64,000 bases of DNA, from contig NZ_JARRAG010000002.1 in the NCBI RefSeq assembly GCF_029589435.1, forward strand, positions 4,650,001-4,714,000. The letters are read 5' to 3'. The notes below the pieces were generated by a model that worked only from the letters and a program-made list of their open reading frames with translations, did not search any database and was not told the origin of the DNA. The position numbers and the translations under genes were made by a program. Numbering within the stretch: the first letter of the stretch is position 1; every line of letters begins with the position of its first letter. Of this stretch, positions 1 to 64,000 are shown piece after piece. This DNA comes from Paludisphaera mucosa (lineage in GTDB: Bacteria > Planctomycetota > Planctomycetia > Isosphaerales > Isosphaeraceae).

Positions 1-86
1 GGCAGGTGCCGGCCAAGTTCCGGGGCTTCTACGAGCGGCGGCTCAGGGACGTGGACGAGATCCGCAGGCGGCTCAAGGACCATTGA
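1..86 (+). CDS. C-terminal end of an unknown protein (partial)
   Basis: The frame beginning at base 3 is open from the window edge and stops with TGA at 84-86. The 27 visible residues are charged and arginine-rich, ending in RRRLKDH, and look like a C-terminal helix. The rest of the gene lies outside the window, so no function can be given. It is plausibly real because the reading frame has the strong G/C third-position preference of the neighbouring genes. Confidence 0.5.
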   Translation, partial: QVPAKFRGFYERRLRDVDEIRRRLKDH

Positions 87-813
87 CGCGAACCGCCCGC
101 CGCGCCGGGACGGCGTCGACCGCTCGGGGTTCGGAGGGCCGCATGACGAGCCGAGCCGTCGACGCCCCCGACGGGGATCGCGCCGGGGGCGTCGAGGCGC
201 ATCCCATCGAAGGCGCGATCGACCGGAAGCTCGGCGTCCGGCCGCGCCGGCCACCGATCCGAACATTTCGCATCTTATTGTCATCCCGCGCGGTCGGTCC
301 TCGATCGATCGCCCGGGCGTGGCCTCGCGAAGGCCGGAGCTGCGTCCATCCTCGGCCACCTCGCCGTAGCGAACGATCCGTCCTGCCCTTACGGCTTCAC
401 CGGCTGGGGGCGGTTCTTTTTGATTTCCCGATTTCATGCCATTTAAAGCATCTGCAAGTCGCCGCGTGGGCTTCATCCCGCCCCATGATTAATATTCGCA
501 TCATTAACGAACGGACATCCTTGTAAGAGAACGGCGCAGGTTGTTAGAATGCGACCCGACCACCGGGACCGCATGCATTCTCCAGGGGATGTCGCGCGGA
601 CCTGGGGTCTTCCAGCGGATCGCCGCCCGGCCGGGGAGTCCCCCCGGCCCCCGGATCCACGTCCGAGGACGCAGCCTCTCGACGCCGCGTCGAGACGTCG
701 ACGGTGCGGCGAGGATGCCCGGACCGCGCGACCCGCCCGATCCTCAGGGACGAGGCTTCACCCAGACGTCGCCACTCATCATCAGCCCTCATCCGGACGA
801 CCGGGAGAATCCT
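87..813. other. Gene-free region with an AT-rich island
   Basis: About 0.73 kb without a convincing gene. Most of it is GC-rich, but about 415-545 is clearly AT-rich, with runs such as ATTAATATTC and CATTAACGAACG. This is the likely promoter region for the PEP-CTERM gene at 814 and would imply a transcribed leader of about 270 bases. Short open frames here lack ribosome binding sites and recognisable domains. Confidence 0.4.
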
Positions 814-1464
814 ATGCTTCAAATGTCTCGTCGCCTGAGCCGTGCGGCCTTGGTCGTCCTGGCGGCGACCCTCGGCGCCGCGTTCGCCGCCCCGCCCTGC
901 ACGGCCGGCGTGATCATCAGCCGTCCCCCCAAGGGCGGCATCACCCCCATCGCCGACCCCATCTACCAGTTCTCCTTCGAGGCGTTCCTGGATGCCGGAT
1001 CCACGCTCACGCAGTTCGATACGATCACCATCTTCGGCGTCCCCGGGGTGAACGGCCTCTCCTTGACGGGCGAGCCTGTTTCTCCGACCGGCACCGGCTG
1101 GGACGCGGACATCGTGACGCAGTCGGATCAGTTGCCGTGGCCCGGCATCATCTCGCAACCGCTCGTCGATTATGCGGACGTCACCTTCACGTTCGTTTTC
1201 ACGACCGGAGCCGGCGCGCCGATCTTCAACGGGGGGCCGTCGCCGCTCTCCCTGGGGATCTTCACGATCCAGACGTACGACAATTTCCCCTTCATCCGGT
1301 CTCCCCTCACCCTGCGTTACCACACCTCCTCGAACGGCGGCACCGACGGGACCGTGACCCTCTTCCTGGAGAGCGTCCCCGAACCCTCCTCGATCCTGAT
1401 GCTGGGGCTCGGGGCCGTCGCGCCGGTCGTCTGGGCCCGTCGCCGGCGTCGCGCGGCGGCCTGA
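814..1464 (+). CDS. PEP-CTERM sorting domain protein
   Basis: 216-residue exported protein. It has an N-terminal signal peptide (about residues 1-33, hydrophobic core followed by an Ala-rich cleavage region) and ends with a classic PEP-CTERM tail: VPEPSS, a hydrophobic stretch of about 17 residues, then a cluster of arginines. Proteins with this tail are handled by the exosortase system and reach the cell surface or matrix. The middle is a beta-rich domain with no recognised family. I chose the ATG at 814 because GGGAG stands six bases upstream and the signal peptide begins there; an in-frame ATG at 823 is possible. The frame is open further upstream, but that part has no signal peptide. Confidence 0.85.
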   Translation: MLQMSRRLSRAALVVLAATLGAAFAAPPCTAGVIISRPPKGGITPIADPIYQFSFEAFLDAGSTLTQFDTITIFGVPGVNGLSLTGEPVSPTGTGWDADIVTQSDQLPWPGIISQPLVDYADVTFTFVFTTGAGAPIFNGGPSPLSLGIFTIQTYDNFPFIRSPLTLRYHTSSNGGTDGTVTLFLESVPEPSSILMLGLGAVAPVVWARRRRRAAA

Positions 1465-1477
1465 CGGCGTTCGCGGC

Positions 1478-2932
1478 TCAACGCGCGTCCTGAGTCTCCG
1501 GGGGCGGGACCACCGCCCCCGGCGGGTCGAGGATGACGTCGAGGCTGTCGATCTCGGCCCGCCCGTGCCCCGGGGCGAACGACACGCGGTTCGGCCCGGC
1601 GTGGAGCGGGAGGCGGGCGAAGGCGACCGACCACCTCCCGCCTCCCGAATCGGCATAGGCGATCGTCCCCGCCGGGCGGCCGTTCACCAGCAGGCGCTGG
1701 TCGATGCGGTCGTCCGCGGCGGCCGGGTCGGTGCGATAGCGAACGGCCCCCACGTAGGTCCCCGCCTTCTCGACGCCGACGTCGAAGGTCACGCGAGCCT
1801 CGGGACCGGTCAGGCCGACGACCTTCGAACCCCCGGATCCGTCGTCGCCGACGGCCCGCGCGGGGCCTTCGAGGCGGGCGGCCTCGGCCTCGAACCGCAG
1901 CCGCCCGGGCTCGCCGGAGGGGAGGGGGATCGGCCGGTCGGGCGACTTCGGGACGCCGAAGTCGGGAAGGCCCTCGGCGTCCCAGCCGAACGGCTGCGCG
2001 CGGATCGAGCGCGACCAGCCCGAGCCGGGCCGCTTGGCCGCGTGGTAGACGATCCAGTCCTGCATCCCGTCGGGCGACTTCGTGAACGAGCAATGCCCCG
2101 GCGCGACCACGCCGTCGCCGCTCGCGAAGACCGGCTTCCCGGTTTTCATCCACGCCGCCGGGTCGAGCGGGTCCGCGCCGGCCTTCAGCGCCAGCATCCC
2201 CAGGCAGTAGGAGTCGCTCCAGCTCCCGGCCGCCGAGTAGACCAGGAACACGCGGCCGTCGCGTATCAGCGGCTGGGGCCCCTCGTTGATCGTCGGCGGC
2301 CCCGCGGCGGTCTCCCACGGGAACGTCGGCCGCGACAGCTCGACCCGCGGCCCGGAGATCGTCAGGGGGTCGCCCATCGGCGCGATGTAGATCCGCTGGT
2401 CGACGTTCCGGTCCCCTTCCCAGCCCGACCAGACGAAGTACAGCCGCTCGGACTCGCCCGCGCCCATTCGCAGCACCGAGCCGTCGATGGCCCAGCGGTC
2501 CGAGGCGGGGTCGGCGATCTTGCCATTCAGGAGGAAGGCCCCGTCGAACGGGTCGGCCGCCGGGTTCTCCAGCACGACCATCCGGTGGTTGGCGTTCTCG
2601 CCGTCGTCGGCCGCGACGTAGATGTACCACCGCCCGCGCAGGTGGTGGACCTCCGGCGCCCAGACGTCGCGGCTGAACGGCGTCCCCGGGGTCGGCTCCC
2701 ACACGACGCGGCTCTCCGCCCCGCCCAGCCCCGAGATCGTCTTCGACCGCCGCAGCACGACGTTGCGCCCCGTCGTGTGGGTGACGTAATACCAGCCGTC
2801 GTCGTGCCGGAGGACCCAGGGATCGGCCCCCGACGGCGCGACGATGTTATGGAAATCGCGAACCTCCTGCGCCCCGGCGTCGCCGGTCGCGACCGCGAGG
2901 ATCGTCCCGAGCAGCAGCATCGTCTTGCTCAT
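1478..2932 (-). CDS. Secreted glycoside hydrolase family 43 protein with C-terminal carbohydrate-binding-like domain
   Basis: 484 residues, with a signal peptide (about 1-21, ending AGA|QE). The GH43 five-bladed propeller shows its expected residues: the base Asp in GADPWV (about residue 37), WAPE in the next blade, the Asp of IDGS, and the general-acid Glu in NEGP. GH43 enzymes cleave arabinan, xylan and related plant or algal polysaccharides; the exact substrate cannot be read from sequence. From about residue 355 a second domain beginning RLRFEAE resembles CBM6/CBM35-type sugar-binding modules. The gene is divergent from the sigma-factor fusion, sharing a 197-base intergenic region, and is convergent with the PEP-CTERM gene at 814. 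The start at MSKTM is set by the signal peptide. Confidence 0.87.
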   Translation of the reverse strand: MSKTMLLLGTILAVATGDAGAQEVRDFHNIVAPSGADPWVLRHDDGWYYVTHTTGRNVVLRRSKTISGLGGAESRVVWEPTPGTPFSRDVWAPEVHHLRGRWYIYVAADDGENANHRMVVLENPAADPFDGAFLLNGKIADPASDRWAIDGSVLRMGAGESERLYFVWSGWEGDRNVDQRIYIAPMGDPLTISGPRVELSRPTFPWETAAGPPTINEGPQPLIRDGRVFLVYSAAGSWSDSYCLGMLALKAGADPLDPAAWMKTGKPVFASGDGVVAPGHCSFTKSPDGMQDWIVYHAAKRPGSGWSRSIRAQPFGWDAEGLPDFGVPKSPDRPIPLPSGEPGRLRFEAEAARLEGPARAVGDDGSGGSKVVGLTGPEARVTFDVGVEKAGTYVGAVRYRTDPAAADDRIDQRLLVNGRPAGTIAYADSGGGRWSVAFARLPLHAGPNRVSFAPGHGRAEIDSLDVILDPPGAVVPPPETQDAR

Positions 2933-3129
2933 CGCAGAAGCCTCCTCGGGCCGACCCGATCGCCGTTCGCCCGCCCCGTTCGGCGATCCCCCATCATGAC
3001 CCCGCGTCGGGCGGATCGAAAGGCGTGAGCCGGCCGCGAGGGCGAATCCCGGATTTCGGGACGCGCGGCCCCTCCCACGACCAGTAGAGTGGGGGGCGCG
3101 ACGACGAACGCGGGCGGGAGGGCGGCGGG

Positions 3130-6100
3130 ATGAGCGGTGGGCCGACGAACGAGACCGTCCTGCGAATCCAGGCGTTGTACGAGTCGGGCCCCGTCGGGCC
3201 GCTCGACGACGCGCGGCTGCTGGAGCGGTTCGTCGATCGCGGCGGGTTGGACCGCGAGGACGCCTTCGCGGCCCTGGTTCGCCGCCACGGGCCGATGGTG
3301 CTGGCGGCCTGCCGCCGCATGCTCGACGGACCCGACGCCGACGACGCCTTCCAGGCGGTCTTCCTCGTGCTGGCGCGCAAGGCGGGCTCGCTCCGACGCG
3401 GCGGCGACCTCCGGCCCTGGCTCTACGGCGTCGCCGTGCGGACCGCCCGCGAGGCCCGCCGCCGTGCGGCGCGGCTCCGCGCCCGGGAAGCGGGTGCGCT
3501 CGACGACTCCCGGCCCGCGATCGAAGCCGACCCCGACCTCTTCGAACTCCGCGCCGCGCTCGACGAGGAGCTGCAACGCCTCCCCGGGCGCTACCGCGAG
3601 CCGATCCTGCTCTGCGAGCTGGAAGGCGCCTCGCGCCGCGACGCCGCCGAGCGCCTCGGCCTCGCCGAGGGGACCCTGTCGAGCCGCCTCGCCCGCGGCC
3701 GCTCCCTCCTCCGCGACCGCCTGACCCGCCGCGGCCTGGCCGTCGGGACGCTCGCCGCGGCGCTCGCACCCCGGCCTTCGTCGGCTTCCGGACTGGCCGC
3801 GCTGGTCGACGCCTCGGCCCGCATGGCCTCGCAGTCCGCCGCCGGGACCGTCCCGGCCGCCGTCGCCACCCTTGCCGAAGGAGTCCTCGCCATGCTCGCC
3901 GCCGCCCGTTTCAAAGCGATCGCGACCGCCGCCTCCGCGGCCCTCGGCCTGCTGGCCCTGACCGCCGGCCTCGCCTGGGGATTCGTCGGTCGAGCGCCGC
4001 GGCCCGAGCCCGCCGGCGTCCCCCGGGCCGACGACGGGCCCGAGCCCGCGCGGAAGCCGGACGAACCCCAGATCCGGGGCGTGGTCCTCGACGAGGACGG
4101 CCGGCCCGTCGCGGGGGCCGAGGTGCTGCTCAACGCCTTCACCGACGACGAGGTGCGCGCGACGAGCGGGCCCGACGGCTCCTACACGCTGAAGCCCGGG
4201 GGCTTGAAGGTCGACGGCCGATCGATCCTCGCGCGTTCCGCCGACGGCCGAAGCCTGGCGATCTTCCGCTATGGTTCCAACCTCACCCGGGCCCAGGTCG
4301 AGGCCCCGGCGCGGATCATGGTCAGGCCGGGGCGGGACGTCCTCGTCCGGGTGGCCGATCCTCGGGGAGCGCCCGTCGTCGACGCGGTCGTGGAGGTCGT
4401 CGGAGAGTTCCACGCCGTCGCCCACGCGACGACCGGGCCCGACGGCCGGGCGAGCCTGGTCATCCCCCCCGACGGACGGGTGCACTCGGTCGTGGCCCAG
4501 AAGGCGGCGACCGGGTTCGATTACGCCGATTTCACGGAAACCCTTGCGACCGACGACGGCGACGGCGTCTGGCCCGACGCCGTGCCGGCGTCCATCACCC
4601 TCACGCTCGGCGACCCGCGAACCGTCGCCGTCAAGGCCGTCGACGAGAAGGGCGAGCCGGCGGCCGGCGTCGGGCTTCACGTGTGGTACCTCAAGAAGGC
4701 CGATCGAAAGGGCAGCGTCAATTACTGGAGCCGCATCCATCTCGCGACCACCGGCGTGGACGGCGTCGCGACGTTCGACTGGTTGCCCCGGTCGGCGGAA
4801 CCGCTCGTCTTCTGGCCGCGACCGAACGAGGGCTTCGCCCGCCGCCGGGTCGTCGTCGAGCCGGAACAGTCCGAAGCCGTCATGCGATTGGAGCGGCTCG
4901 CGACGGTCCAGGGCCGTGTCGTCCTGCCCGACGGCTCGCCCGCGAAGGACGTGATGGTCGTCGCCTCGGGCACGGGACGGCTTCCGGATCGGGGCTCCGG
5001 CCGGACCCGCACGACCGACGACGGTCGCTTCGAGATGAAAGTGGCCCCGGGCGAGGACTACGCCGTCTGGATCGTCGATCCGGCCTGGACCGCGCCGACG
5101 CGGTTCGACGTCGTCGTGGGGCCGGGCCGGACGACCGAGGCGGTCGACTTCCAGCTTGCGAAGGGGACCATGCTGAAGGGCCGAGCGACCCTCCGGGCGG
5201 ACCGTCGCCCCGCGATCGGCGAGCACGTCACGGCCCAGGAGGTCTCCGCCAAGACCCTGGCGAAGGCGATTGCGACGGATGATGCGTCCTATCGACCGAC
5301 CCCGCATCTCGTCAGCGCAAAAGTCGACGCGCAAGGCCGTTACGAGATGCGTCTCGGCCCCGGGACGTATTTGATGTTCGGCTCGAACTCCGGAGGGCCC
5401 TTGGTCGTCGGCGACGAGCCCGAGCTGCACCGCGACGTGCAGATCGACCGGCCCGATCGAGGTCCGCTCGCGGGCCGCGTGGTGGACGCCGCGGGCGCGC
5501 CGGTCGCGGACGCGCGGATGGAGGTCGCCATGAGCGACGGGAGGACGTTTCCGGCGAAGGCCGACGCCGACGGGAGGTTCCGGATGGAGCGGGACCTCAT
5601 CCGGGCGTTCCTCGGAGTCTGGAGCCCCGAAGGTCGCCTCGGCTCGGTCTTCCTGGTCGGCGCCGACGAGCGTGAAGTCGTCCTGCCGGTGACGCCGACC
5701 GCGTCCGCGACCGGGCGGCTCCTCCAGGCGGACGGACGCCCTGCGGCGCGGCTGGAACTGGCCTGGGGCCGGCAGGTCCCTTCGTCCGCCGACGGCCGGT
5801 CGTACCGCCACGCCTTCTCCACCCGGGTCGTCACCGACGACGAGGGCCGGTTCACGCTGCCGTCCCTGGTCGTCGGCGAGGAGTACGAGATCCTGGTGCG
5901 CCGCGAGGACCTGGATTCCTACCCTCGCGCCGGCGTCGTCCGGGTCGAGAAGGCCGGCCCGTTCGACCTGGGGACGTGGCGGCCGGGAGAGGCCCACGGA
6001 TCCCGGATGCGCTCCGACTTCCGCGAGGGATCGCCCGCCGTCGGGGACGTCGCGCCGGCGATCGACGCCGTCACGCTCGAAGGCGAGCCGCTGAGGCTGG

Positions 6101-6462
6101 AGGACTTCGCCGGCAAGACCGTGCTGCTCGCCTTCTGGGCGACCTGGTCCGGCGCAGGCCTCCGCGAGATCGATCAGATCCGGAACGTCCATGCCGCCTT
6201 CGCGGGGGACGACCGGCTGGCGATCGTGAGCCTGAGCCTCGACGCGTCGGTCGACGCGCCCCGCGAGTTCCAGGAGGGGCGCAGGCTCCCCTGGAGCATG
6301 GGCTTCCTCAAGGGCGGCCTCTCCGGCCTCGACGCCGCGTGCGGGGTGCAAGCCGTCCCCGCCTTCGTCCTCGTCGGCCCCGACGGCAGGATCGTCGCCC
6401 GCGGGATGCAGGGGGAGGGGATCGAGGAGGCGGTCGCGAAGGCTTTGCGCCGATCGCCCTGA
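3130..6462 (+). CDS. ECF sigma factor fused to extracytoplasmic CarboxypepD_reg-like repeats and a cysteine-less thioredoxin-fold domain
   Basis: 1110 residues. Residues about 40-115 are sigma-70 region 2 (DAFQAVFLVLARKA) and about 145-195 are region 4 with its helix-turn-helix (RRDAAERLGLAEGTLSSRL). A transmembrane helix follows at about 264-287, so the rest should lie outside the cytoplasm. That part has several repeats starting with motifs like GVVLDEDGRPVAGAEV, typical of carboxypeptidase-regulatory-like beta-sandwich domains. The last 145 residues resemble a TlpA/AhpC-type redoxin (GKTVLLAFWATW), but the CxxC position reads SGAG, so the usual redox chemistry is absent. Planctomycetes are known for ECF factors with long membrane-spanning tails, suggesting a one-protein sensor and regulator. 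The start has GGGAGG eight bases upstream. Confidence 0.85.
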   Translation: MSGGPTNETVLRIQALYESGPVGPLDDARLLERFVDRGGLDREDAFAALVRRHGPMVLAACRRMLDGPDADDAFQAVFLVLARKAGSLRRGGDLRPWLYGVAVRTAREARRRAARLRAREAGALDDSRPAIEADPDLFELRAALDEELQRLPGRYREPILLCELEGASRRDAAERLGLAEGTLSSRLARGRSLLRDRLTRRGLAVGTLAAALAPRPSSASGLAALVDASARMASQSAAGTVPAAVATLAEGVLAMLAAARFKAIATAASAALGLLALTAGLAWGFVGRAPRPEPAGVPRADDGPEPARKPDEPQIRGVVLDEDGRPVAGAEVLLNAFTDDEVRATSGPDGSYTLKPGGLKVDGRSILARSADGRSLAIFRYGSNLTRAQVEAPARIMVRPGRDVLVRVADPRGAPVVDAVVEVVGEFHAVAHATTGPDGRASLVIPPDGRVHSVVAQKAATGFDYADFTETLATDDGDGVWPDAVPASITLTLGDPRTVAVKAVDEKGEPAAGVGLHVWYLKKADRKGSVNYWSRIHLATTGVDGVATFDWLPRSAEPLVFWPRPNEGFARRRVVVEPEQSEAVMRLERLATVQGRVVLPDGSPAKDVMVVASGTGRLPDRGSGRTRTTDDGRFEMKVAPGEDYAVWIVDPAWTAPTRFDVVVGPGRTTEAVDFQLAKGTMLKGRATLRADRRPAIGEHVTAQEVSAKTLAKAIATDDASYRPTPHLVSAKVDAQGRYEMRLGPGTYLMFGSNSGGPLVVGDEPELHRDVQIDRPDRGPLAGRVVDAAGAPVADARMEVAMSDGRTFPAKADADGRFRMERDLIRAFLGVWSPEGRLGSVFLVGADEREVVLPVTPTASATGRLLQADGRPAARLELAWGRQVPSSADGRSYRHAFSTRVVTDDEGRFTLPSLVVGEEYEILVRREDLDSYPRAGVVRVEKAGPFDLGTWRPGEAHGSRMRSDFREGSPAVGDVAPAIDAVTLEGEPLRLEDFAGKTVLLAFWATWSGAGLREIDQIRNVHAAFAGDDRLAIVSLSLDASVDAPREFQEGRRLPWSMGFLKGGLSGLDAACGVQAVPAFVLVGPDGRIVARGMQGEGIEEAVAKALRRSP

Positions 6463-6688
6463 GCAAGCGTTGCACGGCATGAAGCCAAGATGTGAAATAA
6501 TTAATCTCGGTTTTCATGTAGTAATCGTTTCAATCACGACGTATTTAAATGACCTGCAAGATCCGCTCCACCTCGGGGCGACGCGATCGGTTCGCGTCGG
6601 CCGGCGCCTTCCAAGGGCCGACGATCGTCCGGGGGGGCGTAATCCGACGTCGGGGGCGCGGGCGCCCTCGCGATCCCGGGAGAGTCGC

Positions 6689-7459
6689 ATGAAGAACCTC
6701 GCCTATCTGGCGTCGCTGGTCGCGCTCGTCCTCGCGACGTCCGAGGTCCGCGCGGGCCCGATCTTGTGGGTCGACGACGCCAACGGCAACATCGGCAAGG
6801 TGGACGTGGCCACCGGCGACGTCACGCTGGTCGGCAACGCGGGCGTGGTGCTGACCGACATCGCCTTCGATCCCGCCGGCAACCTGTACGGGATCAGCTT
6901 CACCACCTTCTACCGGGTGAACATGAACACCGGGCTCGCCACCGCGATCGGGTCGCTGGGCCTCAACACGGCGAACGCCCTGGTCTTCTCCAGCGCCGGG
7001 GTCGCCTACACGATGGGGAACAGCGGCGGGGGCCTGTACACGATCGACCTGAACACCGGGGCCGCCTCCCTGATCGGGGACGTCGGCTTCGCCTCGGCGG
7101 GCGACCTGGCGTTCCACGGCGGCGACCTCTACCTGTCGAGCACGTCGAACGAGCTCGTCCGGGTGGGGCTGGGGCCGGTGAGCGGCACGCCGGTCGGGCC
7201 GTTCTCGCCGTCGAACGTCTTCGGCCTGGCCAACGGCGACGACGACGTGCTTTACGCCGTGGCCGGGACCTCGGTCTACTCGGTCGACCCGAACACCGGG
7301 GCGAGCGTCCTGGCGGCGAATTACGGCGGGCAGGGCCTGGGCCAGGCCTTCGGCGAGGCGTTCTTCTTCGAGGCCGTGGCGGTGCCGGAGCCGGGCGGCC
7401 TGGTCCTCCTGGCGACCGGCGTCGGGCTGGCGGCCCTCAAGCTGCGCCGCAGGGCCTGA
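6689..7459 (+). CDS. PEP-CTERM sorting domain protein, repeat-rich
   Basis: 256 residues. It has a signal peptide (about 1-21, ending VRA|GP), then a body of short repeated blades such as DVATGDVTLVGN, NMNTGLATAIGS, DLNTGAASLIGD and DPNTGASVLAAN. This pattern is typical of a beta-propeller. The C-terminus is a PEP-CTERM tail: VPEPGG, a hydrophobic helix, then KLRRRA. The protein is exported and probably anchored or released by exosortase. The start at 6689 has GGGAG six bases upstream, the same arrangement as at the PEP-CTERM gene at 814. The 226-base upstream gap contains an AT-rich island (about 6480-6560) that is the likely promoter. Confidence 0.85.
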   Translation: MKNLAYLASLVALVLATSEVRAGPILWVDDANGNIGKVDVATGDVTLVGNAGVVLTDIAFDPAGNLYGISFTTFYRVNMNTGLATAIGSLGLNTANALVFSSAGVAYTMGNSGGGLYTIDLNTGAASLIGDVGFASAGDLAFHGGDLYLSSTSNELVRVGLGPVSGTPVGPFSPSNVFGLANGDDDVLYAVAGTSVYSVDPNTGASVLAANYGGQGLGQAFGEAFFFEAVAVPEPGGLVLLATGVGLAALKLRRRA

Positions 7460-7483
7460 CGGGGGCGCGTGAGGCGAGCACCT

Positions 7484-7837
7484 TCAGGCCAGCACCTCGA
7501 CGACGAAGCCGCCGGGGGCGCGGAAGTAGAAGGTCCAGGAGCCGTGCTGCTTCGACGGAGCGGGGGCGTCGAAGCCGTCGTCCTTGAGGCGGCGGTGGAT
7601 CTCGTCGACCTTCGCCGGGCTCTCCTGGATGAAGCCGACGTGGAACGCGCCGGGGTAGGTCACGTCCTGCGCGCCGTCGACGTTGGTCAGGGTCAGGACC
7701 ATGCCGGCGTCGTCGCGCAGGAAGGCGATCCGGTCGTTGCCCGGCATGCCTTTCGGGTCCAGGCCGAAGTACGTGACGAGGAAATCCCGGGCGGCCCGGA
7801 CGTCGGAGACGGCCAGGTTCAGGTGGTTCAGGATCAT
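7484..7837 (-). CDS. VOC (glyoxalase/bleomycin-resistance) family protein
   Basis: 117 residues, the size of a single VOC subunit. The N-terminal LNHLNLAVSD gives the first metal-ligand His, and the C-terminal GGFVVEVLA gives the final Glu. The middle contains the second beta-alpha-beta-beta-beta unit (GAFHVGFI). Family members include lactoylglutathione lyases, dioxygenases and resistance proteins, usually acting as metal-dependent cytoplasmic dimers. The substrate cannot be predicted. It lies 28 bases downstream of the LRR gene on the same strand and is convergent with the PEP-CTERM gene at 6689. Confidence 0.82.
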   Translation of the reverse strand: MILNHLNLAVSDVRAARDFLVTYFGLDPKGMPGNDRIAFLRDDAGMVLTLTNVDGAQDVTYPGAFHVGFIQESPAKVDEIHRRLKDDGFDAPAPSKQHGSWTFYFRAPGGFVVEVLA

Positions 7838-7865
7838 CCCGGGCGCTCCGCGAGGGCTCGGCGGG

Positions 7866-8591
7866 TCACTTGTAGACGGCGACGCCGGGGAGGGCGACCT
7901 TGAACTTCTCGACGGCCTCGGGGGTGACCTTGGAGCCGATCAGGTAGACGGACTTGAGGCTCTTCACGTCCTTGAGGACGTCGAGGCCGGCGTCGGTGAC
8001 CTCGGTGCGGCTGAGGGCGAGCACCTGGAGGTTGGGGAGGCCCTTGAGCTGCTGCAGGCCCTTGTCGCCGACCTTGCTGTTGGTCAGGAAGAGCATGGTC
8101 AGGCCCTTCAGGTCCTTGATCTGCTCCAGGCCGGCGTCGGTGATCCCGGGGCTCATCAACGTCAGGGCGGTGAGGCCGGGCAGCTCCTTGAGCGGGGCGA
8201 GGGCGGCGTCGCCGACCTGGCCGTTGTCGATGTAGACGACCTGCAGGTTGGGGATGGTCTTCAGGAGGGCCAGGCCGTCCTTGTCGCCCGACCACTTCTT
8301 GAGGATGTTGACCGTCGCGACCTCGGCGCCGTCCTTCCCCTTGTCGACCGTCAGCGAGCCGCCCAGCTTCTCGATCTCCAGCCCGGCGACCTTGAGCTTG
8401 AGGCCGCCGACCTCCTTCTGCAGGGCCGCGATCTGCTCCTTGAGCTTCGCCGGGTCTTCGGCCGGCGGCGCGGGGGCGGCCGCGGGCGCGGGGGCCGGCG
8501 CGTCCTTCTTGGGCTCCTGGGCGCGGGCCGGGGCGGCGAGCGAGGTCAGGGCGAGGGCCGAGGCGAGGAGGAGGCTGCGGTGCGGCGTCAT
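7866..8591 (-). CDS. Exported leucine-rich repeat protein
   Basis: 241 residues. A signal peptide (about 1-24, ending ARA|QE) is followed by an Ala/Pro-rich linker, a short predicted coiled coil (KLKEQIAALQKEVGGLKLKV), then about five leucine-rich repeats of roughly 24 residues with motifs such as LKDLKGLTMLFLTNSKV and LPNLQVLALSRTEV. These match the ribonuclease-inhibitor-like LRRs that are abundant in planctomycetes. LRRs bind proteins; the partner is unknown. It precedes the VOC gene on the same strand. The ATG at 8591 has GGGAG about nine bases upstream. Confidence 0.8.
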   Translation of the reverse strand: MTPHRSLLLASALALTSLAAPARAQEPKKDAPAPAPAAAPAPPAEDPAKLKEQIAALQKEVGGLKLKVAGLEIEKLGGSLTVDKGKDGAEVATVNILKKWSGDKDGLALLKTIPNLQVVYIDNGQVGDAALAPLKELPGLTALTLMSPGITDAGLEQIKDLKGLTMLFLTNSKVGDKGLQQLKGLPNLQVLALSRTEVTDAGLDVLKDVKSLKSVYLIGSKVTPEAVEKFKVALPGVAVYK

Positions 8592-8683
8592 GGCGGGAGG
8601 CTCCCTGGGTGCGGCTTCGCAACGATCGTGGGCTGGTCAAAATACCCCGGCCGACGCGGATCCGCAACAGGCCGGGGGCCGCG

Positions 8684-11600
8684 TCAGGAGAGCAGGAATT
8701 CGAGGTCGTCGCGGGTCAGGCCGGAGATCATCCGGTTGTCGGCGTTGAGGATGGCGTCGGCCAGGTCGCGCTTCTTCTGCTGGAGTTCGAGGATCTTCTC
8801 CTCGACGGTGTTGCGGCAGATGAGCCGGTAGGCGAAGACGTGCTGGGTCTGGCCGATGCGGTGCGAGCGGTCGATGGCCTGGGCCTCGACGGCGGGGTTC
8901 CACCAGGGGTCCAGCAGGTACACGTACTCGGCGGCCGTCAGGTTCAGGCCCAGGCCGCCGGCCTTCAGGCTGATGAGGAAGATCGGGCAGTCGGGGTCGT
9001 TCTGGAAGCGGTCCACCTTGGCGGCGCGGTTGCGGGTGCGGCCGTCGAGGTACTCGTAGACCAGCTTGTCCTGGTCGAGCCGCTCGCGGACGATCGACAG
9101 GAACGACGTGAACTGCGAGAAGACCAGGACCTTGTGGCCCTCCTCGACGACCTCGGAGAGCGAGGGCAGGAGCAGGTCGAGCTTGGCGCTGGGGCTCGTC
9201 ACCAGGTCCTGGTCGATCAGGCCGGGGTGGCAGGCGGCCTGGCGGAGCCGCAGGAGAGCCTCCAGGACCTCGATCTTGGAGCGGTTCAGCTCGGCGGAGT
9301 CCTTCTTCAGGAGCGCGTCGCGGTAGTGGACGCGGAGCTCGTCGTAGGTCCGCCGCTGCTCGGACTCCATGTCGCAGAAGAGGGTCTGCTCGGTCTTCTC
9401 GGGGAGGTCCTTGACGACCTCGGACTTGGTCCGGCGGAGGATGAACGGCCGCAGGGCCTTGGACAGCAGGACGCGGTCCTCGCCCTCGATGGCCGAGGCG
9501 CCGGCGTAGCGCTTGAAGATGGTGTCGCTGCCGAGCATGCCGGGGTTGAGGAACTCGAGGATCGACCAGAGCTCGCCGATGTGGTTCTCGATGGGCGTGC
9601 CGCTGATGGCCAGGCGGCTGCGGGCGTTCAGCAGCCGGGCCGACTTGGCCGACTGGCTCTCGGCGTTCTTGATCGCCTGGGCCTCGTCGAGGATGACGTA
9701 GTCGAACTCGAACTTCACCAGCTCGGCGATGTCGGTGCGGAGGGTGCCGTAGGTGGTGACGATCAGGTCGTAGTCGTCGAACTTCTCGCGGAACGGGTGC
9801 CGGCCCGGCCCGGTGTAGTCCATGATCCGGAGCCGCGGGGTGAACTTCTCGGCCTCGGCGAGCCAGTTGAAGACGAGCGAGCGGGGGACGACGGCGAGCG
9901 TGGGGCCCTTGGCCTGGCGGCGGAACCGCCGACGCTGGAGCAGGGCCAGCACCTGGATCGTCTTGCCCAGGCCCATGTCGTCGGCGAGGATGCCGCCGAA
10001 GCCGAAGCGCTGGAGGTAGTCGAGCCAGCCCAGGCCCTCGCGCTGGTAGGCGCGGAGCTCGCCGTGGAAGCCCGGCGGCGAGTCGAGCGCGACGACTCCG
10101 TCGAATTGGCGGAGGTTCTTGCGGACGCGGGCGAAGGCCTCGTCGATCTGGATCTCGGGCTGGTTCTCGAGCAGGGCGTCGAGCAGGCCGGCCTGCGAGG
10201 CGTTGAACCGCAGCGCGCCGTTCTCGGCGGCGCCGAGGTCGGCGAGCAGGCCGTACTTCTTGAGCCAGTCCTCCGGGAGCATGCCCATCGAGCCGTCGCC
10301 CAGCTCGATCATGGTGTCGCCGCGCTTGGCGGCGGAGAGCAGCTCGGGGAGGCTGACGCTCTGGCCGCCGTAGTCGACGCCGCCGTCGAGGTCGAACCAG
10401 TCGATCCCGGTGGAGAGGGCCAGCTTGAACTCGCCGGCGGGGCGGATGAGCTTGCCCTCGGCCTCGATCCGCCAGCCGGCCAGGACCAGCTCCTTGGCGA
10501 CGGCGTCCATCCGCTTGGCGGGGAGCTCCAGCGTGTTGGGGTCGAGCCGGGGGTCCTTGGCCTCGCGGAAGCCCAGCTCGAACAGCTTGACGTCGGCGGC
10601 CGACTCGGTGCGGGGGTCGCGGCGGATCACCAGGCCCAGCTCGGTCGAGACGGCCAGGGGCGTCGTCCGGCCGGCGGGGATCACGGCGCCGTCGTAGTCG
10701 AACTCCAGCTCGGCGAGCAGCTTGTCGGCGGCCAGGCCCCAGTTCTGGCGCGGGGTGCGCAGGGTCAGGCTGGGGCGGGGCTTGGCGACGATCTCCTCGA
10801 GCGCCAGCGAGTCGACCAGCTCGACGGCCGGGACCCGGGCCTCGGCCAGGATCCGGCCCAGCATCAGGTCCTGCTGGGGCTCGACGAAGGTGATCTCCTT
10901 CTCGTAGCGGAGCCGGACGATCCAGGTCATGACCCCCAGGTCGTCGAACCGCGCGGCGCGGCCGACGCCCAGGACGAGCAGGCCGGGGAGCAGCACGAGG
11001 GGCTCGGCGAGGTCCATGCGGTTGTCGCCGCGGCGGAGGCCGCCGCGCCACGACCAGCGCTTGCCGCCGGCCTCGGCGCGGATGTCCAGCGCGAACCGCC
11101 AGGGGAGGCCGTCGTCCCAGCGCATGGTGGGGGGCTCGTCCTCGCCGTCGGTGCGGCGGAGCCGGAGCCGGCCGCTGCGCGCCAGGCGCTCGACCAGGGC
11201 CGCCTGGTCCTTGCGGAGGATGAACCGCCGGGTGCCGCGGAGGTCGGCGGCCGCATTGCGATGGGCCCGCGGCGGCGGCGGCGCCTGTCCGGGCCGGGAC
11301 TCGTCGGCCGGCCCTTGGGCGTTGGCGAGGGCCGCGGCGGGGGCGGGGGCGGCGACGCCGTGGTGGGCCTCGTCGAGCAGGGCCAGCAGCAGGCGGTCCT
11401 CGGGGTCGTATTTGACGTGCGCGGCCTTGGGGGCGTACCACCACGGCCGCAGCGGGCCCCACTCGCCGGTCGGCTTGCGCTGGCGGCGGGCGAGGTCGAT
11501 GACGATCTGGTTGTGCGCCTGGGTGGCCGCGACGTCCAGCACGTAGACCAGCAGCCGCTTGGCGTTGCGGTTGACCGCCTTGGGCCCGGCGCGGCCGGCG

Positions 11601-12301
11601 GCGTCGGCCTCGCGGCGGGCCTTGTTGCGCGCGGCGCGGGCCTCGCGGGCGGAGGCGGGGGTCCAGACGCCGCTCGGGCCGTCGGGCGGGGACGGCGGCG
11701 GCGGCCGCTCGCCGTTGCGTTCCCGGGCGCGGGCGGGGGGCGGACGGCGGTCCTTGCCGGTCGCGTTGCGGCCCCGGGCCGGGCGGCTGGGGACCTGCGA
11801 GGCGGGGTGCCGGGGGGCGCCGATGATGACGTCGCGGCCGTAGTCGGGGTTCAGGCCGTTGGGGCCCTCGAGGCCGGGGCCGGGACTGGGGCCCGAGGGC
11901 GGGATCGGCCCAGGACGGGGGCGGTCCTCGCCGGGCTCGACGCCGGGGCCGGGGCTCGGGGCCGAGCCGGGGGCCCGGCGGGGGGGCTCGGCCACCAGCC
12001 GCACGGCCATGTTGGGCGGCGATTGGAGGAAGCCCCGCGAGTCCGCCAGCAGGAGGGTCGCCCAGAGGTGCTTGCAGGGCTCGCCCTGGGGCCCGAAGTA
12101 CGGGCAGGAGCACGTCGCCAGCAGGCGGGCGCCCCGGAGCCGCGCGCGGACCCGGTACTTGGTGGTGCCCCGCACCCGGGCCACCACCTCGTTGGGCTTC
12201 GCCGACATCAGGCTGACGCGGCCCTTCGAGAAATACGACTGGCCTCTCGCGCGGACGGCGTCGCTGAAGTTTCGCGCGACTTTCTGGGCTATCCCCATCA
12301 T
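8684..12301 (-). CDS. SNF2-family DEAD/DEAH-like helicase with SWIM zinc finger
   Basis: About 1205 residues. The N-terminal SWIM zinc finger has the pattern CSCPYFG...PCKHLW (about residues 65-85). After it comes a low-complexity Pro/Gly/Arg linker, a conserved middle domain, then the two RecA lobes from about residue 770. Helicase motifs are DMGLGKT (Walker A), LDEAQ (Walker B), SGTPIENH (III), RRTKSEV, SLKAGGLGLNLT (V) and DRSHRIGQ (VI). Bacterial SNF2 proteins of this type (HepA/RapA-like) translocate on duplex DNA and remodel protein-DNA or transcription complexes. It follows gyrB on the same strand with a 129-base gap. The start is uncertain: ATG at 12301 follows GGGGTGGG, while an in-frame ATG at 12322 has no clear binding site. 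Confidence 0.88.
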   Translation of the reverse strand: MMGIAQKVARNFSDAVRARGQSYFSKGRVSLMSAKPNEVVARVRGTTKYRVRARLRGARLLATCSCPYFGPQGEPCKHLWATLLLADSRGFLQSPPNMAVRLVAEPPRRAPGSAPSPGPGVEPGEDRPRPGPIPPSGPSPGPGLEGPNGLNPDYGRDVIIGAPRHPASQVPSRPARGRNATGKDRRPPPARARERNGERPPPPSPPDGPSGVWTPASAREARAARNKARREADAAGRAGPKAVNRNAKRLLVYVLDVAATQAHNQIVIDLARRQRKPTGEWGPLRPWWYAPKAAHVKYDPEDRLLLALLDEAHHGVAAPAPAAALANAQGPADESRPGQAPPPPRAHRNAAADLRGTRRFILRKDQAALVERLARSGRLRLRRTDGEDEPPTMRWDDGLPWRFALDIRAEAGGKRWSWRGGLRRGDNRMDLAEPLVLLPGLLVLGVGRAARFDDLGVMTWIVRLRYEKEITFVEPQQDLMLGRILAEARVPAVELVDSLALEEIVAKPRPSLTLRTPRQNWGLAADKLLAELEFDYDGAVIPAGRTTPLAVSTELGLVIRRDPRTESAADVKLFELGFREAKDPRLDPNTLELPAKRMDAVAKELVLAGWRIEAEGKLIRPAGEFKLALSTGIDWFDLDGGVDYGGQSVSLPELLSAAKRGDTMIELGDGSMGMLPEDWLKKYGLLADLGAAENGALRFNASQAGLLDALLENQPEIQIDEAFARVRKNLRQFDGVVALDSPPGFHGELRAYQREGLGWLDYLQRFGFGGILADDMGLGKTIQVLALLQRRRFRRQAKGPTLAVVPRSLVFNWLAEAEKFTPRLRIMDYTGPGRHPFREKFDDYDLIVTTYGTLRTDIAELVKFEFDYVILDEAQAIKNAESQSAKSARLLNARSRLAISGTPIENHIGELWSILEFLNPGMLGSDTIFKRYAGASAIEGEDRVLLSKALRPFILRRTKSEVVKDLPEKTEQTLFCDMESEQRRTYDELRVHYRDALLKKDSAELNRSKIEVLEALLRLRQAACHPGLIDQDLVTSPSAKLDLLLPSLSEVVEEGHKVLVFSQFTSFLSIVRERLDQDKLVYEYLDGRTRNRAAKVDRFQNDPDCPIFLISLKAGGLGLNLTAAEYVYLLDPWWNPAVEAQAIDRSHRIGQTQHVFAYRLICRNTVEEKILELQQKKRDLADAILNADNRMISGLTRDDLEFLLS

Positions 12302-12430
12302 CGATACCCACCCCGAACGCATCGACCGGAGGATCGACCCGTCCCCGGAGGGATGCTCCTCTTGAACAGGTTTTCCTCGTCCTCGTTCCCGCTCCCGCCC
12401 GTCGCGCCGCGAGCCGGGCGCGGCCCCGCC

Positions 12431-15235
<2,805 letters not shown>

Positions 15236-15556
15236 TCACGAATCCACCGACCCGATCCGGAACCGCAGGTCCTCGATCTTCGAGCCGGGGCAGGCGTCGC
15301 GGAGGGCCTGGAGCAGCTCCCCCTTGCGGTAGGCGGACAGTTCTTCGAGCAGGGCCGGGTGGTCGACGGTCACGTTCAGCGTCCCGCGGCGGACCTCGCC
15401 CAGGCGGGTCCGGGCCCGGTACGCCTCGCCGACCGCGGCGTCCCAGGCGGCCTGCAGGGCGAGCATCGCGTGGATCCGGCCGTAGCCGCGCAGGGCGAAC
15501 AGCTCGCCGAGCACGTCGGACAGGGGCCGGGGGCCGCGATGTTCGGGGTTGGGCAT
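15236..15556 (-). CDS. dciA: DciA-type (DUF721) replicative helicase-loading factor
   Basis: 106 residues, a single DUF721 domain with the hallmark segment ALQAAWDAAVGEAYRARTR, then LNVTVDHPALLEELSAYRKGELL. Proteins of this family (DciA) load or assist the DnaB replicative helicase in the many bacteria that lack DnaC, and they are typically encoded between recF and gyrB. Here the gene lies between dnaN and gyrB on the same strand, which supports the call. There are 52 bases after dnaN and 243 bases before gyrB. recF is missing from its usual slot. Confidence 0.85.
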   Translation of the reverse strand: MPNPEHRGPRPLSDVLGELFALRGYGRIHAMLALQAAWDAAVGEAYRARTRLGEVRRGTLNVTVDHPALLEELSAYRKGELLQALRDACPGSKIEDLRFRIGSVDS

Positions 15557-15583
15557 GCGGGTCAGGCGTCCTGGGAAGGGGTC

Positions 15584-15603
15584 CCGGGCTTTCCGAAGCC
15601 CGG
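15584..15603 (-). terminator. Hairpin between dnaN and dciA
   Basis: Perfect 8-base inverted repeat CCGGGCTT / AAGCCCGG around a 4-base loop, located in the 52-base gap between dnaN and dciA. No T-tract follows on the transcribed strand, so it may attenuate transcription or process the transcript and is not a clear intrinsic terminator. Confidence 0.35.
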
Positions 15604-15608
15604 CTCGC

Positions 15609-16727
15609 TCAGCGCTCTCGGGTCAGGGGCATCACGACGTAGGTGTACTGGTCCAGGGTCTTGAACACGGCGGCGTTCTTGGCGTCGATCAGCTCGGCGG
15701 TGATCTCGGCCTCGTCGTCCAGGGTCTTCAGGGCGTCGAGCAAATACCGGGGGTCGAAGGTGATCTCGACGGTCTTACCCTGGTATTCGAGGGGCAGGTC
15801 GACCTGGGCCGAGCCCACGTCGGCGGCCTGGCTCGACAGCTTCAGGGCGCCGGGGCCGAACTGGAAGTCGACGCCCCGGCTCTCGTCGCTGGTGACGATC
15901 GAGGCCTGCTCGACGGCCAGCCGCAGCGGGCCGACGGTCATCGGCACCCGGGTCTCGACGGTCGTGGGGAAGACGTCCTGGTAGCGCGGGAAGCGGCCCT
16001 CGACCAGCCGGCTGTAGATCACGGCGCCCTCGGTCCGCACCAGCACCGCCGCGCCCGACTGGATCGTCAGGTGGACGAGCAGGTCGTCGTCGACGAGGTT
16101 CCGCTCGATCAGCTTGAGCGCCTTGACCGGGATCACGGGCGTCCCCGAGGGCGCGGGCGGGTCGTTCTCGACCTGGGCCGAGGCGACCATCTTCGCCAGC
16201 CGGCGGCCGTCGGTCCCGATCATCGCCATGCCGTCGGGCTTCAGCTCGACGAGGACGCCGCCCAGGGCGTAGCGGGCGCTCTCCAGGTCGGTCGCGAACA
16301 CGGTGCGGCGGATCAGCTTCTTGAGGTCGCCCGCCAGGATCACATGATACCGATCGGCGGCGAAATCGGGAACCTCCGGGTAGAGGCTCGGGTCTTCCAG
16401 GGGGAGCTTGAAGCTCGACCGGGCCCCGCGGACGAGCAGGTGCTCGTCGCCGGTCTCCAGCAGGAGGTCCTGGTCGCCGCTGGTCCTGAGGATCGGGCCG
16501 ATCTTGGCGGTCGGCAGGATCGCCGATCCGGCCTCCTCGACCTTGACCCCGAGCACCCTGTGCCGGATGCCGACCTCGAGGTCGGTCCCCATCAGGACCG
16601 AGCCCTCCTCGGCGTCGACGCTGAGCTTGACGTTCTGCAGGATCGGCTTGGGACTCCGCGCGGGCACGACGCCGCTGACCATGTTGAACGCGGCGAGCAG
16701 TCCTTCGCGATTGCACATAGCCCTCAT
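15609..16727 (-). CDS. dnaN: DNA polymerase III beta subunit (sliding clamp)
   Basis: 372 residues, the expected length for the three-domain clamp. Recognisable stretches are VVPARSPKPILQNV near the N-terminus, MIGTDGRRLA in the middle and YVVMPLTRER at the C-terminus, which matches the conserved VMP[MV]R-like ending of DnaN. The clamp encircles DNA and tethers DNA polymerase III and many repair factors. The ATG at 16727 has GAGG seven bases upstream; an in-frame ATG at 16718 is possible. It is the first gene on the left of the putative origin and is transcribed away from it, with dciA and gyrB following. Confidence 0.95.
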   Translation of the reverse strand: MRAMCNREGLLAAFNMVSGVVPARSPKPILQNVKLSVDAEEGSVLMGTDLEVGIRHRVLGVKVEEAGSAILPTAKIGPILRTSGDQDLLLETGDEHLLVRGARSSFKLPLEDPSLYPEVPDFAADRYHVILAGDLKKLIRRTVFATDLESARYALGGVLVELKPDGMAMIGTDGRRLAKMVASAQVENDPPAPSGTPVIPVKALKLIERNLVDDDLLVHLTIQSGAAVLVRTEGAVIYSRLVEGRFPRYQDVFPTTVETRVPMTVGPLRLAVEQASIVTSDESRGVDFQFGPGALKLSSQAADVGSAQVDLPLEYQGKTVEITFDPRYLLDALKTLDDEAEITAELIDAKNAAVFKTLDQYTYVVMPLTRER

Positions 16728-17158
16728 GCGCGTGCCTCGTTCTGGGACGTTGCGTTGCTCGGCCTCGACCGCTCCCGACGGGCCGAAAGGTTGATGGGCG
16801 GACCGACGTCGGGGGGCTCGCCGGTTCGGGCGGCCGCGGCCTGACGTCGGGCGGGGAAGGGGGGATCGAACCGAGCCGCCCGCGTCCGCTCCCGTCGAAG
16901 GTTCATTCCGGCTCCATCATACCACGACCAGGACCCCGGCGAAGCCCCACGAGCCGGGATTGAAGGACGCGGCGGGACCCCGGGGCGACCTCCCCCCGGA
17001 CACGTCGCGGCAAGCCTCGCGTCGGGGCCGCGGAGGGCGGGCGACGCGTCTCGACCCGGGAAGGGACCCGGTCGGCCGGGGGCGCGACCCGGCGTCTGCC
17101 TGATTGTCATGAGAGAGAAAGCTTCACCGCCGTAATAATCACAGTGCGGCGGACGGGC

Positions 17159-17167
17159 TGTGGATAA
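17159..17167 (-). other. Perfect DnaA box
   Basis: TGTGGATAA on the plus strand, i.e. TTATCCACA on the minus strand: an exact match to the consensus DnaA box, inside the putative oriC. Confidence 0.75.
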
Positions 17168-17361
17168 CTTCGAGGGCGCCCGACGAAGTCCAGCATACCA
17201 AAAGACTTACTCGAACACAACGGCAACCGAGACCTGTTCACAACCCGGTCGACGACTTTGTGGACGACCCGCGCGCCGAGGTTCATGAGGGTGCACGACC
17301 GCCGAACGCCCGGGACGGGGCCTGTGGATCGTCGCCGATTCGGCGCGCGGCCGATCCCGAC

Positions 17362-17370
17362 TTATCCACA
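17362..17370 (+). other. Perfect DnaA box
   Basis: TTATCCACA on the plus strand, exact consensus, about 200 bases from the inverted box at 17159 and in the same gene-free region. Confidence 0.75.
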
Positions 17371-17521
17371 GGTCGTCGACAGGGTGGAAACGGCCCGTCG
17401 AGGCCTCGAAGAATCGGATCTCGGCGGACGGGCGGTCTGCGCCCGAGTCTGGCGGTCCTTTCGACTGCGCCCTCGTGCGGCCCCTTTGGCGATTGCCCGG
17501 ACTGTCGGGCGCGGCCCGGCG

Positions 17522-20500
17522 TCACGGCTTCCGGAGGAGCTTCCTCAGCGAATCGAGGAGGGTCCCGCCGACGGGGCTGCCCCAGCCGGTGGTCATGTCC
17601 CAGCCCGGGTGGGCGTCGTAGCCGAGGTAGGTCGGGATCTGCTTGCCCTCCAGGTCGATGTGGCTGGATACGTTGTCGCCGACGGTGACGTCGTGGGTCG
17701 ACCCGGTCCCCTCCAGCGGGCCGTAGAGCAGCGTGTTGTAGAAGCCGACGTTCCGGCCCAGCAGCTGGTTGATCCGGGCGGCGAGCGCCGACCAGACCGG
17801 GGCGCCGGCGCTGGTGCCGCCGTCGTGGAGGAACTTGCCGCGGGCCCGGATCAGGATGCCGGTCTGCGGATCGGCGATCGAGGCGACGTCCGGGCCGCCG
17901 CGGCCGGTGGGGTGGCCCGGGTCGACGGAGGTCGGGTCCAGGCCGCCGTCGACGCCCGCCTGGTACGAAGGGGTCGCGAAGTGCTGGCTCACGCCGCCGC
18001 CGGTCGAGCCCTTGTCGCCGATCAGGTAGCCGTCCTGGATCGTGTACGTGTCCCAGACGACCTCCTCGTCGATCTGCGCCCCCCGGGCGATCGTGGTGCC
18101 GCCGACCGACGTAACCCAGGGGCTGGCCGAGGGGAACTCCACGTGCGCCAGGCCGTCGGCGATGTGCCGCGAGGAGCCGTAGTCGCCGGCCGACGTGAAG
18201 ACGGAGACCCCCATCGCCGCCGCGTCCAGGAACGCCTGGTTGGCGACGTCGAGGTACATCGACGACAGGTACGGCTCGGGGATGGAGTCGCTGATCGAGA
18301 GGACGTCGATCTTGCGGCCGGCGTCGTGGATCGCCTCCTGGATCGACCGGAAGAAGTCGCCCGGGCCGCCGCCGGCGTAGTAGACGACGATCCTGGCGTC
18401 GGGGACGAGGGCGCCGACGACCTCTACGTCCAGGTAGATCTCGTCGTCGCCCGCCGGCGTCCCCCGGCCGACGGTGGTGATGTCGGGCGTGGGGAGGCCC
18501 AGGTGGTCGAAGTAGGCCCGGAAGTCCTCGCGGGCCGAGGCGTCGATCACGCCCGCGACCTCGATGATCCCGACCGTCTGCCCCGTCCCGGTCGCGTCGG
18601 GGAACTGGTAGCGGTCGGCGACCTGGGCCGGGGTGTAGCCCTCGGTCGTGTCGTCCGCCTGCGCCGCGGGCGTGGAGTCGCCGCCGGTCGAGTCGTCGGG
18701 CCGGGCGACGCTGAAGACGCCCTGGATCACGTCGTGGAGCGCGATCGGCACGCCGATCTCGCCATTGTAGACCCAGGGGCCGTCGGCCGAGCCCTGGCCC
18801 TTGTACAGCTTCCTCCCGAAGGCGTCCTCCAGGTCGGGGACCTTGCCGGAGACGCGGATGAAGCGGGTGCCGAGGTCGACCGAGTCGACCTTGAGGCCCT
18901 GGCCCTCGGCCCATTTCGTCACCGCGGCGACGTCGGCGGGGTCGGCCCCGTACTGCGCGGCGAAGTCCTCGCGCGAGAGGGGCTGGCGCTCGTCGAGCGG
19001 CTTCGCGGCCAGCGATTCGAGCGACGGCCGGCTCGCCGAGTCGGCCCGGCGGCGGACGACGAGCAGGGCGTCGACGACCTCGTCGGCCTTGAGCGCCTTC
19101 AGGTCGGCGTCGGCGGCGACCGTGGGCAGGGCGCTGCCGGCGATCGGCGCGACGGCCGTGGCGTCGGCCTTGATGAGCCGCAGGACGTGGCCGACGTGGT
19201 TGAAGTACCATTCGTTGGGCGTCCCGGGCGCGCCGAAGGGGCGGATCTGGACGCCCTCGGGGACGACGCGGCCGTTCGAGTCGATGTGATCCGGGGTGAT
19301 CCCGGTCGAGTCGATGATCAGGTGCCTGTCCAGGCCGTTCGCGTCCTTGCCGTAGTCGCCCAGCCAGGTGATGGCGTGGGTCGCCTGGGAGCGGTCCTGG
19401 TCGTTCCCGTCGATGATCAGGATGTCGCCCGGCAGGAGCTGGGAGACCAGGTCGTCGTAGCTGGTCCAGTGGTCGATGGTCTGGATGGCTACGCGGTCGG
19501 CCAGCGAGGCGGGGATGACGGTGTTTCCGGGGGTGGAAGCGGAGATGGCCGCCTGGTCGGTGGTCTTGCTGTCGATCGTCACGCCCAGGGCGTCGGCGTA
19601 GGCCCAGGCGGTGAAATTCGTGCAGTCGACCCCCTGGCTCTGGTAGGCGACCGTCGAGGCGACGTTCCACGCGCTCCCCTGCGTGGGCAGCCAGGTCGGG
19701 TCGTAATGATGCTGGTAATCGACGCCGAGCGCGCTCATGTACGCGGCGATCACGCGCTCGCGGAGCCAGTCGTTGGACGCGCCCTGGGGGACGGTCGGCG
19801 GGTCGTTGGCGTTTCGGCCCGGCCCCCAGCCGTCGCCCGAGGGAGCCGAGATGGTGCGGTCCCAGAGCCCCTTGTCGAAGCCCCTGGGCGCGGAGGAGAG
19901 GTCGATGCGGTAGGGGGACGTGTACGTCATCCTGGGATAGGCGACCAGGGCCACGTCCTCGCCCCCGCCGCCGGCGACCCCGCCGCGCCCCTGGAGCGGG
20001 TGGAAGGCCGCCTTGAGTGAGTCGCCGAGGGGCTCGACGTGGAGGTCGTCGGCGGACTTGCTCGGCAAGAGGTCGGCCCCGAACCCCTGGACGACCACCC
20101 GGTCGCCGCCCGTCGAGGCGAAGAAGACGGTCGGCGTGACGGGACCGGGGCTGGTCGCGGCCTTCTCCTTGCCGTCGACGTCCTTTTCCTTGAGCGTGCT
20201 CCGCTGATAGACGTAGCCCGCGCCCATCGGGACGAGCGTCCCCGAGCCCGGCGAGGCGGCCGGCTGGAACGTGCGGGCCTTGCCGTCGGCGTAGGAAACG
20301 ATCGCCGCCCGGCTCGCGCCGCCGCGCGAGGCCAGGCCGGTCACGACGATCGAACCGCCGGCGTTTTCCGACGAGACGACGGCCACGTGGGCCGTGCCCG
20401 AGCGGGCGCTGAAGGGCTTGGTCGTCCAGACCCAGCGGTCGAGCGCGCCGTCGTAGACCGCGACGCGGCCGTCGGCCTTCGAGGCCATCGCGAGGTCGGC

Positions 20501-21163
20501 GACGCCGTCGCCCGTGACGTCGCCGGCGTCCAGGCTGACGCCGTTGCGAGTCGAGATCGGCGAACGGTCGTAGCGCTTCGCCTCGACCCAGCTCGACGTC
20601 CCGACCTGGAACGCGTACGCCCGGACCGTCCGCGCGGGGCCCCCGGTCGCGGCCTGGCCGACGATCAGCTCGTCCTTGCCGTCGCCGTTCACGTCGGCCG
20701 ACGCCAGGTCCAGGCCCCGGGCCCCCTGGAACCCGGCCGGGACGCTCGCGGCCGACAGGACCTGGGCCGTGACCGGCGCGTTGTACGGCGAGGTCGCCTG
20801 GACGCGGAAGCCCCACGCCGCGACGTTCGCACTCCGGGTCGAGGCGACGACCAGCTCGGAGACGCCGTCGCCGTTCAGGTCAGCCAGCACGATCTCGAGC
20901 GGCCCGGCGTTCTTGCCCAGCGGGTTCTCGATCGTGACCAGCGGCAGCGGCGCGTAGCCGGTCGAGGTGTCCGCCGCCCGGCCCCAGCCGCTGTAGATCG
21001 TGACCTTCGTCGAGTTTGCGGCGTGGCCGGCGACGGCGAAGTCGGCGACCTGGTCGCCGTTGACGTCGCCCAGGCTCAGGGCGTCCACGCCGGCGGACAG
21101 GCAGAGCCTCGGTTCCATCGCGTCCAGGGAGGCCTTGAAGCGGGACCGTCGACGCGTCGTCAT
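17522..21163 (-). CDS. Giant secreted fusion: FG-GAP-like repeats, NlpC/P60-like cysteine domain and S53 (sedolisin) serine peptidase
   Basis: 1213 residues. The N-terminus has MEPRLCLSAG, an LEPR-type export signature found in planctomycete secreted proteins. Next come about 400 residues of FG-GAP/VCBS-like repeats (LGDVNGDQVADFAVAG, SADVNGDGKDELIVG, GDVTGDGVADLAMA), which form Ca-binding propellers. A middle domain has Cys514 in VDCTNFTAWAY and a His near 596 (THAITWLGDYG), resembling amidase or NlpC/P60 peptidases. The last 500 residues are an S53 peptidase: a propeptide at about 720-830, catalytic E908 and D912 (EIYLD), and Ser1118 in GGTSAGAP. S53 enzymes are acid-active secreted endopeptidases. 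The ATG at 21163 follows AGAGG; the frame stays open upstream but without that motif. Confidence 0.87.
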   Translation of the reverse strand: MTTRRRSRFKASLDAMEPRLCLSAGVDALSLGDVNGDQVADFAVAGHAANSTKVTIYSGWGRAADTSTGYAPLPLVTIENPLGKNAGPLEIVLADLNGDGVSELVVASTRSANVAAWGFRVQATSPYNAPVTAQVLSAASVPAGFQGARGLDLASADVNGDGKDELIVGQAATGGPARTVRAYAFQVGTSSWVEAKRYDRSPISTRNGVSLDAGDVTGDGVADLAMASKADGRVAVYDGALDRWVWTTKPFSARSGTAHVAVVSSENAGGSIVVTGLASRGGASRAAIVSYADGKARTFQPAASPGSGTLVPMGAGYVYQRSTLKEKDVDGKEKAATSPGPVTPTVFFASTGGDRVVVQGFGADLLPSKSADDLHVEPLGDSLKAAFHPLQGRGGVAGGGGEDVALVAYPRMTYTSPYRIDLSSAPRGFDKGLWDRTISAPSGDGWGPGRNANDPPTVPQGASNDWLRERVIAAYMSALGVDYQHHYDPTWLPTQGSAWNVASTVAYQSQGVDCTNFTAWAYADALGVTIDSKTTDQAAISASTPGNTVIPASLADRVAIQTIDHWTSYDDLVSQLLPGDILIIDGNDQDRSQATHAITWLGDYGKDANGLDRHLIIDSTGITPDHIDSNGRVVPEGVQIRPFGAPGTPNEWYFNHVGHVLRLIKADATAVAPIAGSALPTVAADADLKALKADEVVDALLVVRRRADSASRPSLESLAAKPLDERQPLSREDFAAQYGADPADVAAVTKWAEGQGLKVDSVDLGTRFIRVSGKVPDLEDAFGRKLYKGQGSADGPWVYNGEIGVPIALHDVIQGVFSVARPDDSTGGDSTPAAQADDTTEGYTPAQVADRYQFPDATGTGQTVGIIEVAGVIDASAREDFRAYFDHLGLPTPDITTVGRGTPAGDDEIYLDVEVVGALVPDARIVVYYAGGGPGDFFRSIQEAIHDAGRKIDVLSISDSIPEPYLSSMYLDVANQAFLDAAAMGVSVFTSAGDYGSSRHIADGLAHVEFPSASPWVTSVGGTTIARGAQIDEEVVWDTYTIQDGYLIGDKGSTGGGVSQHFATPSYQAGVDGGLDPTSVDPGHPTGRGGPDVASIADPQTGILIRARGKFLHDGGTSAGAPVWSALAARINQLLGRNVGFYNTLLYGPLEGTGSTHDVTVGDNVSSHIDLEGKQIPTYLGYDAHPGWDMTTGWGSPVGGTLLDSLRKLLRKP

Positions 21164-21364
21164 GGGGTGGATCCTCTGGAGTGGGGCGCGCTCCCCGCGC
21201 CTCATGGATCACCCTAGAACATGAGCCGACGAATGATGCCTCGGGGCCGGAAATTCCCCGGGAGCGGGCCCTCGCGAGCCCCGGCTTGACAGGTCGCCGA
21301 CGATCCCGGATGATCCCGCCGCCCGAGGAGGATGCGCAAGGCGTTGGGGCAAGGAGACTTTGGG

Positions 21365-22945
21365 ATGACGACGAACCCCCAACCCGGCCGTCGGCCGGCG
21401 GCGTGGCTGCTGCTGGTCGGGCCCTGCCTGGTCGCCCTGGGGCCGGGGCTGGGCTCGGGGTCGCGGCTGTCGTATCACGAGGCGTTCGTGGCCCAGGGGG
21501 GCCGCGAGATGCTCGAATCGGGGGATTGGTCGCAGCCCACGATCGGCGGCCGGCCCTGGCTGGAGAAGCCTCCGCTCCCCTTCTGGATGGCCGCCGCCGC
21601 CGGCGCGGTCGCCGGCCGGGTCTCGCCGCTGGCGGCTCGGCTGCCCTCGGCTCTGGCGGCGACGGGCCTGGCGCTGGGCGTCGCGTTCGTGGCGCGGCGG
21701 CGGTTCGGCGGGACGGTCTCGCTGCTGGCCGGCGCCGTGCAGGCCACGACGGCCTGGGCCGTGCTCCGGGGCCGGCTGGCCGAGGCCGACGTCACGCTCG
21801 CCTGCCTCTTCGTCTGGACGATGGCCGCCTTCGACCGCATCCGCGAGACGGACGACGCCGACGGCGACGAATCCGACCCCCGCCGTCGCGCGGCCTGGCG
21901 GTGGGCCTTCTTCGCCCTGCTCGGGACGACGTCGCTGGCGAAGGGGATCGGCTTCGGCGCGGCCCTGATCGCGGCGGCGGCGGGCGGGACTCTCGCCTGG
22001 GACCGCCGTCCCGGGTCGTGGCGGCGTTTCGCCTTCCCGGCCGGCTGGCTCGTCGCGGCGGCCCTGGCGCTCGCCTGGCCGCTGGCGATGCTGCGCCAGC
22101 ACGGGGCGGGGGCGGCGTCGCTCTGGCTGATGCACGTCGCCGACCGCTTCGGGCCGAGGACCGGCCACGGCGTCTTCGCGGGCGAGACGCCCGGCGCGTA
22201 CGCCGTCGACCTGCTGAGCCAGGGCCTCCCCTGGACGCCCTTCGCGATCCTCGGCGCCTGGCGGTCGCTGCGGCGACGCTCGGCCGGCGACCGCCTGCTC
22301 GCGGCCTGGGCCATCCTGCCGCTGGTTTTGGTCTCGATCCCCGGCGGCCGCAACGGGCACTACGCGATCTACGCCATGATCCCCTGGTCGATCTGGGCGG
22401 CGATCTCCCTGGAGGCGCTGGGGGATCGGCTGGTCCTGATGGGACGGCGCCCCGCGCGGGTGCGGCGGCTGGCCTTCGCGACGTTCGCCGGCCTGGCGGC
22501 GGCCTACGGGCTGGGCTTCGGCCTGGTCGCGCCCATGCTGGAGCGACGGGGCGCCGAGCCGGACTTTTACGAGCGCATCGCCCCCATGATCCGGCCCGAC
22601 GAGCCGCTCGTCCTGCTCTACGACGACTGGGACCGCGACCCCTATCCGACTCCCTTCGGGCCGATCCCCCACGACCTCGCCGTGCGGCTGTACTACCTCG
22701 GGCGGCCCGCGACGTGGGTCGTCGGCGAGCCGTCCGGCGCGACGCCGGCCACCCCCTCGATCGCCGTGCTCGGCCGCGACCGCGACCTCCCCGCGCTCGC
22801 CGAGGCCGGCGACGTCGAGCCGCTGGCCCGCGGCCCCTCCGCTCGCTGGGACCGAACGTTCCGCCTCTTTCGCCTGCGTCCGAACCGGCCCGAATCGGCG
22901 GTGGCCGCCTACACGACCAGCTTCCAGACGTCGCGCACGAAGTAG
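21365..22945 (+). CDS. GT39/ArnT-like membrane glycosyltransferase
   Basis: 526 residues with about ten or more hydrophobic helices. The first extracytoplasmic loop contains SYHEAFVAQGGREML followed by GGRPWLEKPPLPFW, a signature of the GT-C PMT/ArnT-like family. Such enzymes transfer sugars from polyprenyl-phosphate donors to lipid or protein acceptors on the outer face of the membrane. The acidic pair usually found in that loop is here HE, not DE. The C-terminal soluble part is of unknown role. ATG 21365 has AAGGAG eight bases upstream, so I preferred it to the ATG at 21332. The 3' end overlaps the convergent HNH gene by 37 bases. Confidence 0.82.
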   Translation: MTTNPQPGRRPAAWLLLVGPCLVALGPGLGSGSRLSYHEAFVAQGGREMLESGDWSQPTIGGRPWLEKPPLPFWMAAAAGAVAGRVSPLAARLPSALAATGLALGVAFVARRRFGGTVSLLAGAVQATTAWAVLRGRLAEADVTLACLFVWTMAAFDRIRETDDADGDESDPRRRAAWRWAFFALLGTTSLAKGIGFGAALIAAAAGGTLAWDRRPGSWRRFAFPAGWLVAAALALAWPLAMLRQHGAGAASLWLMHVADRFGPRTGHGVFAGETPGAYAVDLLSQGLPWTPFAILGAWRSLRRRSAGDRLLAAWAILPLVLVSIPGGRNGHYAIYAMIPWSIWAAISLEALGDRLVLMGRRPARVRRLAFATFAGLAAAYGLGFGLVAPMLERRGAEPDFYERIAPMIRPDEPLVLLYDDWDRDPYPTPFGPIPHDLAVRLYYLGRPATWVVGEPSGATPATPSIAVLGRDRDLPALAEAGDVEPLARGPSARWDRTFRLFRLRPNRPESAVAAYTTSFQTSRTK

Positions 22946-23754
22946 CGGCACATCCCCGCGAACTCGGCGTCGGGGGCGGTCATGGCCCGGACCTGGGCAC
23001 TGATCCGATCGAGCATGAGGCCCTCGAACTTCCCCGAGTCGAGGACGAGGCGGAACGTCTCCAGGTCCGCGTACTTCCGGTATCGGAGCCCGAGGAGCTC
23101 GTCCCGGTTCAGGCCGAGGCATCGCTCGGCCGCTTCGAACACCCTTCGCGAGGCCGCGCGCCTCGGGTGCCGAGGCGCGATCGCCACCCGGCGCTGGATC
23201 GGGTCGGCGACCCATTTGAAGAGCGACTCGGGATCGTCCACGTAGGGGTCGACGAGCCCGGCCTTCTCCCGCGCGGCCGCCCGGAGGAACTCGGCCCTGG
23301 GACGGCCCGCGGCGTCGTCGAGGGGGTCTGGGGCGAGCCTCGCGGCGATCGCCCGCCGCTCCACTTCCGTCAGGCCGAGGGCCTCCGCGGGGATGGGCGG
23401 GCACGTCATGGCCGGGCCGTGGACGGGGAACTGGTCGGACTTGTAGGCCTGGTTGCAGATCTGGCAGGCGAACACGTAGTTCTCGTAGCAGTACGCGAGC
23501 CACCAGTAGCGGCTCTTGGGCCGGAAGTGCTCCACGTCGCCGTAGGCCACGACGTCCGTCGAGGCCTCGCAATAGGCGCACTTGCCGGCGGACTCGGCCC
23601 TGAGCTGGTCCTTGACGACCTTCCACGAGTCCAGGAACCGGGCGTCGTCCCGCAGGTGGCCGTCCAGCAGCGCCAGCATCTTGGCGACGCGGAGCGGGCC
23701 CCGGAAGCCGGGGTGGATGCGCCCGGCCGATCGATCGCGCGCGAGCCGGATCAC
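22909..23754 (-). CDS. PtuB-like HNH endonuclease of a Septu-type defence pair
   Basis: 281 residues. The HNH zinc-finger nuclease core is intact: C59-x2-C62 (CAYC), the EHFRPKS segment with H76, the downstream Asn in ENYVFACQIC, and C97-x2-C100 followed by N101 and K105 (CQICNQAYK). This arrangement is typical of the HNH proteins (TIGR02646-like) that pair with AAA ATPases in Septu systems and in retron Ec78-type systems. It would cut nucleic acid when released or activated by its ATPase partner. The start is GTG, 25 bases downstream of the ptuA-like stop, so the two are co-transcribed. No reverse transcriptase lies nearby, which argues against a retron. Confidence 0.77.
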   Translation of the reverse strand: MIRLARDRSAGRIHPGFRGPLRVAKMLALLDGHLRDDARFLDSWKVVKDQLRAESAGKCAYCEASTDVVAYGDVEHFRPKSRYWWLAYCYENYVFACQICNQAYKSDQFPVHGPAMTCPPIPAEALGLTEVERRAIAARLAPDPLDDAAGRPRAEFLRAAAREKAGLVDPYVDDPESLFKWVADPIQRRVAIAPRHPRRAASRRVFEAAERCLGLNRDELLGLRYRKYADLETFRLVLDSGKFEGLMLDRISAQVRAMTAPDAEFAGMCRYFVRDVWKLVV

Positions 23755-23779
23755 GGGCGGCGTCCCCCAGGGCCTCGGA

Positions 23780-25135
23780 TCACGACTTGCCGGGGCGAGG
23801 CTTGGTCTTGGCCTTGGTCCCGGGCGGCTTCGTCGCCGCGCCGCGCTTCGGCCGTCCCTCGCGGCCGGGCTTCCGATCGACGTCGTCGCGCAAGGCCAGG
23901 CGGATGTCTTCCAGCAGCTCGCGTCGCTGGGCCTCTTCGGGCTTCGCCGCGTCCCAGTCGGGCAGGGCGAGCAGTTCGCGTTCGAGCTCGGGCAGGCGGG
24001 CCCGCTCGGCCGTGGTGAGGCGGTTCCGCGGCTTGTCGCGGAGGCCCTGGAACTCCGCCCGCGTCTGTTCGACCGACCGCGAGTCGGCCGTCTCCAGGCC
24101 GAAGATCGGGCTGATGAGCAGCTGGTGGAGCATCAACTTGCGGGGCTCGCCCTCGAAGGCGTGGAGCGTCGGGGGGGCGTGCTCGGCGTCCCGCTTCAGG
24201 ACGAACAGCTCCCCCGGGCCCGCCTGGTGCACGGTCAGGGCCGAGTGGGTGGTGGCCAGGATCTGGAAGTTCGGCAGCTTGGACGACAGGTAGTCGACGA
24301 GCCGGCGCTTCCAGACCGGGTGGAGGTGCAGGTCCATCTCGTCGATCAGGAGCAGGCCGCGGGCCGACAGGGGGTTCTTGTAATCCTCGAAGATCCGGAG
24401 GATCCGGTAGAGGAGGTCGCCGCACCAGCCGGCCGCGTTCTGGTAGCCGTCGCTGAGCTGGTCGAGCGGGAGCACGCCGTCGGGAGTCCGGAAGAGGAGC
24501 TTCCTCGCCGACTTGTCGATCCGCTCGAACGAGACGTCCGGCAGCAGGTCGTCCAGGGTTGAGCGGACGATCTTCAGCCCTTCCTCGCCCCGCTCGTAGT
24601 CGAGGGCGATCGCCCAGGTTTCGAGGGGGCTCAGCGTCGCGTCGTTCGAGAACATCGTCGCCACCGACCGCGACCGGGGATGGGTGAAGACCTCCGACGA
24701 CGACCCGCCCGGGTCGCCCAGGCGTCGCGAGACCCCGTAGCCGACGACCAGGTAGTTCCGCGCCGCGTGGGCCAGAGCGCGGTCCAGGCGGTCGAGCGAC
24801 TCTTTGTTGTCCTCGAAGATCCGGCGGATGTGGTCGCCCCGCTTCAGGCTCAGCTCGACGTGGCGGGTCTCGCCTTCGGCCGTGACGAGGTCGGCGGCCA
24901 TCCGGCAGCGGTCGGCCTTCAGCCGGATCCACGAATCCGGGTCGCCGATCAGCTCGGGGAGGGCCTCGCTGCCGGCCAGCAGCAGGGCGACCGCCTTCAG
25001 CACGGTGCTCTTGCCGCAGCCGTTCTGCCCCAGCATCAACGTCCACTTGCGGACGGGGGCGTCCACGGCGGCGAACGACAGGTCGAGCGACTCGATCGCC
25101 CGCACGTTCTCCAGGACGAGGCGCTGCAGGAACAT
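23780..25135 (-). CDS. PtuA-like AAA/ABC-type ATPase of a Septu-type defence pair
   Basis: 451 residues. The protein has an SMC/ABC-type nucleotide fold: Walker A GQNGCGKST (residues 36-44), the signature-like QLSDGYQN, Walker B LLLIDEMDLHLHP and the H-loop ATTHSA. The N-terminus FLQRLVLENVRAIESLDLSF is typical of OLD/RecF/PtuA-like ATPases. There is no TOPRIM domain, so it is not an OLD nuclease. The C-terminus is Lys/Arg/Pro-rich. In Septu systems the PtuA ATPase forms oligomers that hold the PtuB nuclease. I chose ATG 25135 because homology begins there; upstream in-frame starts give an Arg-rich tail unlike this family. Confidence 0.78.
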   Translation of the reverse strand: MFLQRLVLENVRAIESLDLSFAAVDAPVRKWTLMLGQNGCGKSTVLKAVALLLAGSEALPELIGDPDSWIRLKADRCRMAADLVTAEGETRHVELSLKRGDHIRRIFEDNKESLDRLDRALAHAARNYLVVGYGVSRRLGDPGGSSSEVFTHPRSRSVATMFSNDATLSPLETWAIALDYERGEEGLKIVRSTLDDLLPDVSFERIDKSARKLLFRTPDGVLPLDQLSDGYQNAAGWCGDLLYRILRIFEDYKNPLSARGLLLIDEMDLHLHPVWKRRLVDYLSSKLPNFQILATTHSALTVHQAGPGELFVLKRDAEHAPPTLHAFEGEPRKLMLHQLLISPIFGLETADSRSVEQTRAEFQGLRDKPRNRLTTAERARLPELERELLALPDWDAAKPEEAQRRELLEDIRLALRDDVDRKPGREGRPKRGAATKPPGTKAKTKPRPGKS

Positions 25136-25244
25136 CGCCCATGACCCCGTGAGGATTCCGAACGGCGGCCGTCGCCGGAGCCGGCCCGGCCGCACGATCG
25201 TCACTCTAACATCCCCCGCCGCGACGGGCGAGCCGCGGGCCGGA

Positions 25245-26423
25245 TCAGGGCCGATAGGGCCGCAGGTCGGGGACGTCCGGCAGGGCGCGGACCTCGTCGA
25301 GGAACGAGTCGGCGAGGATCGCCGGGGCGTAGCCGCCGGCGCGGATGCGCCTGAGGGCCGAGGCGTGGATCATCACCTCCTCGTCCGGCCTGTCCTCGTA
25401 GACCAGCGTCCGATAGCGCCCGCGGCCGAGCCCCAGACGCTCGCGCTTCGTCTTCCAGTCCCATGCGAACTTGGGGACGTACTCGAAGGGCCGCCACGCC
25501 GCGGTCAGCGACTCGTGCATGGGCTCGGCCCAGGGTTCGTCGGGGATGGGGGAGCGGCTCAGGACGGCGTGCAGGCGGGCCGGGTCGAGATGCAGCCCGT
25601 GGGCCTGCGCCTCGGCGGCCATCCACCCGAACGGCTCCCGCCAGAGGCCGCCGTCGCGCTCGGGGTAGCCGCCGCCGACGTCGGCGTGCACGCCGGGGAA
25701 CCAGGCTTGCACGAGGTCCTGGCCCCCGGCCCGGCGGAACTCGTTCTGGCGGAAGAACCAGCGCCGCTCGTCGAGCGCGAGGGCGTGGCGGACGACCGCG
25801 ACGCTCGGGTTGCGTCGCGTGTACGGGTACGACCTGGGATTGTAGACCCAGCCGACCGAGGCGACGGTGTCCCAGCAGCCCAGGAAGTGGACCGGGAACC
25901 GACGGTCGTCCTTCGCCGCGCCCGGGACGGCCCGCGCGAACGTCGAGCGGAACTGGTTGCTCAGCTTCCAGTAGTTGGAATCGCCCCCCTGATCCTCACG
26001 CTTCGCGTCGCGCGAGGCCGAGAAGAGGCGCATCAGGTAGGGGGTCAGGTTATGATTGCCGCGCGGCAGGAGGCCCAGCGCATGCAGCAGGGCCGCCAGC
26101 ACCCTCACGGTATAGGCGCCCCGGCTGAAGCCGAAGAGGAAGACCCGGTCGCCGGGCTCCCAGGCGTCCATCAGGTAGCGATACGCCTGCTCGACCTTGC
26201 CCGGGAGCCCGACGCCGAGGGCCAGGCCCGCCCATCCGGACGCCAGCTTCGCCGCGGCCGTGACGCGCCCCGGCTCCGGCAGCGTGCCGACGCCCGGGTC
26301 GTAGTAGAGCCGCTGACGGCCCGGATCCCGGTCGAGCGCCTGGACGAGCCGGACGACGTTGGTGTTCTCGGGCCCGAACTGGTTGTTCGTGCCGTCGCAG
26401 CAGATCACCAGGTTCCGATTCAT
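25245..26423 (-). CDS. DUF2235 family (T6SS Tle1-like) alpha/beta-hydrolase
   Basis: 392 residues. The N-terminus NLVICCDGTNNQFG is the DUF2235 signature, followed by the nucleophile elbow GFSRGAYTVR (Ser100) and the catalytic Asp in HADVGGGYPE. DUF2235 proteins include the type VI secretion phospholipase effectors Tle1 and stand-alone bacterial hydrolases. No signal peptide or T6SS genes are seen. It lies between rhaB and the ptuA-like gene on the same strand, 24 and 109 bases from its neighbours, so co-transcription is possible. A membrane-damaging role in the defence locus is only an inference. Confidence 0.83.
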   Translation of the reverse strand: MNRNLVICCDGTNNQFGPENTNVVRLVQALDRDPGRQRLYYDPGVGTLPEPGRVTAAAKLASGWAGLALGVGLPGKVEQAYRYLMDAWEPGDRVFLFGFSRGAYTVRVLAALLHALGLLPRGNHNLTPYLMRLFSASRDAKREDQGGDSNYWKLSNQFRSTFARAVPGAAKDDRRFPVHFLGCWDTVASVGWVYNPRSYPYTRRNPSVAVVRHALALDERRWFFRQNEFRRAGGQDLVQAWFPGVHADVGGGYPERDGGLWREPFGWMAAEAQAHGLHLDPARLHAVLSRSPIPDEPWAEPMHESLTAAWRPFEYVPKFAWDWKTKRERLGLGRGRYRTLVYEDRPDEEVMIHASALRRIRAGGYAPAILADSFLDEVRALPDVPDLRPYRP

Positions 26424-26447
26424 CGCCGGCTCCGCCCGCCGTACGCC

Positions 26448-27953
26448 TCAGGACTTGACCAGCTCCTGGAACCGGCCGTTGGCGTCGTCCCAGGCGCGGG
26501 GGTTCTGGGGCTCGAAGACGGTGACGGGGAACGAGCGGGCGACGATGGCGCGGAGCTGCTGCAGCGAGCCGATCCGCTTGCGGCCGAGGGCCTGCATCAG
26601 GATGTTGCCGATGGCCGTGGCCTCGACGGGGCCGGCGTGCACGGGCCGGCCGCAGGCGTCGGCGGCGAACTGGCAGAGCAGCGTGTTCTGCGACCCGCCG
26701 CCGACGATGTGGATCGTCTTGATCTTCGTCCTGCAGATCGACTCCAGCCGCTCGATGGTCCAGCGGTACTTGAGCGCCAGGCTCTCCAGGCAGGTGCGAA
26801 TCAGGGCCCCTTCCGACTCGGGGGCCGGCTGGCCGGTCTTCTTGCAGAAGGCGACGATCCGGGCGGGCATGTCGCCGTGCGAGAGGAACGACGGGTCGTC
26901 GGGGTCGATCAGGGGGCCGAACGGGGCCGACGACATGGCCATCGCCATGAGCTGCGGGTAGCTCAGGTCGTTGCCCGCCCGCGCCCAGGTGCGCCGCGAC
27001 TCCTGCACGAGCCAGAGGCCCATGATGTTCTTGAGCAGCCGGGTCGTCCCCAGGACGCCCCCCTCGTTGGTGAAGTTGTACCGATAGGTTTCTTCGTTGA
27101 CGACCGGCCGCGGGACCTCGACGCCGAGCAGCGACCAGGTCCCGGAGCTGAGGTAGCACCAGTCGGGCGGCGAGTCGGCGCCGACGGTCGCGCTGGCGGT
27201 CGGCACGGCGACCACGGCGCTGGCGGTGTCGTGGGTCGGCGGGGCGATCACGGTCACGGTCTTCGCCAGGCCCACCTCCTCGACGACCGAGGCCCGCAGC
27301 GTCCCCAGCTCGCTGCCGGGCTCGATCAACCTCGGCAGGATCGACCGCGGAAGCTCCAGGGCCGAGCAGATCTCGTCCGACCATTCGCCGGTGCGGGGGT
27401 CGAGGAGCTGGGTGGTCGACGAGTCGGTGCGCTCGGCGGCGCGTTCGCCGGTCAGGAGCCAGCCCAGGACGTCGGGCATCATCAGCAGCGTCTCGGCGAC
27501 GTCGAGCAGCGGCGAGCCGGCGGTCTTGAGCGCCAGGAGCTGGTAGACGGTGTTGAACGGCAGGAACTGGAGGCCGGTGATCTCGTAGATCCGCTCCCTG
27601 GGGATCCGGGCGAAGGCGGCGTCGAGCATGCCGTCGGTGCGGGGGTCGCGGTAGTGGACCGGGTTGCCCAGCAGGGTGTCGCCGCGGCCGATGAGACCGA
27701 AGTCGACGCCCCAGGTGTCGACGCCGATCGCGTCGATCGAGGCCTTGGCCGCGGCGGTCATGCGGATCGCGGTCTTCATCTCGTCGAAGAGCCGGGGGAG
27801 GTCCCAGTAGAGGGTGTCCAGCATCCGCACCGGGCCGTTGGGGAAGCGATGGATCTCCTCCAGCCCCAGCCGGTCGCCGTCGAACCGCCCGAGCATCCCG
27901 CGCCCGCTCTCCGCGCCCAGGTCCAGCGCCAGGTAGTCCGTCGTCTTCGCCAT
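26448..27953 (-). CDS. rhaB: Rhamnulokinase (FGGY carbohydrate kinase family)
   Basis: 501 residues. The FGGY-type actin-like fold starts with YLALDLGAESGRGML; the GVDTWGVDFGLI segment holds the catalytic Asp, and HIVGGGSQN near the C-terminus is the adenosine-binding motif. The best family match is rhamnulokinase, which phosphorylates L-rhamnulose at O1 in L-rhamnose breakdown; other FGGY kinases cannot be fully excluded. No rhaA or rhaD lies nearby. The start at ATG 27953 is set by the conserved N-terminus; the frame stays open upstream but without homology. It is divergent from the MFS gene, with 254 bases between. Confidence 0.82.
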   Translation of the reverse strand: MAKTTDYLALDLGAESGRGMLGRFDGDRLGLEEIHRFPNGPVRMLDTLYWDLPRLFDEMKTAIRMTAAAKASIDAIGVDTWGVDFGLIGRGDTLLGNPVHYRDPRTDGMLDAAFARIPRERIYEITGLQFLPFNTVYQLLALKTAGSPLLDVAETLLMMPDVLGWLLTGERAAERTDSSTTQLLDPRTGEWSDEICSALELPRSILPRLIEPGSELGTLRASVVEEVGLAKTVTVIAPPTHDTASAVVAVPTASATVGADSPPDWCYLSSGTWSLLGVEVPRPVVNEETYRYNFTNEGGVLGTTRLLKNIMGLWLVQESRRTWARAGNDLSYPQLMAMAMSSAPFGPLIDPDDPSFLSHGDMPARIVAFCKKTGQPAPESEGALIRTCLESLALKYRWTIERLESICRTKIKTIHIVGGGSQNTLLCQFAADACGRPVHAGPVEATAIGNILMQALGRKRIGSLQQLRAIVARSFPVTVFEPQNPRAWDDANGRFQELVKS

Positions 27954-28207
27954 CGTCTTGATCTCGTCTCGCGGGGAGGGGCCCGGGTCGACCGGACCTT
28001 CTCCGGCCCGCCGGGCCGCCCGATCATAGGCCAGCCCGGGGCCCGCCGCAAGCCGGCGAAGCCCCGCGACCACGACCCATCCCGGCCGCGATCCCGCGAC
28101 CGCCGGGCGGGCGGGCCGAGATCCTGCGGCCTCCACGCTTTGCAGCGACGCCCGGCCCGGCTATGCTGCGCCTCTTTTCGGTCGCCAATCGAGGGGAGTC
28201 TCGTCGC

Positions 28208-29506
28208 ATGGTGGAGCGCGCATCGAAGGTCCCGCCCAAAGCTTGGGGGGTGACGTTCGCCGGGATGGCGGTCAACCTCTGCCTCGGGATCCTCTACGCC
28301 TGGAGCGTCTGGAAGGCGAACCTCGTCGCCGACAAGGCGCACCCGGCGGGCTCGCCGATGTCGGGGCTCAACGCGGGCTGGACCTACCTGACCGACGCCC
28401 AGGCGACCTCGGCCTACGCGGCCTGCGGGATGATCTTCGCCCTGACGATGATCCCCGGCGGCCGGATCCAGGACCGCTACGGGCCGAGGACCGGCGCGAC
28501 GCTGGGCGGCCTCTTCCTGGCGTCGGGCTGCATCCTGGCGGGGCTGATGAAGTCGTACGTCGGGCTCTTGCTGGGCTTCGGGGTGCTGGGGGGGATCGGC
28601 ATGGGCTTCGGCTACGCGGCGACGACCCCGGCCGCGGTGAAGTGGTTCGGCCCCCATCGCCGCGGGCTGGTGGCCGGCCTGGTCGTGGGCGGCTACGGCG
28701 CGGCGGCGATCTACATCGCGCCCCTGGCGAAGACGCTCATCGCCGCCTACGGGCTCTCGGGGAGCTTCATCGGCCTGGGAGTGCTCTTCGCGGTGGTCGT
28801 GATCGTGGCCTCGCGGTTCCTGGTCTTCCCGCCCGACGACTATCTGCCGCCGGCGGCCGCGATCACTGCGAAGGCCGCGCCGACGGCCGTGGACTGGCCG
28901 GCGGGGCGGATGCTGAAGACTTGGCAGTTCTACGCCCTGGTCTTCCTGTTCATCGGCTCGGCGCAGTCGGGCCTGCTCGTGATCGCCAACGCCGCGCCCT
29001 TGCTGAACGCGACGGCCGGGAGCCTGGCCTTCTTCGCGGCCAACGCCTGGATCCTCGCCTCGTACGGCGGCCTGGTGAACGCGGCGGGACGGGTGGGGAC
29101 CGGCTTCTATTCGGACGGGATCGGCCGCGCCAACGCCTACCTGATCAACGGCGCGGTCTCGGCGGCCTGCCTGTTCCTGATGCCCCGGATCATCGCCTCG
29201 GGCAGCGTGCCGCTGCTGTTCCTGGCCGTCGGCGTGGCCTACTGGCAGTACGGCGGCGCGCTCGCCCTGATGCCGGCCTTCACGGCCGACTTCTTCGGGC
29301 CGAAGAACCTGGGCTTCAACTACGGCTTCGTCTTCCTGGGCTGGGGCGTCGCCTTTTTCGTCCCCCAGGCGGCCGGCTACCTGAAGGACGCCACCGGCGG
29401 CCTCGACGCGGCCTTCACCCTGTCGGGAGCCCTGCTCGCGGCGGCCGTGGTCGTCAGCCTCTTCCTCAAACGGCCCACGCTCCCGCCCGCGGCCGTCGAA
29501 TCGTGA
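28208..29506 (+). CDS. MFS transporter of the oxalate/formate antiporter (OFA) family
   Basis: 432 residues with about 12 transmembrane helices. The first helix is VNLCLGILYAWSVWK, a characteristic OFA start, and the loop after helix 2 shows GGRIQDRYGPRTGATLGG, which matches the MFS D-R-x-G signature. The family includes oxalate:formate and other monocarboxylate exchangers; the substrate here is unknown. ATG 28208 was chosen because GGGGAG lies about ten bases upstream and homology starts there. It is divergent from rhaB and convergent with the lipoprotein gene at 29562. Confidence 0.84.
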   Translation: MVERASKVPPKAWGVTFAGMAVNLCLGILYAWSVWKANLVADKAHPAGSPMSGLNAGWTYLTDAQATSAYAACGMIFALTMIPGGRIQDRYGPRTGATLGGLFLASGCILAGLMKSYVGLLLGFGVLGGIGMGFGYAATTPAAVKWFGPHRRGLVAGLVVGGYGAAAIYIAPLAKTLIAAYGLSGSFIGLGVLFAVVVIVASRFLVFPPDDYLPPAAAITAKAAPTAVDWPAGRMLKTWQFYALVFLFIGSAQSGLLVIANAAPLLNATAGSLAFFAANAWILASYGGLVNAAGRVGTGFYSDGIGRANAYLINGAVSAACLFLMPRIIASGSVPLLFLAVGVAYWQYGGALALMPAFTADFFGPKNLGFNYGFVFLGWGVAFFVPQAAGYLKDATGGLDAAFTLSGALLAAAVVVSLFLKRPTLPPAAVES

Positions 29507-29561
29507 GGCCGACGGCCCGGCGGGCCTGGTCCGCGGGACCCCCTCGATGGATCGAGCCGCT

Positions 29562-30032
29562 TCAGCCGGCCTTGCCCGACTTGCCCGCCTTGGCCGGCTC
29601 CTCGACCTTGCCGGCGGCCTTCGGGGCGGCCTTGAACTCGTCGGCGGTCATCGACTTGACCTTGAGGTTCCGCGTGAGCACGCCGCCGCCGGACTCGGGG
29701 GCCTCTTTCAGGTAGGCGAGGATCTCTTCGCCGGCCGCGTCGGATCCGGCGGGGTCGACGGGATCCACGCCCCACAGGACGACCACCTCCCCCCGCCGCG
29801 CCGCGCCGAGGCCCGTGGGCAGGGTGTCGGCGAACGGGGACAGGTCCTTGAGGCCCTGCGGAGGCTTCTTGTGCTGGACGAAATGGGTGTTGTACATGTC
29901 GCCGACCTCCGCCAGCACGTTGTTCTGGTAGAGCTGGGGCGAGTTCGGCGGGTTGGGGTCGCCGCCGCAGCCGGCGGCCAGGGCGGCCGCGAGGGCGAGG
30001 GTCGGCAGCGTCATGCGCGAAAGCTTGGTCAT
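29562..30032 (-). CDS. Small lipoprotein next to a DUF1559 gene
   Basis: 156 residues. It has a lipoprotein signal: hydrophobic core then LAAGC at about 18-22, with the Cys as lipidation site. The mature part is a compact unknown domain ([22 protein letters not shown], then VVVLWGVDP), and the C-terminus is Lys/Ala/Pro-rich. It lies 94 bases downstream of the DUF1559 gene at 30127, an arrangement repeated at 59434-61126. The function is unknown. It may be a periplasmic partner of the neighbouring prepilin-like protein. Confidence 0.72.
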
Positions 30033-30126
30033 CCGACGGTCTCTCGTACGGGCGGGGGAAGGGGACGAAGCCGCACGCCGGCCGGGGCCGGCGCGCGGTC
30101 GACTGCGACCTCGCGACGCGGGCCGG

Positions 30127-31212
30127 TCAGAGCGAGTCGGCGCTGATGATCTCGCCGCCGGTCCGGGTGCCCAGGGCCCGCCAGGCCGGCAGGCTGACCG
30201 AGTCCTTGACGAAGCGGACCGAGCCGTCGGCCAGCCCGACGTTCACGCCGCCCGAGTGGTAGCTCCGCGCGGCGATGTGGCCGGAGCCGAAGGCGGAGTC
30301 CATGCAGTCGAACCCCCGATAATTGGGCTGGACGGTGTGGCTGTAGGTCGAGACGAACTGCTGGCCCCGATAGTACTGCTGCCCGCGATAGGGGAGCGGG
30401 GTGAGCGCCGTCGTGGTGTCGCAGTCGGGGATCCTGGGGGCGTAGTTGTCGACGGTCGCATCCCAGGTCGAGAGGCGGTGGACCTGGTTCTTGTCCATCG
30501 GGTTCGACGCGGGCGACGCCGGCAGCGGCGAGCGCCGGGTCTCGGAGAAGAGCGACGTGTTCGAGGTCCCGTCGGTCACCGAGGCGATCCGGATGACGCT
30601 CTCGACCGACCGGAACTTGGGGTTGGTCGCCAGCGAGCCGGTCAGGTTCATCTTGTAGTTGAAGATCCCCAGCGTCGACGAGTTCGTCTCGGCCGTGGCC
30701 GTCGCCGTGTCGAACAGGAGGGCCGCGGTCGCCCCGATGCTCGCGAAGTAGTTCGAGTAGCCGATCTGGCCGGTGCTCGTCGCGTAGACGATGCTCCCCG
30801 GCATGCGGGTCGCGGAGGCGTCCGAGGGGCAGATGAACGCCCCGATGAGCTGGCACCGCGCCGTCTCGTTCTGGCCCGTGTTGTTCACGTCGAGCCCCAG
30901 GTTGAACGTCGAGAAGAGGCTCGCCTGCTCCAGGTACGGCAGGATGATCGCCTGGACCGACGACCGGATGTACGGGCCCACGCCCGTCGCCGTCGGCACC
31001 GGCCCGACGCCGTCCGGGAACTTGCCGTTGGTCGACTCGAAGTTGTGCACCGCCAAGCCGATCTGCTTCAGGTTGTTGACGCACTGGGCGCGGCGGGCGG
31101 CCTCGCGGGCCGACTGCACGGCCGGCAGCAGCAGGGCGATCAGGACGGCGATGATCGCGATCACCACCAGCAGCTCGATCAGCGTGAAGCCCGCGCGTTT
31201 CGATTCGGACAT
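30127..31212 (-). CDS. DUF1559 prepilin-like protein (H-X9-DG type)
   Basis: 361 residues. The N-terminus [20 protein letters not shown] is a type IV prepilin-like methylation and cleavage signal, with the conserved Glu after the glycine. It is followed by [27 protein letters not shown], the hallmark of the planctomycete DUF1559 family. The C-terminus has [17 protein letters not shown], the H-X9-DG motif. Planctomycetes carry dozens of such proteins, presumed surface pseudopilins, though their role is undetermined. It probably forms an operon with the lipoprotein gene at 29562. Its upstream region shares a 10-mer with that of the DUF1559 gene at 59987. Confidence 0.9.
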
Positions 31213-31686
31213 GACTCACCCTTCCAGCTAGGCAAAAGGAGTGCGCCGCCGCGGCGGCGCGGAGACGGATCGATGAGAACTCGGCGGCGAACTCGTCATC
31301 GTCGGGACGAGATTAGGGGGCGGGAATGACGTCCACGACCCGGGGAGGAAGGTCGGAATCCGCCTCGGATCTTGCCGGTCAGATTTGATAATCAATCTCA
31401 ACGAAAATCGCTTAATGATGTCGTCGATGGGGAGGGATCTCGCGAAGCGCGGGAAGTCCCGTCCTCCCCGGCGATCGACGGGAGGCGAGGCCGCGTCGAT
31501 GTGTTCCCGATCTCAACATATCAGGGGTGACCATCCCTTATATAATCCCCAAACCCCGATCGTCAAGCCGCCGTCCCGGCCGTCGCCGCGGTTCCGGCGA
31601 GGTCCCGGACGATCTCCAAAGTCCGACGAGGCCGGCGCGACGGGGGTGCCCCGGCGGCGGTGATCGGAACGGAAAGGATAAACGCC
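31213..31686. promoter_or_regulatory. Divergent intergenic region between DUF1559 and aldo/keto reductase genes
   Basis: About 0.47 kb without a gene. An AT-rich island at about 31380-31425 contains TTGATAATCAATC and AATCGCTTAA (31406-31415). That 10-mer also occurs 239 bases upstream of the second DUF1559 gene (61365-61374), in the same orientation relative to the gene. The remainder is GC-rich, apart from a second AT-rich spot at 31535-31560 closer to the reductase gene. Confidence 0.35.
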
Positions 31687-32526
31687 ATGAGGACGCATTC
31701 GTTCGGGCCCGCGGCGCGACCGGTGGCGGCGATCGGCCAGGGGACCTGGGAGAGCGACCGGGGCGACCGGGCCGCGGCGGTCGCCGCGCTGCGTCGGGGG
31801 CTCGACCTGGGCATGACGCACGTCGACACGGCCGAGATGTACGGCGAGGCCGAGCCGCTCGTCGCCGAGGCGGTCGCGGGGCGACGCGACGAGGTCTTCC
31901 TGGTCTCGAAGGTCCTGCCGTCGAACGCCTCGCGGAAGGGGACCGTCGCGGCCTGCGAACGCTCGCTGGCCCGGCTGAAGACCGACCGGCTCGACGCCTA
32001 TCTGCTGCACTGGCGGGGGTCGCACCCGCTCGCGGAGACGATCGCGGCGTTCGAGGCCCTCCGCGAGGCCGGCAAGATCCTGTCGTGGGGCGTGAGCAAC
32101 TTCGACGTCGACGACCTGGACGAGGCGCTCGCCGTCGCCGGCGAGGGCCGGATCGCCTGCAACCAGGTCCTCTACCACCTCCAGGAGCGGGCGATCGAGC
32201 ATGCGGTGGCCCCCTGGTGCGAGGCCCATGGCGTCGCGGTCGTCGGCTACACCCCGTTCGGCCGCGGCGCGTTCCCGAAGCCGGGCTCGCCGGCGGGCCG
32301 GGCGCTGCAGGAGGTCGCCGACGCCCGCGGCGCCTCGCCGCGCCAGGTCGTCCTCGCCTTCCTGACCCGCCGGCCGTCCCTCTTCGCGATCCCCAAGGCG
32401 TCGAACGCCGAACACGCCGCCGAGAACGCCGGGGCCGGCGCGCTGCAATTGACCGACGCGGAGATCGGCCGCCTCGACGCCGCCTTCCCGGTCGGCCCGA
32501 AGCCCCGCTCGCTGCCGATGCTCTAA
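31687..32526 (+). CDS. Aldo/keto reductase
   Basis: 279 residues. A TIM barrel of the AKR superfamily with its tetrad visible: Asp and Tyr in THVDTAEMYG, Lys in VFLVSKVLP, His in YLLHWRGS. NAD(P)H-binding residues include the IPKASNAEH segment. AKRs reduce carbonyls to alcohols in the cytoplasm; the substrate is unknown, and the sequence is closest to the YeaE/2,5-diketo-gluconate reductase-like group. The ATG at 31687 follows AAGGA. It overlaps the convergent methyltransferase gene by four bases at the 3' end. Confidence 0.86.
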   Translation: MRTHSFGPAARPVAAIGQGTWESDRGDRAAAVAALRRGLDLGMTHVDTAEMYGEAEPLVAEAVAGRRDEVFLVSKVLPSNASRKGTVAACERSLARLKTDRLDAYLLHWRGSHPLAETIAAFEALREAGKILSWGVSNFDVDDLDEALAVAGEGRIACNQVLYHLQERAIEHAVAPWCEAHGVAVVGYTPFGRGAFPKPGSPAGRALQEVADARGASPRQVVLAFLTRRPSLFAIPKASNAEHAAENAGAGALQLTDAEIGRLDAAFPVGPKPRSLPML

Positions 32527-33221
32527 CGAGGCCCGGTCGGCGGCGTCAGCTCGAAGACGCCGATGGTGCGGGGCGTCGCCTCGTCGCCGACCTCCCATTT
32601 CGAGAAGGTGACCGTCCAGCCGATCGCCTCCAGTCCTTCCAGGAAGCGCAGGCCGTCGGGCCGGAAGGGGTCGGAGAGGAGGACCCGGCCGCCGGGGGCG
32701 AGGTTGGTCTCGAAGATCCGCCGGAGGTGGGGGTGGAGCGAGTCGCTGTACAGGACGTCGGCGGCGAGGATCCAGTCGTAGCGGCCCGTCTCGGCCCACT
32801 CGGTCCAGTCGGCCAGGCGGTGGTCGATCGCGCCCAGGCCGTTGCGCTCGGCGTTGCGTCGGCAGAGGTGCAGCGCCAGCTCGTCGCGGTCGGTCTGCAC
32901 CGCGCGGCCGCCGAGCGACGCGGCGACGATCCCCGGCAACCCCACGCCGGCCCCCAGCTCCAGGACGCTCCGGCCGCGGAAGTCGGCCGCGCGGACGGCG
33001 ACCTCGTGGCCCAGGGCGATGGCCGAGGGCCACAGCGAGACCCCGTAAGGGAGCCGGTTCGTCTTCCGGACGAGGGCTCGCGTCTCGTCCTCGTCGGTCA
33101 GGATCGCCGCGACGTGCAGGACGGTCCACTCGCGCCCGCCCCGCCGCAGGCGGTAGTCGAGCAGCGGGAACTCCCCGGCGTCGGTGTCGAGCACCTCGTC
33201 TCGCGCCTCGGCCTCGCTCAT
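32523..33221 (-). CDS. Class I SAM-dependent methyltransferase (METTL21/Nnt1-like)
   Basis: 232 residues. SAM-binding motif I reads VLELGAGVGLPGI, followed by the motif II acidic residue in RAVQTDRDE. A DW-containing strand (YDWILAADVLYSDS) is characteristic of the protein-lysine methyltransferase family 16 / Nnt1 group. The substrate is unknown. ATG 33221 is preceded by a GAGGGGGGAG binding site, which favours it over the in-frame start at 33284. It is divergent from the kinase gene at 33454. Confidence 0.82.
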   Translation of the reverse strand: MSEAEARDEVLDTDAGEFPLLDYRLRRGGREWTVLHVAAILTDEDETRALVRKTNRLPYGVSLWPSAIALGHEVAVRAADFRGRSVLELGAGVGLPGIVAASLGGRAVQTDRDELALHLCRRNAERNGLGAIDHRLADWTEWAETGRYDWILAADVLYSDSLHPHLRRIFETNLAPGGRVLLSDPFRPDGLRFLEGLEAIGWTVTFSKWEVGDEATPRTIGVFELTPPTGPR

Positions 33222-33453
33222 CTCCCCCCTCGACTGGCACCTTCTCGACGGTCTCGGGCGGCCCGATCGAACCCACCCTAACACAATCGGACTCCGGGCG
33301 CAAAAGCGCCAAACCGGTCAAGAATGCGCTTCTCCGTGGACGCGGCCCGATTGTAGAATAACGCGCTCATGCGATGGTAGCCGATAGCGTGGATGGTCCG
33401 GGGCTGCGCGTCGTCAGCCCCGGAGCGATGCTCCCGCCCCTGCAGCGAGGTGG

Positions 33454-36400
33454 ATGATGGACGCGAACCGCGACCTCCTGTTCGGCCTGCTCGCCTTCCA
33501 GACCGGGGCGATCGACGCCGACCAGCTCGCCGAGACCTGCGCCGGGCTCGACGCGGGTCGGACGCAGGGCGCGGGTGCGGCCCTGGCGGCGGACGGGACG
33601 CTGACCGACGACCAGCGGGCGGCGCTCGAGCGGCTGGTCGAGGAGCGGCTCGAACGCCACGCCGGCGACGTCCAGGCGACCCTGGCCGCGACGTTCGACG
33701 GCCGCTCGCTCGACGTGGTGCGCGCCGCGGCCCCGCGGGCGATCGCCCCGGCGGTCGCGGCTGCGGCGGCTTCGGCGGCCGAGGAGGCCACCCTGGGGGC
33801 GGCGGGGCCGGCCGTCGGCCACGTCCTGATCTCGACCATCGACAAGGGGGCCGGTCATGACGAAGAGGGACGCGACCCCCGTTACACGCTGACCCACCTC
33901 CACGCCAAGGGGGGCATGGGCCAGGTCTGGAAGGCGCGCGACGGCGCCCTCGGCCGCGAGATCGCGCTCAAGGAGCTGCGGCCGGAATCGGCGGGCGACT
34001 CGGTCGTCTGGTCGCGGTTCCTGTACGAGGCCAAGGTGACGGCGCGGCTGGAGCATCCCGGCGTCGTCCCGGTGTATGAGATGGGGGGCGGCGAGTCCCC
34101 GTACTACACGATGCGGTTCGTCAAGGGCCGCACGCTCGGCGAGGCGACCCGCGCCTACCACAAGGCCCGCGCCGCCGGGACCGAGGACCACGTCGATTTG
34201 GTGAACCTGCTGACGGCGTTCGTCTCCGTCTGCAACGCGATCGACTACGCCCACTCGCGCGGGATCATCCACCGCGACCTCAAGGGGCAGAACGTCGTCC
34301 TGGGAGACTTCGGCGAGGTCATCGTGCTCGACTGGGGCCTCGCCAAGCAGATCGGCGTGGACGGCCAGGCGGGCGACGCGGCCGACGTCGAGGCCCCCCC
34401 GGAACCCGAGGCCGCCACCCTCGCCGGCGCCCCGGAGGACCTCGCCACCCTCGCCGTCGATTCCCCCTCCCGCGCCGAGGCCGCCCCGGACGGGCTCGAC
34501 GCGACCCTCGCCGCCGGCGCGACCGCCGCCGCTCCGCCCCGGCCGGCCGCGAGCCCGGCCGACGCCGACTCCACCCTCCCCCCGGGAGCCGCGCCCGCCC
34601 ACGCCGCACGATCGGGCGATTCGTCGAAGGGCTCGGGAGCGGGGGCCGGCTCGGGCTCGGGCGGGCGGGGGCAAGGCAAGGAATCGGGGGCGGGGCCCGA
34701 GGGGACGATCCAGGGCCAGCTCCTGGGCACGCCGGCCTACATGGCGCCCGAGCAGGCCAGGGGCCGCCACGACCTGATCGACTTCCGGACCGACGTCTAC
34801 GGCCTGGGCGCCATCCTCTACGAGCTGCTCGCCGGCCAGCCGCCGTTCCTGGGCAAGAAGACGGCCGAGATCCTCTACAAGGTGTCGCACGAGTCCCCCG
34901 CGACGGTCCGCTCGCACAACCCGCAGGCCCCGCTCGACCTCCAGGCGGTCTGCCTGAAGGCCCTCGCCAAGGAGCGCGAGGACCGCTATCAGACGGCCGG
35001 CGAGCTGGCGAGGGACGTGCAGCGGCACCTCGCCGACGAGCCGGTGACCGCCTACGTCGAGCCCTGGCCCCGCCGCGCCGCGCGGTGGGCGCGGAAGCAC
35101 AAGACGGCCGTCGCCGCGGCGACGGTCCTGCTCCTGGCCTCGACGGTCGCCTCGGGCGTCGGCACGGTCGTCGTGAACCGCTGGCGGGACGAGGCCGAGG
35201 CCCAGGGCGCCATCGCCCGCGGGACGGTCAACGACATGTACGGCCGGCTCGGCGAGGGCTGGCTCGAAGACCGGCTCGACCCGCTCCAGAAGGACTTCAT
35301 GGAGAAGACGGTCGCCTTCTACGAGGGCCAGACCGGCCGCGCCGCCGACGACCCGGCCGTCCAGCTCGAGCACGGCGAGATGCTCCGGCGGATGGGCAAC
35401 GTCTACGCCAAGTTCGGCCGCCGCGACGACGCCGAGAAGGCCTACCGCCGCGGCCGGGACCTGCTCAGGCCGCTCGTCGCCGCGCGCCGATCCGACCCCG
35501 AGCCCCGGCGGGTGCTGGCCTCGACCGAGATCCGGTTCGCCGAGGCGCTCTTCCGCCAGGACCGCTTCGACGAGGCCGCGGCCCTGTTCGCCTCGGCCGA
35601 CGACCTGATCCGGCCGCTGGCGACCCCCGACTTCGCGACCGTCGAGGACCGCCGGCTGCTGGCCCGCGAGCTGCGCTCGAAGGCCCAGCTCCTCCGCCGC
35701 CGCGGCGACCTGCCCGCGACGGGGCCGGCGTGCATCGAGGCCCGCGACCTGCTGGAGAAGGCCCTGGCCGCGGCCCCCGACTCGCCCGAGGTCGTCGGCG
35801 AGCTCGCCCAGGCCGAGGACTACCTGGCCCGCTACCGCCGCGAGACGGGCGAGTCCGACAAGGCCGAGGCGGCCTCCCGGCGGAGCTACGAGCTGCTCGA
35901 CAAGCTGGTCGCCGAATACCCGACGATCCCCCGCCATCGCGAGGGCCTCTACCACGCCTGCGCCGAGATGGGCCGGCTCGCCTACGAGGCCTCCCGGTTC
36001 GACGACGCCGCGATCCTCTGGGGCCGCGGCTGGAACGAGGCCTCGCGGCTCGCCGGCGACTACCCCGACCGCCCCGAGTACGGCCTGAACCTGGCCGCGG
36101 CGTCCACCAACTACGGCGGCGTCCTGGTCGAGCTGGCCCGACTCCGCGAGGCCGAGCCGATCCTCCGGAAGGCCGTCGAGCTGAACACGGAGCTCGCGTC
36201 GCGTACGCCCGACGACCGCCAGGTGCGTTTCGACCTGGCCAAGTGCCGCTTCAACCTCGGCTACCTGCTCCTGAAGCGGGGCCGGCTCGACGAGGCGATC
36301 GCCGAGATCGAGAAGGCCCGCGACCTGAACGGGACGCTCGTCGTCGAGCTGCCCGACGTCCCCCGCAACGCCCACCTCCAGGCGACCTACCTCAGCCGCC

Positions 36401-37461
36401 TGGGCGAGGCCCTCGACGCCGCCGGCCGCCCGGGCTCCGAGCCCGCCTACGACCAGGCGCTCGACCTGCTGCGCAAGCTCACCGACAAGCATCCCGCCAA
36501 CGCCACCTATCGGCTCGACCTGGCGCGCTGCCTGTCCGGCCTCGGCCATCAGAAGGTCGCCGCCGGCAAGCCCGCCGAGGCCGAGAAGGACTTCGAGGCC
36601 GCGCTCGTCCAGCTCGACGGCCTCGCCGACAAGGGGGCCAGGCCCTCCGCCGAGGCCCTCCGCGAGACGTCGACCGTCCTGAGCAACCTGGGGAGCGCCC
36701 GCCAGGGGCTCGGAAAGGGGGACGCCGAGGGGCCGCTCCGGCGGGCCGTCGCCATCTCCGAGGAGCTGGCGCGTCGCGAGCCGCCCGCCGCCGAGGACCT
36801 CGAATCGCTGGCCGTCGCCCGCGTCGGGCTCGCCGAATCGCTCCAGGCCCGGGGCGCCGCCGCCGAGGCCGCACCCCTGTTCGCGCAGGCCGCCGAGGGC
36901 ATGGCCGGGCTGGTCGCGAAGGCGCCGGCCGACCCCAGGCTGCACTACTTCCTGGGTTACATCCTCGCCAAGCAGGCCGCGACGCGCGAGAAGCCCGAGG
37001 ACGCCCGCGTCGGCCTGGAAGAGGCCGTCGCCCACGTCAAGCAGGCCGTCGAGGCGACGACCGGCCGGAACCCCTCGTACCGCGACCTGCTCACCGAGAC
37101 CCTGGCGTCGCTGTCGGACGCCGACCTGAAGCTGGCCGCCTACGAGGACGCCCGGCGGGTGGCGATGGAGATCCCCCGCAACGCCGTGGCCCCCGCGCCC
37201 AGCTGCCTCGCCGCGGCCCGGCTGCTGGCCCGCCTGGCGTCCCTGGCCCGCAAGGACGTCAAGCTCAACGTCGCCCAACGCGACGATCTGGAGCGCAAGG
37301 GGCTCGCGGGCGCGGTCCTCCTGCTCCGCGAGGCGCTCGACGCCGACCCGGGGCTCGAGGCCGAGGTCAAGGGCGACCCCGCCTTCAAGGACCTGCTCGC
37401 CCACGCCGAGTACCAGCTCCTCCTCGGCAGCCTCGCCGAGCCGGCCGGCACCCGCAAGTGA
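33454..37461 (+). CDS. Ser/Thr protein kinase with insertion in the activation loop, membrane helix and TPR array
   Basis: 1335 residues. Kinase domain at about 145-520: Gly-rich loop GGMGQVWKA, Lys173 in ALKE, HRDLKGQN (273-280), DWGLAK in place of DFG (293-298), and APE at 431-433. Between DWGLAK and GTPAYMAPE there are about 118 extra low-complexity residues rich in Ala, Pro, Gly and Ser (about 300-417), an unusual place for an insertion. After the kinase comes one transmembrane helix (about 550-570), then roughly 750 residues of TPR-type helical repeats that should face the outside. This resembles the PknB-like receptor kinases common in planctomycetes. An in-frame ATG directly follows the first at 33457. 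Confidence 0.88.
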   Translation: MMDANRDLLFGLLAFQTGAIDADQLAETCAGLDAGRTQGAGAALAADGTLTDDQRAALERLVEERLERHAGDVQATLAATFDGRSLDVVRAAAPRAIAPAVAAAAASAAEEATLGAAGPAVGHVLISTIDKGAGHDEEGRDPRYTLTHLHAKGGMGQVWKARDGALGREIALKELRPESAGDSVVWSRFLYEAKVTARLEHPGVVPVYEMGGGESPYYTMRFVKGRTLGEATRAYHKARAAGTEDHVDLVNLLTAFVSVCNAIDYAHSRGIIHRDLKGQNVVLGDFGEVIVLDWGLAKQIGVDGQAGDAADVEAPPEPEAATLAGAPEDLATLAVDSPSRAEAAPDGLDATLAAGATAAAPPRPAASPADADSTLPPGAAPAHAARSGDSSKGSGAGAGSGSGGRGQGKESGAGPEGTIQGQLLGTPAYMAPEQARGRHDLIDFRTDVYGLGAILYELLAGQPPFLGKKTAEILYKVSHESPATVRSHNPQAPLDLQAVCLKALAKEREDRYQTAGELARDVQRHLADEPVTAYVEPWPRRAARWARKHKTAVAAATVLLLASTVASGVGTVVVNRWRDEAEAQGAIARGTVNDMYGRLGEGWLEDRLDPLQKDFMEKTVAFYEGQTGRAADDPAVQLEHGEMLRRMGNVYAKFGRRDDAEKAYRRGRDLLRPLVAARRSDPEPRRVLASTEIRFAEALFRQDRFDEAAALFASADDLIRPLATPDFATVEDRRLLARELRSKAQLLRRRGDLPATGPACIEARDLLEKALAAAPDSPEVVGELAQAEDYLARYRRETGESDKAEAASRRSYELLDKLVAEYPTIPRHREGLYHACAEMGRLAYEASRFDDAAILWGRGWNEASRLAGDYPDRPEYGLNLAAASTNYGGVLVELARLREAEPILRKAVELNTELASRTPDDRQVRFDLAKCRFNLGYLLLKRGRLDEAIAEIEKARDLNGTLVVELPDVPRNAHLQATYLSRLGEALDAAGRPGSEPAYDQALDLLRKLTDKHPANATYRLDLARCLSGLGHQKVAAGKPAEAEKDFEAALVQLDGLADKGARPSAEALRETSTVLSNLGSARQGLGKGDAEGPLRRAVAISEELARREPPAAEDLESLAVARVGLAESLQARGAAAEAAPLFAQAAEGMAGLVAKAPADPRLHYFLGYILAKQAATREKPEDARVGLEEAVAHVKQAVEATTGRNPSYRDLLTETLASLSDADLKLAAYEDARRVAMEIPRNAVAPAPSCLAAARLLARLASLARKDVKLNVAQRDDLERKGLAGAVLLLREALDADPGLEAEVKGDPAFKDLLAHAEYQLLLGSLAEPAGTRK

Positions 37462-37511
37462 GCCGACGCCGACGGCTCAAGACCTGATCGCGATTCGGTC
37501 GCGGGCGCGAC

Positions 37512-38216
37512 TCACTCGGGGATCCGGCAGAGGGCGCAGGGGCGTTCGGGGATCCGCTGCGGCGAGACCACCTCGACGCCCCTCTGGTCGAGTCCCAGGC
37601 GGGGGATCAGCCAGGAGGCGTCGACCTGCCCCTGGTCGAACGCGCTGCGGAGGATCACCTGACGCGCGAGGTAGCGGCTGGCCGGCTTGCCGACCCGGAT
37701 GAGCGGGTAATGTCCGCGGCCGAAGACCGGGTCGACGGCCGCCACGGCGTGGATGCAGTCGCTGATCAAAAGGTCCCGCGACGTGCTGATCGCCCGGTAC
37801 TGCGCTTGGCCCGAGTCGAGGATCGCTTTGACGTTCAGCGACCGCGTGTAGACCTCGGGCAGGATCTGGAACGGGCCCCACGCCGTCACCGACTCGCCGG
37901 CTCCCTGCACGAAGTCGAGCGTCTGATACAGGTCGAAGTTCACGCCCTTCTCGGCCGTCGGCGTCCAGACCCGTACCTCCAACGACTCGGGCAGCCAGCT
38001 GATCGTGTGGTGATAGACTTCGAGGGCGTTCGGGTCGGCCCCCTCGCCCGAGACCCGCAGGAAGGTCGCCCAGGTGTGGGTGTACCGCAACTGTTTCGGC
38101 CGGGACTGCGACCCGAAGACGATCGCATAGTAACGGTCTTCCCCCCGCGCCTCGCCGGCCGCGAATCCGCAGGCCATCGACAGGGCCAGAAACCAACCGC
38201 AGGCGCGACGGGTCAT
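37512..38216 (-). CDS. Secreted protein of unknown function
   Basis: 234 residues. It has a signal peptide (about 1-26, ending ARG|ED), then a domain with no family that I recognise, with motifs such as LRYTHTWATFLRVSG, YHHTISWLPES and HAVAAVDPVFGRGHYPLIR. The two cysteines of CALC near the C-terminus are not followed by another pair. ATG 38216 has AAGGA at good spacing, while the longer frame to 38375 is Arg-rich. The gene is convergent with the kinase gene and divergent from the squalene-cyclase-fold gene at 38573. Confidence 0.65.
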   Translation of the reverse strand: MTRRACGWFLALSMACGFAAGEARGEDRYYAIVFGSQSRPKQLRYTHTWATFLRVSGEGADPNALEVYHHTISWLPESLEVRVWTPTAEKGVNFDLYQTLDFVQGAGESVTAWGPFQILPEVYTRSLNVKAILDSGQAQYRAISTSRDLLISDCIHAVAAVDPVFGRGHYPLIRVGKPASRYLARQVILRSAFDQGQVDASWLIPRLGLDQRGVEVVSPQRIPERPCALCRIPE

Positions 38217-38572
38217 CCCCAGGTTCCTTCCGCAGCGGATGAGGCGGAATCCGGCCGGGCCCGCGTCGGCCCGCGCGTGACTCCGCGTAAACATACACCA
38301 CGATCCGTCCCGACCGCCGTCGCGCGGTCGACCGAAAGTGGCGTGATTTTGTCCACGAAGTGGACGATTCTTCATCGCGCGACGGGGCGGCGGACGCCGC
38401 CGGACGACCGGAGGATCCAGCGGTCCAAAGACTTGCGGCGTGCGGATGGGGCGGTGCGGGAATTGCCTCGTTCAGCCTGTCGACGAGCCGCGCGGGATCG
38501 CCGGGGGAACGGGCGAACGATCGCGCCGGCGCGGGGAGACGTGGAAATCCTCTGACGAAGGGATCCGGGAAC
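38217..38572. promoter_or_regulatory. Divergent intergenic region with an operator-like palindrome
   Basis: About 0.36 kb between divergent genes. At 38351-38365 lies GTCCACGAAGTGGAC, a perfect 6-base inverted repeat with a 3-base spacer, next to a short AT-rich run (GATTTT at 38345-38350). It could be a binding site for a dimeric regulator controlling one or both genes. No other gene-like frame is convincing. Confidence 0.35.
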
Positions 38573-39688
38573 ATGGACACGCGACGCGATTTCCTCGGGC
38601 GCACGCTGGGGGCGGCCGGGCTGGTCGGCCTGGGCTGCGGCCGGAGCTTCGGGCAGGCGGCCCCCTCGACGCCGGACCTCGCCAGGGCGGTGACGTTCCT
38701 GCGCTCCCGACAGGAGCCCGACGGGAGCTGGTCCGGCGTCCGCGAGCCGGGGATCACCGCGCTGGTGGCGACGGCCCTGCTGCGGTCCGGGAAAGTCGTC
38801 CCCGAAGATCCCGCGATCGCCAGGGCGCTGGGGTTCCTGGAGAACTACCTGGGGCCGAAGGGGGGGCTCGCGAAGGCCCCGCACTCGGTCTATGCGACGT
38901 CCGTGGCGCTCATGGCGTTTCACGAGGCCAACGTCGGCGGCAAGTACGACTCGGTGGTCGCCGGCAACCAGGCGTTCCTCAAGGGGGCGCAGTACGACGA
39001 GAGCGAGGGGAAGGACCGGGCCGACCCCCAGTACGGAGGCCTAGGCTACGGCGACGGCCGCAGCCGGCCCGACCTCTCCAATACGGCGTTCATGATCGAG
39101 GCCCTCCGCGACAGCGGCGTCCCGGCCGACGACCCGGCCTTGCAGAAGGCGCTCGTGTTCGTCTCGCGGTGCCAGAACCTGAAGAGCGAGTTCAACGACC
39201 AGCCGTTCGCCGCCAAGGTGAACGACGGCGGGTTCATCTACACCTCGGGCGAGTCCGCCCCGCCCGGCGGCCGCGGCGAGGCCAAGGGCGCGCGCACGGA
39301 CCCCGACGGCGGGATCCGGTCGACGGCCGGGATGACCTACTCGGGCCTCAAGAGCATGATCTACGCCGGCCTCAAGCCCGACGACCTGCGCGTCAAGGCG
39401 GCCGTCGGCTACATCAGGAAGAACTACACCCTGGACGAGAACCCCGGCCAGGGCGGGCGCGGGCTGTACTACTACTACATGGTCTTCGCCCGCGCGCTGG
39501 CCGCCCTCGGCGAGTCCCCGTTCGTCGACGCCGCCGGCAAGGCCCACGACTGGAAGGCCGAACTCGCCGCCGCCCTCGCCGCCCGCCAGGAGGCGTCCGG
39601 CGCCTGGGCCAACCGCGACGACCGCTTCATGGAAGGCGACCCCCACATCGTCACCTCGTACGCCCTGATGGCCCTCGCGGCGAAGTGA
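38573..39688 (+). CDS. Tat-type exported prenyltransferase/squalene-cyclase-fold (alpha/alpha-barrel) protein
   Basis: 371 residues. The N-terminus DTRRDFLGRTLGAAGLVGLG has a twin-arginine motif followed by a hydrophobic stretch, so export by the Tat route is likely. The body has QW-like repeats of the terpene-cyclase/prenyltransferase family, such as LRSRQEPDGSWSG, AQYDESEGKD and ARQEASGAWANRDDRF. The catalytic DxDD of squalene-hopene cyclases is not visible, so the fold is more certain than the chemistry. Planctomycetes encode many such secreted all-helical barrel proteins. ATG 38573 starts the Tat signal directly. Confidence 0.78.
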   Translation: MDTRRDFLGRTLGAAGLVGLGCGRSFGQAAPSTPDLARAVTFLRSRQEPDGSWSGVREPGITALVATALLRSGKVVPEDPAIARALGFLENYLGPKGGLAKAPHSVYATSVALMAFHEANVGGKYDSVVAGNQAFLKGAQYDESEGKDRADPQYGGLGYGDGRSRPDLSNTAFMIEALRDSGVPADDPALQKALVFVSRCQNLKSEFNDQPFAAKVNDGGFIYTSGESAPPGGRGEAKGARTDPDGGIRSTAGMTYSGLKSMIYAGLKPDDLRVKAAVGYIRKNYTLDENPGQGGRGLYYYYMVFARALAALGESPFVDAAGKAHDWKAELAAALAARQEASGAWANRDDRFMEGDPHIVTSYALMALAAK

Positions 39689-39723
39689 TCGAGGAAGCGT
39701 CTCTCGGAATCGCGCCCGCCCGC

Positions 39724-40809
39724 TCAGGGGCCCTGGGCGAGGGCCTCGGCGTCGAGGGGGTCGAGGGCGACGTCGTCGATCCACATCTCGCCGAGGTTGG
39801 CGTCGCTGGAGATGCGGAAGTCGAGGGCGGCGGTGGTGGCCTCGGCCTCGATGCGGACGAGCTTCTCGACCTTCGTCCAGCGGCCGACGACGGTCAGCTC
39901 CTGGTCGAACCCGCCCCCGGGGAGGACGCGGCAGGACGTGGGGGTGTCCTTGTACTGGGCCAGGCGGACGCGGCTCTCGCCGACGGTCCCGTACGCGATC
40001 AAGTACCAGAAGGTCAGCCGCATCCGCGAACCGTACCGCACGGGGCGGTCGGGGAAGCGGTAATACTGCCGCCCCGGGACGTGGGCCTCCAGGTGCAGGC
40101 TGTCCGGGCCGGAGACGAAGTGGCGCGGGTCGCGACGGTCGTCGGGGGCCTCGGGCCAGCCGGCCTTCGGGTACGCGACGCGGGCCTCGCGGTCGAGCGG
40201 CACGACGTCGTGAAACGTCTCCTGGCCGAACCGGACGGCCACCGTCCGCTCGCCCAGGAGCGGGTCGTAGTCGCCGTGGACGACGTGCTGGTGGGCGTAT
40301 CGGAGCCGGACCAGCCCCGTCGCGCCCGGCGCCAGGCTGATCGGCGCGACCGCTTCGGCGGGCCTCGCCGCGGCGTCGGGGGCCTGGTCGTCGCTCCAGA
40401 CCGCCAGCGACAGCCGCTCGCGGCAGCGCCCGGGGTCGTCGGCGGCCGGGATCACGTCGGCGTCGGCCGTCGCCTTCTCGGCCGCCTTGATCGCCACGGC
40501 CGCGCGTCGCGGGACCGCGTGGCCGGCGACCCGCGAGTTCGACACCCAGCCCTCGGACCTCACCTCGATCTCCGCCGGCGTGACGATCAGGCCCGTCGGC
40601 GTCTCGTTGCGGATCTGATAGTCGACGACCCAGGCGCCCTGGTCCTGCCGGACCGACCGCCGCACGAGCGTCACCCGGTTGGGCTGGCCGATCGACGCCC
40701 CGTCGTCGGCCGTCGCCGCCCCGGCCGCCGTCGCCAGGATCAGCGTCCCCAGCCCCAATCCGCTTCGGATTCGCCCGCCCCGGCCGCGTGACTGCGTCGA
40801 AAACCGCAT
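39724..40809 (-). CDS. Secreted protein of unknown function
   Basis: 361 residues. Signal peptide at about 1-33 (hydrophobic core GLGLGTLILATAAGAATA). The body is beta-rich with no known domain recognised. It includes VPGRQYYRFPDRPVRYGSRMRLTFWYLIAYGTV, and the C-terminal MWIDDVALDPLD resembles the last strand of carbohydrate-binding jelly rolls, so a surface-binding role is possible but not demonstrated. ATG 40809 has GAAGGA eight bases upstream; the frame runs open to 40941 but without a signal. It is convergent with the cyclase-fold gene at 38573 and is followed upstream by the gene at 41057 on the same strand. Confidence 0.65.
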   Translation of the reverse strand: MRFSTQSRGRGGRIRSGLGLGTLILATAAGAATADDGASIGQPNRVTLVRRSVRQDQGAWVVDYQIRNETPTGLIVTPAEIEVRSEGWVSNSRVAGHAVPRRAAVAIKAAEKATADADVIPAADDPGRCRERLSLAVWSDDQAPDAAARPAEAVAPISLAPGATGLVRLRYAHQHVVHGDYDPLLGERTVAVRFGQETFHDVVPLDREARVAYPKAGWPEAPDDRRDPRHFVSGPDSLHLEAHVPGRQYYRFPDRPVRYGSRMRLTFWYLIAYGTVGESRVRLAQYKDTPTSCRVLPGGGFDQELTVVGRWTKVEKLVRIEAEATTAALDFRISSDANLGEMWIDDVALDPLDAEALAQGP

Positions 40810-41056
40810 AGCGCCGTCCTTCCCTGGGTCTGGAACGTACCGTCCGCCATCCATGGCGTGCGCTGAAGCAAACGACTTGGTCTTCGCGCCCGAACTCCTT
40901 ACTAGAGAACGTGGTCCAGAATCGCCTGATTTGGACGACATTCCCTGTCGAGGCGATCAAGGTGCGACGAAGACGAACCGAGGCGAGAGGGCATCGCGCC
41001 GGCGGGAGGGGAGTGCGGCGCGGGCTCGGAAGGGGTGGACCTTGGGGATCCCTGCG

Positions 41057-41548
41057 TCAGTCGTCTTCGGATTCCGACTCGCCTTCGTCGTCGAGATCGA
41101 GGGCGGCGGGCGGGACCGTTGCACAACGTTCCAGGAACCGTGGGAGGAACCGGTCGAGGAACACCGAGACCGCGATCTGGGTCGTGGCGTTGTCCATGCC
41201 CCAGACGCTGGCGTGGGCTTCGGCCAGCTCGGGGTCCATCTGGATGAAGTAGCGCTCGTTCACCGCGAGGGCGACGGGCACCTCCTCCAGCCATCGATGG
41301 GCGAGTTCGTTGACGCCCGGGCCCCCCAGCGAGATCGTCGCCATGGCCTGGAGCGCGTCGTCGTGGAGCCAGCGGAAGTCGGCGACGACGTGGACCTCGT
41401 AATCGGACAGGTCCTCGTCCGGGGCCGCCGCGATCGCCTCCTCGACGCGCCGTTTGAGGTAATACGCCAGCGGCCGGTCCAGCTCCTCGGCCCGCAGCGT
41501 ACTGCCCGTCACGATCAGGAGGAACCTCAGCGGAGCACCCTCGGCCAT
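41057..41548 (-). CDS. Hypothetical protein
   Basis: 163 residues with no signal peptide. The domain is alpha/beta-like (LRFLLIVTGSTLR, DYEVHVVADFRWL, VNELAHRWLEEVPVALAV), with an acidic C-terminal tail (DLDDEGESESEDD). I do not recognise the family. The tail and the clean frame with GC-rich third positions suggest a real cytoplasmic gene. It sits 247 bases upstream of the secreted-protein gene at 39724, on the same strand. Confidence 0.6.
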   Translation of the reverse strand: MAEGAPLRFLLIVTGSTLRAEELDRPLAYYLKRRVEEAIAAAPDEDLSDYEVHVVADFRWLHDDALQAMATISLGGPGVNELAHRWLEEVPVALAVNERYFIQMDPELAEAHASVWGMDNATTQIAVSVFLDRFLPRFLERCATVPPAALDLDDEGESESEDD

Positions 41549-41724
41549 GGACGGCCCGAACCTTTCTGACGATCGATCGACGCCGAGCCGCGTCGCATCG
41601 AGCGAGGCGACATCTCTTTATCGGTCGGCGACGACCTCATCGCAGCACCGATCTTACCAGGAACTTCATCGGATCGATTATAGCGGCGGCGTCCATCGGC
41701 CGCCTCGTCGCCTCCTCCCGGGAA

Positions 41725-42558
41725 TCAACGAACCTCGGGTGCGGCGGCGTGGGACGCCCGCCACAGGTTGATTCTTTTCAACACGGCCTGGGCGGCCTGG
41801 AACTCGTCGGCCCCTTCGGCCTCGAAGCGCTGGGAGACGGCCTGCTTGCCGGCCAGGGGGATCAGGCAGGCGAAGACGACCCGGCCGCCGGGCTCGCCCT
41901 CGATGGTGTAGCGGACCACGCCGGCCGTCGTCAGCTTGCGGCGGATTTCGGCCCAATCGCCCCCCGGCCCGGAGGCGGGACGCGTCGGGGCCGCTTCGAG
42001 CGTCGGCAACCCCGAGGTCGCGACGCCGGGGTCGAGCGGTGCCGGGGCGGGGGCCGGGACGGGTGCAGGTACGGGGGCCGGGGTCGGGGCGGGTGTATCG
42101 GCCGGGGGGCGGGTCGAGCCGGCCGGCGCAGCCCCGGGGGCGGGGGCCGTCGGCGGCGACAGGACCGACGTCAGGGCCCCCAGGAGGGCCGGCGGCTCGG
42201 CCTTGGCCGGCACGGGGGCGGGAGACGCCTGGGCGGCCGGGGCGTCCACGAAGGGTTCCGTGACCTTGGGCGCCGGTGCCGGCGCGGGGGGAGGGGGCTC
42301 GGCCGGCTTGGGGGTTTCGGCCGATCTGGCCGCCACGGCGGCGGCCCCGACGAGGGGCTCGGAAGCGGCTTTCGCGGCGGTCGGATTCGCCGCGCCGGGG
42401 GGCGGCGTCAGGTCGAGCGAGTCGATCTCCCCGCCGTCCTTCAGGCCCATGTAGTCGAGGAGGTGCTCCTGGGCCCAGCGGAAGCCGGGTCCGCTGACCA
42501 GCGCGCCGCCGCCGAAGGCCGCTCCCACGAGCACGATCACCAGCAAAACTTGACGCAC
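41725..42558 (-). CDS. Membrane-anchored protein with long Pro/Ala-rich linker
   Basis: 277 residues. The GTG start at 42558 has GGGAGG seven bases upstream and puts an uncleaved hydrophobic helix (about 1-25) first. Residues about 50-195 are a Pro/Ala-rich linker, suggesting a reach across the periplasm. The last 75 residues form a small globular domain (AEIRRKLTTAGVVRYTIEGEPGGRVVFACLIP) with an unknown function. The layout resembles envelope-spanning proteins such as TonB, but no TonB motif is seen. The next gene, at 42844, is divergent. Confidence 0.65.
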   Translation of the reverse strand: MRQVLLVIVLVGAAFGGGALVSGPGFRWAQEHLLDYMGLKDGGEIDSLDLTPPPGAANPTAAKAASEPLVGAAAVAARSAETPKPAEPPPPAPAPAPKVTEPFVDAPAAQASPAPVPAKAEPPALLGALTSVLSPPTAPAPGAAPAGSTRPPADTPAPTPAPVPAPVPAPAPAPLDPGVATSGLPTLEAAPTRPASGPGGDWAEIRRKLTTAGVVRYTIEGEPGGRVVFACLIPLAGKQAVSQRFEAEGADEFQAAQAVLKRINLWRASHAAAPEVR

Positions 42559-42843
42559 GAGTCGGCCTCCCTGCCCAATCCATTCGACGCGGCCTCGCCG
42601 ACATCCCGTCGACGCCCACGCATGCGTGGGCCGCCTTGTCAAAACCCGACCGTCCGCAATAATCCTAGAGAGGACCCGAAGAGACTTCCCCGAACGATGA
42701 ACCCTTTCGGCGTCTCGCGTCGATACGGTGGCCTAGGGGACGGCCGGTCCGTCCTCCCTCGCCTTCCGTCGTGCCCGCAGAAATCGACGTCGAGCAGCCG
42801 GTCCGCCCTTTTGCTCTGAAAACGGGCAGTATTTACCCGAGTC

Positions 42844-43191
42844 ATGCTCATGAAGCAAGCCCAGTCTTACCGCTCACGTCCGACCTTCGGGTCGTTCCGG
42901 CCGTCTCCGGCGGCCGCCGCGTGGCCGGGGAGGGCGCGCGCCGAGGTCTACGCTCCCGGGAACCCCATCCTGGCCGTCGTCGGCTTCCTGTTCTCGGCCG
43001 CCTGGTGGGTCGTCACGCTCCCCTTCCGCCTGGTCTTCGGCATGTTCTCGCTGCTGGGCCGGATGACGGGCGTGGCCGTCGGCTTCACGTTGATGGTCTT
43101 CGGCATGGCGCTGGGGGCGGGCCCCTTCTTCCTGGTCGGGATCCCGATCTTCCTCGTCGGCCTGCTGCTGACGCTACGGTGCCTTGGGTAA
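42844..43191 (+). CDS. Small membrane protein
   Basis: 115 residues with at least two hydrophobic helices (AVVGFLFSAAWWVVTLPFRLVFG, then VAVGFTLMVFGMALGAGPFFLVGIPIFLVGLLLTL). An N-terminal polar segment of about 35 residues precedes them. The function is unknown. It ends 48 bases before the cysteine desulfurase gene on the same strand, so the two may be co-transcribed. In-frame ATG codons at 42844 and 42850 are both possible starts. Confidence 0.6.
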   Translation: MLMKQAQSYRSRPTFGSFRPSPAAAAWPGRARAEVYAPGNPILAVVGFLFSAAWWVVTLPFRLVFGMFSLLGRMTGVAVGFTLMVFGMALGAGPFFLVGIPIFLVGLLLTLRCLG

Positions 43192-43239
43192 GATGGGACG
43201 TCTAGGTCCCGGACGGCCCGACGCCTCCTCTCCACCGTC

Positions 43240-44394
43240 ATGAACGCCACGACGATCTATCTGGATCACAACGCGACCACGGCCCTCGACCCCCGGGTGC
43301 TGGAGGCGATGGGGCCGTATTTCCTGGTCGCCGGCAACGCCGAGAGCCGGCACTCGGCCGGGAGGCGGGCACGCCGCGCCTTCGAGGAGGCGACGGAGGT
43401 CGTCGCCGAGATCCTCGGCGCGCGGCCGGACGAGGTTGTCTTCACCTCGGGCGGGACCGAGTCGAACAACCTGGCCGTCTTCGGGCTGGCGGTCGACGGC
43501 GCGACGCCGCCGGGGCGGATCGCCACCACGCCGATCGAGCATCCGGCGGTCAACGAGTTCGTCGCGCACCTGGAGGCCCGGGGATTCGTCGCCGACCTCG
43601 CGCCGGTGGACTCCGAGGGGACCGTCGACGTCGACCGCATGGCGGCCCTGTTCTACGAGCGGACCCGGCTGGCGACCCTGATGCTCGCCAACAACGAGAC
43701 CGGAACGATCCAGCCCGTCGCCAAGCTGGCCGACCTCGCCGCCGCGCGGGGGATCCCGGTCCACACCGACGCCGTGCAGGCCGTGGGCCGGATCCCGGTC
43801 GATTTCGCCGCCCTGGGCGTGGCGACGCTCGCCGCCAGCGGCCACAAGTTCCACGGCCCGGCCGGCTCGGGGGTGCTTTTGGTGCGCCGGGGCGTTCGCC
43901 TCACGCCTCGGCTGTACGGCGGCGGCCAGCAGCAGGGGAGGCGGCCGGGGACGATCGCGGTCCCCCTGGCCGTGGGCTTCGCGACCGCGCTCGACCTCTG
44001 GCGCCGCGAATACCAGTCTCGAACGGCGACCTGGCGACGCCTGACCCAGCGCCTGATCGACGGCCTCCACCGCGCGATCGGCCCCGACCGCATCCTCCCC
44101 AACGGCCCGGCCGACCCGTCGCGGCGGCTGCCGCAGACGGTCAACCTGGGCTTCCTCGGCGTCGACGGCGACGCGCTGTTGATGCAGCTCGACCTGGCCG
44201 GCCTGGCCGTCTCGCTGGGCTCCGCTTGCGCCAGCGGCTCGACGCAGCCCTCGCCGACGCTCGTCGCCATGGGCGTTCCCACCGACTGCCTGCGCTCCTC
44301 CGTCCGCTTCAGCCTCGGCGCCTTCACCACCGAAGCCGAGATCGACCAGGCCGTCGTTCACGTCGCCGCCGCGGTGAAGTGGCTGACGCGCTGA
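43240..44394 (+). CDS. Cysteine desulfurase (NifS/IscS-like, class V aminotransferase fold)
   Basis: 384 residues. Pyridoxal-phosphate enzyme that removes sulfur from cysteine for iron-sulfur cluster or tRNA thiolation pathways. The N-terminal IYLDHNATT, the FTSGGTESNN loop, the PLP lysine in SGHKFHGPAGSG and the catalytic loop LGSACASGS (Cys) are all visible. The family also includes selenocysteine lyase-like proteins, but the LGSACASGS loop fits IscS/NifS better. No iscU or suf genes are nearby, so the partner acceptor is unknown. Confidence 0.9.
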   Translation: MNATTIYLDHNATTALDPRVLEAMGPYFLVAGNAESRHSAGRRARRAFEEATEVVAEILGARPDEVVFTSGGTESNNLAVFGLAVDGATPPGRIATTPIEHPAVNEFVAHLEARGFVADLAPVDSEGTVDVDRMAALFYERTRLATLMLANNETGTIQPVAKLADLAAARGIPVHTDAVQAVGRIPVDFAALGVATLAASGHKFHGPAGSGVLLVRRGVRLTPRLYGGGQQQGRRPGTIAVPLAVGFATALDLWRREYQSRTATWRRLTQRLIDGLHRAIGPDRILPNGPADPSRRLPQTVNLGFLGVDGDALLMQLDLAGLAVSLGSACASGSTQPSPTLVAMGVPTDCLRSSVRFSLGAFTTEAEIDQAVVHVAAAVKWLTR

Positions 44395-44434
44395 GGATCG
44401 GTTCCTGACGTCCGGGCGAGAAGGACGCTCGTCG

Positions 44435-45235
44435 TCAGATTCCTACGCTCGGCCGTGCTCCCGCGGCGAGGGCCCGGGCGAGGTCCTTGAAGGTCCGAAG
44501 GTCGCCGAGTTCGTACGTGGATCGATGACACTCCAGGACGGCTGTCAGGGCGATGATGGCGAGCAGGGTCATCGTCCCGAGGACGGCTGTGAGCGGCCCG
44601 AAGAAGGGAAATGGGGAGTGCAGGAGGCCGAGGAAACTGACGCCCGCGGCGACCATGAAGCCGATCACGCAGGCCGCCAGGGGCTTCTCCAGCGGTGGGT
44701 GATCCACGCGCAGCGTCGGCAACGTCCCCGGGGCGAGGGAGTCGATCGACCGCCAGAAGCGAGTGAGGAGGACGCCCCCGCGGAGGAAGGGTTCCAACGG
44801 CGAATCCGGGGTGATCGCATCGGCGTCGAAGCCGGCCTCGCGGAGGGCGGATCGGACGATCGCGAACGCGCCGGCGGCCGGGCAGGGGGGGACGCCGAGG
44901 AAGCCGATCGGCTCGATCTCAGGCCGCGTCGCGCCCGAGGCGGCGATGAACGCGCTTAGACCGCCCAGGGTCCGCTTCCGCGCCGGTTTCAGGACGGCCT
45001 TCCATTCGGCCCGCGACCGTCCGAGCTTCCAGTAGGCGTCGAGCCCCCGGGCCAGCCCTCGCCAGTCGGTCAGCTCGTCGGCCTCGCGCCATTGGGCGAT
45101 GGTCGTCTCGGCCGTCAGGTCAGTGTGAGGATCAGCCTCGTAGATCCCGGCGAGGTGGCGGTGCTGGTCCTGGATCGTCGCCAGGACGTATTCGGCGGTC
45201 GCCGGGATCTGGGTCGGCGGGCGTTCGCGGAGCAT
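44435..45235 (-). CDS. Membrane protein of unknown function
   Basis: 266 residues. The N-terminal half is soluble and has no known motif. At about residues 190-240 there are two strong hydrophobic helices (ACVIGFMVAAGVSFLGLL and FFGPLTAVLGTMTLLAIIALTAV). The start has GAGG at eight bases. It is the last gene of a minus-strand cluster, 15 bases downstream of the lipoprotein gene at 45251. I do not recognise the family. Confidence 0.62.
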   Translation of the reverse strand: MLRERPPTQIPATAEYVLATIQDQHRHLAGIYEADPHTDLTAETTIAQWREADELTDWRGLARGLDAYWKLGRSRAEWKAVLKPARKRTLGGLSAFIAASGATRPEIEPIGFLGVPPCPAAGAFAIVRSALREAGFDADAITPDSPLEPFLRGGVLLTRFWRSIDSLAPGTLPTLRVDHPPLEKPLAACVIGFMVAAGVSFLGLLHSPFPFFGPLTAVLGTMTLLAIIALTAVLECHRSTYELGDLRTFKDLARALAAGARPSVGI

Positions 45236-45250
45236 GGGCGCGCCTCGGTG

Positions 45251-45760
45251 TCAGTAGCCCGGGTTGTTCTTGCGGTCGGGGTACTCCAGGATGACGAGCT
45301 TGTGCTGCACTTCGTCGTAGCCGTACTCCTGGTAGTGGGGGAGCTTGGGGAGGGCGATGTTGTTGGCCTTGATGATCTCGGCCATGAACTCGTCGTAGTC
45401 CTTGGGGAGGCGGTCGTTGGCCGCCTGGTAGAGGTTCATGGCGTGCTGGATCTGGAGGATCGAGGTCTGGCCGATCATCGTGACGTAGGCGTTGCCTTGC
45501 AGGGTGATCGGGTCCTTGGCGGTGATCTTGGGCTTCTCGATCACGTTGGCGCCCTGGGCGACCTCGGGCTCGACGCGGCGGATGTCGGTGGTCCGCTTGC
45601 CGACGATGAACTCGGGCTCCTTCTTCTCGGCCGAGGGCGCCGCGCCGTGGGCGACGGCGTTCTTCTTCTTGCTCCCCTTGACCTGTCGCGGCTCCTCGCA
45701 GCCGCCGATCGCCAGGAGGAGGGCCGTCGTGAGGCAGAACGCCGGGGTTCGCGAAGTCAT
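45251..45760 (-). CDS. Lipoprotein of unknown function
   Basis: 169 residues. It has a lipobox: LLLAIGGC near residue 21. The middle is Lys/Glu-rich, and the C-terminal half contains the segment HAMNLYQAANDRLPKDYDEFMAEII and ends RKNNPGY. That segment resembles the conserved pattern of planctomycete proteins that pair with prepilin-like or DUF1559 genes. It is 16 bases downstream of the aspartic-protease/PDZ gene at 45777 and 15 bases upstream of the membrane protein gene at 44435, so an operon is likely. Confidence 0.7.
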   Translation of the reverse strand: MTSRTPAFCLTTALLLAIGGCEEPRQVKGSKKKNAVAHGAAPSAEKKEPEFIVGKRTTDIRRVEPEVAQGANVIEKPKITAKDPITLQGNAYVTMIGQTSILQIQHAMNLYQAANDRLPKDYDEFMAEIIKANNIALPKLPHYQEYGYDEVQHKLVILEYPDRKNNPGY

Positions 45761-45776
45761 GGCGGGGTTCTCCGGT

Positions 45777-46646
45777 TCAGGCCCCGTCGGCGGGGCGGAC
45801 GGTGAGGACGAGGGTCTTGCCGTCGCGGTCGACGGCGACGGGCGCGGGGCGGCCGGGCTCGACCGAGGCGGCGGCGGCGTAGACGTCGTGGACGCTGGTG
45901 GTCCAGCGGTCGTCGACGGCCGTGACGACGTCGCCGGCGGCCAGGCCCGCGGCCGCGGCGGGCGAGTCGGCGACGACGGACGCGACGCGGACGCCCTTGC
46001 CGCCCCCGTCGACCTCGCCCAGGCGCAGGCCCCACAGGCCGGCGGGCGCGAGCACGCGCCGGCGGGCGACCTTCGGGCCGGCGATGCGGTCGGGCAGGTC
46101 CTTCATCAGGTCGCGGATCGCGAAGTCGACCGGCGTGAAGGTCATCTCGTCCTTCTGGTAGTCGATCGTCGTCCGGTAGCGGGCGAAGAACGTGAAGCCG
46201 ATGATGCCGTCGATCGGCTCGCCCAGCACCTCGCTCAGGACCCCGAGCGCGGGATGGTCGAAGACGACCACGGGCAGCTTCTCGGCCGTCAGGCTCCCCA
46301 CCTGCAGCTTGGCGACCTCGGCCTCGCCCCGCATCGAGAACAGGAACGACTTGGGCGTCTTGGCGTCGACCGTCCCCGAGGTCTCCGCCGCCTTGTTGCT
46401 CAGCAGCGTGATCGGCGCGCCGAGGTCGAAGATCAGCCGGTACGGCCCCTTGCCGTTGAGCATGGCCCGCAAGACCATGTGGTTCGACGGCAGCATCGAA
46501 AACCGGGCCGTCGCCGGCCCCGTCGCCTTCGGCTCGTCCGCCGGCGCGGGGCCGAGCCACGACGACGCCCCCGCCAGACCCGCCGCGGCCAGGCCGATCA
46601 GCGGGCGGAAGAAGCCCGGACGCTTCGTCGATCGTTCGTCGCTCAT
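45777..46646 (-). CDS. Retropepsin-like aspartic protease domain plus PDZ domain; altered active-site triplet
   Basis: 289 residues. Signal-like N-terminal hydrophobic helix (about 14-35), a retropepsin-like fold with the motif LIFDLGAPITLL, then the second half with IDGIIGFTFF and a C-terminal PDZ domain (DSPAAAAGLAAGDVVTAVDD). The catalytic D-T/S-G triplet reads DLG here (D74), whereas its tandem paralogue at 46786 has DSG. This copy may be inactive or specialised. The 139-base gap to the paralogue carries a palindrome. The GTG at 46697 is an in-frame alternative start, but the ATG at 46646 places the hydrophobic helix better. Confidence 0.76.
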   Translation of the reverse strand: MSDERSTKRPGFFRPLIGLAAAGLAGASSWLGPAPADEPKATGPATARFSMLPSNHMVLRAMLNGKGPYRLIFDLGAPITLLSNKAAETSGTVDAKTPKSFLFSMRGEAEVAKLQVGSLTAEKLPVVVFDHPALGVLSEVLGEPIDGIIGFTFFARYRTTIDYQKDEMTFTPVDFAIRDLMKDLPDRIAGPKVARRRVLAPAGLWGLRLGEVDGGGKGVRVASVVADSPAAAAGLAAGDVVTAVDDRWTTSVHDVYAAAASVEPGRPAPVAVDRDGKTLVLTVRPADGA

Positions 46647-46724
46647 GGCTCGGGAACCTGCCTCGTGGTTCGGTGCTGGGAAGGCGTGACGGAACACGAT
46701 GGCGTCCTCGAAACGCCGCGACCC

Positions 46725-46766
46725 TCATCCGGCCCTTCGAGCCACCTTCTCCCGAGGGGAGAAGGG
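46725..46766. repeat. Short palindromic (REP-like) element
   Basis: Between the two aspartic-protease genes lies a unit with CCCTCATCCGGCCCTTCG followed by a perfect 9-base inverted repeat, CCTTCTCCC at 46745-46753 and GGGAGAAGG at 46757-46765, with a 3-base loop. Sequences of this form (CCTTCTCCC...GGGAGAAGG preceded by CCTCATCC) recur in many bacterial genomes. The region near 15168-15200 has a degenerate relative of the first half. Confidence 0.45.
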
Positions 46767-46785
46767 AGTGGGTCGCCTCTCTCGG

Positions 46786-47688
46786 CTACAGCCCTTCGCC
46801 CGCCTTGACCTTGAACGCCTTCTCCTCGCCGCCGCGCTTCACGATCAGCTCGATCGCCTGGTTCCGCCGCAGCGCCGCGAGGCTCTCGCGGGCCGATTTC
46901 AGGCCGTCGACGGGCTTGCCGTCGATGCGGACGAGGGCGTCGCCGGCGGCGAGCCCGGCCGCGGCGGCGGGGGAATCGGGCAGGACGCGGATGATCTGGA
47001 CGGCCTTGGCGTCGGCCGCCTCGGCCCATTCCAGGCCCAGGAAGCCGCGGGGGGCGAGTTCCTCCTCGGGCTGCTTGCCGATCAGGAAGGCCAGGCCCTT
47101 GGCGACCGGGCCGAGGGCGTTCATCAGTTGAAGCTCGACCGGCGGATTGGCGCGGTCGCGGTCGTCGGGGACGGGCGGGTCGCCGGGGGTGAAGTCGAGC
47201 CGGGTCCACGTCATGCGGTCGCGGGTCAGGTCGATGTCGAGCTTGAACCGGGCCAGGATCGTGAACCCGAGGATGCCGTCGATCGTCGCCCCGGGCAGCC
47301 CCAGGGCGTTCATTCCGACGAGCTGGAACGGGTCTTCCACCCGCGCCTTGACCTTCTCCAGCCGCGCCCCGCCCTCGATCTCCAGGCTGTCGAGGGGCGT
47401 CCAGAAGCCCTTCTCCGGGGGCGCGATGCCGATCTTGGCCGCGGCCTCGGTCGCCACGTAGAGCGCGGGGGCCCCGGAATCGACCAGGAAGTTGAACGGC
47501 CCCTGGCCGTTGACCCGCACCCGGACGAGGAAGTGGTTCGTGTCGGTCAGCCGGTAGGGGACGCGGAACGCCCGGCCGATCTGCGGGTCTTTCGGCGCGA
47601 CGTCGGGCTTGTCCTGGGTCGCGACGGCCGACGCGGCCAGGGCCGTCGCGAGCGCCGCGGCGATGCCGATCGACTTCTTGGAGATCAT
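46786..47688 (-). CDS. Retropepsin-like aspartic protease domain plus PDZ domain
   Basis: 300 residues. Signal peptide at about 1-24 (ALATALAASAVATQ). The fold has NFLVDSGAPALY with the catalytic Asp70 in DSG, followed by IDGILGFTIL, the flap and second-half region, and a C-terminal PDZ domain (DSPAAAAGLAAGDALVRIDGKPVDG). Bacterial PDZ-retropepsins of this type are periplasmic or membrane-exposed proteases of unknown targets. The gene is the first of a probable four-gene minus-strand operon running to 44435. ATG 47688 follows AAGG at eight bases. Confidence 0.82.
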   Translation of the reverse strand: MISKKSIGIAAALATALAASAVATQDKPDVAPKDPQIGRAFRVPYRLTDTNHFLVRVRVNGQGPFNFLVDSGAPALYVATEAAAKIGIAPPEKGFWTPLDSLEIEGGARLEKVKARVEDPFQLVGMNALGLPGATIDGILGFTILARFKLDIDLTRDRMTWTRLDFTPGDPPVPDDRDRANPPVELQLMNALGPVAKGLAFLIGKQPEEELAPRGFLGLEWAEAADAKAVQIIRVLPDSPAAAAGLAAGDALVRIDGKPVDGLKSARESLAALRRNQAIELIVKRGGEEKAFKVKAGEGL

Positions 47689-47903
47689 GGTCCGACCTTG
47701 CCAGACGGGCGTGAAGGCGACGAGAAGCGTCCTCTCCATCAGCTTAGGCGCGGGGGCGGCCCCGGGAAAAGACGAAAGCCGCGGCAATCAGGCCCTCCCG
47801 GCGGCGGGGATCGGGCCGAAACCGGGGCCAGGGTGGTGCGGGCCGGCCCCGAAACCTATCATCAAGAATTCCCACGCCCAGACGTTCCACCTTTGAGGAA
47901 GCC

Positions 47904-50540
47904 ATGAAGACACTCTCCCGCACCCTCTGGTCCGTCGCCGCCCTGGGCCTGGGGGCCTGCGCGGGCGCCGCGCGGGCCGACGAGCCGAAGGCGTTCCGAC
48001 CCCCCTCGGTCCCGCTGATCGCGCACGACCCGTACTTCAGCGTCTGGTCGGCCGCCGACAAGCTGACCGACGACGTCACCCGCCACTGGACCCGCGCCCC
48101 GCAGCCGCTCACCGGCCTGGTCCGCGTCGACGACAAGACCTACCGCATCATGGGCGTCGAGCCCAAGGCGATCGCCGCGATGGAGCAGGTCTCCGTCGAG
48201 GTCCGGCCGACGCGGACGATCTACAAGTTCCAGTCCGACGCGGTGGCCGTCGAGCTGACGTTCCTGGGCCTCGCCGTGCCCGACAACCTGGACATGCTGT
48301 CGAGCCCCGTCACGTACGTCTCGTGGAAGGTCGAGGCCCGCGACGGCAAGCCGCACGAGGTCTCCGTCTTCCTGGGCGCGACGGGCCACCTGGCCGTGCA
48401 CACGCCCGGCCAGCCGGTCGTCTGGGGCCGCGAGGAACTGGGCGCGGTCAAGGCCGTCAGGATCGGCTCGCAGGAGCAGCCGATCCTCCAGCGCCGGGGC
48501 GACGACACGCGGATCGACTGGGGCTCGCTCTACCTGGCTTCCGGCCAGCCCCGGACCATCCTCGCCGCCGCCCCCGCCGCGACCCTCGCCGAGGCCTTCG
48601 TCAAGGACGGCGGCCTCCCCGCCAAGGACGACGCGGCGATGCCCCGTAAGGTCGAGGACCGCACGCCCGCCCTGGCGCTCGTGACCGCCCTGGGGGCCGT
48701 CCAGCCCGGGACGCCCGCCTCCACGTTCGCCATGATCGCCTACGACGACGAGTACGCCGTCGACTACATGGACGAATGGCTCGTCGGCTACTGGAAGTTC
48801 CGGGCCCTGGAGGCCGGCAAGGGCAAGCAGCCGCCCTTCACCGCCCTGCTGCTCAAGCACCACCTGCGTCGGTCCGTCTACGACGAATACTGCGACCGCT
48901 TCGACAAGCGGTTCACGACCGTCCTGGAAGAACTCGGCGGCAAGGAATACGCCGTGATGGGGGCCCTGGCGCACCGCCAGTCGCTCGCCGGGGCGACGCT
49001 GGCGGCCGACTCCAAGGGGATGCCCCTCTGGTTCTCGAAGGAGAACTCCTCCAACGGCTGCATCGGGACCGTCGACGTCATCTATCCCCAGTTCCCCCAC
49101 CTGATCCTGTTCAGCCCGATCCTGGCCAAGGCCTCGCTCGTGCCGGTGCTCGACTACTCGGCCTCCCCGCGCTGGAACTGGCCGTTCGCCCCCCACGACC
49201 TGGGGACTTACCCCGCCGCGACCGGACAGGTCTACGGCGGCGGCGAGCGGACCGAGGAGAACCAGATGCCCGTCGAGGAGAGCGGCAACATGCTGCTCAT
49301 GGTCGCCGCGATCGCCCACGTCGAGAAGAACGCCGACTTCGCCGCCAAGTACTGGCCCCAGCTCACCAAGTGGGCCGAGTACTGCGAGCGCGACGGCTTC
49401 GACCCGGCCAACCAGCTCTGCACCGACGACTTCTCGGGGCACCTGGCGCGGAACGCCAACCTGTCCGTCAAGGCGATCCTGGGCATGGCCGCCTTCGGCC
49501 GCATGGCCGCCATGCGCGGCGAGGACGACGTCGCCAAGCACTACACCGAGACCGCCAAGGTCCTGGCCCGCAAGTGGATGACGATGGCCGACGCCGGCGA
49601 CCACTACCGCCTGACGTTCGACCCCCAGCCCAGCTGGAGCCAGAAATACAACCTGATCTGGGACAAGATCCTGGGCCTGGGGATCTTCCCCCCCGAGGTC
49701 GCCGCCAAGGAGCTGGCCTTCTACCAGAAGAACTTCGACAAGTACGGCCTGCCGCTCGACTCGCGCAAGCCGTTCACCAAGGCCGACTGGCTCGTCTGGA
49801 CGGCCTCGCTGGCGCCCGACGAGGCGACGTTCGCGAAGTTCGTCGCCCCGATCTACAAGTTCCTCGACGAGACGCCCGACCGGGTGGCCTTCTCCGACTG
49901 GTACTGGACCGACAGCGCCAAGGAGGCGGGCTTCCGCGCGCGGCCGGTCATCGGCGGGATCTTCATCCGGGCCCTGACCGACGGCCTCCCCTACTGGGAG
50001 AGCTGCCTGGAGCTGGCCCGCGCCGGCGCCAAGGACCTGGGCCGCGAGTGGGCGCCCATGCCCGTCCGCCGCGAGGTCGCCTCGCTCGTGCCGACCGCCC
50101 GCGACGCGCCGGCGACGTGGAAGTACGTCTTCCAGGCCCCGCCGGGCCAGTGGACGGGGATCGACTATGACGACCGGACGTGGAAGCAGGGCGAGGGCGG
50201 GTTCGGCACCAAGGGGACGCCCGGCTCCGAGGTCCGCACCGTCTGGGACGGCCCGGAGATCTGGCTCCGCCGCGAGATCGACGTCCCCAAGGCGGCCGTC
50301 GACGCCGGCGAGGACCTGCGGCTGTTCATCCACCACGACGAGGACGCCGAGGTCTACATCAACGGCGTCCCCGCCGCACGCCTGGGCGGCTACACCAGCG
50401 AGTACCGCCCGATGCGGATCAGCCCCGAAGGCCTCATGGCCCTCAAGCCGGGCAAGAACGTCGTCGCCGTCCACTGCCGCCAGACCCAGGGCGGCCAGTA
50501 CATCGACCTCGGACTGGTGAAGCTCCAGGCGGCGCAGTGA
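47904..50540 (+). CDS. Secreted glutaminase-like protein (GtaA type: DUF5127/DUF4965/DUF1793) with C-terminal jelly roll
   Basis: 878 residues. Signal peptide at about 1-25 (ending ARA|DE). The body starts with [17 protein letters not shown], the GtaA/DUF5127 N-terminus, continues with [15 protein letters not shown] (DUF4965) and reaches the glutaminase-like C-terminal (alpha/alpha)6 region with SFNW-like motifs and [15 protein letters not shown]. After residue about 745 an additional domain ([43 protein letters not shown]) looks like a galactose-binding jelly roll. The fungal enzyme hydrolyses glutamine to glutamate; bacterial relatives are mostly untested. It is followed 96 bases later by the HD gene. 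Confidence 0.82.
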
Positions 50541-50552
50541 CGTGAGCCGACG

Positions 50553-50597
50553 CGCCGCGGGCCGCCCCTGCTCTCGCGGGGACGGCGGCCCGCGGCG
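50553..50597 (+). terminator. Strong GC hairpin downstream of the glutaminase-like gene
   Basis: Perfect 14-base inverted repeat, CGCCGCGGGCCGCC at 50553-50566 and GGCGGCCCGCGGCG at 50584-50597, with a 17-base loop, starting 12 bases after the stop codon at 50538-50540. There is no T-tract after it, so it may be a non-canonical terminator or an mRNA-stabilising stem. Confidence 0.45.
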
Positions 50598-50636
50598 GCG
50601 ATCCCGGGGACGCGACCGGAGTCGAACGATACGCCC

Positions 50637-51287
50637 ATGGAACGGCAAGCCTTGATCCAGGCCCTCGAAGCCGCCTTCGCCCGCCTCGCCGACGCGCGCG
50701 ACGCCGGGCACGACGTGCACCACGCGCGGCGGGTGCGGGACAACGCCATGCGCATCGCGGACCGCGAGGGGGGCGATCGGGTCGTGCTGCTGGCGGCGGC
50801 CTACCTGCACGACCTGGTGAGCCCGCCGAAGGATTCGCCCGACCGCGCACGGGCCTCGGCGCTCTCGGCGGAGGCGGCGGGCCCGGTGCTGCGCGAGCTG
50901 GGGCTCGACGAGGAGCGCGTCGCAGGGGCGCAGCACGCGATCCACGCCCACAGCTTCTCGGCCGGGGTCGAGACGAAGACGATCGAGGCGCGGATCCTCC
51001 AGGACGCCGACCGCCTGGAGGCGCTGGGGGCGATCGGCGTGGCGCGGACCTTCTACACCGCCGGCCTGATGAACTCGGCGATGTTCGACGCCGACGACCC
51101 GTTCGCCGCGAGCCGCCCGCTCGACGACCGCCGCTACGCGCTCGACCACTTCGCCGCCAAGCTGCTCAAGCTCCCCGCGACCATGAAGACCGAGGCCGGC
51201 CGCGCCCTGGCCGAGGAGCGCCTCGGCGTCATGCGCGCATTCCTCGACGCGATCGCCGCCGAGCTGGGCGTCGCGGCCGGCTGGTGA
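50637..51287 (+). CDS. HD-domain phosphohydrolase (YedJ-like)
   Basis: 216 residues. Metal-binding HD motif residues are visible: H at GHDVHHARRVRDN, HD in AAAYLHDLV, H in AIHAHSFS, and D in ILQDADRLEALGAIG. The family includes nucleotide or phosphate-ester hydrolases similar to E. coli YedJ and human HDDC2-like enzymes. The substrate is unknown. It follows the glutaminase-like gene on the same strand after the hairpin at 50553. Confidence 0.85.
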   Translation: MERQALIQALEAAFARLADARDAGHDVHHARRVRDNAMRIADREGGDRVVLLAAAYLHDLVSPPKDSPDRARASALSAEAAGPVLRELGLDEERVAGAQHAIHAHSFSAGVETKTIEARILQDADRLEALGAIGVARTFYTAGLMNSAMFDADDPFAASRPLDDRRYALDHFAAKLLKLPATMKTEAGRALAEERLGVMRAFLDAIAAELGVAAGW

Positions 51288-51742
51288 CCTCCGGCGATCG
51301 CCCGACGAGACTCGGAGGGGGCGTCCGCGCCGGGTCGGCGAGCGGCCCGTCCGTCCTCTCGCGGCGTTTCGGGGCCTCCCGGCCTCGAAAGTTCTTCGGA
51401 TTTTTCGGCGGCCGGGATCGTCCCGCCATGGGGCTGCGGGCGGTGGATCCGGACGCCGAGACAATCAACTAAGTATTTTCAATTCTTGATGATACAGGTC
51501 TTACCGACCGATGCCGCATGGCCATGCGGTCCGTCCGGTACGAGGTTCCGGCCCCGTACGATCGGGCCGCCGGGGGCGTCGCGGTTGATCGGGCCGAATT
51601 CCGGCCGATCCGGCCAGTTAATGTGTCCGCGAGAGGACAGACGGGAGGGCCGCCGGCTCGTACGATTCATCTCGTCCCCTACGAAGTTCGAGCCGATGCC
51701 GGCCGAGCCGTCTCATCGGGGCCATGCCCCCGAAAGTCCGCG
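51288..51742. promoter_or_regulatory. Upstream region of the Crp/Fnr-like gene
   Basis: About 0.45 kb without a supported gene. The stretch at about 51460-51500 (AATCAACTAAGTATTTTC, AATTCTTGATGATACAGG) is far richer in A+T than the surroundings and is the likely promoter. From there to the chosen start the frame is open but Arg/Pro-rich and has no homology. Confidence 0.35.
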
Positions 51743-52453
51743 ATGCCGCTCTCAACCAAGCTCCGCGATACCGGGAACCAGCTCCTCGATCGTTTGCCGC
51801 ACGACGAGTTCGACCGCCTGGCTCCGAACCTGCAAACGGTCGGCCTGGCCCTGAAGCAGGTCCTCTACCAGAACGACGCCGAGATCACCCACATCCACTT
51901 CCCGACGACCGGGCTGATCTCGCTCATGACGGTGCTGGAGGAGGACGATCCGGTCGAGGCCGCGACCGTGGGCAAGGAAGGCTTCGTCGGCCTGACCGTG
52001 CCGCTGGGCGTGACGGCGAGCCCGCATCGGGCGATCTGCCAGATGAACGGCGAGAGCATCCGGCTCCCTTCGCGGTCCTTCCTGGAAGCCATGGATCGGG
52101 GGCCGGGGCTGACGCGGCTGGTCCGGCGCTATACGGCCTCCACGCTGCGGGCGACCGGCCAGGGGATCGCCTGCAACGCCCTGCACCCCATCGAGGCGCG
52201 GGCCTGCCGATGGCTGCTGATGCTCCACGACCAGGCCGGTCGCGACGAGTTCCCGATGACCCACGAGTTCCTCTCCTACATGCTGGGCGTGCGACGCCAG
52301 AGCGTGACGGTCGTCGCCGGCACCCTGCAGGTGGCCGGCCTGATCGACTACCACCGCGGCTTCATCACCGTCCGGAATCGGACGGGCCTGGAGGACGCGT
52401 CATGCGAGTGCTACGCCACCGTCCGCGACTATTACCAGAAGGTCATGGTCTGA
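51743..52453 (+). CDS. Crp/Fnr-family transcription regulator
   Basis: 236 residues. A cyclic-nucleotide-binding-like beta roll (residues about 25-135: VLYQNDAEITHIHFPTTGLISLM, VGKEGFVGL), a dimerisation helix, then a Crp-type winged helix (FLSYMLGVRRQSVTVVAGTLQVAGLI) at about 165-215. The ligand-binding residues of cAMP-responsive Crp are not obvious, so the signal is unknown. ATG 51743 was chosen because family homology starts immediately after it. A histidine kinase gene follows after 456 bases on the same strand, so a regulatory link is possible but not shown. Confidence 0.83.
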   Translation: MPLSTKLRDTGNQLLDRLPHDEFDRLAPNLQTVGLALKQVLYQNDAEITHIHFPTTGLISLMTVLEEDDPVEAATVGKEGFVGLTVPLGVTASPHRAICQMNGESIRLPSRSFLEAMDRGPGLTRLVRRYTASTLRATGQGIACNALHPIEARACRWLLMLHDQAGRDEFPMTHEFLSYMLGVRRQSVTVVAGTLQVAGLIDYHRGFITVRNRTGLEDASCECYATVRDYYQKVMV

Positions 52454-52909
52454 GCCGCCCGCGGCCGAACGGGCGGCGATCAGGGCGAACTTGGAGCGAT
52501 TGTCCGACAGCGGGCAGAGCGCCCCGTTGAACTTGTCGTTGATCTTGCCTATGCTGTAGGGACGTCAGGTGAACGAATGATCCACAAGGCGTACCGTGCC
52601 AGGTGGATCCATGCCGCCGCATGCCGAAAGCGAGGGGGCGGCGTCGCCGAGAGGCGGATGACGAGATACCCGGAGAAGACGGCTCGCCCAGGATGCGGGC
52701 CGAGACGGATCGTCGCGGCCCCGATCGCGAGCAATCTCCGCCGTCGAATGCCCCTGTGCTCGATCGAATGGCCCGACCGAGCGACTCGCTGCGCTCTCCC
52801 ACCTCCGGCGCGTCAAAGGGTCATGGCCCCTGCGCCGTCGGGCGGCGATCCTCGATCATCCTGCGTACCGCCCCTCTCGTCGACCGACCTCGACCTCGAC
52901 AACGTTGGG
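52454..52909. other. Intergenic region between the Crp-like regulator and the histidine kinase
   Basis: About 0.46 kb. The kinase frame stays open back to an ATG at 52577, but this part is Arg-rich, low-complexity and without a family match, so I treat it as non-coding. No strong hairpin or promoter is recognisable. Confidence 0.3.
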
Positions 52910-54127
52910 ATGTCCCATCTCATGACCGATGATCGCGACGGACGGCCCAGCCGGGCGAAAAGCTCGCTCGAATTCACCGAGGGCGTCATCGAGACGGCCC
53001 GCGAGCCGATGGTCGTCCTGGACGGACGGTTGCGGGTGCTCGCCGCCAACCGCCACTTCTATCGGACTTTCGCGGTCGCCCCGGAAGACGCGGCGGGCCG
53101 CCTGATCTTCGAACTCGACGGCGGCCGCTGGAACATCCCCCGACTCCGGACCCTGCTCAAAGAGGTCCTCCCCAGGGACAGGGCCTTCCAAAACCTGGAG
53201 GTGGACCTCGCCTACGAGGACGGCGGGCGGCGGCTGCTGATCAACGCCGGCAAGATCTGGCGCGAGGACGACCACTCCGAGTTGATCCTGCTCGCCGTCG
53301 AGGACCTCGCCGGGCGGTCGCGACCGGACGAGTCGCTCCCGCCGGCCGCTCCCGAGCCGACGCGGGAAGACGCCGGCGGGGGGACGGGCGAGTTCCTGAC
53401 GATGCTCGCCCACGAGATGCGGACGCCGATCGCCGCCATCCGAAACGCCGTGGCCGTCGCCGCCCTCACCGGCGACGGCGAGGACGTCCGCTGGTGTTAC
53501 GACATCATCCGCCGCCAGGCCCTCAAGCTCGGCATCCTCGTCGAGGACCTGCTGGACGCCGGCCGCATCCAGCGCGGCAAGCTTACGCTCCGCAAGGAGC
53601 CGGTCGACGCCGCCGCCGTCATCCACCGGGCCGTCGAGACGGTCCGGCCGCTGGTCGCCGCCAAGAATCACGAGGTGCTCGTGACCGCGGGGCCGGCGGA
53701 CCTGCACGTGCACGCCGACCCGACCCGGCTCGAGCAGATCCTCGTGAACCTCCTGTCCAACGCGGTCAAGTACACCCCCCCCGACGGGCACATCCACCTC
53801 GACGCCGGGAGCGACGGCGGCGAGGTGACCATCCGCGTCCGCGACGACGGGATGGGGATCTCCCCCGAGATGCTCTCCCGGATCTTCGACCCGTTCATCC
53901 AGGCGGACCACACCCTCGCCCATGCGGAAGACGGGCTGGGGATCGGCCTGGCGGTCGCGAAGTCGCTGGCCGAGCTGCACGGCGGGGCCATCGCCGCCAT
54001 GAGCCGCGGGCCCGGCGGCGGCAGCGAGTTCGTCGTGCGGCTGCCCGTCTCGGACGACCCGAAGGCCGAGGCCGCCGGGCTCCGTCCCCCGCCGATCCCG
54101 GGCGGATCCGCCACCCCGCTCTCCTGA
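52910..54127 (+). CDS. PAS-domain sensor histidine kinase
   Basis: 405 residues without membrane helices, so probably cytoplasmic. A PAS domain (about residues 20-140, starting ETAREPMVVLDGRLRVLAANRHFYRTF) is followed by a dimerisation/phosphoacceptor domain with H-box LTMLAHEMRTPIAAI (His at about 180) and a HATPase domain with N-box NLLSNAVKYT, G1 VRDDGMGI, F-box DPFIQ and G2 GLGIGLAV. No response regulator gene is adjacent. Start options are ATG 52910 and ATG 52922; the longer frame is discounted because it has no homology. Confidence 0.86.
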   Translation: MSHLMTDDRDGRPSRAKSSLEFTEGVIETAREPMVVLDGRLRVLAANRHFYRTFAVAPEDAAGRLIFELDGGRWNIPRLRTLLKEVLPRDRAFQNLEVDLAYEDGGRRLLINAGKIWREDDHSELILLAVEDLAGRSRPDESLPPAAPEPTREDAGGGTGEFLTMLAHEMRTPIAAIRNAVAVAALTGDGEDVRWCYDIIRRQALKLGILVEDLLDAGRIQRGKLTLRKEPVDAAAVIHRAVETVRPLVAAKNHEVLVTAGPADLHVHADPTRLEQILVNLLSNAVKYTPPDGHIHLDAGSDGGEVTIRVRDDGMGISPEMLSRIFDPFIQADHTLAHAEDGLGIGLAVAKSLAELHGGAIAAMSRGPGGGSEFVVRLPVSDDPKAEAAGLRPPPIPGGSATPLS

Positions 54128-54266
54128 CGCGGCGGGGCGTGCCGCCTCGCGGGATCCTCTGGTACAGTAGCGGCGGGGCCTCGGGGACGGCCGCGACGCC
54201 GGACCTCCTCGCGCCGGCCCCTCCCCTTACGGGGCACCCCTGTTCGCTTGAGAGGACGGGCCTGCC

Positions 54267-55334
54267 TTGGGACGGCGATTCTGGGATTCGGTGGCGAACA
54301 AGCGGGCGTTCCTGGCGCGGGGCTTGGTGGCGACGGGCGCGGCGAGGGCGTTCGAGGCCGTCCGCGAGGCGAGTGGAAGGGCGGTCGTCGTCCTGACGTA
54401 CCACCGGATCGCCGAGCCGGGGCCGGGGAACCCCTATTACGACCCCGTCGTCTCGGCCACGCCCGCCGGCTTCCGGGCGCAGATGGCGATGCTCCGCGAT
54501 CGGTTCCAGATCGTGGGCCCGGAGGACCTGGTCGCCGACGAGGTCCGGGTCGACCGCAGGCCGCGGGCCGTCGTGACGTTCGACGACGGCTATCGCGACA
54601 ACCACGACGCGGCGCTGCCGATCCTGGGGGAACTCGGGATCCCGGCGACGTTCTTCATCCCGACCGGCTTCTTCGAGCGCCCCGGCCTGCCTTGGTGGGA
54701 CCACGTGGCCTATGTAGTGAAGGCCTCGCGTCGCGGGCGGTTCGCCGTCGAGCGGTCGGCCGACGACCCGGCCCCGATCGCCGTCGAGCTGGGCGGGCCC
54801 GATCGCTCGGCCGCGATCATGCGACTCGTCCGCGCGGTGCTCGACGGCGAGGTCCCCGACCGGGCCTGGTTCCTGGGCCGGCTGGAGGAACGGGCGGAGG
54901 TCGACGTCGACCCGCCGACGCTCGGGCGGGCGCTCTTCATGGGGTGGGAGCACCTCGCGGAGCTGGCCGACCTGGGCCATACGATCGGCTCGCACGCGCA
55001 CGGCCACGTCGCGCTCGGCACGCTCGACGACCGGGCCCTGCGGCGCGAGCTGGCGCTCTCGCGGACGATTTTGGAAGCCGCCGTGAAGCGGCCGGTGCGG
55101 ACGATCGCCTACCCCTACGGCTGGCCGGGAGCCGTCGACGACCGGACGTATCGGCTGGCCGCCGCCGCCGGCTACCGCGCCGGGTTTACGGCGTCCGAGG
55201 GGATCGTCCGCCCCGACCTCGCCGGCTTCGACCCGCTCGCCATGCCCCGCCTGACCGTCGGCGGCGGCGACACCCCCGCCTTGCTCCGCACCCGCGCGGC
55301 CCTCTGGGGGGCCGTGGGGAGGTCGTGGCTGTAG
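54267..55334 (+). CDS. Polysaccharide deacetylase (carbohydrate esterase family 4, NodB-like)
   Basis: 355 residues. The NodB homology motifs are clear: LTYHRI, VTFDDGYRDN (catalytic base and metal-binding Asp), SHAHGH (metal-binding His pair) and IAYPYGWPG. CE4 enzymes remove acetyl groups from peptidoglycan, chitin or exopolysaccharide. The start is TTG at 54267 with GAGAGGA upstream; an in-frame GTG at 54291 is a second option. No signal peptide is evident, so the localisation is uncertain. It is convergent with the metallophosphoesterase gene at 55350. Confidence 0.86.
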   Translation: MGRRFWDSVANKRAFLARGLVATGAARAFEAVREASGRAVVVLTYHRIAEPGPGNPYYDPVVSATPAGFRAQMAMLRDRFQIVGPEDLVADEVRVDRRPRAVVTFDDGYRDNHDAALPILGELGIPATFFIPTGFFERPGLPWWDHVAYVVKASRRGRFAVERSADDPAPIAVELGGPDRSAAIMRLVRAVLDGEVPDRAWFLGRLEERAEVDVDPPTLGRALFMGWEHLAELADLGHTIGSHAHGHVALGTLDDRALRRELALSRTILEAAVKRPVRTIAYPYGWPGAVDDRTYRLAAAAGYRAGFTASEGIVRPDLAGFDPLAMPRLTVGGGDTPALLRTRAALWGAVGRSWL

Positions 55335-55349
55335 GCGGCACCAACGACA

Positions 55350-56201
55350 TCACACCAGGGTGAGCATCACCAGTTCCGGCCGGCAGTAGAAGCGGACGGG
55401 GGGGCCGCTGGTGCCGACGCCGCGGCCGACGAAGACGGGGAACGCCGGCCCCTGGACGAGCCCGCCCGAGTACTTGCGGCCGAAGCGCGAGGGGAGGACC
55501 ACCGCGCCGACGCCCGGGACGACGACCTGGCCGCCGTGGGTGTGGCCGCTGAGCATCAGGCCGACGCGGGGGTCGCGGACGTACTCGGCGTAATCGGGGT
55601 TGTGCGACAGGAGGACCACCGCGTCGCCCTCGTGGGCGTCTTCGAGGGCGTGGGGGAGGCTCTGCTCGTCGGTCCAGAGGTCTCCCACGCCGCCGACCCG
55701 CAGGCGGTCGCCGCCGCGACGCAGCCAGACCCCTCGGTTGTCGATCAGCTCCAGGCCGGCGCGGTCCAGTTCGGCCCGGGATTCGGCCCCGCTCTCCCAG
55801 TTGTCGTGGTTGCCCAGCACGGCGAACCGGCCCATCGGCGCGCGCAGCCTCGCCATCTCCCGGCAGACTGGGCCGATGTACTCGGAGCTTTTGGACACGT
55901 AGTCGCCCCCCAGCAAGACCAGGTCGGGCTTGAGGGCGTTGGACCAGTCGACGACGTGGCGGATGTAATCGAGCCCGACGTAAGGCCCGTGGTGCAGGTC
56001 GCTCAGGTACGCGACCGACAGCCCCCGGAACGACGCCGGAAGGTTCGGCAGGGCGAGCGTCCGGCGCGTGAGCCGGCACCACCTCGCCTCCAGCAGCGGG
56101 TAAGCGGCCCCCGCGAGCGAGGCCGCGGCCGCGCCGATCGCGGCCCGCTTCCAGAACTTCCGTCGACTCGTCCGCTCGACCGGCTTCGGCTCGTCGCTCA
56201 T
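55350..56201 (-). CDS. Tat-exported metallophosphoesterase (YaeI-like)
   Basis: 283 residues. The N-terminus has a twin-arginine signal (SRRKFWKRAAIGAAAASLAG). The calcineurin-like phosphoesterase motifs are DLHHG, GGDYVSK, GNHDNW and SGHTHGGQ, all with the expected metal ligands. YaeI-type enzymes act on phosphodiesters or nucleotides; the substrate is unknown. ATG 56201 starts the Tat signal; an upstream in-frame ATG at 56222 is less likely. It is divergent from larE, with 188 bases between. Confidence 0.84.
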   Translation of the reverse strand: MSDEPKPVERTSRRKFWKRAAIGAAAASLAGAAYPLLEARWCRLTRRTLALPNLPASFRGLSVAYLSDLHHGPYVGLDYIRHVVDWSNALKPDLVLLGGDYVSKSSEYIGPVCREMARLRAPMGRFAVLGNHDNWESGAESRAELDRAGLELIDNRGVWLRRGGDRLRVGGVGDLWTDEQSLPHALEDAHEGDAVVLLSHNPDYAEYVRDPRVGLMLSGHTHGGQVVVPGVGAVVLPSRFGRKYSGGLVQGPAFPVFVGRGVGTSGPPVRFYCRPELVMLTLV

Positions 56202-56389
56202 GCCTTCACGCCCTCGTCGTCGCATGAAAGGTCTCGGCCGCCTCGACGTCGTCCCATTGTTCGGAAAGCGGGCTTCGGGGCAAGGGGCGTTTCCAGATCG
56301 CGACGGCGCGCCTTGAGGCGGGGGGCCGCCGACCTTACAATTCATGCTGGCGGTGGAGAATCTCGATCTGATCGCGACGGAGGTGCGCC

Positions 56390-57304
56390 TTGGGCCCGAG
56401 CACGACCACGACTCCCGGGACCGACGCCGAACCGATCGCCGGGCCGGACCTGTTCCTGGACCCCGACCTCGCCGCGAAGCGGGACGCCCTGCTGGCGACG
56501 ATCCGGGGCTACGGCCGGGTGGCGGTCGCGTACTCGGGCGGCGTCGACAGCGCGGTGGTCGCCAGGGCCGCCCACGAGGCGCTCGGCGACGCGGCGGTCG
56601 CCGTGACGGCCGTGTCCGAGAGCCTGGCGTCGGGCGAGCTGGAAGAGGCCCAGGCGCTGGCGGGCCGGATCGGCATCCGCCATCGCGTGATCCGCACCGA
56701 GGAGTTCGCCGACCCCAACTACCTCCGCAACAACTCCGACCGCTGCTACTTCTGCAAGAGCGAGCTGTACGGCCGGCTGGTCGGACTGATGGATCGGCTG
56801 GAGGTCGACGCGATCGCCTCGGGCGCGAACCTCGACGACCAGGGCGACCACAGGCCGGGCATGCGGGCGGCCGGCGAGAAGGGGGTGCGGCACCCGCTCC
56901 AGGAATGCGGCCTGGGCAAGGCCGACGTCCGCGCCCTGGCCCGGGCCTGGGGGATGCCGGTGTGGGACAAGCCCGCCGCGCCCTGCCTGTCCAGCCGGAT
57001 CGCCTACGGCGAGGAGGTCACGCCCGCCCGCGTCCGGATGGTCGACCAGGCCGAGTCCTGGCTGCGCGCCCGGGGCCTGCGGCTCCTGCGGGTCCGGTAC
57101 CACAAGAACGACATGGCGCGGATCGAGGTCGCGCCCGAGGAGTTCGCGAAGCTGCTGGCCGACCCGGTCCGCGGCGAGCTGACGGCCGCCTTCCGGGGTT
57201 TCGGCTTCAAGTTCGTCGCGCTGGACCTGGAAGGCTTCCGTTCGGGGAGCCTCAACGACCTGATCCCCCCCGAGCAGCTCCTGAAGCCCCGCGTCGCCCG
57301 CTGA
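56390..57304 (+). CDS. larE: LarE-type sulfur transferase (PP-loop ATPase)
   Basis: 304 residues. The ATP pyrophosphatase PP-loop SGGVDSAVV is at about 48-56, and the Cys-containing PAAPCLSSRIAYGEEVT matches the segment with the sacrificial sulfur-donor cysteine of LarE. Two further cysteines in RCYFCKSEL make a three-Cys set, as in LarE forms reported to hold an iron-sulfur cluster. LarE adds sulfur to the nickel-pincer cofactor precursor of lactate racemase. No larA, larB or larC lies in the window, so the cofactor user is elsewhere or the protein has another sulfur-transfer role. The start is TTG at 56390 with GGAGG six bases upstream. Confidence 0.84.
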   Translation: MGPSTTTTPGTDAEPIAGPDLFLDPDLAAKRDALLATIRGYGRVAVAYSGGVDSAVVARAAHEALGDAAVAVTAVSESLASGELEEAQALAGRIGIRHRVIRTEEFADPNYLRNNSDRCYFCKSELYGRLVGLMDRLEVDAIASGANLDDQGDHRPGMRAAGEKGVRHPLQECGLGKADVRALARAWGMPVWDKPAAPCLSSRIAYGEEVTPARVRMVDQAESWLRARGLRLLRVRYHKNDMARIEVAPEEFAKLLADPVRGELTAAFRGFGFKFVALDLEGFRSGSLNDLIPPEQLLKPRVAR

Positions 57305-57368
57305 CGCGAGGCGGGCGCCGGCTGCGACGCATTTCTTCCAATCCGATCGACTCGACGAGGGGGCGGCG

Positions 57369-57965
57369 ATGGCTCGGGTGACCTGCCGATGCGGCGAGGT
57401 GCTGGACGTGGACCGGAACGGCCCGGAGCGGGTCGTCTGCCCGCGCTGCCAGGCGCGGATCCGCGTGCGTCGGCCCGAGACCCGCGCCGGGGCCGTCCCC
57501 GGGGGCGACGGCCTGATCCGGTTCCCCTGCCCGTGCGGCCGCCGCCTCAAGGTCCGCGCCGAGGACCGCCCCGAGGCCGGCCGCTGCCCGGACTGCGGCC
57601 GGGTGGTCCCGGTGCCCCGGACCGCCTGGGCCCCGGGCGTCGGCGCGGCCATCGGGGCCGCCCCCAAGTCGCCGGGCCTGGGCGTCTCGAACGCCTCGTT
57701 CGGCGGCGACGGCGAGGCCCGGACCGAGGAGCTCGACGCCGACGACGTCGCCCGCCTCCAGCGCTGGGCGGCGCGGCACGGCGTCTTGCCCGGCGACGCG
57801 CCGTCGTCGCCGGTCCCCACGCCGAGGCTCGCCGAGACGCCGTACTCGCCCCCGCCCGCCCTTCGGGTCGAGGCCGGCCTCCGCATCTGCCCCAAGTGCG
57901 GCCGCCCCCTCCACATGAGCGCCGTGGCCTGCCGCGCCTGCGGGGCCTCCACCCCCAAGGCCTGA
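57369..57965 (+). CDS. Small multi-zinc-ribbon protein
   Basis: 198 residues with three Cys-rich modules: CRCGE...CPRC near the N-terminus, CPCGRRL...CPDCGR in the middle and CPKCGRPL...CRACG at the C-terminus. Between the second and third is a linker with an acidic stretch ([10 protein letters not shown]). Such zinc ribbons bind zinc and mediate protein or nucleic-acid contacts. The function is unknown. It lies 64 bases after larE and 35 bases before the serine ammonia-lyase gene on the same strand. Confidence 0.72.
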
Positions 57966-58000
57966 CCCCGCGGGGCCGGGACGCCGCATCGGGGCGACGC

Positions 58001-59428
58001 ATGGACTTCATCAGCACGTTCGACATGTTCAAGATCGGCCTCGGGCCGTCCAGCTCGCACACGATGGGGCCCTGGGCGGCCGCGCGGCGGTTCCTGAAAG
58101 TCCTGCGCGCCGAGGGCGTGCTGGACCGCGTCGCCCGCGTGCGCGTGGACCTGTTCGGCTCGCTGGCGAAGACGGGGCGGGGGCACGGGACGGACTTGGC
58201 CGTGATCCTGGGCCTCTGCGACTTCGACCCGGTCACGTGCGACCCGGCGGGCGTCCACCCGGCCGTCGCGCGGGTGCGAGCGTCGCGAAGCCTGCCGCTG
58301 GCCGGCGGGCGGGCGATCCCGTTCGAGCGGGGGGACGTCGACTTCCATCGCGCCGAGACGCTCCCCTTCCACCCGAACGCCCTGACGTTCGCCGCGACCC
58401 TCGACGACGGCTCGACCCGCGCCGAGACGTATTACTCGGTCGGCGGCGGGTTCGTCGTGCAGGAGGGGGACGACGCCCGGGCGGGCCAGGCCGGGCCGGA
58501 CGTCCCCTTCCCGATCGAGACGGCGGCCGACCTGCTGCGGGCCTGCGCGGAGGGCGGGCTGACGATCCCCGAGGTCGTCCTTCGCAACGAGCGGGCCATG
58601 CGCGACGACGCCGCGATCCGCGACGGCCTGGCTCGGATCTGGGAGGCGATGCGGGGCTCGGCCTTCCGCGGCGCGTATGCCGAGGGGATCCTCCCCGGCG
58701 GCCTGGAGGTCGTCCGCCGCGCGCCGAGGCTGAACCGCTCGCTGCTGGGATCGGCCGCCGAGGGGGCGGCGAAGGACGCCGACGCCTGGGTCGCGGCGAT
58801 CCGCGCGGCCGACGGCGGCTTCGACGCGACCCTCAAGTGGGTCGCCTGCTTCGCCCTGGCGGTCAACGAGGAGAACGCGGCGTTCGGCCGGGTGGTCACC
58901 GCCCCCACCAACGGCGCGGCGGGGGTGATCCCGGCGGTCTTGCTCCACCGGGTCGCCTTCCACGAGGGGGGCGACGCGGCCGTCGCGCCGTTCCTGCTGA
59001 CCGCCGGCGCGATCGGCGCGGTGTTCAAGAAGCGGGCGACGATCTCGGCGGCCCTGGGCGGCTGCCAGGCCGAGATCGGCGTCTCCAGCGCCATGGCCGC
59101 CGCCGGCCTGACGCAGACGCTCGGCGGCACCACCGAGCAGGCGCTCATGGCGGCCGAGATCGCCATGGAGCACCACCTGGGGCTGACCTGCGACCCGGTC
59201 GGCGGCCTCGTGCAGGTCCCCTGCATCGAGCGCAACACCATGGGCGCGATCAAGGCGATCACCGCCGCGCAGCTCGCCCTGGAGGGGGACCCCGCCCGCG
59301 CCAAGGTCAGCCTCGACGCCGTCATCCGGACGATGTGGCAGACCGCCCAGGACATGAACTCCAAGTACAAGGAGACGTCCGAGGGCGGCCTCGCGATCCA
59401 GATCCCGGTCAACGTCGTCGAGTGCTGA
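58001..59428 (+). CDS. sdaA: L-serine ammonia-lyase (iron-sulfur type, single chain)
   Basis: 475 residues. Begins [27 protein letters not shown], the SDH beta-domain start, and continues into the alpha domain with [13 protein letters not shown] and the Cys residues in [14 protein letters not shown] and [20 protein letters not shown] that bind the [4Fe-4S] cluster. It deaminates L-serine to pyruvate and ammonia. Both domains are on one chain, as in the E. coli SdaA type. ATG 58001 opens the conserved N-terminus; the frame is open upstream only by chance. It is convergent with the lipoprotein gene at 59434, five bases away. Confidence 0.92.
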
Positions 59429-59433
59429 AGCGG

Positions 59434-59916
59434 TCAGTCCAGCTTCTTGAGGCGCTCGAGGACGGCCGCCTTGTCCTCGGCCTTGACGGCCGGCTCCTGC
59501 TCGATGACGGCGGCGGCCTTCTTGGCGGCCTCGGCGCGGGGGACGCCTTCGAGCTTGCCCAGTCGCTCTTCGAGGGTGGCGACGATGTTCTCGAGCGTCT
59601 CGGACTCCTTGAGCATCTCGCTCTTGACCACGGCCTCCTTGCGAGACGACTTGGCCGACTCGTCCTGCTCGGGCGCCTCCCCTTTCGTCGCCGCCGACCT
59701 GGCCGACTTGAGCGGCTTGCGGTTGGCCGGCAGGTTCTTGTAGCGGGTGACGAACTCCTGGGCGAGGGTCTCGGGGGTGTGCTTCACCGACTGGTCGAAC
59801 ACGGGTTCCGCGCCGCCGCAACCCTGGAGGACGGCCGTCGTCAGGATGGTGAGGAGGGCGGAACAGGCGGCGATCGCCAGGTGGGCGCGGCGTGAAGAGA
59901 GGATCGTCCGACTCAT
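59434..59916 (-). CDS. Small lipoprotein next to a DUF1559 gene
   Basis: 160 residues. Lipobox VLQGC at about residue 32 after a hydrophobic helix. The mature part is Lys/Glu/Ala-rich (SETLENIVATLEERLGKLEG, then a Glu/Lys-rich helical tail), so it is likely alpha-helical. It lies 70 bases downstream of the DUF1559 gene at 59987, the same order as at 29562-31212. The two lipoproteins are unrelated in sequence as far as I can see. The function is unknown. Confidence 0.7.
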   Translation of the reverse strand: MSRTILSSRRAHLAIAACSALLTILTTAVLQGCGGAEPVFDQSVKHTPETLAQEFVTRYKNLPANRKPLKSARSAATKGEAPEQDESAKSSRKEAVVKSEMLKESETLENIVATLEERLGKLEGVPRAEAAKKAAAVIEQEPAVKAEDKAAVLERLKKLD

Positions 59917-59986
59917 GGTTGCGTCCCGGGATGCGGAGGGCCGACGAGCGCCCCGGCCCGACGTCGGGCCGGGGCTCGGGGCGTGA

Positions 59987-61126
59987 TCAATAGGCGTCGG
60001 CCGAGACGACCTCGCCGCCGTTGCGGGTTCCGAGGGCCCACCAGGTCGGCAGCGAGACCGAGTCCTTGAGGAATCGGACCGAGCCGTCCATGAAGGCGAC
60101 GTTGGCGCCGCCGGGGTGATTGCTGCTGGGGTTGGCGCCGCTGTCGCCCTCGAAGCAGCGGAGCGTGTTCGAGTAGTAGACGTGGATCGTCGGCGCGTTG
60201 GGCGGGAACAGGTGCGAATACAGGTGCCCTTCCCACGCGTCGGTGAAGGCCCAGCTCGACCCCTTGTACATGGTCCAGTCGGACCAGTTCTGGGCCGGGC
60301 CGGCGAGGCCGTCGCGGACGACCGCCCAGATGTCGACGTCGATCTGCTCGATCAGCCCCGAGTTGGTGTAGTTGAACCGCCGCCGGGGGTCGCGCGCGTT
60401 GCCCGAGCCGTCGTTCATCAGGAACTCGCTGGCCGCGGCCGTGTTCGACGACCCGTCGGTGATCGAGGCCATCGACACGTTCACGTTGGTGTTGGCCGCC
60501 TTGCCCGCCGAGCCGCACGGCCCGACCGTGTTGTACATCCGGGAGGTCGAGATGACGCCCATGTGCGGGGGCAGGTTGCCGCCGGTCGGCGACTGGCCGG
60601 GCATGAGGATGTTCCGGGGCCGTCCCGTGTTGCCCGCGTAGTTGTTGTTGCCGAGCTTGCCGGTGCCGGTGTTCACCACGCCGTCCTGGGGCAGGCAGGT
60701 GAAGCCGTCGGACGGGCAGAGGAACCCCGAGATCGACGATCGCTGCACCGTCGCGTTCACGCCGTTGACGATGTTGTTGTTGCCGTAGAAGCCGTCGGAG
60801 TAGATGAAGTTGAACGAGTCGTACATCGCCTTCTGCTCGATGAACGGCAGGATCATGCAGTGCCACGCCCGGTTGCCGGCCGAGCCGCCCGTGCCGCCGT
60901 TCTCGTCGGCCCGGCGGTACTCGTGCACCGGCGTCGTGCCGAAGGCCGACAGGTAGTTCTGGATCCCCAGGCCGATCTGCTTGAGGTTGTTCGTGCACTG
61001 CATCCGCCGGGCCGCCTCGCGCGCCGACTGGACCGCCGGCAGCAGGAGCGCGATCAGGACCGCGATGATCGCGATCACCACCAGCAGCTCGATCAGGGTG
61101 AAACCGCGACGCCTAGACCTGGCCAT
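59987..61126 (-). CDS. DUF1559 prepilin-like protein (H-X9-DG type)
   Basis: 379 residues. Prepilin-like N-terminus [20 protein letters not shown], followed by [27 protein letters not shown], the DUF1559 signature, and a C-terminal H-X9-DG motif ([17 protein letters not shown]). ATG 61126 has GGAGG five bases upstream, so the longer open frame to 61411 is not coding. It is followed by a small lipoprotein gene, as with the copy at 30127. Confidence 0.9.
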
Positions 61127-61617
61127 GAAGACCTCCGTCGATGAAACAGGATGATGAAAACCGATGACCGCCGCGTCGGCCCTCGACGCGACGCAGGGTG
61201 TCACCGCCCCGACGCGGCCGTTTTTCGATCCGGACGCACGAACCTGCAAGGGGTGTGACGACGCCTCGTCGTCGAGGCGGGAGTGGGTCGAGGTTCCGAC
61301 CGCCTGACAGCGTATCGCCCTTCCCGCTCGATCGGCGCGAAGACCGAAAGAATTCATGGAGAAGAATCGCTTAAGAGAGGGCGGACGTCCTGCGGCGTCG
61401 GGACGACCCATCGTGTACGAAAGGGTCGGCCGACGAGTCGTGGACGCTGAGCGGGGGGGAGATCTCGACCGGAGATGATAGCAGATTCGCGGCCCGATTC
61501 AATCGGTGGTTTGTAATTATGAAACGCGCGTGCCGACACGTCTCCCGGGGAGGGCGGGGACCGATCCAAAGTCGTCGGGCCGCCTCCTCCCAAGGCGAGG
61601 GGAGGCGGCCTCGGGAA
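61127..61617. promoter_or_regulatory. Upstream region of the DUF1559 gene and 3' region of the HdeD-like gene
   Basis: About 0.49 kb without a gene. AATCGCTTAA at 61365-61374 and the surrounding AT-rich run (GAAAGAATTCATGG) form the likely promoter zone of the DUF1559 gene; the 10-mer matches the one upstream of the other DUF1559 gene. The right-hand end holds the hairpin at 61578-61610. Confidence 0.35.
61578..61610 (-). terminator. Hairpin downstream of the HdeD-like gene
   Basis: Perfect 10-base inverted repeat GGCCGCCTCC (61578-61587) / GGAGGCGGCC (61601-61610), loop of 13 bases, just after the stop codon of the gene at 61618. On the minus strand it is followed by a short T-containing stretch (GACTTTGG), so it is a plausible terminator. 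Confidence 0.45.
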
Positions 61618-62253
61618 TCAGGCCGCGGCGGGCGGGGCCGCGGGCGGCGTGGAGGGCAGGGGATGGCGATCGTTGAGCTTCTTGAGGCGGAGGGCCAGCA
61701 TGATCCAGGTCCAGCCGCTGAAGACCATGTCGATGCCGACGAACACGCCGATCACGATGAGCGAGCTGGCGGGCCATTCCATCCAGATCATAAGGCCCAG
61801 GCCCAGCTCCAGCAGGCCGCCGACGAACACCCAGCCCCACTGCGGGAACTGGTGCCAGGCCGAGGCGATCGTCCGGAAGGCACCGCCGACCAGGAGCGCG
61901 CAGGCCAGCAGCAGGGTCATGGCGGCCAGGGCCGCGATCGGACGGTTGAGGAACAGCACGCCCAGCACCGTATAAAGCACGCCCATCAGGAGCACGAGGA
62001 AGAAGCCGCTCCAGTCGCGGGTCCAGAAGGCGCCGATCAATTGCGCCACGCCGCCCATGATCAAGAGCACGCCGATCGCCATGGCCGTCGCCAGCGACAT
62101 CACGAACGGCAGCGACATGGCGAGCACGCCGAGGACGACCAGGGCGATCCCCAGGGCCAGGAGCCATCCCCATCGCCCCCGGATCGCCTCCAGCTCGTGC
62201 CGCAGCTCCCTGCGAAACCGTTTGGCGTCGATGACTTCCACGTTGGTGCTCAT
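61618..62253 (-). CDS. HdeD-like (DUF308) membrane protein
   Basis: 211 residues. After a charged N-terminus there are about six hydrophobic helices in three pairs (WLLALGIALVVLGVLAMSL, IGVLLIMGGVAQLIGAF, FFLVLLMGVLYTVLGVLFL, LLLACALLVGGAFR), the repeated DUF308 hairpin unit found in HdeD. HdeD takes part in acid resistance in E. coli; the role here is unknown. The start at 62253 has GAGG eight bases upstream. A divergent PEP-CTERM gene follows at 62742. Confidence 0.83.
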   Translation of the reverse strand: MSTNVEVIDAKRFRRELRHELEAIRGRWGWLLALGIALVVLGVLAMSLPFVMSLATAMAIGVLLIMGGVAQLIGAFWTRDWSGFFLVLLMGVLYTVLGVLFLNRPIAALAAMTLLLACALLVGGAFRTIASAWHQFPQWGWVFVGGLLELGLGLMIWMEWPASSLIVIGVFVGIDMVFSGWTWIMLALRLKKLNDRHPLPSTPPAAPPAAA

Positions 62254-62741
62254 GTGCGTACCTCGACTGAGGGAAGGGCGCCGCGTCCGGATGCTCCCGG
62301 GGGGTCCGGGCGGGACGCGGCCTACCCTGGATCTTAGGATGCGCCGCGGGTTTCGCAAGCGTCGACCGGGATTCGAGTTCGGCCGAGCCCGCTTCTTCCC
62401 CCGCGGGCGATCCCCGCGACGCAGCCTGCGCCGGGGGGGGCCGGACTTCGAGGGGCCCGGGTCTGCTTTCGTCAGTCCTTGCGAAACGACCGGAAGCCGG
62501 CCGAACGGGCCCGAGCCGAAGAGTCCCTGACGTTATGCGGCGGGGTCACGTCGAGATCGGCGATTTTGGACGACTACGCATGACTGGAACTGGCGAATCG
62601 CGTCGAAAACCGCATGGTTTCACCAGAGTCCTTGATCGGCCTTGAGCGCTCGTCGATGATGATCTGTGGATTTCGACGGCATGAGCATGTGAAGAATACG
62701 CGAAACGACGGACAGGCCGCGGTTTGTAAGAGGAGCCAAGG
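62254..62741. promoter_or_regulatory. Divergent intergenic region upstream of the HdeD-like and PEP-CTERM genes
   Basis: About 0.49 kb without a supported gene. The part near 62640-62735 (GATGATGATCTGTGGATTTC, AAGAATACGCGAAACG) is less GC-rich than the coding regions and may hold the PEP-CTERM promoter. A TGTGGAT motif there lacks partners and is not taken as a DnaA box. Confidence 0.3.
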
Positions 62742-63467
62742 ATGATCGTGTTCAGCCTCGCGGGGCCGATGCGGGTGCGGATGATCCAGGCGGCGGGCGT
62801 CGTCACGTTGCTGATCGGGTCGGCCGGCGTCGCCGACGCCGGGTTCGTGGTGTACGACGACTTCTCCTCGGCGGGCTCGACGCCCGATCCGACCCGTTGG
62901 GGCGCCCCGGGGCTCGGCCAGGTGCCGGTCCAGTCGGGCGGGTCGATCCACTTCGACACCTCGTCCGGCTACACCCCGCTGATCCGGTCCACCGCCGCCT
63001 TTTCCTACGGGACGTTTCGGATCACGGTCGACGGATTCGGCGGCGGGCTGGCGCATCTGATCGGGCTCAACAGCAGTTCCAACTTCGCGTTGTATGACGC
63101 CGTCGACGCCCTCTACGTACGCGACGACTCGGGCGCCGCCGTCTATGCCAACGGCGTTCCGATCGTGCCTGTGCCCTCGGGCTGGCAGCCGACCGCGTTG
63201 CCGACGGTCTACACCTTCGTGTGGAATCCCGGCCTCGTCGAGATCTACAGGGACGGTACGCTCCTGCTCTCGACTACGTCGGGGATTCCGGACGAGCCGC
63301 TCCGATTCGAGATCGGCGCGTACAACCTCAGCGGGCCACCGGCGACGTTCTCGGTCACCGAGGTCGCCTACGAAGCGTTCGCGACGGTCCCCGAACCGTC
63401 GGCGTACGCGATGATGGCGATCGGGCTCGCCGCGGCGTTCGTCGCCGGCCGTCGCCGCGCCGGATGA
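62742..63467 (+). CDS. PEP-CTERM sorting domain protein, lectin-like
   Basis: 241 residues. Signal peptide (about 1-33, VTLLIGSAGVADA|GF), then a jelly-roll-like beta domain (VVYDDFSSAGSTPDPTRW, FSYGTFRITVDGFGG, VWNPGLVEIYRDGTLL) resembling concanavalin-A-like lectin or GH16-type modules without visible catalytic motifs, and a PEP-CTERM tail (VPEPSAYAMMAIGLAAAFVAGRRRA). Exported and likely surface-associated through exosortase. GAGGAG stands before the ATG. Confidence 0.83.
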   Translation: MIVFSLAGPMRVRMIQAAGVVTLLIGSAGVADAGFVVYDDFSSAGSTPDPTRWGAPGLGQVPVQSGGSIHFDTSSGYTPLIRSTAAFSYGTFRITVDGFGGGLAHLIGLNSSSNFALYDAVDALYVRDDSGAAVYANGVPIVPVPSGWQPTALPTVYTFVWNPGLVEIYRDGTLLLSTTSGIPDEPLRFEIGAYNLSGPPATFSVTEVAYEAFATVPEPSAYAMMAIGLAAAFVAGRRRAG

Positions 63468-63666
63468 TCCGAAACCGATCGACGGTGGTCGGCGAGGTCG
63501 TCTTGGCCGTCCGCGTGGGCCGGCTCGTTCTTCGGGCCGGCGCCCGCATTCGGGCCGCCGCCTTGCGGGCCGGGGATCGGCGTGGATAGAGTCGGGAGAG
63601 ACCGGGATCCGCCCCTCGTGGCCATCGCGACGCGTCCCGGACGAGTCTCGCAGCCGGGACGCCGCC

Positions 63667-64000
63667 TTGGACGCCGAGAAGCCCGCCTCGCCTCCCCCCC
63701 CTGCAACCGCGTCGCCGCCGGAGCCGACGCCGCCCGCCGAGCCCGGATCCGGCCCCCCGCAGGCCCCCGCGCGCGCCAGCCCGATCAGGCGTCTCGTCGT
63801 CGCGACGGCGATGATCGCCGCCCTGATCGGCCTCAGGGTCTGGCTCTGGCCGAGGATCGAGGAGGCGCTGCACACGGTCTCGACCGACGACGCCTACGTC
63901 GCGGCGCACGTGACGTACGTCGCCCCCCGGGTGGCCGGGTCGGTGGCGAAGGTGCTCGTCGACGACGACCAGTTCGTGAAGGCCGGCGAACTCCTGGTCG
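63667..64000 (+). CDS. HlyD/EmrA-type membrane fusion protein, N-terminal part (partial)
   Basis: The open frame from TTG 63667 runs off the window. It has a Pro-rich cytoplasmic segment (about 1-40), one membrane helix (about 41-62, LVVATAMIAALIGLRVWLW), then STDDAYVAAHVTYVAPRVAGSVAKVLVDDDQFVKAGE, the typical beginning of the biotinyl-lipoyl-like domain of HlyD/EmrA proteins that link an inner-membrane pump to the outer membrane. No strong binding site precedes the TTG; the ATG at 63811 would lose most of the helix. The remainder of the gene and any partner transporter lie outside. Confidence 0.75.
   Translation, partial: MDAEKPASPPPPATASPPEPTPPAEPGSGPPQAPARASPIRRLVVATAMIAALIGLRVWLWPRIEEALHTVSTDDAYVAAHVTYVAPRVAGSVAKVLVDDDQFVKAGELLV

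Follow-up and report, generated by a model that had tools for sequence, protein, structure and literature searches.

The gap between dnaN and a peptidase-like gene in the window, by which we mean the whole stretch of 64,000 nucleotides analysed here, is probably a chromosomal replication origin (oriC) that descended from a dnaA-dnaN intergenic origin and is served by a DnaA protein encoded far away. An origin is the best reading of the gap because its DnaA boxes are uniquely clustered and their spacing is conserved in relatives. On these grounds the original prediction of a likely origin next to dnaN is partly supported; GC skew, by which it was to be checked, spoke clearly neither for nor against it. 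Two attributes of an oriC were found, namely a box cluster beyond chance and a DnaA initiator encoded in the genome.

The gap upstream of dnaN and its neighbours

The features of the locus are the following (positions in the window).

12431-15073, minus strand: gyrB (Pfam and NCBIfam)
15236-15556, minus strand: dciA, helicase operator (Pfam; no NCBIfam match)
15609-16727, minus strand: dnaN, sliding clamp (Pfam and NCBIfam)
16728-17521, no strand: proposed oriC, the gap that separates dnaN from the peptidase-like gene, upstream of dnaN-dciA-gyrB
17101-17158, no strand: candidate unwinding region beside box B, made up of an AT-richer pocket and the AT core
17127-17152: AT core with CCGCCG/CGGCGG flanks, parted from box B by a GC-rich spacer
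17159-17167, minus strand: perfect DnaA box B, word TTATCCACA, starting 42 bp past the start of the 18-mer
17192-17221, minus strand: promoter-like element facing dnaN (TTG, 17 bp, TATGCT), including the conserved 18-mer at 17192-17209
17233-17241: GTGAACAGG stretch (islands read on the dnaN strand)
17259-17267, minus strand: weak DnaA box, two mismatches, with a GTCCAC island kept in the genus
17323-17331, minus strand: weak DnaA box, two mismatches; most genus members have a GATCCACA-type island here
17362-17370, plus strand: second perfect DnaA box, word TTATCCACA, in the orientation opposite to box B
17522-21205, minus strand: peptidase-like gene reading toward the gap (Pfam)

Two perfect DnaA boxes in opposite orientation had been predicted in the gap, and both were found; the two near matches claimed beside them are real, yet weak. 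The AT-richer pockets were also present, at 17101-17145 (42% GC) and 17186-17215 (40% GC), in a gap of 70% GC and a window of 71.5% GC in which only 0.2-0.3% of positions are as low. Boxes with at most one mismatch numbered three in the window, a count reached in 11 of 100 shuffles and thus not unusual. What is unusual in the gap is the exactness and the clustering of the boxes, not the number of near-consensus ones. The 8,211,357 bases of the genome (nine contigs) hold three perfect boxes, two of them in the gap, 203 bp apart; the reversed control word occurred four times in the same search. When 80 stretches plus the window were scanned (1,654,000 bases in total), the gap was the top box cluster, with a weighted score of 14 against 6 for the next best.

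A strict sigma-70 consensus scan found no promoter at the promoter-like element, and a hairpin around the AT core was no better than in shuffles (z -0.79). DnaA-trios were searched with the rule as given in excerpts of PMC8287927 and with a strand convention that is our own reading; in its permissive form the rule was satisfied at box B in four of the six genus members and at any position in 12 of 30 loci, and DnaA-trios at this locus are not convincing. A second promoter-like sequence, GTCGTGGTATGATG, lies at 16915-16928 (minus strand), about 190 bp upstream of dnaN, and is conserved in five of the six genus members. An ORF at 16724-17110 (minus strand) was considered as a gene within the gap, for which conservation gave no support.

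As predicted, dnaN, dciA and gyrB run away from the gap, all on the minus strand and with identities backed by Pfam, and the gene across the gap is peptidase-like and not dnaA, as judged by a pro-kumamolisin activation domain and FG-GAP repeats. According to excerpts of PMC5109545, many phyla, Planctomycetes among them, have dciA within the dnaA-dnaN-recF-gyrB locus or close to it. The absence of dnaA from the locus was borne out by a genome search that returned a single dnaA, outside the window. That of recF between dnaN and gyrB held as well, and no RecF match reached the cut-off genome-wide: the single match at E<=0.001 scored 28.8 bits against a cut-off of 172. This match, the ATPase at 23780-25204, was rejected as a recF remnant, its match to Septu PtuA being far better. 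No recF was found at E<=1e-12 in any of the 45 family genomes, with 27-36 candidates scored per genome, so that recF is undetected in the family, its absence being unproven. Compared with the canonical dnaA-dnaN-recF-gyrB locus, this one has dnaN and gyrB together and lacks both an adjacent dnaA and recF.

The same ATPase (minus strand) stands beside a PtuB-like nuclease at 22909-23754 (minus strand), and the two resemble a Septu-type anti-phage pair (PADLOC E of 3e-121 for the PtuA-like and 4e-32 for the PtuB-like protein), about 5 kb from the proposed origin. On the other side, gyrB is adjoined by a large SNF2-family helicase with a SWIM zinc finger (8684-12322, minus strand), which resembles the defence helicases DpdE and ZorD, possibly through the shared helicase domain only.

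Conservation of the cassette and lineages that do not fit

When up to 900 bases upstream of dnaN were aligned for the six members of the genus, conserved islands emerged inside a gap that otherwise aligns poorly. The perfect inverted box pair recurred with a spacing of 203-204 bp in five of the six members; the remaining one (G028) carries two perfect direct boxes plus an inverted box with one mismatch. The distance from the start of the 18-mer to the start of box B was 42 bp in all six. Relatives in the family keep a rigid order of a DnaA box, the promoter-like 18-mer, a second box 42 bp on and an AT-richer stretch. Among 30 dnaN loci of the family, searched as whole loci, a perfect box was present in 14, and 27 had one or more boxes with no more than one mismatch. 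The 30 full-length dnaA loci, some of them cut by contig ends, held no perfect box, and one-mismatch boxes were found in five.

The 18-mer could be placed in 26 of the 30 dnaN loci with at most six mismatches, and a cassette profile was built from these 26 (L030 and L034-L036 were left out). It gave a single strong match (E<=1e-10), located just upstream of dnaN, in 27 of the 45 family genomes; 26 of these matches are the training sequences themselves and G015 is the only one from outside. Weaker matches (E from 4e-7 to 2e-3) were obtained in six genomes (G025, G039-G042 and G044, the last without a dnaN match) and matches at E 0.02 to 0.3 in six more, and none at E<=1 was returned for G004, G012, G013, G027, G035 and G036. 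Loci from named records, which are largely of the same species, reached at least 43 bits in 21 of 32 cases. The cassette was rejected for the other families of the class, where only chance-level matches appeared, in eight of 15 genomes.

Several lineages of the family depart from this pattern. Genus g20 carries one to three copies of the 18-mer upstream of dnaN, perfect in G039, and the three loci read (L213-L215) lack any box at one mismatch or fewer. In L213, which belongs to G039, a repeat of 891 bp upstream of dnaN duplicates the 18-mer and also bears two small ORFs, toxin-antitoxin-like by eye. Neither boxes nor the 18-mer were found at the dnaN of G012, whose whole genome gave no match at E<=1 to the cassette profile under strict filters. 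No box with at most one mismatch occurred within 1 kb upstream of dnaN in L237-L240, L242, L243, L245 and L246, nor in the 547 bases upstream of dnaN in L220; L236 was cut off in this search. L245 and L220 matched the cassette profile despite the absence of boxes. Since the 18-mer is present without boxes in some lineages, the two are separable, and the 18-mer is best seen as a putative dnaN promoter. In some lineages of the family the origin would have diverged or moved. Three of the loci above (L237, L238 and L239) are titled Candidatus Kuenenia stuttgartiensis and have an Isosphaeraceae-like dnaN (57-58% identity); two of them share dnaN coordinates with the family genomes G033 and G036, and the titles look wrong.

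A distant initiator and short DnaA copies

The only dnaA match in the genome lies at C2:4883573-4884931 (plus strand), about 216 kb from the gap, and its 375 bits against a cut-off of 343.9 establish that the initiator is encoded in the genome. Its N-terminal domain scored 19.2 bits, under the Pfam cut-off of 24.6, and the Pfam scan of three short or dnaN-linked DnaA copies reported no N-terminal domain. The usual DNA-binding signature of DnaA is RDHTTV. The full-length DnaA reads RNHSTVMSA, and the dnaN-linked DnaA of L246 reads RDHTTVLYA at the position where the short copy of L242, which retains the ATPase and DNA-binding domains, has RDTKAIRHA.

One of the DnaA searches used a profile built from 24 of 30 DnaA loci. 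Outside the class, 113 of 132 genomes have a DnaA among the matches listed, and by a count made by eye 85 of these have their best DnaA no farther than about 3 kb from dnaN and 28 do not; as the listing is ordered by score, it favours strong DnaA matches (38 of the first 40 are dnaN-linked). Three of the 28 have no dnaN match, many have dnaA and dnaN on separate contigs, and in one (G189) a second DnaA adjoins dnaN. In 11 of 15 genomes from other families of the class, dnaN is adjoined by a short DnaA, which matches the DnaA profile from about position 112 on; in one of these (G158) the adjacency is deduced across the record start. The short DnaA is not the neighbour of dnaN in G062, G143, G168 and G178. 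A full-length DnaA was found beside dnaN in none of the 15, and its place varies.

Six genomes of the family (G004, G011, G026, G034, G037 and G038) have a short DnaA at 3-26 kb from dnaN; in the remaining genomes that have one, it is more distant or sits on another contig. No short DnaA was detected at E<=1e-3 in any of the six members of the genus, nor in G005, G006, G022, G024 and G035, some of which are incomplete assemblies. The original prediction described the standard gene order as broken. This is right in that dnaA and recF are not at the locus, but the wording needs refining because the short DnaA still adjoins dnaN in other families of the class; what happened here is likely to have been the displacement and loss of that short copy.

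The boxes with their rarity, clustering and conserved spacing, the one distant dnaA and the synteny in relatives are shown directly; DnaA binding, unwinding, a replication start, control of dnaN and the order of events are inferred. The full-length DnaA encoded 216 kb away would occupy both strong boxes as well as the weak ones, build up in the direction of the AT-richer stretch next to box B, at about 17101-17158, and open it, and helicase loading, aided by DciA, would follow. DnaA binding might also tune dnaN-dciA-gyrB, as the promoter-like element facing dnaN suggests, and the gap probably also controls dnaN. We further propose, tentatively and with somewhat less than even confidence, a succession of initiators at a fixed origin, by which the distant full-length paralogue now runs the old origin in the genus. 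The former dnaN-adjacent dnaA would have been cut to an ATPase and DNA-binding form, parted from dnaN and finally lost in the genus. Its stages would be a dnaN-adjacent DnaA losing its N-terminal part in the class, drifting away in Isosphaeraceae, where the copy read (L242) has a changed DNA-binding signature, and vanishing in the genus. If this history is true, the origin has persisted beyond the loss of its own initiator gene and the stages can be seen in present-day relatives, so that a single class offers stages of initiator replacement at a fixed origin, and the roles of the DnaA N-terminal domain and of dnaA-oriC linkage become testable.

In the Bacillus subtilis type of chromosome, oriC lies in the dnaA-dnaN intergenic region. 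Excerpts of PMC7709395 report that Ca. Kuenenia stuttgartiensis, a member of the same phylum, has three dnaA genes and that cumulative GC skew put its origin at the one next to dnaN and gyrB. The gap shares with these two the DnaA boxes, the AT-richer stretch upstream of dnaN and the nearby gyrB; unlike them, it has no dnaA at the locus, a promoter-like 18-mer between the boxes and no convincing DnaA-trios. Origins unlinked from dnaA are known in Escherichia coli, Caulobacter and cyanobacteria. The proposed origin resembles these in the distance of its initiator gene and differs in that dnaN-dciA-gyrB remain at the gap and relatives retain a short DnaA beside dnaN.

GC skew and competing readings of the gap

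The expected skew minimum at the gap could be neither upheld nor dismissed. In the genome of the window, sampled as 80 stretches (1.59 Mb) plus the window and analysed both raw and strand-corrected at third codon positions, skew was very weak; the best cuts fell between 4.52 and 4.64 Mb, with a permutation p=0.22 that is short of significance. A rough negative-to-positive drift at about 4.1-4.65 Mb, to which no significance value is attached, appeared when words polarised in G012 were applied to this genome. G012 itself (40 stretches) showed strong but rearranged skew, with negative-to-positive switches near 2.45 and 4.55 Mb that coincide with neither dnaA (position 259) nor dnaN (3.095 Mb). 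In 18 cassette-bearing relatives, skew to the right of the gap minus that to the left was 0.031 +- 0.014 against the background of each locus, with a p of 0.005 versus 68 orientation-matched centres that treats related species as independent, which they are not. Taken alone, the right-side skew was not positive, at -0.024 +- 0.010; the left-right difference past gyrB was 0.022 +- 0.025. A sign change seen with a fixed background was discarded, as only the left-right difference was left with the locus-own background.

The main rival sees in the gap no more than a promoter of dnaN-dciA-gyrB under DnaA control and places the origin elsewhere, unrecognised. DnaA-regulated promoters exist, that of E. 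coli dnaA being an example, and the gap is like them in that a conserved promoter-like element has DnaA boxes on both flanks; genus g20, with its 18-mer and no boxes, and a skew that does not clearly mark an origin here, are in keeping with this reading. We consider it unlikely, though it deserves to be taken seriously, since the boxes and conserved islands of the genus extend about 150 bp past the element, no second box cluster was found in the 1.654 Mb sampled, the dnaA flanks lack a perfect box, and a locus of this type is the origin in the distant relative Ca. Kuenenia according to excerpts of PMC7709395.

Far less probable is an origin adjoining the distant dnaA, which would make the boxes upstream of dnaN a relic or a site of DnaA titration. 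Several family records do begin at dnaA, though by convention, and against such an origin stand the lack of perfect boxes at all 30 dnaA loci, the lack of a clear skew switch at the dnaA of G012, and a full-length dnaA that is variable in place and unseen beside dnaN in the 15 genomes of other families. That the box pair is a functionless coincidence, as a one-mismatch count within shuffles might allow, has next to no chance of being right and is already refuted by conservation, the exact pair and its spacing having been kept in five of six genus members within a poorly alignable gap.

With the gap thus read as the probable oriC, its position also bears on how genomes of the family are used. 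Our literature search, at the level of search results, returned no study of origins in Isosphaeraceae and none on this locus, and the main text of PMC5352709, a comparison of four Isosphaeraceae, mentions neither dnaA nor dnaN. Contigs of five genomes (G011, G012, G031, G037 and G040) start less than 800 bases from the full-length dnaA, and a contig of G001 opens with the short DnaA; such starts suggest that the records were rotated to a conventional point and not to the likely origin. The likely origin at dnaN and the record start at dnaA are 70 kb apart in G011 and 150 kb apart in Singulisphaera acidiphila, and records that start at dnaA, away from the likely origin, would bias skew plots, coverage-based growth-rate estimates and gene-dosage work.
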